A stretch of 39,634 nt of DNA. Source: a virus. Below the pieces are notes generated by a model, which was not told where the DNA came from, ran no database searches, and was given only the letters and a program-made list of their open reading frames with translations. The stretch's first letter is position 1; every line of letters begins with the position of its first letter. Location of the stretch: positions 1 to 39,634 of IMG/VR virus record IMGVR_UViG_3300025326_000106. One strand, 5' to 3'. A program made the translations under genes and the position numbers. Positions 1 to 39,634 of the stretch are shown here, in pieces.

Positions 1-23
1 ACATTACCTTTTGCATATGTCAT
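1..23 (-). pseudogene. 5' end of HNH endonuclease gene cut by the window edge
   Basis: Bases 23 to 1 on the minus strand read ATG and seven more codons (MTYAKGNV). They are identical to the start of the complete HNH gene at 38411-39013. This is a cut by the contig edge, not a biological truncation. Confidence 0.85.
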
Positions 24-29
24 GTGAGC

Positions 30-55
30 ATTATATCATAGTTCACATGATATAA
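30..55 (-). promoter_or_regulatory. Extended -10 (TGATATAAT) inside a 9-bp inverted repeat
   Basis: Minus strand 38-30 reads TGATATAAT, a perfect TGn-extended -10 box, and the HNH start codon begins 6 nt later. The box lies in a perfect hairpin: arms 31-39 and 47-55 (ttatatcat / atgatataa) with a 7-nt loop. A second interleaved pair is CATGTGA 21-27 with TCACATG 43-49. The same element recurs at 39020-39045. It may drive a leaderless HNH transcript, end the upstream gene, or bind a regulator. Confidence 0.5.
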
Positions 56-63
56 CAATAACC

Positions 64-570
64 CTAAACTTCCACCACTACGAAACAATAGGCATTGACC
101 GCCGCACCTGCAGTTACCCTAACACGCAAAGAAGTGGAGACATTAACAATCGGTTCCCTACCTAGAGGGAATTGCTTTAAGTATTGATTGGTCGGTGCTA
201 CCAGTTGAGCATCAAACATTCTTGATGCACTAATTGACCCTTCTCCTGTTGCCGTATAACCTGTTCCAGTAGTTGTGAGTATAAAATTAGAAGTAGTAGG
301 ATCAACCGCATTCGGATCAAGTTTAACAATACCCGATGCTACGTGAGCGGTTACCGTAGCAAAGACAGTTCCTGTTTCAAGAAGTTCGCATTTAATTGGA
401 GTTGCGGCGGCACTGCCGTCAAAAGATATTCCCCATTCCACAATCTTCCCGAAATTCTGAGTTCCAAGTTTGATTTGAAGCAGTGTTTTAATAACGGTTC
501 CCGTAGTTACAGGTACTTGAGCTGCTGTTGTAGGGCTAGGGCCATTATAAACTACATAAAGTTGTGCCAT
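64..570 (-). CDS. Putative virion decoration or fibre protein, allele A
   Basis: 168 aa, no cysteine cluster or membrane segment, rich in Thr, Ala, Val and Gly with predicted beta character (for example TTTGTGYTATGEGS), ending in a hydrophobic strand FVVVEV. Such composition is common in small phage fibre and decoration proteins, but I do not recognise the family. Start at 570 is supported by AAAGGA six bases upstream and a TATAAT at 588-593. It lies in a run of fibre-like genes between portal and prohead protease. Allele B at 39054-39560 differs by about 50 bases but only 5 residues (positions 15, 26, 33, 77, 115), so the protein is under purifying selection. Confidence 0.75.
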   Translation of the reverse strand: MAQLYVVYNGPSPTTAAQVPVTTGTVIKTLLQIKLGTQNFGKIVEWGISFDGSAAATPIKCELLETGTVFATVTAHVASGIVKLDPNAVDPTTSNFILTTTGTGYTATGEGSISASRMFDAQLVAPTNQYLKQFPLGREPIVNVSTSLRVRVTAGAAVNAYCFVVVEV

Positions 571-587
571 AAATTATCCTTTCTTTA

Positions 588-593
588 ATTATA
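588..593 (-). promoter_or_regulatory. TATAAT -10-like box before the 168-aa gene
   Basis: Minus strand 593-588 reads TATAAT, preceded by GTG rather than a strict TGn. AAAGGA follows, then the ATG at 570. No good -35 is visible 17 bp upstream. The same sequence is present before allele B (39578-39583). Confidence 0.35.
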
Positions 594-600
594 CACCATA

Positions 601-786
601 CTAATTTTTAATTAAGGTATAAATTCCAATAAAAACCAAAGTTCCAATCTCACTGTTTATTGGGTTTTGAGTTACATTGATTATTTCCCAACCATCTTTT
701 AATAATTCGGTTGCCTCGTCAATATTGGTTGTAGTTGCGATCAATTCGGTTTTCTGACCACTAAATTTCTTAATTATTTTTTCCAT
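601..786 (-). CDS. Hypothetical protein, 61 aa
   Basis: Small protein with an amphipathic segment (TNIDEATELLKDGWEIINV) resembling the short '...LL..GW.I..V' modules often seen in small phage and bacterial proteins; no function assigned. It follows the 142-aa fibre-like gene by 1 bp and precedes the 168-aa gene. No clear ribosome site, so it is probably translationally coupled to the upstream gene. Confidence 0.6.
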   Translation of the reverse strand: MEKIIKKFSGQKTELIATTTNIDEATELLKDGWEIINVTQNPINSEIGTLVFIGIYTLIKN

Positions 787-787
787 A

Positions 788-1216
788 TTAAGTTTTAGTT
801 ACCTTCAAACTTAAAGTAACCCTAGTTACTGTACTCGCACTGTCAACAATATATTCTAATATATCGCCAGCAGTGATAGCTGTTGTCCAACCAGTCAAAG
901 TTGCGTCCTGGTACTTCTGAGCGGCTGATAGAGTAGGTTTCGCTGATGCACATATACTAGAAGTTGTAGGAAATCCAGAATAAGTTGACTTCTTAATATC
1001 AATAATTATTGAACCAGAAATGTCTGCCAATAATGTATTTCTATTAATAGTACAGTCAAAAGGAATCTCAATATGGCCTTTATTACCAGTTGTTATAACC
1101 GAACCGCCCCCATCAATAACAAAAGCTATATCAGCAAGGTTGTCTACAATATCTCCGACATCAACGATTCCACTGAAAACTGCTCCTTTTGTAATTTGTG
1201 CAACAACTTTTGGCGT
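788..1216 (-). CDS. Fibre or decoration protein, 142 aa, apparent ACG start
   Basis: The open frame runs from a TAA at 1226-1228 to the stop at 788 and contains no ATG or GTG. A TTG at 1028-1030 would give 80 aa but would cut into a continuous, conserved-looking domain (VIDGGGSVITTGNKGHIEIP, then LLADISGSIIIDI, GWTTAITAGDILEY, TRVTLSLKVTKT) that I know from many phage tail or head fibre proteins. The strong site AAGGAGG directly after the upstream stop is 4 nt from an in-frame ACG at 1214-1216, where an ATG would be expected. I infer translation from ACG, or a sequencing or strain substitution of ATG. It is the third fibre-like gene in the run after the portal. Confidence 0.65.
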   Translation of the reverse strand, partial: TPKVVAQITKGAVFSGIVDVGDIVDNLADIAFVIDGGGSVITTGNKGHIEIPFDCTINRNTLLADISGSIIIDIKKSTYSGFPTTSSICASAKPTLSAAQKYQDATLTGWTTAITAGDILEYIVDSASTVTRVTLSLKVTKT

Positions 1217-1225
1217 AAATCCTCC

Positions 1226-2452
1226 TTAAATAGTTACTAACATTGTAGTTGGATCATCAAACCCCGGGTTTTTACTAACATATACATAATAATTCTCCTG
1301 ATAACCTTCTGGGTTAGTAATAGCTAGTTCCGTACCCGGTCCGTGATCTATCCAAAAATCAGATAAAGACTCAAACCCATTAATTACTATCGATGTCAAG
1401 GCCCCAAGCCTGGCAGGATAAGCAACATATACATACTCACCGGCCGTAGCATTGACTATCATTGATCTGCTTGTCATTGAGTTGCTACCAACTTTACCTG
1501 GCTGAGTAGCAGTATTGTTTTCAACATTAGCTTCGGTATAAACCGCTGCTCCATCAGCCCCAGAATCTATATTAACTTCTCCCCAATAAATATAGTTGAT
1601 GGGAGTAGAGGTAGTTAAGAGTTTGAAATCATTGGTGCCATTAGTTAGATCGGTAAGTCTTGACGTGATGGCAGCAAAAGCCTCAGTAAAACCTGCTGAA
1701 TTACTAACTGTCGTCAGTCCTGATGTTTGAATAGTTGGAGCAAGGGTAGTGGCAGTTGAATTAAAAGAACAAGTTACATATCCAAATCCACTGTCACGCT
1801 GGACTTGGGCTACATCAGATAATCTATCTGCATAGGAAAATGTTAAGTACTGGCTTGCACCTGTTGCGATATTTGAAACAGTTTGCGATCGTGATTCACT
1901 TGGCCCAGCTACTTCAGTTAAAGCCTCAATATTAGCCTCGGTTTGGGCTCCAATCCCATTAGCGTTGGTTCCATACCGCATTGTATTATTAAACTGGACT
2001 GTCTCAGTATCGGTTGTACCATCAGCACTTTGGGATAAGGTAAAGGTGATTGTTCCTCCGGCAGAAGAAGGGTAGTTGACTGCTTCGGTATTGGTTTCCG
2101 GTCCAGTAGTGGGTGTCATGGCTAGATTGCCCGCCCAAGCTACGGAAGAACCACTCATTGCTACTTCTGCCGTCATACCACCTGGCTCATTATTGTATGT
2201 AGCCGTGAAAGTTATAGCCCCGATTGCTTGCCAAACTCCCGAACCTATTAACTGGTCAATATCAGAAATACCATCTGAAAATGTGGCTATACTAAAAGAA
2301 AAATCGTAATTATAAACAGCGGGAACCCATTTACTTTGAGAAGCATTCCATTTTAAAACTTCATTATTTGTAGGTGGGTCGGTAGTAGTATCGACATCTG
2401 ATAAAGCATCAACACTATCAACTTCCAATAATATTTTTTTAAATCCTGCCAT
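1226..2452 (-). CDS. Putative fibre protein with MAGFxKILL N-terminus, 408 aa
   Basis: Begins MAGFKKILLEVDSV, nearly the same as the 260-aa protein upstream (MAGFAKILL), suggesting a shared attachment segment. Residues about 21-45 hold the phage-fibre motif PPTNNEVLKWNASQSKWVPA. The remainder is low in charge, rich in Thr, Ser, Ala and Gly, and probably beta-rich; the C-terminal part (about 300-408) resembles a jelly-roll-like sandwich, which is only a guess. AAGGGA precedes the ATG. The last codons run into TAAGGAGG, the ribosome site of the next gene. Confidence 0.75.
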   Translation of the reverse strand: MAGFKKILLEVDSVDALSDVDTTTDPPTNNEVLKWNASQSKWVPAVYNYDFSFSIATFSDGISDIDQLIGSGVWQAIGAITFTATYNNEPGGMTAEVAMSGSSVAWAGNLAMTPTTGPETNTEAVNYPSSAGGTITFTLSQSADGTTDTETVQFNNTMRYGTNANGIGAQTEANIEALTEVAGPSESRSQTVSNIATGASQYLTFSYADRLSDVAQVQRDSGFGYVTCSFNSTATTLAPTIQTSGLTTVSNSAGFTEAFAAITSRLTDLTNGTNDFKLLTTSTPINYIYWGEVNIDSGADGAAVYTEANVENNTATQPGKVGSNSMTSRSMIVNATAGEYVYVAYPARLGALTSIVINGFESLSDFWIDHGPGTELAITNPEGYQENYYVYVSKNPGFDDPTTMLVTI

Positions 2453-2660
2453 GTTTTTCCCTTTTTACACCAGCCTTTTGTTGCCAACTGTTAACTTGTA
2501 GAATCAGATCGATCCTAATGACCTCAAGAGTTAAAATAATATCAGCTACACTAAGACTCTTATTTAGATACCTAACTACCAAACCAGCCAAGTGATTATG
2601 GAATTGTTTTCTATCAACTTTAGGCTTGGTAGATATATGGGTGGCTGTCGTCCGAGTCAT
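2439..2660 (-). CDS. Hypothetical protein, 73 aa
   Basis: Basic small protein (MTRTTATHISTKPKVDRK) with a helical middle (LAGLVVRYLNKSLSVADIIL). It overlaps the end of the 260-aa fibre gene by 41 nt and the start of the 408-aa gene by 14 nt. Without it a 170-bp hole would remain in an otherwise gapless operon. The ribosome site is weak (CAGGAA). No function recognised; a fibre chaperone is possible by position only. Confidence 0.5.
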   Translation of the reverse strand: MTRTTATHISTKPKVDRKQFHNHLAGLVVRYLNKSLSVADIILTLEVIRIDLILQVNSWQQKAGVKREKHGRI

Positions 2661-3402
2661 AATACAAAGTTCCTGGTGTTGTACCTGTTCCGCTAGTCTT
2701 GGCAGTCAAGATAATTTGACTAAATTCAATATTAGTTGCCGTTTCGTCTATCTCACTTGCTGCAACAGCATTTGATCCAATAGCAGCAGCGTCAACCACA
2801 CCAGCAGCAAATTTATTAGCGTTATCTATAAACCCTGTTGCTGTATCGTGAACATGGTCGTCTCTAGCCGCCGTAGTACCTATTCCAACTGCTGCCGTAG
2901 TGCTGACATCGGCTGGGGCTGTACTTGCCAAAGTAACCTCGGCCGTAGAACCCCTAGAAACTTCTATCCATGCACCGGATGTATCTAGCCCAACATCATA
3001 AAGAAGTACCAAAGTATCATCAATATCATCTAACGTAGCATTGCTGTTACCATTAAGTAATATATTGTTACCACTTGCTGCTGCCTGATTATGTCTAACA
3101 GTTATAGTGGCTGTGTCTGTTGATGGCCTCAATATCAAAAGTTGACCATCAACCCCACCAACTAAAGAATCTAAGTTATCATCAACACCACCTTCGCCTG
3201 CTATTGAATGGTAAGTATCAGTTACCGTAACTGAACCAGTAGCAACGGTCAATAGGTTGCCTGCTCCAAACCTCAAATCACGAATTGTGGCACTTTTACC
3301 TGAGGTATTAACTACTAAATCGCCAGCTAAAGTTAATACTGCAACCGCTTCTACCTCTGTTTCAGCGTCACCAGCAAGAAGAATCTTTGCGAATCCTGCC
3401 AT
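2620..3402 (-). CDS. Putative fibre protein with MAGFxKILL N-terminus, 260 aa
   Basis: Begins MAGFAKILLAGDAETEVEAV. Residues about 30-140 are beta-rich, and the middle is low-complexity Ala/Thr/Asp (STAPADVSTTAAVGIGTTAA) with DDHVHD, a His-Asp motif common in phage fibre shafts. It ends TPGTLYYDSDDSHPYIYQA, a frequent fibre terminus also echoed in the 79-aa gene product (GRLVYLTTDDSLYLDRG). It starts at the stop of the 81-aa gene (1-bp overlap). Function inferred from sequence style and neighbours. Confidence 0.75.
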   Translation of the reverse strand: MAGFAKILLAGDAETEVEAVAVLTLAGDLVVNTSGKSATIRDLRFGAGNLLTVATGSVTVTDTYHSIAGEGGVDDNLDSLVGGVDGQLLILRPSTDTATITVRHNQAAASGNNILLNGNSNATLDDIDDTLVLLYDVGLDTSGAWIEVSRGSTAEVTLASTAPADVSTTAAVGIGTTAARDDHVHDTATGFIDNANKFAAGVVDAAAIGSNAVAASEIDETATNIEFSQIILTAKTSGTGTTPGTLYYDSDDSHPYIYQA

Positions 3403-3647
3403 TATTTATCACCCCTTTCGATTTCTTCGGTCAGTTCTAATAGTAATTGTTGTCTCTTGTCATTCAAGTTTTTCTGTAATGTCTCTATCTGCTGCTTGGT
3501 CACTAAAATATCCTTCACCGTAAGTTTATCTACCGTATGCTTAATTATAACATCAACCAAGTATTCTTCCAAAGATTTATAGTGTTCGCTTTCGGCAATT
3601 TTTTTTAATTGATCTTCGGTTGTTTTAGTCAACTTTATTCTAGCCAT
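3402..3647 (-). CDS. Hypothetical helical protein, 81 aa
   Basis: Highly charged and predicted almost entirely helical, with a coiled-coil-like C-terminus (TKQQIETLQKNLNDKRQQLL). It begins with a region (RIKLTKTTEDQLKKIAES) that could be a ribbon-helix-helix-like or short helical module. Sits between a zinc-ribbon gene and a fibre gene. Possible trimerising or adaptor piece; not recognised. Confidence 0.6.
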   Translation of the reverse strand: MARIKLTKTTEDQLKKIAESEHYKSLEEYLVDVIIKHTVDKLTVKDILVTKQQIETLQKNLNDKRQQLLLELTEEIERGDK

Positions 3648-3829
3648 CTTTTACCTTTCTTTGTATTTTTAACTTCTTTTTCACTATCAATATCAACCAA
3701 TACATTGTCTTCTTCCGCCGGATACTTGTTCCATGCTCTGCATTCTTGATTATGGCAAACCCAAGATTTATTTCCAGTTATTTCCTGTTCGGTCTGACAA
3801 TTTGAACAAGTCAAAATCATATTTGTCAC
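3635..3829 (-). CDS. Small zinc-ribbon protein, 64 aa
   Basis: Two Cys pairs, CSNC at about residues 8-11 and CHNQEC at about 25-30, form a typical zinc ribbon. The C-terminus is acidic then basic (KKGKRWLE). It overlaps the genes on both sides by 4-13 nt. One of several very short zinc-binding proteins scattered through this genome; role unknown. Confidence 0.65.
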   Translation of the reverse strand: MTNMILTCSNCQTEQEITGNKSWVCHNQECRAWNKYPAEEDNVLVDIDSEKEVKNTKKGKRWLE

Positions 3830-4065
3830 CCCCTATCAAGATACAATGAATCATCTGTAGTTAAATACACTAACCTCCCTTTGTTACCAGCACTAGGCAA
3901 CAAGGCCGTATTCTCTATTCTAAAATTTAATATTTGGTTTAAACTCATATCCAAAGGCCCAGACATTGTATCCCCAGCCTTTAAAACGAAATCGCCTGAC
4001 ACAGAACTGTCTTCTTCTCTAATCTTGCCTAATATTGGATCAAACTTGGCGTCACCCTCAGACAT
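3826..4065 (-). CDS. Short tail/head fibre-like protein, 79 aa
   Basis: Carries the fibre-shaft motif LKAGDTMSGPLDMSLNQI (about 28-46), which marks a trimeric fibre repeat family in many phages, and ends GRLVYLTTDDSLYLDRG, a fibre-type terminus. Only one repeat is present, so this is a miniature fibre or one segment of a multi-chain appendage. It overlaps the gene before it by 8 nt. Confidence 0.7.
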   Translation of the reverse strand: MSEGDAKFDPILGKIREEDSSVSGDFVLKAGDTMSGPLDMSLNQILNFRIENTALLPSAGNKGRLVYLTTDDSLYLDRG

Positions 4066-4816
4066 AAGTTAAGCTCTCCCTATTATCATAAATATTAATA
4101 GCATTAGCACTACCATTGGCCCAAGTGATAACTGTCCCTACAGTTTTGTCCACCTTTCTTATTCGCCAAACTGCGGCAGAGGTTAACGACCCTGGTTTGG
4201 CTTCACCAACATATTTTATATTACTGTTCCCGCTATCAGTTTGGACTCTAACTGCATAAACGGTTCGATCTACACCACCACTACCTAATATAGAAAGGCT
4301 GGCATTGTAAAAATTACGTCTATCTTTATCTACCAAGACTACTGGAATGGCTTTATTTGCCGTAGTAGGCCAGTTTATATCTATCTTATCAGGAAGGATG
4401 ATTTCATTGACCTGTTTTTTAGATATTAACTTTTCTAACAAATCCCTAATTTCTTTTAGATGGTTAAGGTTAATTTTAAAGTTTGGTCTGATCTTTATAT
4501 TCTCTGGGTCTTTTAGAGATACTTCGTTTACTCTGTTTTCCTTCAATTCCTCGCCAATTTCCACAATCAATTTCTCTATTACTTCTTTTAATTCCTTCAG
4601 GTCGATTTTTAAAGGCTGGGAGTTATTTATCGTAACGTCATTGGGGATCTCTACCTTTATACCTTTAACGGCACTTACTAAGCTATCACCAGCGTCTTCT
4701 ATTGTTTTTTTGATATTCTGAGGGGTATTTTGTTTTAATAAGTAAAGTAATTCCTCTAAATATGGTTCGAGGGTTTGCGGTGTTTCTTCAATTTCTTGCT
4801 CATCGTTTTTTCCCAC
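4058..4816 (-). CDS. Putative coiled-coil fibre or head decoration protein, 252 aa
   Basis: N-terminal half (1-150) is charged and helical with heptad-like segments (DLKELKEVIEKLIVEIGEEL; HLKEIRDLLEKLI), suggesting a trimeric stalk. The C-terminal 90 residues form a compact beta domain with IKYVGEAKPG, WRIRKVD and VITWANGSANAINIYDNR, seen in small phage decoration proteins. It lies immediately downstream of the portal-MuF gene, a position more typical of head than of tail genes. Confidence 0.7.
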   Translation of the reverse strand: MGKNDEQEIEETPQTLEPYLEELLYLLKQNTPQNIKKTIEDAGDSLVSAVKGIKVEIPNDVTINNSQPLKIDLKELKEVIEKLIVEIGEELKENRVNEVSLKDPENIKIRPNFKINLNHLKEIRDLLEKLISKKQVNEIILPDKIDINWPTTANKAIPVVLVDKDRRNFYNASLSILGSGGVDRTVYAVRVQTDSGNSNIKYVGEAKPGSLTSAAVWRIRKVDKTVGTVITWANGSANAINIYDNRESLTYV

Positions 4817-4830
4817 AATTTATACATCTC

Positions 4831-6873
4831 CTACTCAACGACAGGTATGACGGTGCAGGTACAATTTGGGTGAAGTGGCGGGCCATTTACAGTATCGTAA
4901 TCAAAAACCCTAATACCGCCATCCACTCCTGTTAATGTTTGTCCCACCTCAAAATATACAGTTTCTATACCAAGTACCCGGCCTTGCATAGCCTGACAAA
5001 ACTCACAAGCAGTTGGGTTTGCCAACCATTCCTTTTTTATTACATAACCAGTTTGTCGATAAGCCTCGATAGCAGCGTCGGTTGAGGCTTGCAAGGTTTC
5101 TGTTCTTGCTACTCTTTCGGCCCTGAATTTCTTACCGTCTAAATAAACTGATCTTATCTTTTTGGTGGTTTCTGCCAAAGTCTGATCGTTTAAAGCAGCG
5201 TCGGTAAGTATTTTCTCCAAAGCCTGTCTTGTTTCGGTATTGAAATTAATACCCATTCTAGCGGCACGGCTTCTTATAGTATCGGAAATCCTTTGCGTTA
5301 TTTCAAATTTTAGTTCTTCTTCACCTGCCAATAATAATGCAATCGACCCCTGCTCTTTAGCCAACTCAACCAGTATTGGGAATACATCCTCAACCATATC
5401 TTTGACTTCTTGGTCTATATCAAAAAGTATCTCGTTGAAGGCTTTAGCCATCATTTTTCTTGGCTTTAACCTACTTAACACTTCACGTTCCTGATTACCA
5501 ATAAACTTGTCTATCTTTGCTTGAAGCAGTTTAGAAAATTGTTCTTGGGTCTTCATCAAGGTAACCCTAAAATTTTCTTTTACCTCTTTGGCCAATTCTC
5601 TTTTGTTTTCCTTTACAATAAGTCTTTTCCTTCTTATTTTTATTACCCCGACAGACTTTTGCTCTTTTATCGGCTCGCCTATTGGTGCGAGGTTAAATGG
5701 TTGATAAAGCTGGTCACCATTTGTAATCGGAGTCAAACCCTTTTCGGCCCTGATCTCATTGATTGTTTTCCAAGAATTTAGACTAGCTGTATTTTCAGCA
5801 AGGTTGGCTGTTTTATCTTCCGGTACAGGGGAATCATAGATAACGTCTATGTCTGGGTCGCCGTAAGTTTTATCAATGTATGTTTCTATAGCGTCAGCGA
5901 TTGCATACATTTCAGGGTCAATAACCCTTTTGGCAAAAACATACTCGGCACTCTCGGCGGTGGCCCTGTTTACATCTTCGGTCAAACCGAGAATAGTTTT
6001 CGGCACCCTGAACATAGCTAGAATATCGTCACGGCTCATTTCCTTTGCTGCTTTGATAGCAATATTGTTCATACCCTCACCAAGCTGCTCGAACTTGACC
6101 TCTGTGTCCCTGACTATGGCAACCTTTCCAGCATTATCTACAGTACCGTACTCACTTCGCCATTTCTCTTTTAATTGGTTAAAGTCCTCCTCATTCATAT
6201 TGGGAACCGACAAAACACCACTTGGCCTACCACTATTAAAGAGGAAGTTTCTGCCAAATCTCGAAGCGTATTCTTCAGTCTGGATATATAACCCTGCCGC
6301 TTGAACAACGCCATAACCTCTTGTCGGATCTTCTGGGTTTGGTAACAAAAGCGGCAGTACTTCGTCTAAGTCTAACGGCACTTTTTCACCGCTTGGCAAA
6401 TTATAAACATACCCCTTTATATAACCATCCTCACCGTTGATTACCTGAACCAAATCAGGCCTCAACAGATATATTTCTCTTGGCTTTCGGCTTGTCTCAC
6501 CAACACGGAAATACCAAAAACACTCGCCGGTTAATTTCCTAAAAGCAGTGGTAAGTTGAAACAAAGTAAACTGGCTGCTATATGGATTAGGTTTTCTTAG
6601 CAACCTAATAAACGGATGGCCTATTTCTTTAGGATTACCATTTCTGTCGGCCTTTACCACTTTAAGGTTTATTCTGCCGACCTCATCTGAGATAGCCCTA
6701 ACACAAGTCCAGACATAACCTACGTTTTGAGATAAAAATGTTCTTCTGGTTATTGCTTGTGGGTCGTTCCAAGAGGAGATGATTCCTGCGGTGGGGAAAT
6801 TGTCACCAAAACTGGCGAACACCTTACCGACTACGGGTAATTTAGAAACGAATTTAGTAAACCTGTTGGGCAT
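4831..6873 (-). CDS. Portal protein fused to MuF-like minor head protein
   Basis: 680 aa. Residues about 40-410 are an HK97-family portal: NVGYVWTCVRAISDEV, LRKPNPYSSQFTLFQL, DDILAMFRVPKTILGL and LNSWKTINEIRAEKGLTPI are hallmark segments. Residues about 430-680 are a MuF-type minor head domain: ARTETLQASTDAAIEAYRQT, then NPTACEFCQAMQGRV and the ending PPLHPNCTCTVIPV. Portals are usually 400-550 aa with MuF as a separate gene, so this is a fusion. The portal forms the DNA gateway of the capsid, and the MuF part probably lies on its inner face. No ribosome site is seen; a perfect extended -10 box (6881-6889) is 7 nt upstream. Confidence 0.93.
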   Translation of the reverse strand: MPNRFTKFVSKLPVVGKVFASFGDNFPTAGIISSWNDPQAITRRTFLSQNVGYVWTCVRAISDEVGRINLKVVKADRNGNPKEIGHPFIRLLRKPNPYSSQFTLFQLTTAFRKLTGECFWYFRVGETSRKPREIYLLRPDLVQVINGEDGYIKGYVYNLPSGEKVPLDLDEVLPLLLPNPEDPTRGYGVVQAAGLYIQTEEYASRFGRNFLFNSGRPSGVLSVPNMNEEDFNQLKEKWRSEYGTVDNAGKVAIVRDTEVKFEQLGEGMNNIAIKAAKEMSRDDILAMFRVPKTILGLTEDVNRATAESAEYVFAKRVIDPEMYAIADAIETYIDKTYGDPDIDVIYDSPVPEDKTANLAENTASLNSWKTINEIRAEKGLTPITNGDQLYQPFNLAPIGEPIKEQKSVGVIKIRRKRLIVKENKRELAKEVKENFRVTLMKTQEQFSKLLQAKIDKFIGNQEREVLSRLKPRKMMAKAFNEILFDIDQEVKDMVEDVFPILVELAKEQGSIALLLAGEEELKFEITQRISDTIRSRAARMGINFNTETRQALEKILTDAALNDQTLAETTKKIRSVYLDGKKFRAERVARTETLQASTDAAIEAYRQTGYVIKKEWLANPTACEFCQAMQGRVLGIETVYFEVGQTLTGVDGGIRVFDYDTVNGPPLHPNCTCTVIPVVE

Positions 6874-6880
6874 TTAGTTT

Positions 6881-6889
6881 ATTATACCA
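6881..6889 (-). promoter_or_regulatory. Extended -10 box (TGGTATAAT) abutting the portal start
   Basis: Minus strand 6889-6881 reads TGGTATAAT, a perfect TGn-TATAAT. The portal ATG at 6873 lies where transcription would begin, so the transcript would be leaderless. A weak -35 (TTTGTG) stands 17 bp upstream, in the end of the terminase gene. Confidence 0.45.
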
Positions 6890-6900
6890 AATATTTTCTT

Positions 6901-8193
6901 CTACACAAATGCCATGTCGAACTTTTTAGGGCCAATTTGTCGCCAACACATTTCTAAAGAGTCCAATACATCCAACTTATCAGCCTCTGGGTAATCTTGC
7001 ATTTCGTCCCAAAGCTCGTTATCACCTTTAAATAATATTTGGCCGGTGTTAATAAAAGGCTCCATGCTTTCGATCCGTTCCTCCTTTTTCTTGCTTTGGT
7101 TTATCCCGACAAAAGGTATATATTTACCTTCTTGTTTGCTTTTTTCTTCAATTACCTTGAGAAAATACTTTTGGAATTGAACCGCCTCTACTCCAAACCT
7201 TTCAAATTTATACGGAAGGTTAAATATTGTCCTGATCGTTTCGTCCGGTGCTATTACTTCGCCTTGACTCCAAACCTCATACGCTTGACCTTTGATGTTT
7301 ACCCCGATAACCGTAATGCCAACCAAAGAACCTTTGGCACTTTCACCCAAAGCTAAATCAACACTTCCGTAATATTTAAGCTCATCCGGCAAGAATTCAT
7401 ATTTCTGAGGTTTGAAATAAGTAAACTCGTTAGCCTCTGGAAAACTGACTAAATAATATCTTTTCCAGTCTTTGCTTGTAGTTTGGCTTTTCTTTTCCTC
7501 TAAATACTTCTCGGTAAACCTACCCTCTGCTATTGCCTGCTCAAGTGGTATTCTTACTTTGTAATATAAAGGATCATTAAAAGCGGTTTCAAACACGCTA
7601 TTTTCTATACAATTCCCACTCATTATCAGCTTGCCCCAGCCCTTATCTTCTTCTGGCATTCTGACTACTTTGGAGAATTGGTCTTTTTGTTTAATAAGAC
7701 CCGCTTCTTCCAAAACAACCACATCTCCACCCTCCCCAACAACACTTTCGCCTTCTTTAGATATTTGCCTAGCGTCTATACTGGTAATATATATCCAGCC
7801 ACCATCATACCAACGTAAGCCATTTTTACTAACCGATACTTTTAACTGTTCGATTTTTGATATATCGGCATTTATTAAACCTTGATAAAACAAAGGATGA
7901 TCGGCAATATGGGCCACTACATAGTCCATTATTTTTCTTGCCTTTTCCTCACTACCACCAACAATAGGTATTTTTAACTTCTTGACAGCAGCAAGGTAAA
8001 GCAGAGCCATAGCAAGAATATCGCTTTTGCCATATCTAGTTGGGGCTGATTGCCATAACCATTTGTAGTTTCGATTGATTATCGCCAAAAATATTTCGGC
8101 TTGCCCATCTGTTAATTCAAACGGCTCGCCTTTGTAGGTTTTGAAAAGACCTCTAACCAGTATCTTTATCTTCTGGCGTTTCTGTAAGCTCAT
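6901..8193 (-). CDS. terL: Terminase large subunit
   Basis: 430 aa. Packages DNA into the prohead using ATP and cuts the concatemer. Walker A-like APTRYGKS at 50-57 and Walker B VVVLEE at about 158-163 followed by Ala-Gly; the nuclease domain begins near YYGSVDLALG with Asp279 as a likely metal ligand, and LDVLDSLEMCW near the end matches the late acidic motif. Its start overlaps the small-subunit gene by 41 nt, and the portal gene follows after 27 bp, the classic order. The packaging mode cannot be told from sequence alone. Confidence 0.93.
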   Translation of the reverse strand: MSLQKRQKIKILVRGLFKTYKGEPFELTDGQAEIFLAIINRNYKWLWQSAPTRYGKSDILAMALLYLAAVKKLKIPIVGGSEEKARKIMDYVVAHIADHPLFYQGLINADISKIEQLKVSVSKNGLRWYDGGWIYITSIDARQISKEGESVVGEGGDVVVLEEAGLIKQKDQFSKVVRMPEEDKGWGKLIMSGNCIENSVFETAFNDPLYYKVRIPLEQAIAEGRFTEKYLEEKKSQTTSKDWKRYYLVSFPEANEFTYFKPQKYEFLPDELKYYGSVDLALGESAKGSLVGITVIGVNIKGQAYEVWSQGEVIAPDETIRTIFNLPYKFERFGVEAVQFQKYFLKVIEEKSKQEGKYIPFVGINQSKKKEERIESMEPFINTGQILFKGDNELWDEMQDYPEADKLDVLDSLEMCWRQIGPKKFDMAFV

Positions 8194-8518
8194 CTATTAT
8201 AGTTTCCAGCTTTTTCACGTTTAATTCCCCCTCGTGTTTTAAAGTTTGAGTTGCTTTACCTTCTATCCTATCAAACACTTCTCGCATAGCATGAATATCG
8301 CCTTTGTAGGCCATTAAACCTAACTTTTTAGCTAAATCTACAAAGCGGGGGTTTCCAGTCTGAGGATCAATTTCTTCTAAGAACTGAAGCAACGCCCCTG
8401 TAAGTATCTTTGTCTTTGGTCTACCACCATAGTTTATATTTTCAGGGTGTTCTTTGAAACCACCCTTACCTTCTGGGTTTGGTGGGCTACTTGTTTTTTC
8501 TTGTTCTGTAGTTTCCAT
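8153..8518 (-). CDS. terS: Putative terminase small subunit
   Basis: 121 aa. The segment GGFKEHPENINYGGRPKTK (about 18-37) is the start of a phage family (DUF5681-like) found next to large terminases. The C-terminal half is helical and acidic. Proposed to recognise the packaging site and load the large subunit. Identification rests on position and this motif; a canonical HTH is not obvious. Confidence 0.75.
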   Translation of the reverse strand: METTEQEKTSSPPNPEGKGGFKEHPENINYGGRPKTKILTGALLQFLEEIDPQTGNPRFVDLAKKLGLMAYKGDIHAMREVFDRIEGKATQTLKHEGELNVKKLETIIDELTETPEDKDTG

Positions 8519-8522
8519 AGGT

Positions 8523-9764
8523 TTATTTTATCACAGGGGTATTTTCTACCCACCCCTCCTCGTTACCATTGTTTATAAACTTGTAATAGCGTTTTCTAAT
8601 AACATCACAATACTTAGGGTCTAGCTCCATCATATAGCAAGTTCTGTTAGTTTGCTCGGCGGCTATTAGGGTAGAACCAGAACCTCCAAAGGTATCCAAT
8701 ACTAAGCCCTTGTCTGGACTAGAGTTGCGGATTGCCCTCGCACACAGCTCTTGGGGTTTCATTGTTGGGTGCTCTTTGTTCTTCATCGGCTTATCGAACT
8801 CCCAAATGTCTCCTTGAACCACCCCATCCATTTTAAACCACTTATCGCCCCATTCGTCTTCTTTTACCTCCTCTTTGACTACATCACCGAGATTACGAAT
8901 ACCCGACCAGAAATGGCTTGACCCGTCGAACCAACCATAAAGAATAGGCTCATACTGTCTCTGGTAGTTGCTCCTTCCTAAAGTAAATCTATCCTTGACC
9001 CAGATAATAAAAGTAGACCAATGCCCGTCACAATCGGTAAACGCTTTCTGCAAGGTGTGTAACTCTGAAGAACTCATACAAATGTACAAATCTCCTTTAA
9101 CGAATGGCCGCAAGGCAGAGAGAGAGTCGTAAAGGAATTGATAAAAGGCTTGTTTATTGGCGAATTTGTCATTCTTTATCTTCAACCCCGTTCCACCCTC
9201 ATAGTCCACATTATAAGGTGGGTCAGTAAAAACCATATCCGCCTTCTTTCCATCCATCAGCTTTTCTACATCTTCAATCTTGGTAGCATCTCCTGTCATT
9301 AGTCTGTGCCTTCCTAGTTGATACACTTCGCCTAGCTTTGATATAGCAGGCTCATCTGATACTTCGGGTGCTTCATCTTCCTCTACCTCTCCGCTATCCC
9401 AACCGCTTGTATCTATACCCCACTCATCTAATGGTAAGTCTGACCATTCGTTAGCCAAGACATCGTAGTCCCATTCCCCATCTGATATATTATCTGTAAT
9501 AACAAACTGTCTTTTCTGCTCCTCTGTCCATCCTGTTACATCGGCAAAGTAGCTTTCCTTTACTTCAAAACCTTCTTTTACCAAGTCTTTTAACACCTGA
9601 AGCCTTTGATTACCTCCCAAAACAATTTCTCTATCATAGACAATAGGTCTTTTTTCTAGCATTTCTGGAAAGGCTTTTATCTTGTTTTTAAGGCATTCAA
9701 ACTCCTCTTTCTTTATTGTTCTTGGATTTGAAGGATTGGTTTTTAATTTTTGTAGTAATTCCAT
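8523..9764 (-). CDS. ParB-like domain fused to DNA adenine/cytosine-N4 methyltransferase
   Basis: 413 aa. Residues 1-95 are a ParB/Srx-like domain (LKTNPSNPRTIKKEEFECLK; VLGGNQRLQVLKDL). Residues about 145-400 are an amino-methyltransferase with catalytic DPPY at 181-184 before the AdoMet motif FGGSGST near 365, the motif order of the beta group. It should transfer a methyl group from AdoMet to an exocyclic amine of adenine or cytosine. No partner restriction enzyme is present, so it probably protects phage DNA or marks packaging or replication sites. It lies just before the terminase genes, a common place for this fusion. No ribosome site seen. Confidence 0.9.
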   Translation of the reverse strand: MELLQKLKTNPSNPRTIKKEEFECLKNKIKAFPEMLEKRPIVYDREIVLGGNQRLQVLKDLVKEGFEVKESYFADVTGWTEEQKRQFVITDNISDGEWDYDVLANEWSDLPLDEWGIDTSGWDSGEVEEDEAPEVSDEPAISKLGEVYQLGRHRLMTGDATKIEDVEKLMDGKKADMVFTDPPYNVDYEGGTGLKIKNDKFANKQAFYQFLYDSLSALRPFVKGDLYICMSSSELHTLQKAFTDCDGHWSTFIIWVKDRFTLGRSNYQRQYEPILYGWFDGSSHFWSGIRNLGDVVKEEVKEDEWGDKWFKMDGVVQGDIWEFDKPMKNKEHPTMKPQELCARAIRNSSPDKGLVLDTFGGSGSTLIAAEQTNRTCYMMELDPKYCDVIRKRYYKFINNGNEEGWVENTPVIK

Positions 9765-9779
9765 ATATTTAAAGTGGCA

Positions 9780-9867
9780 GAGAGGGAGGATGACGAGTTT
9801 GCCAGACCTTCCCTCTCCTAATCAGTTCGGACTCGCCTGCTGGTGGCGGGTGCGTGGCTATCCGAAC
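9780..9867 (-). other. Two hairpins between small gene and methyltransferase gene
   Basis: The 114-bp gap holds two perfect inverted repeats. One pairs 9825-9831 with 9861-9867 (gttcgga / tccgaac), with an inner GC-rich cgcc/ggcg pair. The other pairs 9780-9787 with 9810-9817 (gagaggga / tccctctc). No run of T follows either. They may stabilise or cleave the mRNA, or control the methyltransferase start. Confidence 0.5.
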
Positions 9868-9878
9868 GTGATCTCTCC

Positions 9879-10076
9879 CTACTCTGTCCGCACTATCTCC
9901 TCTACTCTTAGGTGGAAAGTTGGATTAAGGCCATTCCTGATAATTCGTTGTAAAGCTGGCTCAACCATTGGAAGGTCAACTCTGCGAACCACAAGAGTAA
10001 GACAAATACCCCAACCATCACCATAATCCCGCCAAAGGGTAAGATGGAGTATATCATCAGGCTTTTGGGGATTCAT
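9879..10076 (-). CDS. Hypothetical protein, 65 aa
   Basis: MNPQKPDDILHLTLW... with no recognised domain. The frame extends 16 codons further up, but GGAGG six bases before this internal ATG fixes the start at 10076. It overlaps the preceding gene by 20 nt. Part of a group of small genes between the glycan cassette and the methyltransferase. Confidence 0.65.
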   Translation of the reverse strand: MNPQKPDDILHLTLWRDYGDGWGICLTLVVRRVDLPMVEPALQRIIRNGLNPTFHLRVEEIVRTE

Positions 10077-10251
10077 CCGCTTCCTCCGAAGTTCCCACGA
10101 CGGCGGAGTGAATCTTGACCCCATTTAGCCAAATGTCATAGTTGTAGTCCTCACCAATAGCAAGTAGCATTTCTTCAACAATTTTGATACTTGGCCCATT
10201 ACCTACCCAAATTTCATTTGGAGTAGGTCTTGTTTGAACTGAATCATCCAT
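10057..10251 (-). CDS. Hypothetical protein, 64 aa
   Basis: MDDSVQTRPTPNEIWVGN..., acidic, no motif recognised. AAGGAGGAGG just upstream sets the start at 10251 rather than the longer frame to 10305. The start overlaps the end of the ATA-initiated frame 10244-10432 by 8 nt (ATGGATGA). Confidence 0.65.
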   Translation of the reverse strand: MDDSVQTRPTPNEIWVGNGPSIKIVEEMLLAIGEDYNYDIWLNGVKIHSAVVGTSEEADESPKA

Positions 10252-10432
10252 GACCTCCTCCTTGAGATTGTTTGTCCTTCCGCAGCGTTCCCCAGATTGT
10301 ATCAAGATATTGTGATAGGCTTAAAGCAACCTGCTTTTTACCAATTATAATGAGATCCAGGGAACGGTGCCGATTGACAAAGTAATCTCTCTCTAAGCTG
10401 GGCCAAAGAATGGAATCTCTTTCAGGTTGTAT
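10244..10432 (-). CDS. Possible protein of 62 aa lacking a normal start codon
   Basis: Open frame from ATA at 10430-10432 (just after a TAA) to TGA at 10244-10246. The product has protein-like composition (RDSILWPSLERDYFVNRHRS, GKKQVALSLSQYLDTIWG), and its stop overlaps the next start as in the neighbouring genes. There is no ATG, GTG or TTG in a plausible place and no ribosome site, so it may be a decayed gene, use ATA, or be chance. It spans an inverted repeat (cgttccc / gggaacg). Confidence 0.3.
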   Translation of the reverse strand: MQPERDSILWPSLERDYFVNRHRSLDLIIIGKKQVALSLSQYLDTIWGTLRKDKQSQGGGHG

Positions 10433-10464
10433 TTATTTAGAGGTTGACCCAGCTATAAGAAAAA

Positions 10465-10623
10465 TTACCAAGCAAACAGGTGTTTTTTTATGCAATTATT
10501 ACAGAGCCAAAAATTTCTAACTATAGTTTCATAATCTTCTCCAAACTCCTGATAATTACTTCCCTCGTTTTCCTTCTCCTTTTCTTTTCCGCAATCGTCA
10601 CACTTGCTATTCTTTAATTGCAT
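10465..10623 (-). CDS. Small zinc-ribbon protein, 52 aa
   Basis: CDDC near residues 8-11 and CNNC near 41-44 make a zinc ribbon separated by an acidic stretch. It overlaps the end of the membrane-protein gene before it by 17 nt. Function unknown; resembles small phage zinc-finger proteins that touch host polymerase or nucleases, but nothing shows that here. Confidence 0.6.
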   Translation of the reverse strand: MQLKNSKCDDCGKEKEKENEGSNYQEFGEDYETIVRNFWLCNNCIKKHLFAW

Positions 10624-10792
10624 TTATTACTATCAGACTTATTAACAATATTAAAATCAAGGCTGCCCACTTTAAACCAAAAAATATATAGATTGGTACT
10701 ATTACCAATAAACACAAAAACGAAACAATCAAAAATGTTATTATTTTTATATAAAGTACGATTCTATCTTCCTCAGACTTTTTGTTTCTCAT
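10607..10792 (-). CDS. Small membrane protein, 61 aa, two membrane segments
   Basis: Two hydrophobic segments (IITFLIVSFLCLLVIVPIYI and WAALILILLISLIVINAI) joined by a very short turn, after a charged N-terminus. This topology resembles a small holin or a superinfection-exclusion protein, but it lies far from the lysis genes. It overlaps both neighbours. Confidence 0.6.
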   Translation of the reverse strand: MRNKKSEEDRIVLYIKIITFLIVSFLCLLVIVPIYIFFGLKWAALILILLISLIVINAIKE

Positions 10793-11057
10793 TACCTTTA
10801 ATTGGTAATACCGTTACTATACTCTTTCTAATCTTATCGTAAACGACCCGCAAAAATATTTTTCCGTAAGGTACTTGAAATACCCCCTTTGAGTTGCTTG
10901 TCCTATCAATAAAATATTTATACCCCCCCTTCTGTATTTTCTTAATTATCTCACTTCTGGCAAACTTGTTCAAAGAAATACCGTAACGTTCCAATGCCCG
11001 CCTCCTTGCGTGAACACTATTTGAGGCTTTTTTTGTCATTGGTTTTCTTCTCGCCAT
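10773..11057 (-). CDS. Basic protein with DUF4258-like or RelE-like pattern, 94 aa
   Basis: Pattern HARRRALERYGI, then EIIKKIQKGG, and FLRVVYDKIRKSIVTVLP resembles the DUF4258/RelE-like fold (HA..R..ER.GI ... vvyd ... ivTV). Such proteins can be mRNA interferases, but no antitoxin partner is evident, so it is more likely an orphan phage regulator. It overlaps the genes on both sides. Confidence 0.5.
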   Translation of the reverse strand: MARRKPMTKKASNSVHARRRALERYGISLNKFARSEIIKKIQKGGYKYFIDRTSNSKGVFQVPYGKIFLRVVYDKIRKSIVTVLPIKGNEKQKV

Positions 11058-11349
11058 AATCTTTTACTTCCTTTTTCATACCGGCAACTATATTTTTTAA
11101 CAAGCTGTTGCTGCTTTTTGGGTTGGTCACCAAATGAACTTCTTTTGACAAAACCCCAACTAACTGTACCCTTCCGTGAACTTTGACCATCAAACCAGTA
11201 TCATCTTGTTTTGAAACCTCTCCCTTTACTACTTCCCCTGCTGGTATTTTATCACTTAGATATATATTGATACCATAAATAGTACCCCAATAAGTTTTAC
11301 TGTTAAATAGATCGCTACTTTTTAGTTTTGCTAACCCGTTTTCTTTCAT
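11017..11349 (-). CDS. Hypothetical protein, 110 aa
   Basis: N-terminal 80 residues look beta-rich (TYWGTIYGINIYL, GEVVKGEVSKQDDTGLMVKV), possibly a small barrel; the C-terminus is lysine-rich and may bind nucleic acid. No family recognised. Overlaps its neighbours by 35-41 nt. Confidence 0.55.
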   Translation of the reverse strand: MKENGLAKLKSSDLFNSKTYWGTIYGINIYLSDKIPAGEVVKGEVSKQDDTGLMVKVHGRVQLVGVLSKEVHLVTNPKSSNSLLKNIVAGMKKEVKDYGEKKTNDKKSLK

Positions 11350-11491
11350 TTAAAGGCACTATTTTTATTTCCGATTGGTTACTTCTTTGGTTAAACTCTT
11401 TAACTCTAAAAGCCACACGACCGGCAGCTAAATAAAGTTTCCTTTTAGTGTGGTTTCTTGGCCTGTGTTTGCCTATGCAAGAACAAAACAT
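11315..11491 (-). CDS. Small basic protein, 58 aa
   Basis: MFCSCIGKHRPRNHTKRKLY..., strongly basic with an N-terminal CxC. It starts directly at the stop of the glycosyltransferase gene (TGATATG), so it is probably coupled, and fills the gap between 11349 and 11493. Possible nucleic-acid binder; unknown. Confidence 0.45.
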   Translation of the reverse strand: MFCSCIGKHRPRNHTKRKLYLAAGRVAFRVKEFNQRSNQSEIKIVPLNERKRVSKTKK

Positions 11492-11492
11492 A

Positions 11493-12308
11493 TCAATTTC
11501 GATAAGGTTGTAATTTCCAATTCCCTTGCTTGTCCTTGTGCCACTCGATACTTTTTATATTATCGTCAACTAAAATATCGGCTTTTCTGGTCATGTGTAT
11601 AACTCTCAAACCCCAATCAACCTTAGCCTCATAACCTAACTTACAAACATCCATTACAAAACAAACATCTGGCCCAAAACACTCCGCCTCATATCGGTAC
11701 TTTATATTTTTATATAGATAGGCAGTAGTTAGATAACAATAAAACCCCCCACCGGTAATCGGTTCGATAAGATCGCTTATAAATCTAGGTGGCAACAATG
11801 TTTTCTGGGTTGTTGGATCATGAATGTTGTTTGTTACCCAAGCCCCCACCATTTTTATTCCATGCCTACCTGCCTCGACCCCCTCGACAAAGCCAATATC
11901 TTCGTCACCATCAATAGTCTCTCTAAGTTTTTGAAATGTGTTCGGCGGTACCAATGTATCATCCTCAAGTCCAAAAACATATTCACCGGAAATCATCAAT
12001 TTGCTTTTTTCTTTCATACCTACAATTCTGTTTCTCTGTACCGATATATTTGTTTCTAAAGGTGCGGGGTTGCCGCTAACAAAAAGTTTGCAACCATTAA
12101 ACTCCTCTGCCTTTTCTTCCAGATATTCTCTGAGCCTTTTTATTAAAACTTCATTATCACTATCAACAAAAAAGTCCAGTTCCGTTTCTTCTCTAGGTAT
12201 AATTATACTACTTAAAGATGGTAAAAATCTATCCAAAGACCAATCTCTAGTGAAGGGAACAAACACGCTTATAAGCGGTCTTTCTGGGGCCTTTATGATT
12301 TCAAGCAT
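11493..12308 (-). CDS. GT-A (family 2-like) glycosyltransferase
   Basis: 271 aa. ISVFVPFTRDWSLDRFLPSL at about 13-32 is the nucleotide-sugar-binding start of a GT-A fold. GLEDDT near 115-120 supplies the DxD-type metal site. GGGFYCYL and the late FGPDVCFVMDV are plausible acceptor-side loops. It should transfer a sugar from a nucleotide-sugar to an unknown acceptor in the host cytoplasm; no membrane segment. Last of the seven-gene glycan cassette. Overlaps the previous gene by 16 nt. Confidence 0.8.
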   Translation of the reverse strand: MLEIIKAPERPLISVFVPFTRDWSLDRFLPSLSSIIIPREETELDFFVDSDNEVLIKRLREYLEEKAEEFNGCKLFVSGNPAPLETNISVQRNRIVGMKEKSKLMISGEYVFGLEDDTLVPPNTFQKLRETIDGDEDIGFVEGVEAGRHGIKMVGAWVTNNIHDPTTQKTLLPPRFISDLIEPITGGGFYCYLTTAYLYKNIKYRYEAECFGPDVCFVMDVCKLGYEAKVDWGLRVIHMTRKADILVDDNIKSIEWHKDKQGNWKLQPYRN

Positions 12309-13342
12309 AGGTCTTCAAACTCCTTTAAATACAAAGGGATTTGGTTTTCCCAACTTATTTTATCGGCCAGTTCATTTGAATAATCACTAAGTTCTTGAAC
12401 TAAACTTGGTGTTTGGGCCAAAAGTTCTATCCTGTCCGCCAAGTCATGAGGACTACATTGGTAGCTTTCCATCTTCATTCTGGTAAATATTGTTTTTACT
12501 GAGTTATATTTTATTAGTGATGCTGATTTTAAATACTGGTTTTGAGGAGTAATATCAGTCATTAAAGGTATCATACCGCAGCTTAATGCCTCATTCAACT
12601 GCAAACTAAGGCCGCCATATTTTCTCGGCAAAAGTAAAACGTCTTCGTCTTGATAAAGACTCCAATAATTATCCACGTCGCTATTTATTACCTTGACGTT
12701 ATACTGACCCAATTCCGGTAACGGATGCTGACTGTAAATAATAAACTCCAAGTCTTTATTTTTAACCAACTTTATTGCTTCAAATACCGTTTGGGTTCCG
12801 TTTCTATCATCAAAGGTTTTATAGCCAGCTATATGCAGGAACTTCTTAGCTTGGGTTCTTTTCTTAAACGGAAGTAATTTTCTGTTGACTGGTGCAGTTA
12901 GATACTTTACTAAGGTTTTATCGCCAAACTTTTGCCTTACCTCGTCAATTTTCCAAGTTGTCGGTGCGGCCAACATATCTGGGTAAACCCAATCTGGCCT
13001 CAGGAAATAATCAAGGAACTCATAATTATATTGGTTTACTGTCTTGATATCCCTTTCCCTAGCCATGCTGTAAAGTTGATAGCCATAGGGAGATTCAACT
13101 GTAAAAACCACATCCAAATCTTTAAGAAAACTGTCAAAGTCTGAATCGGTTGGGAAACCGTAAACAAACACTGCCTTTTCTGGATAGCGATCTGGATAAT
13201 TTTTAGTAACCTTACCCATGTGCTGATTTACCCCTGTCATATCTATTACCAAAGTTTTATCCGGCTTCATATTCTTATAAAATTCGTGGGTTTGTACCCC
13301 CACGCCAGTATTATCCATCCTAGCCAAAAGGCCGATTCTCAT
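12293..13342 (-). CDS. GT-B (family 4-like) glycosyltransferase
   Basis: 349 aa. Begins MRIGLLARMDNTGVGVQTHEF, a GT-B N-terminal Rossmann start. The second half has the donor-site pattern VLLLPRKYGGLSLQLNEALSCGMIPLMTD, equivalent to the E(x7)E region of family 4. No signal or membrane segment. Overlaps the genes before and after it (4 and 16 nt), so it is translated in register with the rest of the cassette. Substrate unknown. Confidence 0.82.
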   Translation of the reverse strand: MRIGLLARMDNTGVGVQTHEFYKNMKPDKTLVIDMTGVNQHMGKVTKNYPDRYPEKAVFVYGFPTDSDFDSFLKDLDVVFTVESPYGYQLYSMARERDIKTVNQYNYEFLDYFLRPDWVYPDMLAAPTTWKIDEVRQKFGDKTLVKYLTAPVNRKLLPFKKRTQAKKFLHIAGYKTFDDRNGTQTVFEAIKLVKNKDLEFIIYSQHPLPELGQYNVKVINSDVDNYWSLYQDEDVLLLPRKYGGLSLQLNEALSCGMIPLMTDITPQNQYLKSASLIKYNSVKTIFTRMKMESYQCSPHDLADRIELLAQTPSLVQELSDYSNELADKISWENQIPLYLKEFEDLCLKS

Positions 13343-15030
13343 ATCATTTTCCCTTTCACAAACATTTTATACTTAGGCTCTGCCCCCCTGCCGTCCGTGT
13401 GGTAGCTTCTTTTCATGTCCCCTTCGGGTGCGTAAATCCAAACCTTCCAGTTATTCCAACCAGCCTTACCCAAGATTTTATAGCTTTCCATCAAAGGACT
13501 GTGGACAATGTCTTCAATCATTGTCTTGTCGCCAGCTTCAAAATACTTGTCAATCATTTGCCTATAAAACTCAGTTGAGGCAACATGGGGCCTTTGTGAC
13601 CACTGCGAGGTTCTTACTAAAGGTATTCCGTGTATTGTTATTGGTTGTTTATCAAGCATCATATGTTTATGGACATCTAAAATAAGGGCTTCATGGTGAA
13701 GCCTTATCATGTTGGCCTCACCACTCCTAACTGTTTCTATTAAATTCTTAAACGGTATTTCTTGACAAAGCGGTGCATCATGTTCGACAAACATAATAGT
13801 CGGAGTTCTGGCAAGTTTAAGGGCCTCTCTAGTCATGGCTGCTTGGTGTTTATGCTCTTCAAAAAAAAGCGGGACTACATTATGCCAAACAAAGTTAGTC
13901 CCCCAAAGTAATCTCCTAACATACTCATCATACTGACTTTTGAATTTCTTTTGTTCGTCCCTAACCCCATCAATCATCAATATTATCTCGCTATTTGGCA
14001 GTCGTTCCCTTATTGTGCTGATAGTTTCTTCAATCATAGAAGTGTCGGGATGGTTTATTATCGGGCTGGTAGGTATTAAAACAGTAATTAAATCCTTTAA
14101 ATCATCTGTTATCGATTCTGTTTCCGCCAGATAATTTATATCGTCTGTTATTTGGTAGGCTAACTCTCGTTTTTTAAGCTGCCACCAAGCAAATATTTTA
14201 TTGTTTATCGCAGGATAGCGATCAATCATGTTTACCATAACTCCTTTTAACTTCCGCCAATCGGTTATTACGGGAAAGGGAATGTCATCTCCGAATAGCT
14301 TTCGCCAGTAATTTGTCCTCTTATCGTCCTTCCTTGTTTTATCGTCAGCTATTGGTACACACCCCGACTCTAAAGCCTCATAAAACCTAAAGGTATCTGG
14401 TGTCTCCGGCCCCGAAGGACAAGGTGCAACCTTAGCCGAAGCCATATAATTGTAATATTCTTGGTGGGGCAAACCTTCGGTAAACTTTTCTGTCTCTACC
14501 AAATGACCGGTATATTTTTTATCCTTTTTTATACTAACTAAAGCCTTCTTACATTGCTGTCGCCTCGTGTGGGTTATCTGACCAGCAAAAAACCAATCAA
14601 TACTCTTGTTAACCAACCCTGCTACTTTAATCAATTCTGGGGCATCTGGTGGCCACCCGTCACCCAAAAACCCATCTACCGACTTGTGCCTGTCAAAGTT
14701 TGGAGTCATAACATAGGTTTTTATTCTTGGGTGGTTTATCTTTTCAACAGGAAATGTGGCTTCCTCATCACCGGCAAGTATCAAAATACACCACCTAAGT
14801 TTAGCCAAGTCTGAATTGATCTGGTCTATATCTTTAGCGTGATAACGAGCAGGTATAACTACAATGCCGTAGTCAAAAACACTATCAAAATCGTCATGGT
14901 GTTCAAACTCGTAATCGCCTACAGGGTTCCAAATCTCTTTACTGAAAATATGCTCAATAATCCCCATGTCCCAATAACCACGGTTGGGTGTTTCCTGGTG
15001 GTAACTTTTCCAAAAGACAGGCACTATCAT
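13339..15030 (-). CDS. Two-domain glycosyltransferase: exostosin-like plus GT-A-like
   Basis: 563 aa. The N-terminal half (about 1-310) has the exostosin/GT-B signature CPSGPETPDTFRFYEALESG followed by CVPIADD. The C-terminal half (about 320-563) restarts like a GT-A enzyme (ITVLIPTSPIINHPDTSMIE; later MFVEHDAPLCQE as a possible acidic metal site). Two transferase domains in one chain suggest it adds two successive sugars, as polymer-building enzymes do. It overlaps both neighbours by 4 nt. Confidence 0.8.
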   Translation of the reverse strand: MIVPVFWKSYHQETPNRGYWDMGIIEHIFSKEIWNPVGDYEFEHHDDFDSVFDYGIVVIPARYHAKDIDQINSDLAKLRWCILILAGDEEATFPVEKINHPRIKTYVMTPNFDRHKSVDGFLGDGWPPDAPELIKVAGLVNKSIDWFFAGQITHTRRQQCKKALVSIKKDKKYTGHLVETEKFTEGLPHQEYYNYMASAKVAPCPSGPETPDTFRFYEALESGCVPIADDKTRKDDKRTNYWRKLFGDDIPFPVITDWRKLKGVMVNMIDRYPAINNKIFAWWQLKKRELAYQITDDINYLAETESITDDLKDLITVLIPTSPIINHPDTSMIEETISTIRERLPNSEIILMIDGVRDEQKKFKSQYDEYVRRLLWGTNFVWHNVVPLFFEEHKHQAAMTREALKLARTPTIMFVEHDAPLCQEIPFKNLIETVRSGEANMIRLHHEALILDVHKHMMLDKQPITIHGIPLVRTSQWSQRPHVASTEFYRQMIDKYFEAGDKTMIEDIVHSPLMESYKILGKAGWNNWKVWIYAPEGDMKRSYHTDGRGAEPKYKMFVKGKMI

Positions 15031-15698
15031 AATTTAAAAAGAATATTTGCTTGATTAAAATTCATTTCCCCATCAAACCTTCTACCGTTTTTAAAAGCCT
15101 TATAACCGTATTCCATCAGTCTTTTATAAATATCTGGATAACTGTTATTAAAGACAGGACTAAATTCAATAAATAAATTCCTGACTCTTTTTTCTTTCAA
15201 CCAGTCTTGATATAAGTTGATTGCATAGACCTCGTTGCCTTCAATGTCTATTTTTATTAACTCTATAATAGTTTTGGCAGTTTTTAATTTTTCGATTTCA
15301 CCATCAATCCAAATTGTGAATGTGCTTATTTTATCGACAACCGAATTTAAAATCGCATTGGCCTTTAAAGTCTTTATGTTTTCTTTATCGCCATCTATAG
15401 CTTTGACTTGATAGCCCATTTTTCCTGCCAATATTGAATACCAACCTATATGGCAACCAATATCAATAAGCAAATTATTTCGATTGCCATTCTCTAAAAT
15501 ACCTTTGACTATTTCGGTCTCCGGTTTCTCCCAAGCACCCTCATTTATTAAAGTCCTAGATACATCATCTTTACCAGTACAATAACCAGCAATATCTTTA
15601 TATTTCTCGTAATCATAAACAAACATTGGCCCGACCCCAGTTTCGACTTTTAAAGTATCGTGTTTTTTATGCCCAGCTTGGCAAACGTTTCCTATCAT
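15027..15698 (-). CDS. FkbM-family AdoMet methyltransferase
   Basis: 223 aa. LLIDIGCHIGWYSILAGKMG (about 76-95) is the AdoMet motif I, VKAIDGDKENIKTL motif II, and LIKIDIEGNEVYAI the FkbM signature. FkbM enzymes O-methylate sugars and related small groups. A TTG farther up would give 230 aa, but the ATG at 15698 overlaps the previous stop as ATGA, so it is preferred. It sits inside the glycosyltransferase run, which argues for methylation of the glycan rather than DNA. Confidence 0.83.
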   Translation of the reverse strand: MIGNVCQAGHKKHDTLKVETGVGPMFVYDYEKYKDIAGYCTGKDDVSRTLINEGAWEKPETEIVKGILENGNRNNLLIDIGCHIGWYSILAGKMGYQVKAIDGDKENIKTLKANAILNSVVDKISTFTIWIDGEIEKLKTAKTIIELIKIDIEGNEVYAINLYQDWLKEKRVRNLFIEFSPVFNNSYPDIYKRLMEYGYKAFKNGRRFDGEMNFNQANILFKL

Positions 15699-16303
15699 AA
15701 TTTTTTTGCTGTTACCCAAGTCCAGTTTTGATAAATTAAGCCCTTATCGTATTTTGTTATCACTAGGTCGTTCATATTAAGCCACTTAGATACCTCGTCT
15801 AATTGATAGTGGTGGCTCATTGGTTCGTGTTCGTTCCCTTCAATAAATTGGAATCTGAATACACCGTTTTTATTTAGGTGTTTTCCCACCTCTGATATAT
15901 ATGCTTTAATCCCACCTTCGTCTATATGTTGAAAAACCGTAACTGCATAAATAAAATCTGATTGATAATCATTAGGTAACTTTCTCCCTTTGGTGTGCTG
16001 AAAACCTAAATTATTAACACTAGCTTCGATATTTTTAGCTCTGTTTTTAGCAATGTTTAACAAACCTTCTGATATATCAATACCTAGAACATTAGCTTGA
16101 GAAAATTTTAAAGCCGTGGGTATAGCCAATCTACCAACACCACAACCAATTTCTAATATAGCTTTTGGGGCAAAATCAAGGTCTTTAAATAAAATATCGA
16201 TTTCTTCTTCAGTTGATATTTCCTTATCGTGCATTTCGCTATCGACATTTTTTGATTCAGCTTTTTGGTTCCAGTACTGTCTTTCAAAATTAACTCTTTT
16301 CAT
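15695..16303 (-). CDS. Class I AdoMet methyltransferase
   Basis: 202 aa. AILEIGCGVGRLAIPTAL (about 48-65) is motif I and LGIDISEGLLNIAK motif II; FIYAVTVFQHIDEGG matches the UbiE/COQ5-like motif IV region. Likely a small-molecule or sugar O- or N-methyltransferase. Linked by overlaps to FkbM genes on both sides. Confidence 0.82.
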   Translation of the reverse strand: MKRVNFERQYWNQKAESKNVDSEMHDKEISTEEEIDILFKDLDFAPKAILEIGCGVGRLAIPTALKFSQANVLGIDISEGLLNIAKNRAKNIEASVNNLGFQHTKGRKLPNDYQSDFIYAVTVFQHIDEGGIKAYISEVGKHLNKNGVFRFQFIEGNEHEPMSHHYQLDEVSKWLNMNDLVITKYDKGLIYQNWTWVTAKKL

Positions 16304-17036
16304 AAAATAAATGAACCTCGTGTTGGTAATCTAGTAAGGTTTCTTTATACCCAAAGGCTTTAATCCAATTTCTTAAATCGGTTAGGTACTCTTTATATTG
16401 GTGGAACATAAACTCTGGATGGCCACTAAGCCATATTTTAGGCTTGTGATTTCTTATAGTTTGTTCTGCTCCCCTTAAAACTTTCCACTCGCTGCCCTCT
16501 ACGTCAAGAATAATTGCTGTCGGTGGTTTTAATCTTTTCGCTGTATTATCGATTTTATATTGTGGTAATCCATCTGCTTCTAAATATAATTCGCTAAACC
16601 CGTGTGCTTTTACAATTTTACCTTGTGAAAATATAGGCCAAGTATCTTTGCCATTTGCCCAGCCTATACCTTCGTATAATTCTTTATCGGGATTTTTTGG
16701 TATTTGTTTTTCAACACTGCTTGCAAACCCAGCTAAAAGCCCCAATGGGCGTTTCAATTTGTTTGCTTTCCATACCGCTTTTATAACTGGCCAAGCCTTG
16801 TGGTTAGGTTCGTACAAGACAACTTCCGCCCCCCACATTTGACACAAGGCTGGCATCTCGCCCAACTCCGCACCAACGTAATAAACTACATCACCTTCAC
16901 CAATATACTCGTGCATTGAACTTAATCTTTTCTTTTCCCAACCTTGCTTGGTAAACCATTCTAGCCTAGCCGCCCTATGTTCTGGTAGTTTAATTTTAAA
17001 CTGACCATTTATTAAAGTATCAATCATTTTTACCAT
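16290..17036 (-). CDS. FkbM-family methyltransferase, second copy
   Basis: 248 aa. VVYYVGAELGEMPALCQMWG is a divergent motif I and ILDVEGSEWKVLRGAEQTI the FkbM signature. It is clearly distinct from the gene at 15027, so the two probably methylate different positions or sugars. Start could be M1 or M4. A 48-bp gap separates it from the CgeB-like gene, in which I see only a 25-codon frame. Confidence 0.8.
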   Translation of the reverse strand: MVKMIDTLINGQFKIKLPEHRAARLEWFTKQGWEKKRLSSMHEYIGEGDVVYYVGAELGEMPALCQMWGAEVVLYEPNHKAWPVIKAVWKANKLKRPLGLLAGFASSVEKQIPKNPDKELYEGIGWANGKDTWPIFSQGKIVKAHGFSELYLEADGLPQYKIDNTAKRLKPPTAIILDVEGSEWKVLRGAEQTIRNHKPKIWLSGHPEFMFHQYKEYLTDLRNWIKAFGYKETLLDYQHEVHLFYEKS

Positions 17037-17084
17037 TTATGTTTTCTTTCTTCTCTTACTACTCTGGGTTTATAAAAATTATCT

Positions 17085-18038
17085 TCAATTGTTTTTGGGA
17101 ACTCCATTTATTACCTCCAATATTTTAGCCCACCTTTGTAAATAAGTGTGGTCTCTTTTTGTTCTTTCCGATCCTGCCCTTCTAATCTCCTCCCGTTCCT
17201 TTTTGTTTTCAACATAGTAATCAATCTTAGATTTTAAATCTTTGAAATCACCAAACTTAAAAGTAACAATTTCTTTTCCTATCTCGAAAAAATCCTCAAT
17301 CCCTTTGATATACGGGTGGATAATAAAGCCGCCTCGGCCTGTCGTCTCAAAGATACGGTCACTTAGGTAGTTGGGGTAATCAAAGTTTAAACACAAGGTA
17401 TCGCCGATAACTACTTTAGATTCAGCATAAATCATATTCAACTCGTGTCCTCTAACCACCTTGATACCGTCACCACCATAATGAAAAAACCTTTGACCGT
17501 AGGTTTCTCTAAGCCAATCAACAAGCTGTGGTCGCCACTGCCACTCAGGATGATAACCTCGGCTGCCTACAAACACCACATCCTTATTTTGATTAACATT
17601 TTGGTTTAGATAACACTCTTGGTCAAATACTCCTGCCGCTAAATAATGACCTTTAACCGGCGTGTTTTTATTAAGCCAGTTGGCCATGTTCTTGTCGGCA
17701 GTAAAGAAATGTTGGATATTCCAGTAGTCCTCTGTTTCCATCTCCTTTTGTCTTTGAATCCCAAACCATAAATCCAGATGATAAGTCAAGGTTGGTATAT
17801 TACGGCTTTTCAATAATTTTAATAACTCTCGCATTGTTAAGACTCCGGGAGTATTCCACCCATGAGTATGTACCCAAACAAATAAATCTGACCTGGAAGC
17901 GACCTCAAAAATCAATTCGCTGGTAGTGTTTCTTTCTTGCAGCTTAATAACTTCGTGACCAAGAGATTCTAAAGATTTAACATGGTGACTCTCGCTACTA
18001 AAATCTACACCGAAATTTCCTAAAAATGTTATTTTCAT
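17085..18038 (-). CDS. CgeB-like glycosyltransferase (family 1/GT-B)
   Basis: 317 aa. Starts MKITFLGNFGVDFSSESHHV; the C-terminal half has VVIGDTLCLNFDYPNYLSDR then IFETTGRGGFIIHPYIKGIE, the signature of CgeB/DUF3880-type transferases, followed by KKEREEIRRAGSERTKRDHT, typical of the family end. AGAGGAT precedes the ATG. First gene of the glycan cassette in the direction of transcription, so perhaps it adds the first sugar to the acceptor; that is inference. Confidence 0.83.
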   Translation of the reverse strand: MKITFLGNFGVDFSSESHHVKSLESLGHEVIKLQERNTTSELIFEVASRSDLFVWVHTHGWNTPGVLTMRELLKLLKSRNIPTLTYHLDLWFGIQRQKEMETEDYWNIQHFFTADKNMANWLNKNTPVKGHYLAAGVFDQECYLNQNVNQNKDVVFVGSRGYHPEWQWRPQLVDWLRETYGQRFFHYGGDGIKVVRGHELNMIYAESKVVIGDTLCLNFDYPNYLSDRIFETTGRGGFIIHPYIKGIEDFFEIGKEIVTFKFGDFKDLKSKIDYYVENKKEREEIRRAGSERTKRDHTYLQRWAKILEVINGVPKNN

Positions 18039-18095
18039 TCTTTATCCTCTAAATTACTTTTCTTTGGTTTCATAATAAACCTGCAAGGATACCCA

Positions 18096-18689
18096 CTAAT
18101 TTATTTGTGGGAGGAATTGCAGCCTTTCTTTGTTTGCTTGATAAAATGCTCGAGCAAACCCTTGTGGGGTAATTGCTCTCCTATCGGCTACTGTCAGCCC
18201 TTTGAACTTAGGTAGTGGTCTTGTATTTTGCATTGAGTCCCTTACTTCTTTTGGTGTCAAAGTAACTGGCTTTCTTACTGGGAAGTTGAAGTATCCCCAT
18301 AAATCTGTTCTCTTTTTGTATCTATCTCCAAAGTCATAAGGTTGAAAGATAAATGGTGGTTTACCTAGAAATTGTCTAAGGTAGGCTGTAGGGTTCTCTA
18401 ATGCCCAGAACTTCAAGTCTCCTCTTGCTCTGGCAGCCCAGATTAGTTCCAAACAGGCTTTCACTACTTCCATACCTTTCTCAAAATCTCTTGGAGTCTT
18501 TGCAGTTGTTCTTGCTAAACTAAACATTGTGCAAGGTGGGGCAGCTAGTATGCCCACAACTGGTTCTTCTGGTAGTTTGTAAGTCATAACATCATATTCT
18601 GGTAAGGTAACATTGATAACTTTATAACCTGCTTCTACCCAAGGCTTACTCCAACTTCCTGTTCCTCCGCATAAGTCTAGGATAACCAC
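18096..18689 (-). CDS. Short C5-cytosine methyltransferase-like protein
   Basis: 197 aa. LDLCGGTGSWSKPWVEAGY is motif I, APPCTMFSLAR motif IV with the catalytic Pro-Cys, and ALENPTAYL corresponds to motif VI (ENP in place of the usual ENV). Active C5 enzymes are normally 300 aa or more with a target-recognition domain; that part is missing, so it is a minimal form, may need a partner, or may act on a nucleotide. GTG start, sharing one base with the previous TAG (TAGTG). Confidence 0.75.
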   Translation of the reverse strand: MVILDLCGGTGSWSKPWVEAGYKVINVTLPEYDVMTYKLPEEPVVGILAAPPCTMFSLARTTAKTPRDFEKGMEVVKACLELIWAARARGDLKFWALENPTAYLRQFLGKPPFIFQPYDFGDRYKKRTDLWGYFNFPVRKPVTLTPKEVRDSMQNTRPLPKFKGLTVADRRAITPQGFARAFYQANKERLQFLPQIN

Positions 18690-18781
18690 TAGAATAAACT
18701 CCCTTGGGTAAAATCACCAATCTTTTGCTTTGGGTTTCCAAAGACACTATATTCAAATACGTCTTTTCCCTGTTGCTCCAT
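18689..18781 (-). CDS. Very small protein, 30 aa
   Basis: MEQQGKDVFEYSVFGNPKQK and a further 10 residues, ending in TAG that overlaps the GTG of the methyltransferase gene. This is the same TAGTG junction as between the genes at 33607, which supports translation. No ribosome site. Role unknown. Confidence 0.4.
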   Translation of the reverse strand: MEQQGKDVFEYSVFGNPKQKIGDFTQGSLF

Positions 18782-18807
18782 AATGTAGCGTTTGACTGCC
18801 TCTTGGG

Positions 18808-18835
18808 GTGGCTACCTGTGCCTGCAAGTAGCCAC
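18808..18835 (-). other. Hairpin, 8-bp perfect stem
   Basis: gtggctac (18808-18815) pairs with gtagccac (18828-18835) around a 12-nt loop, between the 50-aa zinc-finger gene and the 30-aa frame. No T-run follows on either strand, so it is more likely an RNA-stability or processing hairpin than a terminator. Confidence 0.55.
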
Positions 18836-18845
18836 GCTAAAAAGA

Positions 18846-18998
18846 TTACTTCCTATGGTAATTGCAAAACTTTTTATTTGTCTTAGAAACTGGTTTCCCA
18901 CATTCAATACATAAACCAACCCTAAGGTTTCTTAATTGGTATTTTCTCTGCCTACTAACGTTTAAATTTGTAAACTTATCAATAATTTTAACTGGCAT
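18846..18998 (-). CDS. Small zinc-binding protein, 50 aa
   Basis: CIECG near residues 30-34 and CNYH near 45-48 make a Cys3-His zinc site after a basic helix (VSRQRKYQLRNLR). Starts 2 nt after the previous stop. Another member of this genome's set of tiny zinc proteins. Confidence 0.6.
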   Translation of the reverse strand: MPVKIIDKFTNLNVSRQRKYQLRNLRVGLCIECGKPVSKTNKKFCNYHRK

Positions 18999-19000
18999 AC

Positions 19001-19099
19001 TTAACTAAACACCCCATAAACTATCCAAACTAATAATAAAATTAAACTTACTGCGACTATCGTATTTGCGACCTTATCCTCCTGGCCATCTTGATTCAA
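19001..19099 (-). CDS. Single-span membrane peptide, 32 aa, TTG start
   Basis: NQDGQEDKVAN then TIVAVSLILLLVWIVYGVFS: an acidic head and one hydrophobic span. The start is TTG overlapping the previous TGA as TTGA, with GGGGAGG four bases upstream, a strong ribosome site that would otherwise have no gene. Role unknown. Confidence 0.55.
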   Translation of the reverse strand: MNQDGQEDKVANTIVAVSLILLLVWIVYGVFS

Positions 19100-19377
19100 A
19101 CTAGCCTCCCCTGCCCTCGGCTTTCCATCTCTTTTATTTTTTCCAATCTTTTGTCTACTCGCCAATCTTTTGTTTGCTTACCAAATTCTTTATAATCCAA
19201 AACGTATTTCCAAACATTATCCTTAACCCTAATCGTTTTGATGTTATAACCATTCTCCCTTAACTCATCCAACCTAGCCTTATAATTAAGAATAAAGTTT
19301 TGAGGAAACTCATAATTACAAACGCCCTCTTGTCCTCGCACTCTTAACATAGAGATAATTTTTTGTTTTTGCGTCAA
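19096..19377 (-). CDS. Winged-helix-like protein, 93 aa
   Basis: TQKQKIISMLRVRGQEGVCN and YKARLDELRENGYNIKTIRV, then WKYVLDY, match the helix-helix-wing layout of small phage HTH proteins. C-terminus basic. Overlaps the previous stop by 4 nt. Possibly a regulator or replication accessory. Confidence 0.55.
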   Translation of the reverse strand: MTQKQKIISMLRVRGQEGVCNYEFPQNFILNYKARLDELRENGYNIKTIRVKDNVWKYVLDYKEFGKQTKDWRVDKRLEKIKEMESRGQGRLV

Positions 19378-19730
19378 TCTAGTTTCTCCTTTATCTTGTC
19401 AATAAACTGCTCAACTTTTTGTCTATAAAAAGTATCAAAGTCACTGGTCTTTTCGGTTTGTTCCCAAAGTACAAACAATACGGCTCTCAATCTTTGGCTT
19501 GGTGTCTTCTCGCCTCTTTCAACCCTTTCTTTAGTAACTTGTATATCCTCTGGCAATATTTCTCTTTCAGCCATTACGGCCCAAACTTCTTTACCTTTAA
19601 GACTGCTGAGCAATCCTGCTTCTGGTGGGGTCAATTCTCTAGTGTGTAATTTCAGCCCCCAGCCTCTATCGGCCATTGATTCAATTTTTTCTATTATTAC
19701 TGGAACTTGAAAGAGATTACTCATCTTCAA
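19374..19730 (-). CDS. Hypothetical protein, 118 aa
   Basis: Predicted mixed alpha/beta: VPVIIEKIESMADRGWGLKL, SLKGKEVWAVMAER, then a helical tail with TPSQRLRAVLFVLWEQ. It follows the annealing-protein genes and may belong to the recombination or replication set. Not recognised as a known family. Overlaps both neighbours. Confidence 0.6.
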   Translation of the reverse strand: MKMSNLFQVPVIIEKIESMADRGWGLKLHTRELTPPEAGLLSSLKGKEVWAVMAEREILPEDIQVTKERVERGEKTPSQRLRAVLFVLWEQTEKTSDFDTFYRQKVEQFIDKIKEKLD

Positions 19731-19905
19731 AATTTATAGCCATTGTAAGTTCTGTATCGTCTTTCAGAACTTCCAAAACGTCTTTTGCACCTGCTAAATA
19801 TATATCTGCCATAGCTCTCGCCCCTACATGGGGATGTCTTTCGGCTAAGGTCTTAATTGTTTTGTCAGATTTTTTATCGAAATCCCAGACTTCTTTAAAC
19901 TCCAT
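19717..19905 (-). CDS. Hypothetical protein, 62 aa
   Basis: MEFKEVWDFDKKSDKTIKTL..., acidic, helical, no recognised motif. Overlaps the ERF-like gene end by 11 nt and the next start by 14 nt, so it is probably co-translated with the annealing protein. Confidence 0.55.
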   Translation of the reverse strand: MEFKEVWDFDKKSDKTIKTLAERHPHVGARAMADIYLAGAKDVLEVLKDDTELTMAINFEDE

Positions 19906-20479
19906 CTGCCTCCTTTGCTGGCATTAAATTCCTTTGGGCAATTTTAATCCGTTCCATAACCCCTGACTTCTCCTCAAAGGTCAAGGTTTTATATTCTTGG
20001 CTTTGCATTATGGTATTTATATCCTCAAATGTCTTAGCCTTAACCACCTGGCTAAATATTTCTTTATACTTAGGGTTATCACTACCGTGGAAGCCAATCA
20101 CTTTACCTTCCCTACCTTGTGCGTGCATAACCTCCTCTGCCGAAGCAATACCGCCAATCAACCCAAAACCAGCAAAACCCAACGCCCTACCTATAGCCGA
20201 GGTTTCAGCAACCTCAAACGGGCTTGTTCCCTCTACACCTTGAGCATCAAAATAGCTTACAGCATGGCCGTTATAAACCTTGCTATCAATCTCAACCGTA
20301 GCTTTGAATAATACGCTGTTGTCCCTTACCTCAAAGTTTGTGGTTATACTTAGTGATTCGTGGGTATCACGGTGGGCCTCAATTAGCCTACCAGCCACCA
20401 TCATATATTTTTTTCCTTTAATATCTACTATGTAATCTTCTGGTTTAACTTGAGGTTTGGTTTTTTCTTCTTCAGGCAT
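19895..20479 (-). CDS. ERF-like single-strand DNA annealing protein
   Basis: 194 aa. The core (about 35-120) has VRDNSVLFKATVEIDSKVYN, GTSPFEVAETSAIGRALGFA and GFGLIGGIASAEEV, the ERF-superfamily pattern in which conserved Ala, Gly and Arg residues form the subunit core. These proteins anneal complementary strands for phage recombination. A TTG at 20504-20506 would add nine residues, but GGAGG four bases before the ATG at 20479 fixes this start. No partner exonuclease is visible. Confidence 0.75.
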   Translation of the reverse strand: MPEEEKTKPQVKPEDYIVDIKGKKYMMVAGRLIEAHRDTHESLSITTNFEVRDNSVLFKATVEIDSKVYNGHAVSYFDAQGVEGTSPFEVAETSAIGRALGFAGFGLIGGIASAEEVMHAQGREGKVIGFHGSDNPKYKEIFSQVVKAKTFEDINTIMQSQEYKTLTFEEKSGVMERIKIAQRNLMPAKEADGV

Positions 20480-20636
20480 TTGGCCTCCTGTTAAGATATA
20501 CGGCAACCTTACCCAAATTCTGTAGGACCGTATAGGAAATCAAATCGCTGTGGTAAATTGGTAACTCGTCTATTTTATCTCTGACGCTTTCCAACGCCTG
20601 TTCTAAAGTTTGGTAAGTAGCAACTTTAATTTGCAT
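20472..20636 (-). CDS. Hypothetical protein, 54 aa
   Basis: MQIKVATYQTLEQALESVRD..., helical, no motif recognised. Its stop overlaps the ERF-like start by 8 nt, and its start overlaps the zinc-protein stop by 11 nt. Confidence 0.55.
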   Translation of the reverse strand: MQIKVATYQTLEQALESVRDKIDELPIYHSDLISYTVLQNLGKVAVYLNRRPNA

Positions 20637-20862
20637 TTAAACCCCTTTCAGGTAGCTCTACTAAATAACTGGCTCTACAATCTTGACACTTGCCGTGTTT
20701 TCCGAACTCGTCTTTGTATTCCCATTGAATCCGGCCACCGCATTTATAACCAATAAAATCTTCGGGGTCGTCTGCATAATTGGCAACACAAATATTGCCG
20801 TGCAAGGAAACTTCTCTTTCTACTTCGTGGCCTAAAGCCTTTATGTAAAGTTGGGCTAACAT
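20626..20862 (-). CDS. Zinc-binding protein, 78 aa
   Basis: Cys at about 26, 41, 58 and 61 (NICVANY, YKCGGRI, KCQDCRAS) suggest a zinc-ribbon-like fold after a helical N-terminus. It precedes the annealing-protein gene. Unknown role. Confidence 0.6.
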   Translation of the reverse strand: MLAQLYIKALGHEVEREVSLHGNICVANYADDPEDFIGYKCGGRIQWEYKDEFGKHGKCQDCRASYLVELPERGLNAN

Positions 20863-20931
20863 AAATACAACCTTCTTTCCCGAGGCTACCAGCAGGCTTC
20901 GTGTTACCTAACCCACTGATACCCCCGCAAC

Positions 20932-21005
20932 TGCCCTTGTGTAGATTATCATTAGACTGCCATCTAATTTTCAATTTTTAGCACCTGCCATGCAACACAA
21001 GGGCA
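20932..21005 (-). ncRNA. Candidate structured RNA in a gene-free 169-bp gap
   Basis: An 11-bp perfect stem pairs 20932-20942 with 20995-21005 (tgcccttgtgt / acacaagggca) and closes a 74-nt element. Inside are two hairpins: arms 20951-20956 and 20963-20968 (attaga/tctaat), and a short gca/tgc stem. The minus-strand loops of both carry TGGCAG. It is not a tRNA: there is no T-arm or anticodon arm. Could be a regulatory RNA or a leader of the downstream zinc-protein gene. Confidence 0.4.
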
Positions 21006-21031
21006 ACTGTGGTTCTCTCTCCTTCTCCCAT

Positions 21032-21214
21032 TTACCTATTCGCATATTCAGGCAATAGGCTGATCTTGGCTCTCCAGACCGGCAGCATTTTCTTTTGCAG
21101 CCAACTTTCCGCCCCGCCGTAGTTTCTGGCAGAGTAGAAACGGTCAAGAATCTCTTTATCCCTTTGGGTTAAGATGTCGAAAGCCATCAGTTCCCAAACA
21201 CTCCCTGGTTTCAT
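21032..21214 (-). CDS. Hypothetical protein, 60 aa
   Basis: MKPGSVWELMAFDILTQRDK..., helical. GGGAGG five bases upstream makes the start secure. A promoter-like pair lies 20-50 bp upstream, so this may be the first gene of a transcript. No family recognised. Confidence 0.65.
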   Translation of the reverse strand: MKPGSVWELMAFDILTQRDKEILDRFYSARNYGGAESWLQKKMLPVWRAKISLLPEYANR

Positions 21215-21234
21215 TCTTACCTCCCTTCTCCAAG

Positions 21235-21264
21235 ATTATATCCTGGTAAGCTAGTTGCTTACAA
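21235..21264 (-). promoter_or_regulatory. Promoter-like pair with overlapping inverted repeat
   Basis: Minus strand: TTGTAA (21264-21259), 18-bp spacer, TATAAT (21240-21235). A perfect inverted repeat gtaagc/gcttac (21246-21251 and 21257-21262, 5-nt loop) covers the -35 and the spacer, a typical place for a repressor. The neighbouring HTH gene (21397-21567) is a candidate binder. The rest of the 21215-21396 gap holds only a ggtgg/ccacc hairpin. Confidence 0.5.
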
Positions 21265-21396
21265 CGAACACTGGCAAAATGTCGTCCGAGGGCTGAAAGG
21301 TGGGCCACAAGCCACCGCCTTTGGCAACCAGCTATCAAGCGACAATCTCCTAATCTCAATCCTACAAACCAATCTTAATACAACCGCAAGGGCTTG

Positions 21397-21567
21397 TCAA
21401 CCCCCTAGTTTAGCCTTATAGTTTCTATACCTCTTGTGTACTGCTTGCCTAGAAACATTAAATTGGGGCATCTTGGATATTTCATCGAAGGTATAACCCT
21501 GGATGTCGTGCAAAGCAACTATCAAGCTTTGTTCCCGTTCGTGCTTTCTTCTTCTTGGTTCTTCCAT
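21397..21567 (-). CDS. Small HTH DNA-binding protein, 56 aa
   Basis: A basic N-terminus (EEPRRRKHEREQ) is followed by an HTH resembling sigma region 4 or a resolvase-type HTH: LIVALHDIQGYTFDEISKM, then FNVSRQAVHKRYRNYKAKLG. About half of most phage regulators in length; a likely transcription regulator of the early region. TATAAT lies at 21574-21579, six bases before the ATG, so the transcript could be leaderless. Confidence 0.65.
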   Translation of the reverse strand: MEEPRRRKHEREQSLIVALHDIQGYTFDEISKMPQFNVSRQAVHKRYRNYKAKLGG

Positions 21568-21574
21568 AGATAAA

Positions 21575-21889
21575 TTATAAACCCTGTGTCAACTTGTTTC
21601 TTATTTCTTCAATTTTTTTCCTAGCTTTTAGTCTTTCCTCCGGTGTTTGCTGGGGATATTTTTCTGGAGCCGTTAGTTGGTTTTCTATTTGTCTGCTTTC
21701 AAGTGACCACGAAACAATATGTGATAATTTAAAACCGCCTTCTTTTAACTCAATGAAGCCCGACTCCCCCTGAATCAACCTTCTTTTTATCTGCTCTAAC
21801 TCCTCGCCGGTAACCTGATATTCTTTTCTTGTAGAAAGCTGGATTGTCCAAAGCTCACGATATTTTGGTATAGCTGTATTTTCTACCAT
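21575..21889 (-). CDS. Hypothetical protein, 104 aa
   Basis: MVENTAIPKYRELWTIQLST then a helical GEELEQIKRRLIQGESGFIE; tail KARKKIEEIRNKLTQ. The frame opens 15 codons earlier, but AAAGGGG eight bases before this ATG supports it. It lies directly after the replication-like gene, so a replication accessory role (loader or ssDNA binder) is possible but unproved. Confidence 0.6.
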   Translation of the reverse strand: MVENTAIPKYRELWTIQLSTRKEYQVTGEELEQIKRRLIQGESGFIELKEGGFKLSHIVSWSLESRQIENQLTAPEKYPQQTPEERLKARKKIEEIRNKLTQGL

Positions 21890-22478
21890 TTTCTTGACCC
21901 CTTTCTTTAATCTTTCTAATATCACGCAATACAAAATTACGCAATGCGGCTTTTAAATCTTTATATCTCTTTCCGCTAGAAGCCACATAATTATCTAAAG
22001 CCTCTTTTTGATAACGTACAAACGCAATAGGTACACCGTATCGTTCTGCTGTTTCCAATAAGTCTTGTTCTGTTAAGGGGGAGATAATAGAGGGGGTTAT
22101 TTCTTTCTTCTTACTTCTTTCTTCTTTAGTAGTGTTAATTTGTTGTATGTTTTGATGTTCGTTTGTTGCATAGTTTGATTGATACTTATCATAATTATTG
22201 ATTGTTATATATGTGTGTTTGTTGTCTGTTTTGATGTTAACCTGGTGTTTAAGTTGTTGTATAAGTAGGTGTCTAACAGTTAGTCGGTTCCAACCCCACC
22301 TTTCGGATAGGTATTTTTGAGTTGTTTTTAGTTCTCCACGCTTACAAAAATCAGTATCTTTATAGTTGGCGAGAAATATTAAGTCTATCCAAGCCTGGCC
22401 TTTACTAAAGGGCCGGTCTTTCCATATCTCATTATCAATTATTTTTCTGAAAACTTTTATCCAGCCGTTATTGTCCAT
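21855..22478 (-). CDS. Replication initiator-like protein (winged helix, DnaD-like)
   Basis: 207 aa. The N-terminus WIKVFRKIIDNEIWKDRPFS then KGQAWIDLIFLANYKD is the usual start of phage replisome-organiser proteins; GELKTTQKYLSERWGWNRLTV is the recognition part of a winged helix. The middle is a low-complexity linker (EERSKKKEITPSI), and the C-terminus LLETAERYGVPIAFVRYQKE and VLRDIRK resembles a short DnaD-type helix bundle. Expected to bind the origin and recruit host helicase. The start at 22478 is chosen over a 244-aa frame because AGAGGG precedes it and the upstream part is a structured leader. First gene of the early operon. Confidence 0.75.
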   Translation of the reverse strand: MDNNGWIKVFRKIIDNEIWKDRPFSKGQAWIDLIFLANYKDTDFCKRGELKTTQKYLSERWGWNRLTVRHLLIQQLKHQVNIKTDNKHTYITINNYDKYQSNYATNEHQNIQQINTTKEERSKKKEITPSIISPLTEQDLLETAERYGVPIAFVRYQKEALDNYVASSGKRYKDLKAALRNFVLRDIRKIKERGQENGRKYSYTKIS

Positions 22479-22574
22479 CAAAAAAGCCCTCTTTATGCTG
22501 CGGGGAGTTGTCACACTCGCTTGCGGAATACCCGCAGCCCAAAGAAGGCTTTTAGTGTGACAGTTTACTTCCGC
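22479..22574 (-). promoter_or_regulatory. Attenuator-like leader with mutually exclusive hairpins
   Basis: Starting about +1 (near 22574), the RNA carries: A agtgtgac (22554-22561), B (22531-22549), A' gtcacact (22510-22517), B' (22486-22504), then six U (22480-22485) and the AUG at 22478. A pairs perfectly with A' (8 bp). B pairs with B' through cccgcagc/gctgcggg and an AAAGA/TCTTT extension with a GGC/GCC base, forming a terminator with U6. A-A' encloses B and B-B' encloses A', so the two cannot coexist as simple hairpins. An inner TGCGG/CCGCA hairpin fits only with A-A'. The GAGG ribosome site is inside B', so the terminator also hides it. Confidence 0.7.
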
Positions 22575-22580
22575 AATCAA

Positions 22581-22609
22581 AATATACACTACTCATTTTC
22601 AAATGTCAA
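22581..22609 (-). promoter_or_regulatory. Consensus promoter for the early leftward operon
   Basis: Minus strand: TTGACA (22609-22604), exactly 17 bp, TATATT (22586-22581). This is the best -35/-10 pair I found in the window, and it faces the attenuator leader and replication gene. Confidence 0.7.
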
Positions 22610-22630
22610 CCTAGTTGTTGTAAAATATAC

Positions 22631-22648
22631 TTTACGAAGCCTCGTAAA
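22631..22648. promoter_or_regulatory. Perfect inverted repeat, possible operator
   Basis: tttacga AGCC tcgtaaa, 7-bp arms and a 4-bp centre, between the leftward promoter and the only rightward gene. It overlaps the region where a rightward promoter (TGTCAA / TATACT, 16-bp spacer) would place its first transcribed bases. It could be an operator or an RNA hairpin in the rightward leader. Confidence 0.5.
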
Positions 22649-22673
22649 ATTCAGGCACGAAAGGAGAAAACAG

Positions 22674-22871
22674 GTGAAGTTCTATGCAACCGTAGTTGTC
22701 AGGACTGGCTGGAACCCAACCGAACTGACTACCTATGATTTCGGTTCGGTTTCGCTGAAAATACTCTTGAGGAAAGTGGCCGAGATTATCAACGAAAACA
22801 CGCTTTTGGTTGATATGCACCTATGGAACGATAACAAAAGGAATGAGATTGTCAAAGCAAGAGGAGATTAG
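22674..22871 (+). CDS. Only plus-strand gene: 65-aa protein of unknown function
   Basis: GTG start with AAAGGAG seven bases upstream. KFYATVVVRTGWNPTELTTY then SLKILLRKVAEIINENTLLV, DMHLWNDNKRNEIVKARGD: a compact alpha/beta protein with no recognised motif. It is divergent from the early operon and convergent with the 3D-domain gene, and a hairpin with a T-rich tail lies after it. Position suggests a regulator made from a separate transcript; function not shown. Confidence 0.65.
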   Translation: MKFYATVVVRTGWNPTELTTYDFGSVSLKILLRKVAEIINENTLLVDMHLWNDNKRNEIVKARGD

Positions 22872-22898
22872 TATAATTATACTGTCCGTTGTTTCCAC

Positions 22899-22926
22899 AG
22901 AAGGCTCTGCTGCCCTAGAGTCTTCT
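22899..22926 (+). terminator. Terminator-like hairpin at convergent gene ends
   Basis: agaaggctct (22899-22908) pairs with agagtcttct (22917-22926) with one mismatch, around an 8-nt loop, followed on the plus strand by TATTTT. It lies just after the plus-strand gene and overlaps the last codons of the 3D-domain gene; it may stop transcripts from both sides. Confidence 0.5.
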
Positions 22927-23382
22927 TATTTTCAATACCCTTCGGCCCCAAGCTATAGCGTCATCATAATTTGGAAAGTAAACGTCAATCTTGTTGCCCT
23001 TTATAGCACCACCCCTATCAAGAACCGTACAAATCCCATAGCCAGGTATTTCAAATTTTGTCCCAAAAGGATAAACAGGGTCGGCAGCACAGATTCCATA
23101 AGCAACCCTAGCCCCGGAAGCGGTGTAGTACCCCGTCCCTTCTTGCTGGCTGGTGCTGTAACCAGTTACGCTATAAAAGCCGTTAGGGGCGACCACAGGG
23201 CCTCTGGCAAGCATTTGTGGTTTTGGAGTATATTTTTTAGATTTTATGGATACTGTTATTACAGGCCCTTGATATTCTGCGGGTTTTGGGGTTTGCCTAG
23301 TTTGGTTTTCGGCTGCCGTATCTCCGTTAAATATTAAAACTAGGAAAATAATCAGGAGATACGGTAAGAAAATTCTATACAA
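22915..23382 (-). CDS. 3D-domain cell-wall enzyme with signal peptide
   Basis: 155 aa. Residues 1-20 (YRIFLPYLLIIFLVLIFNG) are a signal peptide or anchor. The 3D domain at about 68-155 has the three conserved Asp in AADPVYPFG (Asp101), VLDRGGAIKG (Asp122) and NKIDVYF (Asp133) and is related to double-psi barrel lytic transglycosylases (YabE/MltA-like). It likely cleaves peptidoglycan outside the membrane. TTG start, no ribosome site; an extended -10 box stands just upstream, so it may have its own, nearly leaderless transcript separate from the lysis genes. Confidence 0.8.
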   Translation of the reverse strand: MYRIFLPYLLIIFLVLIFNGDTAAENQTRQTPKPAEYQGPVITVSIKSKKYTPKPQMLARGPVVAPNGFYSVTGYSTSQQEGTGYYTASGARVAYGICAADPVYPFGTKFEIPGYGICTVLDRGGAIKGNKIDVYFPNYDDAIAWGRRVLKIRRL

Positions 23383-23390
23383 CCGATATA

Positions 23391-23399
23391 ATTATACCA
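23391..23399 (-). promoter_or_regulatory. Extended -10 box (TGGTATAAT) before the 3D-domain gene
   Basis: Minus strand 23399-23391 reads TGGTATAAT, the same nine bases as before the portal gene. The expected transcription start is 2-4 nt before the TTG codon at 23380-23382. Confidence 0.5.
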
Positions 23400-23410
23400 C
23401 TTATATACAA

Positions 23411-23434
23411 GAAGCCCCAACTAAGTAGGGCTTC
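23411..23434 (-). terminator. Terminator-like hairpin after the lysis genes
   Basis: gaagcccc (23411-23418) pairs with gggcttc (23428-23434). On the minus strand the stem is followed by TTGTATAT, a weak U-tract. It lies between the holin-like gene and the promoter of the 3D-domain gene, so it probably ends the late transcript. Confidence 0.55.
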
Positions 23435-23451
23435 AAGTACCGGCATCATGA

Positions 23452-23622
23452 TTATTTTCCAGTTACACTTGCTCTAAGAAATACTGCTGCGATTGCACCA
23501 AGTCCTGCGATTACTGTTTGAAACGTCTCGGTGTCCCAGCTAATTACATTAAAGAATTGAAGCACGGCAACAACAAAAATTACTCCAGCCGTAATATAAG
23601 TTCTTCTTCCGGTAAGATTCAT
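23452..23622 (-). CDS. Holin-like membrane protein, 56 aa
   Basis: MNLTGRRTYITAGVIFVVAV... with a span at about 9-26, then a polar SWDTETFQ turn and a second moderate span (TVIAGLGAIAAVFLRA). Two spans and position directly after the endolysin gene (TAATG junction) fit a class II holin that releases the endolysin. Short for a holin, so medium certainty. Confidence 0.6.
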   Translation of the reverse strand: MNLTGRRTYITAGVIFVVAVLQFFNVISWDTETFQTVIAGLGAIAAVFLRASVTGK

Positions 23623-24572
23623 TATTTATCACCACCTTTACTAAATGGGTTTTTCCAATCATAACCACCCATAAAATTAGCAACAGATTTTACCAGTTTA
23701 ATAAAACTGTTGTCGGTTTGTAGAATATTAAACCTAGTTGGTTTTTCATTTATTACTACTGGTTCGGTGAGTTTTAATTTGAGGTCGGTCTCTGTCTTTT
23801 TTTTATCAACAGCGTCTTTTTTATATTCTTCTATTTGAGTAATGAGGGTATCATTAACAGCGTTTTGGTCTTCTATTGTCTTTTGAAGTTTCTCTATTTG
23901 TCCTTGCAGGGTAACTATACCGGCATTCAAAGTGGCTATTTCTTTATCATATTGGGATTTCTTTACCCATTTGATTAAATAGTGTTTAGTTGCGTAGGCT
24001 CCAGCACTAAGTTTGCTTTTACGCCACGATTCAATATCGTATTTATTTGGTTTTTTACCGAGTAAAACTGTGAATAAAGCTGCTAATCTTTCCAGTTCTA
24101 AGTCCACGTTATTTACCCCCTTTGACCATTGTACCACTTTGGTTAAGTCAATCAAACGCCCTGCAGGGTCGGCAAATTCTATATGACAAACCGGCCCCGT
24201 TACAGTACCTGTTTGTCCAGTATAACCAATAAGCTGTCCTTTGGTTACTACCTGTCCTGATTTTATTATTAGAGAATCCATGTGAGCAAATCCTATGCGG
24301 TAGCCGTTATTTAATTTAATCCTACAAAATCTTCCGTAACCTGTTTTATAATCTTTGGCAGTAGTAACGGGAGAATAAACCTCAATAACTTTACCTGCTT
24401 CTGGTGCAAAGGTTTTGATTTTTAGTTTAGGTGGGTAATCTGTACCTGTGTGGGGAAGGGGAATCTTTTGTCCTTTGTAATTAATAAAATAATCGTAAGG
24501 GCCAAGCCTTCCAAAGTTACCTGTTACAGGTAGGATTGGAGTATCAAAAGGCCATAAAAGTTTAATAGACAT
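23622..24572 (-). CDS. M23 endopeptidase endolysin
   Basis: 316 aa. The M23 metallopeptidase domain (about 15-150) has HTGTDYP with zinc ligands His41 and Asp45, FAHMD with His97, and CHIEF with His130. It cuts peptide cross-bridges of peptidoglycan. Residues about 165-200 resemble a small wall-binding or linker region, 205-255 are a long coiled coil, and the end is basic. No signal peptide, so it needs the holin to exit. An alternative is a tail-tip peptidase, given that fibre genes precede it. Confidence 0.83.
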   Translation of the reverse strand: MSIKLLWPFDTPILPVTGNFGRLGPYDYFINYKGQKIPLPHTGTDYPPKLKIKTFAPEAGKVIEVYSPVTTAKDYKTGYGRFCRIKLNNGYRIGFAHMDSLIIKSGQVVTKGQLIGYTGQTGTVTGPVCHIEFADPAGRLIDLTKVVQWSKGVNNVDLELERLAALFTVLLGKKPNKYDIESWRKSKLSAGAYATKHYLIKWVKKSQYDKEIATLNAGIVTLQGQIEKLQKTIEDQNAVNDTLITQIEEYKKDAVDKKKTETDLKLKLTEPVVINEKPTRFNILQTDNSFIKLVKSVANFMGGYDWKNPFSKGGDK

Positions 24573-24573
24573 T

Positions 24574-24879
24574 TTATTTATTTAGATGTTCTTTAATTTC
24601 TTTACCTAAAGTGTTTTCAATATTAGACTTTTGGGATAATGCCTGCAGGACTATTTGCTTCAAGTAGTCTTTCTTAAATTTAACATCTTTGTAAGCACCC
24701 TCTAGCCTATTATTTTCTTTTTCCAAATACTCTACCCTTTTAGTTAAATCATTTATGGAATCTCTAAGGAGGTTAAGGTCGTTGCGTCTTATTTGGTAAA
24801 CAAAAAAAGATCCTCCTAAAGCTAGGGCGGTTGCTGCTCCTACCCAACCTATTAATGTTTGTGGTAACTCTAAGCCCAT
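24574..24879 (-). CDS. Membrane-anchored coiled-coil protein, 101 aa
   Basis: A membrane span (IGWVGAATALALGGSFFVYQ) is followed by a coiled coil (DSINDLTKRVEYLEKENNRL). This is the layout of XhlA-like phage membrane proteins that work with holins, although XhlA has the reverse order. The frame opens six codons earlier at a TTG, but the ATG two bases after the previous stop is preferred. Confidence 0.6.
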   Translation of the reverse strand: MGLELPQTLIGWVGAATALALGGSFFVYQIRRNDLNLLRDSINDLTKRVEYLEKENNRLEGAYKDVKFKKDYLKQIVLQALSQKSNIENTLGKEIKEHLNK

Positions 24880-24880
24880 T

Positions 24881-25780
24881 TTAAATAATCTCCACAATAA
24901 TAAAGCTTGTCATAGTAGCGTTTGCCAACGTGCTTGTCCCTGCTGTTGCTTGGCCACTAAGTTTATATGTATGGCTTCCAGTAGAAGGCATTAATATTAC
25001 CGTGCTAATAATAGTTTCGTTTGTGGCATTTGCACCCTGTACTAAAATACCTTGACTATAAGTAGTTGTACTTTCCTTAATACGAAGTACCGACCTGTTT
25101 CCTGCTGCGGTATTTGCAAACAAGGTAAAAGTAGTTATCTTAATACGTTTGTTGGCAGGAACAATTACCGGAACCGATAAACCAGTAAGATCAACTTCGC
25201 TAGTTATACCTCCTTGATCTGAGGTTGCCTGTCTATAGCCAATCACCCCAGGAGTAGGGTTTCGGTTATAGATTAAATTACCTAGAGAATCTACAACAGA
25301 TAAAATTACACTTGATATAGTTGGGCCGGTCGGCCCTAGTTGTCCTTGATTGATTGCGTTTTGGGAAGCTATGGTAGTGGCCCCTGTAATTACTACTGCA
25401 ATACGAATTGCATTTGAAGCAAGTGAAGGAGAAGCAGCGTTATTGGCGACTTCTGTATATGTGATCACCCCATCATCTCCTAAATCTACATAAGTGTCTT
25501 TTGAAGCAGTAAACGTCCTTGCAGAAACGGCCGAGGCGGTAACTCTTTTGCCGTTTATGTAGGCAACCACACTTGTCATTGAGGCGTTTCTGTTAACACC
25601 AGCATTATCAGCAGTCCAAACACCGCCGCCAGAAACAAAATTAGCTAAAGCCTCGCCTCTAAAAAGCTCTAACTTGTTATTATTTACGTCCTCCGAACCA
25701 CTAGCCAACCCATCATGGGTAGCCTTATGTTCTGTCGGATCTAATATTTGGTCTGTTGAATAAGTCGGGCCGCCACTCAT
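24881..25780 (-). CDS. Tail fibre or receptor-binding protein, 299 aa
   Basis: The N-terminus YSTDQILDPTEHKATHDGLA is a fibre attachment type; the middle has INGKRVTASAVSARTFTASK, VDLGDDGVITYTEV and IAVVITGATTIASQNAIN, common in phage baseplate fibres. The C-terminal 110 residues form a beta-rich head domain ending SFIIVEII, similar in style to the last strand of the 168-aa protein. It lies last in the tail-tip group, where receptor binders usually are. Confidence 0.75.
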   Translation of the reverse strand: MSGGPTYSTDQILDPTEHKATHDGLASGSEDVNNNKLELFRGEALANFVSGGGVWTADNAGVNRNASMTSVVAYINGKRVTASAVSARTFTASKDTYVDLGDDGVITYTEVANNAASPSLASNAIRIAVVITGATTIASQNAINQGQLGPTGPTISSVILSVVDSLGNLIYNRNPTPGVIGYRQATSDQGGITSEVDLTGLSVPVIVPANKRIKITTFTLFANTAAGNRSVLRIKESTTTYSQGILVQGANATNETIISTVILMPSTGSHTYKLSGQATAGTSTLANATMTSFIIVEII

Positions 25781-25785
25781 AGTTT

Positions 25786-27480
25786 TTAATCTGGAACAGT
25801 TGGATTATTAACAGTTTCCAACTTTCCTATAGAGATTGATTGCTCTGCCATTTGTTTATATGGATTAACAATCAATTCTTTCGCTTCTAATATTATATCA
25901 TTAGGGCTGTATGTTAGTCTTCCTATCTGCAATATTATGGTTCCAAAGTCCCTGAAATTCATGCCCCACTTATCTACTCCCCAACGTGCTTGACCCCAAC
26001 GGCTACTGCCACCCTGACCGATATTTGCCAGAGAAATAACCTGACCGACAGTAATACTTTCAATATCATAACCACCAGGACTATCCCCCACATTACTATC
26101 TATAACTTGGATATTCGCCCGTAGTCTGGCTGAATTAGTTTCCTTTAGAAAACTGTTTACTATAGTATCGGCAGTTGCTTCAAGTGTAACTCGGTTATCA
26201 TTTAAGGAAACAGCTTTGACACCGAAAGTATCTATAAGGCTTTGGTCAAAGTATTTTTTGTAAAAGTTTACTCCGGTAGAAACCTCGCCACCAGTAAAAT
26301 AAACCGTATTTACTACAGTTTGGCTTACGGCATTTAATTCGTTTACAGCGATATTCTTTCCGTAAACTAACTTATGTTCGTAATCGTCGGCAGCCCCCCT
26401 AACAAAAAGAATGTTATTAGCTTGGTCTACATACCAGTAAAAATTGGCTGGACAAAGTTCAATGATTTTGTTTATACACTCCAAAATACTCATTACTTTA
26501 AATGTATAGGTCGCTGTTGTAAGGCTCGGTTCTAAAGAAGCCCCGTCGTAATTTATCTTCCCGCCCCTCAAAATATAGTTGTCTAAAATATCTCTAAGCA
26601 TTTCCACAGGGTCTATGTCTGTGTAGGTAAAGGTTGTGGTTAAATTAGCTGGTTCTAAAAGGAAATTTAATTCACCGGTTTGTGTAAACCAGCCAGCAGC
26701 GTTGTCATTAAATAGCCAAGTATAGTCATCAAAAACATTGTCGGCATCATAATAAAGGTTTGGAGTACCGCCACTTCCAGGAGATATAACAAAATGATAA
26801 TACTTACCCTGCTCTAAATTTATACCAAAAGGGAAAACAAACTCGAAATCGTAAATATCTGGAGCAGCACTTATAAGCTGTTGCGATGCAAGAACAATAC
26901 TTGTACCCGTTGGTAGAACACTGGTACCTGTTGGTAGCCCACCATTATCTTCAACCAAATCAAAATTTTCCATAGCCTGAGCAGCATCCAAATATAAATG
27001 TAACCTCCTTATCGAATCATAGCTTGCCCTAAACCTTAGAGCTATAGAATCCTGTCCTGTCACAATAGGGAAAGTAGAAGAAGTACCGTCAGCTTGATTA
27101 TCTACCTGGTTTTCTGCACTTACTTCAAAGTTTTCTGCCATATAATCAGCCAAATCAGCACCGAAGCCCAGCAATACAACTTCGGTATATTTTTCTTTAT
27201 CTGAGAAATAAGGTCGATACTCACTTATAAAACCTTGAAAGAGATTTTGACCTTCGGGTGTTTCTTTATCATGAATTGTAATAATAACCTTGTTGTTGAA
27301 ATCGACATCACTACTTAATGTATCTGGATCTCTGGCCAAGACTAACCTAAGCTCTGAACCGGCCGAATTTATTTCTTGGCTAAAGGAAGGCTCACTAACA
27401 ACGTCATCCCAAGTAGCCAAAAAATTATCAGTATCGTCAAAGACCCTGTAATTGTAAGTCTTTTGATTAGGGTTGCTCAT
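25786..27480 (-). CDS. Tail-tip hub protein (Tal/gp27-like), 564 aa
   Basis: The N-terminus YRVFDDTDNFLATWDDVVSE then PSFSQEINSAGSELRLVLAR is the start of siphophage tail-associated hub proteins. LQIGRLTYSPNDIILEAKEL near the end matches the family. Residues about 130-260 (SIALRFRASYDSIRRLHLYL; FEFVFPFGINLEQGKYYHFV) look like an inserted beta-sandwich, possibly carbohydrate binding. SSRWGQARWGVDKWGMN is a Trp repeat near 490-510. Overlaps the previous gene by 14 nt. Confidence 0.78.
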   Translation of the reverse strand: MSNPNQKTYNYRVFDDTDNFLATWDDVVSEPSFSQEINSAGSELRLVLARDPDTLSSDVDFNNKVIITIHDKETPEGQNLFQGFISEYRPYFSDKEKYTEVVLLGFGADLADYMAENFEVSAENQVDNQADGTSSTFPIVTGQDSIALRFRASYDSIRRLHLYLDAAQAMENFDLVEDNGGLPTGTSVLPTGTSIVLASQQLISAAPDIYDFEFVFPFGINLEQGKYYHFVISPGSGGTPNLYYDADNVFDDYTWLFNDNAAGWFTQTGELNFLLEPANLTTTFTYTDIDPVEMLRDILDNYILRGGKINYDGASLEPSLTTATYTFKVMSILECINKIIELCPANFYWYVDQANNILFVRGAADDYEHKLVYGKNIAVNELNAVSQTVVNTVYFTGGEVSTGVNFYKKYFDQSLIDTFGVKAVSLNDNRVTLEATADTIVNSFLKETNSARLRANIQVIDSNVGDSPGGYDIESITVGQVISLANIGQGGSSRWGQARWGVDKWGMNFRDFGTIILQIGRLTYSPNDIILEAKELIVNPYKQMAEQSISIGKLETVNNPTVPD

Positions 27481-28156
27481 AAATTATTTCTATTGACACA
27501 CTTGAATCTAAAAACGATAAGTATGCATCTTCTTCAATCGGGTCGCCCGAAATCGCTTGCAAACCTCTAACTCCCCTAAAATAGAAGTCAGGAACTATAT
27601 CATACAAATCATTTTTACCCACCATATAAATTCTTATTGGGTCTGACCCACCAACCAAACTTTGAACATAATCAATCATAGCTTTAGTAGATAGAAAACT
27701 AGGACTGGCCACTGACGGGTCTATAAAAAACTTTGTGTTTCTTGAACCAAGAATCGGATAGGTATCTGGGTTATTTAGAGTATCTAAGTTTATCCAATCA
27801 GCAGGGGCCAAAGCACCGCCTCCCCAATCATACTGGATAAGAAAAATATCAACGTAATCAGTACCAGTAGGCGGAAAAGCAGTAAAGTTTATTGTTACTT
27901 TAACGTCTTTAATCACTGCGTCTGCTGGAATACTGGCAACACTAAAAACCAAACCTGCTGTATATACATAATAATCAAACTGGTAAATACTTCTGCCGAC
28001 TTTGTTTATACCATCACTTAGATAATCGGCCTGAATTGTAGCGATAGCCTCCCCCCTGCGAGCCTCCTCATAGGTGAATTGATTATTAACTATATAAGAA
28101 GCCAAATACTCTGTATCAGCATGGGCCTGAATTGTAGCAGTTTGTCGATAAGCCAT
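27467..28156 (-). CDS. Tail-tip protein, 229 aa
   Basis: MAYRQTATIQAHADTEYLAS..., then a beta-rich body with VIKDVKVTINFTAFPPTGTD and VDIFLIQYDWGG, probably a jelly-roll-like domain. The frame continues 22 codons upstream and would add a false signal peptide inside the Dit gene; the ATG at 28156, immediately after the Dit stop (TGATATG), is preferred. Tail-tip role by position. Confidence 0.65.
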   Translation of the reverse strand: MAYRQTATIQAHADTEYLASYIVNNQFTYEEARRGEAIATIQADYLSDGINKVGRSIYQFDYYVYTAGLVFSVASIPADAVIKDVKVTINFTAFPPTGTDYVDIFLIQYDWGGGALAPADWINLDTLNNPDTYPILGSRNTKFFIDPSVASPSFLSTKAMIDYVQSLVGGSDPIRIYMVGKNDLYDIVPDFYFRGVRGLQAISGDPIEEDAYLSFLDSSVSIEIIYEQP

Positions 28157-28157
28157 A

Positions 28158-28928
28158 TCAGAGCCAACGTTTCGTATAAGTAAAGCCAACAGTAACACTG
28201 CGGCCAGTAAAATTATCTTCATAGACTATCTTCTTACCTGTTCCAGGGTCAAAAGTCAAAAACTTTCCAGTATAATTTACTTCTGTTCCGTTTACTTTGA
28301 CAGTTTTATTGGCAGAGTCTATCTGTAAAATGTCGCTATTACTCCAATCCCTAGTAACTATTATTTCCTCACCACTATCAGGATTGGTGATCGTAACTAT
28401 TTTGCCGGTAGCACCACTAAGACTAGCGAAAGTAAAAGTAATAACTGGTGTGGCTTTATAGCTACCTAAAATATTAAAAGTTTTTTCCCCATAAAAAGCG
28501 GTTATTGCTGCTCCCATAGCTATAGATGTCGATTGAGTATTGTAACCAAAAGGATTGCTACAAAGAAAAGTAATTGTAAAAGTATTAAAACCACCGTTGG
28601 CCTCACTAAATATTATCTGTGAGACAGTGGCCGTGTATTCCCTTTCAATTCCAGACTGGTCAAATTTGAGAGGAGCTTCTTTTACTGATAAATAAATAAG
28701 CAAGTTATCTCTGGCTACTTCCAAAGATTGTCGGTTTGGGGCAACAATATGGCCTTCAATAACTATCTCTTTACTTTTATAATCGGCAGAAACCAACTTG
28801 GCCCCATCTTCATTGGCAAGGTCTTTTTTATCTACCGACCTTATGGGTAAAGAGTGAGCAAGGCGATTGGTAATCGTAATATATTCTATTGTGTCTAATC
28901 GGACATTATTAAAATATATAGGTAACAT
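28158..28928 (-). CDS. Distal tail protein (Dit)
   Basis: 256 aa. The start (PIYFNNVRLDTIEYITITNR), the N-terminal ring domain with EIVIEGHIVAPNRQSLEVAR and LKFDQSGIEREYTATVSQII, and the second domain from about 145 (FNILGSYKATPVITFTF) match Dit of siphophages. It forms the hub joining tail tube to tip. Follows the tape measure by 1 bp, the canonical position. Confidence 0.85.
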   Translation of the reverse strand: MLPIYFNNVRLDTIEYITITNRLAHSLPIRSVDKKDLANEDGAKLVSADYKSKEIVIEGHIVAPNRQSLEVARDNLLIYLSVKEAPLKFDQSGIEREYTATVSQIIFSEANGGFNTFTITFLCSNPFGYNTQSTSIAMGAAITAFYGEKTFNILGSYKATPVITFTFASLSGATGKIVTITNPDSGEEIIVTRDWSNSDILQIDSANKTVKVNGTEVNYTGKFLTFDPGTGKKIVYEDNFTGRSVTVGFTYTKRWL

Positions 28929-28929
28929 A

Positions 28930-30681
28930 TTATTTAGGTTTAATTGTTAGCCCCAAGTTTGCTAACTCTTGGTTTCTGGTAAATCTTCTAAGAAAATCGT
29001 CAGCTTGTACTTGAGAACCGATATTTATATCACCAAGCACTGTCGTATTTGCTGTATTGTTATTTGTACTTTGAGCTAATCCTGGGAAGTTAGGTCTTAC
29101 AGTAGCCGTAAAATCTCTTGAAATTGAATTTATCTCGTCAAACATCCCACCATAAAGACTTGTTATCTTATCAGTACCTTTGCTTATTAAATCTACTAGG
29201 CTAGGCGAATGTCTTGAAAACGGGTTTAGATTCTTTAAAGTTTCAACCACCTTGCCCACCTGTTCCTTAATCCAATTAAAGGCCTTTTCAAAGGGTGCTT
29301 TTAAAGTATTGTAAACATTTTTTAGGGCATTTCTTATTGAAGAATCAATACCTTTAAAAAAGGCAATAAGTTTACTGGCCATATTTATTACAAAAGAAAT
29401 TACTTTAATCATAAAAGTAAATTGCTTAATTGCCAGCAATATGGCCCCGAAAATTACTACTCCTATAACCACTGCTAAAAATTTTAGTATCGGTATTAAA
29501 GTCGGAGCAACCAAAGTCCAAAGTTGTTTTAGGGCAGGAAGCAAGTCCTTTGAAAACGCAGTCCAAAGTTGCATAACCGCCGGTATCAAAAAGTTAGTAA
29601 CTGCAAATGTAATTAAATCGAAGGCGGCTTTTATTGTATCTACTATTGGTTGTAGAGCTTTTAATGTATTATCCAAACCGCCAAAATGTTCGATAAGTTT
29701 TTGAATACCAAAAGCTAACAATGCCCCAGCAGCGATAAATGGTAACAAGGGGGCAAACAAGGTAATAAATCCGGCTGCTAAAGCTAAAACCGCAGGTACA
29801 AGACCGCCCATGATAGCACCAGCTATTATTGGCAAGTGAGGTTGTAATTGTTGCAGCTTCTCTATAAAGAAGTTTAGAACCCCTTGTGGCCCACCCATAG
29901 CTGTAAACCAATCATTAAAGGCTTGAATAACAGGTTCCAAACTATTGCTAATACCCTCACCTATAAGCTCCATGAAATCACTGAACGTATTTTTTGCTAT
30001 TGTCAGTTGCCCAGCAAAGGTCTTGCCAGCAGCCTCGGCACTACCACCAAATTCGGTTTTCAACTCTTTCATTATCAAGGCTTGGGCCTCAGCCGAACGA
30101 CCTGTTTCAACTAAGTTTTTTATTACATCTTGCTGTGCTTCATTGAAATTAACACCAACCCTACGCAAAGCCGTGACACCTAAAATTGGATCTTGAAGGG
30201 CTTTTCCAAGCTGTATAGCAGATGATTTTACATCCTGACCAAGTGCTTGGCTCATGTCTAGCATTATTTCTGTAGCCTCTGGAAATATATCCTTGCCTAT
30301 TTTAGTAAAGGTTAAAAGTAGGTTTTCACCAGTTTGGATTGTTTCGTCACTAAATTTAGTTGTCTTTTGTAAAGAGGCCGCAAGTTTGGAAACTTGGTCT
30401 GCGGTTACGCCAGCGACACCGCCAGTAGATTTCAAGACTGCCTGAGTCTGAGCCATGACGTTTTGTGCTTCGGTAAAGGCTTGGATAGATTTGACCCCGA
30501 AGGCTACCGCCCCAGCAGCAGCAGCAGTCAGACCACCAAGCAAGGCAAATGAACCGCCTTCAGCCGCTTTAGTAGCACTACCTAAACCATGAAATTTCCT
30601 GCTTGCTGAGTCTACATCACCTTCAAACTTGCCCTTGTCTAAATTTAGAGTATATTTTATTGATCCAACTTCAGTTGCAAT
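28930..30681 (-). CDS. Tape measure protein, apparent ATT start
   Basis: 583 aa from 30681. The segment FTEAQNVMAQTQAVLKSTGG, SKFSDETIQ-like KTTKFSDETIQTGENLL and LGKALQDPILGVTALRRVGV are strong tape-measure signatures; hydrophobic spans follow at about 260-340 and 385-440. A TTG start at 30543 would remove 46 residues that form a normal family N-terminus (ATEVGSIKYTLNLDKGKFEG). In that frame the only start near the strong GGAGG (5-nt spacing) is ATT at 30679-30681, where an ATG is expected. It sets tail length, so the tail is about 80-90 nm by the usual residue-to-length relation. That length is an estimate. Confidence 0.88.
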   Translation of the reverse strand: MATEVGSIKYTLNLDKGKFEGDVDSASRKFHGLGSATKAAEGGSFALLGGLTAAAAGAVAFGVKSIQAFTEAQNVMAQTQAVLKSTGGVAGVTADQVSKLAASLQKTTKFSDETIQTGENLLLTFTKIGKDIFPEATEIMLDMSQALGQDVKSSAIQLGKALQDPILGVTALRRVGVNFNEAQQDVIKNLVETGRSAEAQALIMKELKTEFGGSAEAAGKTFAGQLTIAKNTFSDFMELIGEGISNSLEPVIQAFNDWFTAMGGPQGVLNFFIEKLQQLQPHLPIIAGAIMGGLVPAVLALAAGFITLFAPLLPFIAAGALLAFGIQKLIEHFGGLDNTLKALQPIVDTIKAAFDLITFAVTNFLIPAVMQLWTAFSKDLLPALKQLWTLVAPTLIPILKFLAVVIGVVIFGAILLAIKQFTFMIKVISFVINMASKLIAFFKGIDSSIRNALKNVYNTLKAPFEKAFNWIKEQVGKVVETLKNLNPFSRHSPSLVDLISKGTDKITSLYGGMFDEINSISRDFTATVRPNFPGLAQSTNNNTANTTVLGDINIGSQVQADDFLRRFTRNQELANLGLTIKPK

Positions 30682-30705
30682 ATTATCCTCCTATAAAAAT
30701 ACCGC

Positions 30706-31370
30706 CTAATTATTTTGACCAAATATCTTTTTTAGTCTGGTCAAACCTTCGGCGGTGTTTTCCTGATCCAGTAATTCTATTATATCAGATGATTGCCTCT
30801 CTAATCCACTAAGTATGTTTTGGCGATCTGCCTTTTCCATAAACGGGTATGAAGCCGCCTCGATTTGTTTAAATTGTTCGATAGCGTCTATTTGTAGTGA
30901 CTGGTTTAAAAGAGAATAAAATATTATTGCGTATTCGTTCAGTACCAAATCAAAAGTGTAGGCTGGGTATTTTCTAAGAAAATAGGCGATTATCTTTATA
31001 AATCGGGTTGGAGTGTTTTTTTTTCCACAGGAGAAATGCCAGCAGCCTTAGCAGCTTTTAATTCTTTTGGAGCCGCCAAACCCATTATGAAATCAATAAG
31101 CCTTTCGGCTTGTTGAAAAGATATGTCTACATTATCCTTTTTTATATCTGGGATTATTTTTTCTACTACATTGTGGAAAATCTCTAAGGCCTCTAAAGCA
31201 GAAGCACCGCCATCCTCTTTTTTCTTACTACTCTGAAAGAGTTTGTATATCCTAGACAACTCGATAATTGTCTTTAACTTTGGTGGTTCTACTATATAAG
31301 TAATACCGCCAAGAGTTACCTCACCCTTTTCAGGAATAATAGAATCAAGATCAAGCTGTGCGTCTGCCAT
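30706..31370 (-). CDS. Tail assembly chaperone, -1 frameshift fusion (G-T type)
   Basis: The 0-frame product and the downstream 80-aa frame join by a -1 shift at A9 (31016-31024). After slippage the frame reads NTPTRFIKIIAYFLRKYPAY and FDLVLNEYAIIFYSLLNQ with no stop to 30706, giving about 221 aa. The 0 frame stops within 16 codons of the A-run. Long and short forms assist tail tube assembly around the tape measure, directly upstream of which these genes lie. Confidence 0.85.
30996..31370 (-). CDS. Tail assembly chaperone, 0-frame short form
   Basis: 124 aa. GEVTLGGITYIVEPPKLKTI then IIELSRIYKLFQSSKKKEDG, with acidic N-terminus, fits gpG-type chaperones, which follow the major tail protein as here. 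Ends EKKTLQPDL just after the slippery site. Confidence 0.82.
   Translation of the reverse strand: MADAQLDLDSIIPEKGEVTLGGITYIVEPPKLKTIIELSRIYKLFQSSKKKEDGGASALEALEIFHNVVEKIIPDIKKDNVDISFQQAERLIDFIMGLAAPKELKAAKAAGISPVEKKTLQPDL
31016..31024 (-). other. Slippery A9 run for programmed -1 frameshift
   Basis: Nine consecutive A on the minus strand, read GAA AAA AAA ACA in the 0 frame. Poly-A slippery sites are common in phage tail chaperone genes. No strong pseudoknot is evident downstream. Confidence 0.8.
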
Positions 31371-31379
31371 AAAGTCTTA

Positions 31380-31913
31380 CTAACTTACGTTCGTGAGACC
31401 AATGTGGCCCAATCTGCGGCCATCATCATAGGTTTCGTCAATTAGTGCTTCAAATGTTACTTTAAAGACCCTTTGCTCGTCAACCTTAAAACTCAATTCG
31501 ACCGCTTCAATAGGTACAGCCCTGTAGATAGTAATATCGTCAGTTAGATCGCTGTCAGCCTTTGCTGTTGGGTGCAAAACAAGCACTGCTGAATTGTTAG
31601 TCCTAAGACTCCAACCAGCCGATCTACCAATATTTAATCTATCACCAGCAGCACCGGTATCTGTATCGGAAGCTGCTATAGCCTCCTCAAGATTTCCGAC
31701 ACTAGGCTCGGCTAAAGTTACTTCTACAAGTAACCTTTCACCTGTGAGTACCTTATCGACAGGAGTTGAGCCGTATTTGTCCACCGTAAGTTCTGCAAAC
31801 TCTGGTTCATACTTGAACATTACACCCTCTTTAGTATTTCCCAGATTAACGGCGTTATAGATGACTCTACAAACACCGATTCGCAGGTTGTCTAAACTAG
31901 GTGAAGCTGCCAT
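31380..31913 (-). CDS. Major tail tube protein
   Basis: 177 aa. SLDNLRIGVCRVIYNAVNLG, then TKEGVMFKYEPEFAELTVDK and GSTPVDKVLTGERLLVEVTL follow the pattern of siphophage tube proteins (early YNAVNLG-like strand, central long loop, late VFKVTFEALIDE). Strong site GGAGGT. Forms the stacked hexamer tube. Immediately precedes the chaperone gene. Confidence 0.82.
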   Translation of the reverse strand: MAASPSLDNLRIGVCRVIYNAVNLGNTKEGVMFKYEPEFAELTVDKYGSTPVDKVLTGERLLVEVTLAEPSVGNLEEAIAASDTDTGAAGDRLNIGRSAGWSLRTNNSAVLVLHPTAKADSDLTDDITIYRAVPIEAVELSFKVDEQRVFKVTFEALIDETYDDGRRLGHIGLTNVS

Positions 31914-31928
31914 AAATCAACCTCCAAT

Positions 31929-32318
31929 TTAAGATACTAAATCAAGGTTGCGATAGGTCAACTCGAAAGTCGCTTTTAATAATTTGCGATTTTCTAAATC
32001 ACGGTCAAAATCATCTATCTTTCCAAGAGCCTTACAATTATATATCTGGTAATTCGGCAGATATAATGGCCCCATTCTGTGAAGAAGGGTAAATACAGTT
32101 TCAAGTTTAGTATAACCATCCGCCGTATTTCTATATCTGCACCAAACATCTATAGTTTGGTATTCTACACCAGTATATTTATCTGGCTCTCCACTTGGTA
32201 CTGACAACAACATTATAGCATTTTCTATTTCTTTTGGAAACTCACCTATAAACAGGTTAGTACCAACTGTGCCTACACCCTGATCTTCAAGCCAAGCAGT
32301 AAACTCGTTAATCAACAT
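31929..32318 (-). CDS. Tail terminator (minor capsid 3-like)
   Basis: 129 aa. Starts MLINEFTAWLEDQGVGTVGT, middle TIDVWCRYRNTADGYTKLET, end KLLKATFELTYRNLD: the pattern of tail terminator/minor capsid 3 proteins that cap the tail tube. Directly upstream of the major tail gene. Confidence 0.75.
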   Translation of the reverse strand: MLINEFTAWLEDQGVGTVGTNLFIGEFPKEIENAIMLLSVPSGEPDKYTGVEYQTIDVWCRYRNTADGYTKLETVFTLLHRMGPLYLPNYQIYNCKALGKIDDFDRDLENRKLLKATFELTYRNLDLVS

Positions 32319-32321
32319 AGG

Positions 32322-32690
32322 TTATATCCTTATAGTTTCGAAAGCCTTTCTAAAATAGTTGTCGCTTTTTCTAATTACTTTTTCGGCCGAGTCTCTTAAA
32401 TATCTTGACTTCTTACCTTTTTTGAATCCGTGTGGTGGGGTTTCAAATTCCCAACGTCTTGCATAAGGTGCGTCGGAAGGCGGGGCCTCACCATATCTTA
32501 TTTCGTAATTTAAAAGTCCAAGTCTTTGCGGCATCCTTGCACCAGTATTTCGTAGCGTACCCTTATCGTGGGGAACTTGATCGGCACTTAACCGGCGAAT
32601 ATCAACACCCATAAGCAGAAGCGTCTTATCCAAAGCTAAAACATTTTTTGCTTTAAATTCTTTTGATTTGTCAATAATTATTACGCCCAT
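32322..32690 (-). CDS. Neck/tail-completion protein (minor capsid 2-like)
   Basis: 122 aa. VPHDKGTLRNTGAR then PYARRWEFETPPHGFKKGKK and SRYLRDSAEKV are characteristic of HK97 gp10-like/minor capsid 2 proteins, which join neck to tail. Starts 1 nt after the previous stop, without a ribosome site, so probably coupled. Confidence 0.78.
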   Translation of the reverse strand: MGVIIIDKSKEFKAKNVLALDKTLLLMGVDIRRLSADQVPHDKGTLRNTGARMPQRLGLLNYEIRYGEAPPSDAPYARRWEFETPPHGFKKGKKSRYLRDSAEKVIRKSDNYFRKAFETIRI

Positions 32691-32691
32691 A

Positions 32692-33042
32692 TTAAGATAC
32701 TACATTAAATTTACTTAAAAAACATTTCAAAAAGTGAATCGGGCCGCTACTAAAATCCCTAGCCTTGATTATCTTTTCTATTCGAAAATAAGTATCGTCA
32801 GCAAATATTACGTTTCCCTTCACGACAGTTGGGGTAACACCATCGCTACGGAAAGGATTAAACCAAGCCATAGCCTCTGAGTCGACCTCCTCCATATTGC
32901 TGCGGTTACTTTTAATATCGGTTATATACCTAAACTTACCTGTCAGTACCAAATTGGTTGTTGGGTCGTCCGACACTACATCACCGTACTCGTTGGTTTC
33001 TACCGAAACCAGTATAATTGTTTGATTCATTTCCGGTTTCAT
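32692..33042 (-). CDS. Head closure (stopper) protein
   Basis: 116 aa. A compact beta barrel pattern (GKFRYITDIKSNRSNMEEVD; KGNVIFADDTYFRIEKI; RDFSSGPIHFLKCFLSK) and position between connector and neck genes match head-closure proteins. The start may be M1 or M5. Confidence 0.7.
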   Translation of the reverse strand: MKPEMNQTIILVSVETNEYGDVVSDDPTTNLVLTGKFRYITDIKSNRSNMEEVDSEAMAWFNPFRSDGVTPTVVKGNVIFADDTYFRIEKIIKARDFSSGPIHFLKCFLSKFNVVS

Positions 33043-33043
33043 A

Positions 33044-33607
33044 TTAAACTAAGACTTTTTTATAACTTGAAAGCAAACTTTGTATCTGGGGGTTTTCGGT
33101 CAATATATTTGTGTAGACCTCACTGTAGCCTTCTATAGACCTAGATTTTAAATTTTGTGCATAGGAATCAATTAAGTTGGCGACAATCATAGTGGCTGCC
33201 ATTTGGATAGCTTCGGGAATACTGGTAAAACCTAAATTGCCGACCACCTTTATATTCTTAATACCTTTTGACCAAGTACCCCCACGCAAAACAATACTGT
33301 TTTTATAGTCTGCGTTTAAAGGATAAAGCTCGTACTCTTCGTTTTCTTCCAAAGTTACCGTGACAACACTATCCTCATCAATATAAGCGATAGATGTAAC
33401 CGAGCTGAAGTCATTTATAAAAAGTTCCCTTTTGCCATTACCGTCATAGTATCTGGTGGCAGCCGTTGTATTTTCAAAAGTACGTCCGCAAATCGTATCT
33501 ACTAGGTGGTCAACAGCAGGGATAGCGGTAACGATCATACCTACTTCGTGGGAATTTAAATCTCTTTCAAGGTAGTCTTCTATTTGGGCCTCTGTGGTGT
33601 ACGGCAC
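33044..33607 (-). CDS. Head-tail connector (gp6-like adaptor)
   Basis: 187 aa. YTTEAQIEDYLERDLNSHEV, then AAVDHLV-like IPAVDHLVDTICGRTFENTT and YYDGNGKRELFINDFSSVTS are the family core, with late SIPEAIQMAATMIVANLID. Forms a ring below the portal. GTG start sharing one base with the upstream TAG, GGGAGG upstream. Confidence 0.85.
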   Translation of the reverse strand: MPYTTEAQIEDYLERDLNSHEVGMIVTAIPAVDHLVDTICGRTFENTTAATRYYDGNGKRELFINDFSSVTSIAYIDEDSVVTVTLEENEEYELYPLNADYKNSIVLRGGTWSKGIKNIKVVGNLGFTSIPEAIQMAATMIVANLIDSYAQNLKSRSIEGYSEVYTNILTENPQIQSLLSSYKKVLV

Positions 33608-33777
33608 TATACCTCCCTTCCACTACAGTGGACACAAATAATCTTGCTGCAATTACTGAAAAATGGCGGTAACTGGTAAGGGTGGCAAGTACAACCGCAC
33701 TTCAAAGGCTGCGGGTCTTCTATTTCTTTTGTTTCTTTCGGTTCTAGTATAGCTTCGTTCTTTGCGTTTTTTATCAT
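33607..33777 (-). CDS. Small zinc-binding protein, 56 aa
   Basis: CGCTC at about 27-31, then SNC (43) and CVHC (48-51) after an acidic N-terminus: a Cys-rich zinc knuckle. Lies between major capsid and connector genes with AAGGA before the ATG. Role unknown. Confidence 0.6.
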   Translation of the reverse strand: MIKNAKNEAILEPKETKEIEDPQPLKCGCTCHPYQLPPFFSNCSKIICVHCSGREV

Positions 33778-33794
33778 AGCTTATATCCTTAACC

Positions 33795-33816
33795 CTGCCT
33801 CCTGCACGGGAGGCAG
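33795..33816 (-). other. Strong hairpin directly after the major capsid gene
   Basis: ctgcctcc (33795-33802) pairs with ggaggcag (33809-33816), 6-nt loop, with an outer ccttaa/ttaagg-like extension. No T-run follows, so it is likely an mRNA-stabilising 3' hairpin or partial terminator that helps capsid mRNA exceed the downstream genes. Confidence 0.6.
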
Positions 33817-33832
33817 AATAAGGTTATAAACC

Positions 33833-35074
33833 TTAGCTAACTGTTCCAGTACCTATAAGACAAAATGCCTCAGGGAACTGTACTAAGTTGTTTGCCCTCA
33901 TTACGGCACGAAGCCCTGTCATATCCTGTCTGGCAAGGTTTACAGTATTACCATCTGAGTCGGCTATAGTAGCCTCTTTCAAGGTGGTTAGCTGTAGTCC
34001 AGCCTTCTGGATTAACACGCTGTACTTCAAGTTACCGAATATTATATAAGGCTCGTTTGCGTCCCCAACGTGAGCTATATCGGGTAGAACCTCGACTAAC
34101 TCATAAGGGAAACCCCAAATAGTGCCATTAACAACACCGTTAGTACCTGGCTGCCAAATATAATTATCTGTCGTGTCTTTGATCCTCTGTATTATCCCAA
34201 GAATCGTCCTGTGAAGATAGAATTTACCCCCCTGCATAGACTGTGTAGGAACCGAATAAACCGCTAGGTTCAAATCGTCAAAGTCTATCAAGTCAATAGT
34301 AGCACCAACAGCAACGGCGGCAGTTCCAGCAGCAACTGATATACCGCTTGTAGCGTCAGTAAATACTAAAGTATCTTTGATTCTTGCAGATTCACGGGCG
34401 AAATCGGTTGAAAGCTCGTTGAAAATAGCAACGGCTGCATCCTCATTCAACTCGTCGGTTACAGCAGCTATACCTGCGAACTTACGCAGAACCACTGTGT
34501 CCTGACCAAAGGTCATTTTAGTACCGGTTTTAGCACCAGCTTCGCTAGTCTCATACATAGTTACGCCAGAGTCTTTTTTGTTGATCTTCAAAGAATCTGA
34601 CCTAACCGTAATTACTCTAGCATCCCTCTGAGCTACCCCGTACTGCTCCTCAAGTCTTGCGACTTCGGCAATAAAGTCGGGATCGGGTACTAGGAAACCA
34701 CCGTCAGCATTGGTAGTTTCGTTCTGATAACCAGCCTTAGTTATTGCGTATTTGTTATGCTGACGCAAAGTTTCAAAGTCGTTTTGCATCATGGCCCTAA
34801 GACCCTTAACAAAACGGACTTCTTTAGACATGGTTTCCAACTCGTCTTTGACATCAGCAGAAGGTGTACTACCACCAATACCTTTGTCAACGACTTTTTC
34901 TAAGGACTGGATTGCTTTCGCAACCTCATCCTGTACTGTTTTTGAGACGGCTTCCTCAATAGTAGAATTAAGCTCTTTCATAACAGAAGGTGAAATCTCT
35001 ATTTCTTCCTCTGTTTCTTCTGCTTTAGTTTCTACTTTTTCAGAAGGCTCGTCTTTTTTATCTTTGTCGTCCAT
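33833..35074 (-). CDS. Major capsid protein, HK97 fold
   Basis: 413 aa. Residues 1-100 are an acidic coiled-coil delta/scaffold domain. The shell starts near ADGGFLVPDPDFIAEVARLE and has VTMYETSEAGAKTGTKMTFG, RKFAGIAAVTDELNEDA, KFYLHRTILGIIQRIKDT and GFPYELVEVLPDIA as family marks. A frame start at 35089 exists, but GGAGGT seven bases before the ATG at 35074 decides for MDDKDKKDEP. The delta domain is removed by the protease gene product encoded just upstream. Confidence 0.93.
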   Translation of the reverse strand: MDDKDKKDEPSEKVETKAEETEEEIEISPSVMKELNSTIEEAVSKTVQDEVAKAIQSLEKVVDKGIGGSTPSADVKDELETMSKEVRFVKGLRAMMQNDFETLRQHNKYAITKAGYQNETTNADGGFLVPDPDFIAEVARLEEQYGVAQRDARVITVRSDSLKINKKDSGVTMYETSEAGAKTGTKMTFGQDTVVLRKFAGIAAVTDELNEDAAVAIFNELSTDFARESARIKDTLVFTDATSGISVAAGTAAVAVGATIDLIDFDDLNLAVYSVPTQSMQGGKFYLHRTILGIIQRIKDTTDNYIWQPGTNGVVNGTIWGFPYELVEVLPDIAHVGDANEPYIIFGNLKYSVLIQKAGLQLTTLKEATIADSDGNTVNLARQDMTGLRAVMRANNLVQFPEAFCLIGTGTVS

Positions 35075-35092
35075 TTTTAAGACCTCCATTTG

Positions 35093-36169
35093 CTAGTTGT
35101 CAGTACCAGCAGATAGATTCTTTTTTAATGCTGCTATGACAAGCTCGACCTGCTTGTCAACTATTTGTGCGTTCTTCTTGGCCGTGACGACCAACCTTCG
35201 CTTCCTAACCGTACCAACTCCCTTATCGGTGACTATGGAACTAATCGTAGTTCCTAAAGCCGATACCTGCTCGGTTAGAGCAGAAATTTGAGATGATAGG
35301 TTTTCATATTCGGATTTTTCCTCTGACTGTATCTCATCAAAACTCTTAAACTCTGGTGCCTCCTCGTCAAATTGTTTATAGTGTTTGGCCAAGTGGTTAT
35401 ATACTCCTTTTCTATCCTCATCCGGTATATCAACCCCACCTCTGGCTCCCATTAAGGCCCCCATAGCTGCTTTTACACCGTTCCAGACTACAGCGTGTTC
35501 TCCTACTGCTAAGTGGTGGGGCAGTTTATAACTGGACTTAATGTCTGGGTTTTCGCTGTCAAACCAAGCAGAAATAGCCTTGATCTTTTGAATGTCGTCT
35601 CCACATTCCCGAATTTGCATTGGGCCATCCCATATCAAAGCCTTGTCGGCTTTTGGGGTTTCTTTAAAACCGATAACACCTTTATCTTCAGCAAAGTTTT
35701 CCAGAAGGTTTGTCTCAATCCCCTTACTCTTAGCAGTAATTAAGGCCTCACTATTGGCCGGAACTGGTACGATTGAAAATTCAAGCATCTCACTTTTAGT
35801 CCATGTGTTTGTTTCTTCATCCCATTCTATCCCCATAAAACCGACTGACAGGCCTTTTACAAAATCACCAAGAATCATGTCATAGACCTGACGTGCCAAA
35901 GGCGAAATATCAACAGCAAGTTTGAATTGGGCAATTAACTGATCCGCCCTTTTTCTTAAACTCAAAGTTTTACCGATTGGTAGGGAAAAGTAATCGTGGC
36001 CATAAAGGACAACACCGCTAGTTTCCATGTAGGTTTTAATATCCAATCCTTTTAGGTCTAGCTTTTCTCCTTGTCTATCTACACTGGAAGTAGCAATAAT
36101 CCCTTCCACTACACCTTCTTCGAGGGACTTGGCCTTTATGATTGAAAGAATTATCTGTTTTTTATTCAT
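35093..36169 (-). CDS. Prohead protease (S78) with extra C-terminal domain
   Basis: 358 aa. The protease half has LYGHDY with catalytic His58, VKGLSVGF with Ser108, and SEMLEFSIVPVPAN. Residues about 180-290 form a second domain: SYKLPHHLAVGEHAVVWNGV, then KAAMGALMGARGGVDIP and YNHLAKHYKQFDE, a module known fused to phage proteases, role unclear. The C-terminus is coiled coil (LSSQISALTEQVSALG). It matures the prohead. No ribosome site; a terminator hairpin ends 8 bp before its ATG. Confidence 0.9.
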   Translation of the reverse strand: MNKKQIILSIIKAKSLEEGVVEGIIATSSVDRQGEKLDLKGLDIKTYMETSGVVLYGHDYFSLPIGKTLSLRKRADQLIAQFKLAVDISPLARQVYDMILGDFVKGLSVGFMGIEWDEETNTWTKSEMLEFSIVPVPANSEALITAKSKGIETNLLENFAEDKGVIGFKETPKADKALIWDGPMQIRECGDDIQKIKAISAWFDSENPDIKSSYKLPHHLAVGEHAVVWNGVKAAMGALMGARGGVDIPDEDRKGVYNHLAKHYKQFDEEAPEFKSFDEIQSEEKSEYENLSSQISALTEQVSALGTTISSIVTDKGVGTVRKRRLVVTAKKNAQIVDKQVELVIAALKKNLSAGTDN

Positions 36170-36176
36170 AGATACG

Positions 36177-36224
36177 AAAAAAGTCCCAGTGATAACTTGA
36201 TTTCACTCAAGATCAACTAGGACT
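36177..36224 (-). terminator. Terminator hairpin touching the prohead protease start
   Basis: 36207-36224 pairs with 36182-36200 (18-19 bp with G-U pairs and one bulge, 6-nt loop), followed on the minus strand by TTTTTT and, 7 nt later, the protease ATG (36169). It can end transcripts coming from the fibre genes, or attenuate protease-capsid expression. Upstream, 36220-36232 and 36235-36247 are near-identical 13-mers (ggactctggactc / ggtctctggtctc). Confidence 0.7.
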
Positions 36225-36245
36225 CTGGACTCACGGTCTCTGGTC

Positions 36246-36494
36246 TCAAATATTTACTTTGTCTTTATTATATTTACTTCTAGGTTGTATGTCAAGGGAA
36301 AGCTCATGCTGTTGTATGTCAAGGGAAAGCTCATGCTTTTGACTTATTATGTATATGTTGTTTGTAGTTCCGCACCGGTGACACCTGATTTTTCCCATAG
36401 CCATAATAGCTACCATTAAAAGGCCGTAGCATGGCTCGCCACTTTTTCTTATACCTACGCAACGAATATCAACATAGTTTGGTTCTATTTCCAT
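36246..36494 (-). CDS. Com-like zinc-ribbon protein, 82 aa
   Basis: Cys12, Cys22, Cys38 and Cys41 (DIRCVG, GEPCYG, KIRCHRCGT) match the layout of phage Mu Com-like zinc ribbons, which regulate translation or bind RNA. The C-terminus has a 9-residue direct duplication (HELSLDIQQ twice) from a 27-bp DNA repeat. It lies before the protease terminator. Confidence 0.65.
   Translation of the reverse strand: MEIEPNYVDIRCVGIRKSGEPCYGLLMVAIMAMGKIRCHRCGTTNNIYIISQKHELSLDIQQHELSLDIQPRSKYNKDKVNI
36284..36337. repeat. Tandem 27-bp direct repeat, two perfect copies
   Basis: 36284-36310 and 36311-36337 are identical and in frame inside the Com-like gene, adding nine residues. Typical of recent slippage. 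Confidence 0.9.
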
Positions 36495-36496
36495 AA

Positions 36497-36622
36497 TTAC
36501 CCAAAAATATATCCAAAAACCCTCTGTACCGCAGCTACTACTCCCATTCCATAATAGAGTAATCCCTTATGAAGAAAGTTGTTTGATTGTGTTGTTCCGT
36601 AGCTTCTTAAAAATCTCGCCAT
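36497..36622 (-). CDS. Very small protein, 41 aa
   Basis: MARFLRSYGTTQSNNFLHKG then LLYYGMGVVAAVQRVFGYIF, the second half moderately hydrophobic and possibly membrane-bound. Fits exactly between the LamG-like gene and the Com-like gene (5- and 2-nt gaps). Confidence 0.5.
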   Translation of the reverse strand: MARFLRSYGTTQSNNFLHKGLLYYGMGVVAAVQRVFGYIFG

Positions 36623-36627
36623 ATTTT

Positions 36628-37809
36628 TTAATAGGTTGAAGCTCTATTCACTGCCTGATTCAATTCTTTAGGTTTACCAATTGGCACTGGTGGCGGATCA
36701 TTGTTACTTGCTACTACCTCTACCGCTATAGCGGCGCATTGTACCCCCGCACCAGCAGAGTCAGGTTTAGTAAGACCTGCTTGCAGGGAATCTATCGCCC
36801 CCTGTGTCCAAGCTACTCCACCTGGAGCCAACTCAAATGTTTTATTACGATTTACGTAAGTTGTGAAGTCTAAATTGTTATTCGCTTTATCAATTAAATT
36901 AGAAGTATTCCGAATACGCACTGAGGAGTTTACAGTTTTGCTAGCAACATTAGTTTTTATATAGGTATAAACTTTAACACCGTCAATACTCCCTGTTGGG
37001 GTAACCGTTGATAAATTAGAAGTGTGGGCTTTTATATCTCCAGCACAAGCAATATTATGAACTGTATCTGGAGTCCCGCCACTTACAAAATCATCCCAAT
37101 TAGAAAAATCAGCCAGCCCATCAGCGCAATCTGCATCCGTTCCCCAAGCATCGTTCGTGCCTTCTGAGGTAGGATCAATCTGACCAATCCAGATATTAGT
37201 TCCAGGGCGATCTGAAGTAACACCACCATATAAACCTACTCGGTTCCATTTCACCGTTACCCCTGCTTTTCCCATCCCTTCTAAAGTTAAAACATTGTAT
37301 TTGGGGTAGGCAGTAACAGCTACGGTTAATTCCAACGTCCCATTGACCCAAAGCAGCATCTGACTATGGTTTATTTCCCAACGAATCGCATAAGTTGTAC
37401 TGGTGTTAAACTTTGTTGTTGTCGTCCCCGTTTCCCCTCCTGCCGTTTCCGTCATTGCAAGTTTATACGTACCGTCAGATTGTCCAACAGCCTGAATATG
37501 CAAAGCCCCTACTTCATTTGGTAATCTCGTCTTAAACCACATGACAGGAAAAGTATCGCCTGTCGTAATCGTCCCTTCAATTCTATATCCTCGTATACAT
37601 AACCAATAAACCTGATAGTTGGATATAATTTCGTTAAATTGTCCAATACTTTGTGCCTGAGTAGGATTGATACATTGTATCCAATAGGTTCCTTGAGGGG
37701 GAGCAGGAGATGAGGTTAAAGAGTAGGCAAGTCCTGTATTTGGGCTATCAGAATAAACTTTATAAAAGTTCATCTCTGGCCCGAAGCAGTTGATTAAGGA
37801 GCGAGCCAT
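36628..37809 (-). CDS. LamG/concanavalin-like fibre protein, 393 aa
   Basis: Residues about 35-200 follow a LamG or concanavalin-like sandwich: YQVYWLCIRGYRIEGTITTG, then YKLAMTETAGGET and TYAIRWEINHSQMLLWVNGT, an end-strand pattern typical of sugar-binding LamG domains. The C-terminal half (about 205-375) is a second beta domain with NRNKTFELAPGGVAWTQGAI. Likely a virion fibre that binds glycan. It lies in the head module, before protease and capsid genes. Confidence 0.75.
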   Translation of the reverse strand: MARSLINCFGPEMNFYKVYSDSPNTGLAYSLTSSPAPPQGTYWIQCINPTQAQSIGQFNEIISNYQVYWLCIRGYRIEGTITTGDTFPVMWFKTRLPNEVGALHIQAVGQSDGTYKLAMTETAGGETGTTTTKFNTSTTYAIRWEINHSQMLLWVNGTLELTVAVTAYPKYNVLTLEGMGKAGVTVKWNRVGLYGGVTSDRPGTNIWIGQIDPTSEGTNDAWGTDADCADGLADFSNWDDFVSGGTPDTVHNIACAGDIKAHTSNLSTVTPTGSIDGVKVYTYIKTNVASKTVNSSVRIRNTSNLIDKANNNLDFTTYVNRNKTFELAPGGVAWTQGAIDSLQAGLTKPDSAGAGVQCAAIAVEVVASNNDPPPVPIGKPKELNQAVNRASTY

Positions 37810-38306
37810 TGTTTAGTTGCCTCCGCATCAACAATAATATCATCCATCCTAGGGCCTTCAATCTTCCAGCTTAAACCCAAAACATATAAAACTGGACTAG
37901 TAGTAGTTGTATTGGGAAAGAATTTCTTCCAATCATCACAAAACTGTTTAGCAGCAGTTAGATTAGTAAAGTCTTTAAGACACCCCCGACCAGTGGTAAA
38001 AACTGCGTAGACTTTCCAAGCAGCACATTGAGGGTGTCTTTTTACAACTGCTTTGAAACAAGCTAAAGCAGTGAGCATCAGTATCTTCTTATCCTCACTT
38101 GCAGGTAGAAGCCAAACTATATTGATTGATTGGGTTTCTTTATTGACTGAAACTCTACCAACAATGCCTCTAACATCATCAACAAAGACTATTTCTTCTG
38201 GAGCTCTTAGGATTGCGGGTATATCTGGGTTAAGGGGAGGGTTTTCAAGTTCAGCTAAACGCTGATTTATTAAATCGGAATCTTTTAGTGTTGCTAGTCT
38301 TATCAT
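37794..38306 (-). CDS. Protein with GNAT-like pattern, 170 aa
   Basis: MIRLATLKDSDLINQRLAEL resembles the first strand and helix of GNAT acetyltransferases, followed by IVFVDDVRGIVGRVSVN and a helix with LTALACFKAVVKRHP. The acetyl-CoA P-loop (R-x-x-G-x-G/A) is not seen, so it may be a degenerate or structural fold. Precedes the LamG-like gene (16-nt overlap). Confidence 0.5.
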   Translation of the reverse strand: MIRLATLKDSDLINQRLAELENPPLNPDIPAILRAPEEIVFVDDVRGIVGRVSVNKETQSINIVWLLPASEDKKILMLTALACFKAVVKRHPQCAAWKVYAVFTTGRGCLKDFTNLTAAKQFCDDWKKFFPNTTTTSPVLYVLGLSWKIEGPRMDDIIVDAEATKQWLAP

Positions 38307-38309
38307 AGG

Positions 38310-38408
38310 TCATCTAGTCTCTCCACAATTGCATTTAAAAAGACGTTTAATCCATAGATACGGATAAACCAAAGACAAAGATAGAATATATTTTATATTA
38401 CGCAGCAT
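38310..38408 (-). CDS. Membrane-like micropeptide, 32 aa
   Basis: LRNIKYILSLSLVYPYLWIK then RLFKCNCGETR. Hydrophobic N-terminus and CxC near the end. It fills the gap between HNH and the 170-aa gene with 2- and 3-nt spacing. Could be chance. Confidence 0.4.
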   Translation of the reverse strand: MLRNIKYILSLSLVYPYLWIKRLFKCNCGETR

Positions 38409-38410
38409 AT

Positions 38411-39013
38411 TTATACCTCTAATACCCATCTTATTAAGGCTTTTTTACTTATTTTTTCTTTAGTTTTCATAGAATGTTTTTTGCCCCACATAGGATTATT
38501 TCTTCCATTATGGTCTGCTGTTCTTCCTTTACTGATTCTATCAAAATTATTATCTGATCTCGTTCCCAGAAACAAATGTTTCGGATTGATACATGATGGA
38601 TTATCGCATTTATGGCAAATGCATAAACCTACTGGTACTTCTCCAAAATGTAATTCCCAAGATAACCTATGTGCCTTATACCATTTAATAGGTTGTCTTG
38701 ATTTATATAATATTCCATATCCTTGTGATTCTTTTGCCCCTTGCCATTCCCAACATTCATCTTCTTTACCTTTTTTTACTTTAGCCCAAAAGCGTTCTTC
38801 TAAGATAGTAAAAACTCGTCCTTTTCTTTTACTTGGCCTATCCTTAGCTGCTTTATCACTACATTTATAAGAACAAAATCTTCTACTTTCCCAATATTCT
38901 TTTGTAACTCTATACTTAGGCGAAAACTGTTGTTTACAAATTTCGCATATCTTTGGTTCTATTAATCTTCCTAGCCCTTTATTATAAGGAACATTACCTT
39001 TTGCATATGTCAT
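38411..39013 (-). CDS. HNH homing endonuclease with NUMOD motifs
   Basis: 200 aa. A zinc-ribbon N-terminus (KICEICKQQF, RFCSYKC) is followed by an HNH_3-type nuclease (WYKAHRLSWELHFG; VPVGLCICHKCDNPSCINPK; HLFLGTRSDNN) and a NUMOD3-like DNA-binding tail (NPMWGKKHSMKTKEKIS). A free-standing homing endonuclease between structural genes, probably a selfish element or an aid to gene conversion of the adjacent 168-aa locus. Confidence 0.85.
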   Translation of the reverse strand: MTYAKGNVPYNKGLGRLIEPKICEICKQQFSPKYRVTKEYWESRRFCSYKCSDKAAKDRPSKRKGRVFTILEERFWAKVKKGKEDECWEWQGAKESQGYGILYKSRQPIKWYKAHRLSWELHFGEVPVGLCICHKCDNPSCINPKHLFLGTRSDNNFDRISKGRTADHNGRNNPMWGKKHSMKTKEKISKKALIRWVLEV

Positions 39014-39634
39014 GTGAGCATTATATCATAGTTCACATGATATAACAATAACCCTAAACTTCCACCACTACGAAACAATAGGCATTGACCGCCGCACCTG
39101 CAGTTACTCTAACACGCAAAGAAGTAGAGACATTGACAATCGGTTCCCTGCCTAAAGGGAATTGCTTTAAGTATTGATTGGTCGGTGCTACCAGTTGAGC
39201 ATCAAACATTCTTGTTGCTGAGATTGACCCTTCTCCTGTTGCCGTATAACCTGTTCCAGTAGTTGTAAGAATGAAATTAGAAGTAGTCGGGTCAACCGCA
39301 TTCGGATCAAGTTTAACAATACCTGATGCTGCGTGAGCTGTTACAGTGGCAAAAACTGTCCCCGTTTCAAGAAGTTCACATTTAATTGGTGTTGCCGCCG
39401 CTGAACCATCAAATGAGATACCCCACTCGACAATCTTCCCGAAATTCTGAGTACCAAGTTTTACTTGCAGCAAAGTTTTAATTGCTGTTCCCGTTGTTAC
39501 AGGTACTTGAGCTGCTACTGTCGGGCTAGGGCCATTATAAACTACATAAAGTTGTGCCATAAATTATCCTTTCTTTAATTATACACCATACTAATTTTTA
39601 ATTAAGGTATAAATTCCAATAAAAACCAAAGTTC
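38991..39634. repeat. Right copy of imperfect terminal repeat (circular join)
   Basis: Matches 1-644 at offset 38990 with no indels. Removing one copy gives a circle of 38,990 bp. See the left copy for the distribution of differences. Confidence 0.9.
39054..39560 (-). CDS. Putative virion decoration or fibre protein, allele B
   Basis: 168 aa, same protein as at 64-570 with Val15, Ala26, Val33, Ala77 and Thr115 in place of Thr, Val, Ile, Val and Ser. About 90% of the base differences are synonymous. The upstream AAAGGA and TATAAT are identical to allele A. Confidence 0.75.
   Translation of the reverse strand: MAQLYVVYNGPSPTVAAQVPVTTGTAIKTLLQVKLGTQNFGKIVEWGISFDGSAAATPIKCELLETGTVFATVTAHAASGIVKLDPNAVDPTTSNFILTTTGTGYTATGEGSISATRMFDAQLVAPTNQYLKQFPLGREPIVNVSTSLRVRVTAGAAVNAYCFVVVEV

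Follow-up and report, generated by a model that had tools for sequence, protein, structure and literature searches.

Leaderless translation has been studied mostly in actinobacteria, Deinococcus and archaea, and the leaderless gene of phage lambda is cI. In Escherichia coli, a TG located one base before the -10 hexamer (extended -10) offsets a missing -35 element, and residues H455 and E458 of the E. coli sigma factor contact this TG. In a survey of 953 bacterial genomes, leaderless genes were defined by a TANNNT signal about 12 bp before the start codon, with the highest fractions in Actinobacteria and Deinococcus-Thermus (Zheng et al. 2011, PMC3160421); the term 'candidate division' does not occur in its text and phage is mentioned once, for lambda, whose leaderless mRNA is named as the first case. 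For Corynebacterium glutamicum, 33% of the mRNAs were described as leaderless on the basis of RNA-seq and many promoters as having the extended -10 sequence TGnTATAAT with a weak -35, according to the sections consulted of PMC3890552.

The virus record IMGVR_UViG_3300025326_000106, analysed here over its whole length of 39,634 nucleotides (39.6 kb; hereafter the window), encodes a tailed phage, with genes for a portal protein carrying a Mu F-like domain, a large terminase, a head protease and a major head protein. Boxes of the same extended -10 type stand directly before the start codons of some of its genes, and it is highly probable that they are host sigma-70 promoters without a -35 element that start leaderless or near-leaderless RNAs at these start codons. 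The features concerned are the following:

6881-6889, minus strand: extended -10 box TGGTATAAT of the portal gene, within the 27-nt gap behind the terminase gene
6874-6880, minus strand: 7-nt gap between this box and the ATG, candidate zone for the predicted RNA start
4831-6873, minus strand: portal gene with C-terminal Mu F-like domain, ATG at 6873 (PF04860, PF04233, phrog_2662)
39020-39028 (= 30-38), minus strand: extended -10 box TGATATAAT of the HNH gene, 6 nt before the ATG
38411-39013, minus strand: HNH endonuclease gene with NUMOD3 motif, ATG at 39013 (PF13392, PF07460)
23391-23399, minus strand: extended -10 box TGGTATAAT of the 3D gene, 8 nt before the TTG
22915-23382, minus strand: gene of a 3D-domain protein, a probable cell-wall enzyme, TTG at 23382 (PF06725, phrog_2307; start from the ORF list)
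21574-21579, minus strand: plain -10 box TATAAT of the HTH gene, without TG, 6 nt before the ATG
21397-21567, minus strand: small HTH gene, ATG at 21567, with a weak match to sigma-70 region 4

Genome organization and gene content

Nearly all genes of the window are located on the minus strand according to the ORF list, and no tRNA genes were found in it. Apart from 51 mismatches, all of them within 118-532, bases 1-644 and 38991-39634 are identical, and contig L003 runs across the join, with the genes of both ends side by side; the genome is thus circular or circularly permuted. The HNH boxes at 30-38 and 39020-39028, whose positions were given correctly in the initial annotation, had been listed there at both positions; since both ends of the window are the same stretch, they are one site. 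The mismatches of the overlap are often three bases apart, and in the gene at 64-570 two variants seem to be joined where the contig closes.

A run of glycosyltransferase- and methyltransferase-like genes occupies 11493-18038, with PF13524 and PF05050 in two of the genes, and its order is preserved in a relative with 65% identity (G001). The tape measure gene has an apparent ATT start (30679-30681, minus strand), preceded by a strong GGAGG site, where the G001 ortholog carries ATG; either a rare start codon or a sequence error may be involved. At 22478-22600 (minus strand), a TTGACA-17-TATATT promoter-like pair was recognized by eye 5' of a gene possibly starting near 22478, together with a terminator-like hairpin and T run directly 5' of the ATG, a possible attenuator.

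Position of the boxes in the window

The boxes of the portal and 3D genes and the plain TATAAT of the HTH gene were confirmed at the coordinates listed above, as initially annotated. Gaps of 6-9 bases to the start codon had been proposed, and those measured in the window are 6-8 nt; counted from the first T of the core to the start codon, the distance is 12 nt for the HTH and HNH genes, 13 nt for the portal gene and 14 nt for the 3D gene.

The motif TGNTATAAT was found 8 times in the window, compared with 2.5 expected, a count that was reached in 1 of 100 shuffles, and all 8 copies are on the minus strand. Once the duplicate HNH box is removed, 7 independent copies remain, three of which (portal, HNH and 3D) are placed 5-9 nt before one of the 63 listed starts, a zone that represents 0.81% of the circle (binomial probability 1.8e-5; rotation p = 8e-5). 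The count of TGnTATAAT by distance to starts, proposed in the initial annotation, therefore shows enrichment, and the outcome that it had named as refuting, a motif no commoner before starts than elsewhere, was not obtained, the window being enriched and its relatives far more strongly so. TATAAT alone was rejected as a motif, as it was found 45 times in the window against 48 expected, without enrichment.

It could be argued that the boxes are a coincidence of AT-rich sequence, or weak internal promoters, and that the genes are read from polycistronic mRNA by coupling without a Shine-Dalgarno (SD) site. The portal start, only 27 nt behind the terminase gene, would suit coupling, and the other four of the seven boxes (3544, 25892, 30779 and 32212) are intragenic, with no listed start 5-9 nt further on. 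The four boxed genes lack a ribosome site, as had been noted, but the 4-nt SD core is absent before 34 of the 63 genes of the window, which is in line with coupling without SD and makes its absence weak evidence for leaderless translation (four of four by chance, about 0.08). The rotation test argues against coincidence, as does the behaviour of the motif in relatives and in cellular genomes (see below), and this explanation is regarded as improbable.

Two further sequences were observed by the boxed genes. In the HNH promoter (39011-39045, minus strand), visual inspection showed an inverted repeat, TTATATCAT/ATGATATAA, which partly covers the -10 box and is a possible operator; the CATGTGA/TCACATG repeat, also detected by eye, could mask the start codon in a longer RNA and leave it free in a leaderless one. 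Upstream of the HTH gene (21568-21600, minus strand), TTGACACAGGGTTTATAAT resembles TAGACAAGGGGTATATAAT in G001; its spacing is too short for a -35 element and it may be an autoregulatory site.

Presence of the boxes in related phages

Viral searches with the portal and 3D proteins of the window recovered near-identical contigs only. Relatives were gathered with a profile of distant portals, which yielded loci at up to 65% portal identity, and with a second profile, which yielded more loci. The viral search with the HNH protein recovered mostly unrelated phages (80 of 130 matches kept), and the control loci derived from it (L009-L085) yielded a single event at 5-9 nt from the 27 boxes counted over 38 AT-rich loci. 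Cultured phage records had less than 60% identity to the window in all listed bands.

In the 65% relative G001, TGTTATATT is located 8 nt before the ATG of the portal gene and TATAAT 7 nt before the ATG of the HTH ortholog. Its CHAP-LysM gene, probably of lytic type and by family no homolog of the 3D gene of the window, is preceded by TGATATAAT at 7 nt. In G003, all 8 copies of TGNTATAAT are on one strand and 7 of them precede ORFs of 40 codons or more at a distance of 6-9 nt, five boxes at exactly 6 nt; the boxed genes include those of the portal and the tape measure.

Over 224 viral loci, a set that combines the matches of the portal, 3D and HNH searches with those of the portal profiles and takes in near-identical relatives of the window, 53 box-to-ATG events were detected at 0-30 nt; 29 fell within 5-9 nt, including 15 at exactly 6 nt; the reversed motif gave 6 events at 0-30 nt and 1 at 5-9 nt. 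Expressed as distinct boxes, 27 of 123 were at 5-9 nt versus 1 of 56 for the reversed motif.

A set of terminase loci was defined from alignment A3, at 63-72% identity to the window, and comprises 17 loci (274,246 bases), namely 16 of the 20 found plus L170. It leaves out L324 (the phage of the window) and L093, L196 and L338 (near copies of G001), and includes L327 and L340, which are pieces of G001 and G003. In these loci, 26 of 40 distinct TGNTATAAT boxes were followed at 5-9 nt by an ORF that opens with ATG and has 40 codons or more, compared with 1 of 26 for the reversed motif and 10 of 263 for TATAAT without TG, all three figures being recounts by distinct box (the event counts keep control duplicates). 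In the pooled relatives, the gap between box and start peaks at 6 nt.

At the portal gene, TGNTANNNT was present 5-9 nt before the start in 10 of 15 terminase loci, window included, the start having been picked among candidates with the upstream sequence already seen in L332, L333, L334, L335, L336 and L337; in the loci with a single candidate portal start the figure was 7 of 9. In five intervals of equal width farther upstream of the portal, TGNTANNNT was found in 0, 1, 0, 1 and 1 of the 15 loci. It was absent at 5-9 nt in L170, L331, L332, L334 and L337; a plain TATAAT is found at 6 nt in L334. In a wider set, and with no more than one mismatch allowed, a box was located 5-9 nt ahead of 10 of 51 distinct AT-rich portal starts, and the portal box is thus a feature of part of the family.

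Two stretches of 21 kb, L326 and L330, have 8 of 8 and 6 of 7 copies of TGNTATAAT, respectively, placed 5-8 nt before ORFs, many of them adjacent, an arrangement of the sequence that suggests one leaderless promoter per gene. Six of seven L326 proteins compared with PHROG had no match, and the seventh, the product of a boxed gene, was GroES-like (phrog_3188).

With respect to the -35 element, 1 of 33 phage boxes had four or more matches to TTGACA when spacers of 15-17 were scored, and other spacers gave 3-8.

Distribution in cellular genomes

The pattern TGNTATAATN6ATG was found 965 times in 145 genomes of a small-genomed phylum, versus 83 times for the reversed pattern, and was present in 131 of the 145; with a 12-nt gap as control, the counts were 140 versus 90. 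Without genome G118, the counts were 865 versus 82 in 144 genomes, and the excess persists. The Bacillota, the sole phylum compared (101 genomes, 267 Mb), showed a mild 2.7-fold excess (365 versus 133), and in eight individual genomes from other groups 0-3 matches were counted per genome. All 31 genomes of the G118 family have the pattern (765 versus 15 reversed).

Genome G009, with 14 matches versus 1 reversed at 6 nt, was rejected as the example genome. Since 2 of its 37 TG boxes within 280 kb were at 6 nt, G118 was used for the full gap profile; it was chosen for having the most matches among the 145 genomes, and its level is therefore extreme. In 284 kb of G118, 30, 14 and 6 events were found at 6, 7 and 8 nt, respectively, and 0-6 at the other gaps up to 30 nt; TATAAT without TG gave 6, 2 and 1 events at the same three positions. 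By distinct box at 5-9 nt, the values were 51 of 137 with TG, 0 of 12 for the reversed motif and 11 of 276 without TG.

Thirty-three ORFs of G118 have the box at 6 nt, 3 of them under 40 codons. Ten of the 33, chosen by eye for their recognized N-termini, were scanned, and all 10 were conserved proteins, the best match beginning at residue 2-6 in 6 of them; they include peptidyl-tRNA hydrolase, SmpB, enolase, UvrB, an Obg-type GTPase and TsaD. At the 6-nt gap, T or C precedes the ATG in 87% of 54 TANNNT sites, as expected if A is the first base of the RNA. When the G118 sites were scored for a -35 element, 13 of 50 had at least four matches at spacers of 15-17, and other spacers gave 2-9; some of these sites may have a -35.

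These data bear on the explanation by coincidence and coupling. Several portal relatives without the box would be in accordance with it, but in both relatives and cells the boxes are sharply concentrated at 6 nt and require TG, a pattern that is seen neither with the reversed motif nor at 12 nt and argues against it. They also bear on a second alternative, real promoters that produce a very short leader of 1-3 nt, chiefly where the gap is 7-9 nt, as in the portal and 3D genes. RNAs of this kind may not be treated in the same way as those that are strictly leaderless. The window, with gaps of 7 and 8 nt, and the relatives and G118, with gaps of 7-9 nt, show what this alternative predicts, but the pooled sets peak at 6 nt, and RNA polymerases are generally known to shift their start site by one or two bases. 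A short leader at these genes is considered possible, although somewhat doubtful, and transcription that begins on the start codon or next to it continues to be the preferred reading.

Affiliation of the phylum and link with the phages

PF00327 (uL30) had no match in 56 of 59 genomes of the phylum and matched in 13 of 14 control genomes. The genome sizes, as listed, were 0.4-2.0 Mb, mostly about 1 Mb. Reduced genomes without the ribosomal protein uL30 are a hallmark of the Patescibacteria. The G009 MAG is placed in NCBI under unclassified Bacteria only, and we infer that the small-genomed phylum of G009 and G118 corresponds to the Patescibacteria.

A search of contigs from cellular genomes did not retrieve a near-identical relative of the window. 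Among cellular genomes, the closest relative was L170, in 'bacterium ADurb.Bin212'; it is syntenic with the window (terminase 64% and portal 32% identity, with head and tail genes), is located on a 28-kb contig for which misbinning is possible, and has two boxes, neither of them 5-9 nt before a start. When 379 genomes of the phylum were searched, the portal profile matched 9, 6 of them with E <1e-140. In G168, a prophage-like block on a 263.5-kb contig is located between genes for a Mur ligase, MurB and SecA and the gene of a phage integrase; the loci concerned (L314 and L315, contig C8) are a distant relative with a portal-Mu F fusion and head and tail genes. No TGNTATAAT was detected near the portal starts of G168, G180 and L170. 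The prophage-like block of G168 and the matches to the portal profile indicate that the portal family reaches this phylum, and the phage of the window itself likely infects members of it.

The initial annotation had proposed a class of phage promoters dependent on an extended -10 and coupled to leaderless translation. The extended -10 nature of the class is upheld, since the TG matters and the 33 phage sites are devoid of a -35 signal, but its restriction to phages is not: the layout is no peculiarity of phages, because it occurs widely in a phylum of cellular organisms in which related phages are found.

The factor that reads the box was also considered. Sigma-70 was compared with that of E. 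coli in four genomes of the phylum; H455 was conserved in 4 of 4 and E458 in 3 of 4 (D in the fourth), and eight further compared positions were kept. A phage-made factor, such as the small HTH protein, could read the box instead of the host sigma-70; this protein has a match to PF08281 (19.3 bits, below the curated cut-off of 25.7), and the element upstream of its promoter is conserved in G001. Nevertheless, the consensus is the standard sigma-70 extended -10, cellular housekeeping genes carry the same boxes, and the host sigma retains the contact residues, all of which makes a phage factor very improbable. Recognition by the host sigma-70 is thus the reading adopted.

Proposed mechanism

The housekeeping sigma-70-type polymerase of the host would read TGnTATAAT, the -35 being unneeded, and the placement of the box would set the beginning of transcription on the start codon or 1-3 nt ahead of it. 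With such a start, the mRNA would be leaderless or nearly so, and the ribosome would begin at its 5' end without an SD site. The portal, HNH, 3D and HTH genes would each gain their own transcript within a tightly packed genome. The layout is common to the related phages and would correspond to a normal mode of expression in the reduced-genome phylum in whose genomes relatives of this phage are found. This reading is built on features taken directly from the sequences, namely the position of the boxes, their enrichment, the need for TG, the lack of a -35 at the phage sites and the recurrence in relatives; from them we infer the 5' ends of the RNAs, their leaderless translation and the host of the window.

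Start codons in the window and in the relatives were taken from ORF lists. TTG is a poor leaderless start codon, and the TTG start of the 3D gene, at 8 nt, counts against the mechanism, together with the intragenic boxes of the window.

A broader version is put forward tentatively, with chances that we judge to be slightly below even: in this phylum and its phages, an extended -10 fused to the start codon may be a major mode of expression, L326 and L330 may produce serial leaderless mRNAs, and the ribosomes may be specialized. In L326 and L330, leaderless promoters, one for each late gene, would replace operons with ribosome sites, and the reduced ribosomes of the phylum would be specialized for a start codon at the 5' end of the RNA.

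Comparison with known systems

No paper on leaderless genes in this phylum or its phages was found in a search of an open-access library. PMC12641178 describes that YchF, retained in these bacteria, promotes leaderless translation in general, and PMC6851277 merely cites a protein-secretion tool. Leaderless genes are thus known as a kind; no description of this phage clade, of a strict TG box or of the spread across the phylum was found in that library, and prior work may exist.

If confirmed, these phages and their small-genomed hosts would constitute a further large group dependent on leaderless translation, and the layout points to a widespread, little-studied way of starting protein synthesis. 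The promoter consensus would be simple enough for the prediction of transcription starts from sequence only and for the correction of gene starts, and it may serve as a genomic signature for assigning orphan phages to small-genomed hosts. It also bears on how the reduced ribosomes of the phylum start translation, which is testable in the few cultured members.

In the TA-led genes of PMC3160421, as in the present ones, the signal is read as a -10 box that gives rise to a leaderless mRNA, and the 6-nt gap puts the first T at exactly the distance of 12 described there; the present box differs in being the extended TGnTATAAT, and it occurs in a clade of uncultured phages and in a phylum with reduced genomes. 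Corynebacterium glutamicum, according to the sections of PMC3890552 mentioned above, is similar in having leaderless mRNAs and TGnTATAAT promoters, but it is a cellular organism with 5' ends mapped by experiment; in the same sections, the extended -10 is not tied to the leaderless class or to phages. The extended -10 promoters of E. coli likewise combine TG and hexamer with no -35, but the mRNAs of this species are normally leadered. Lambda is comparable as a phage with a gene translated from a leaderless mRNA. In lambda this concerns one regulatory gene, whereas here structural, lytic-type and homing-type genes are involved and, unlike in lambda, stretches such as L326 and L330 have nearly every box laid out before an ORF.
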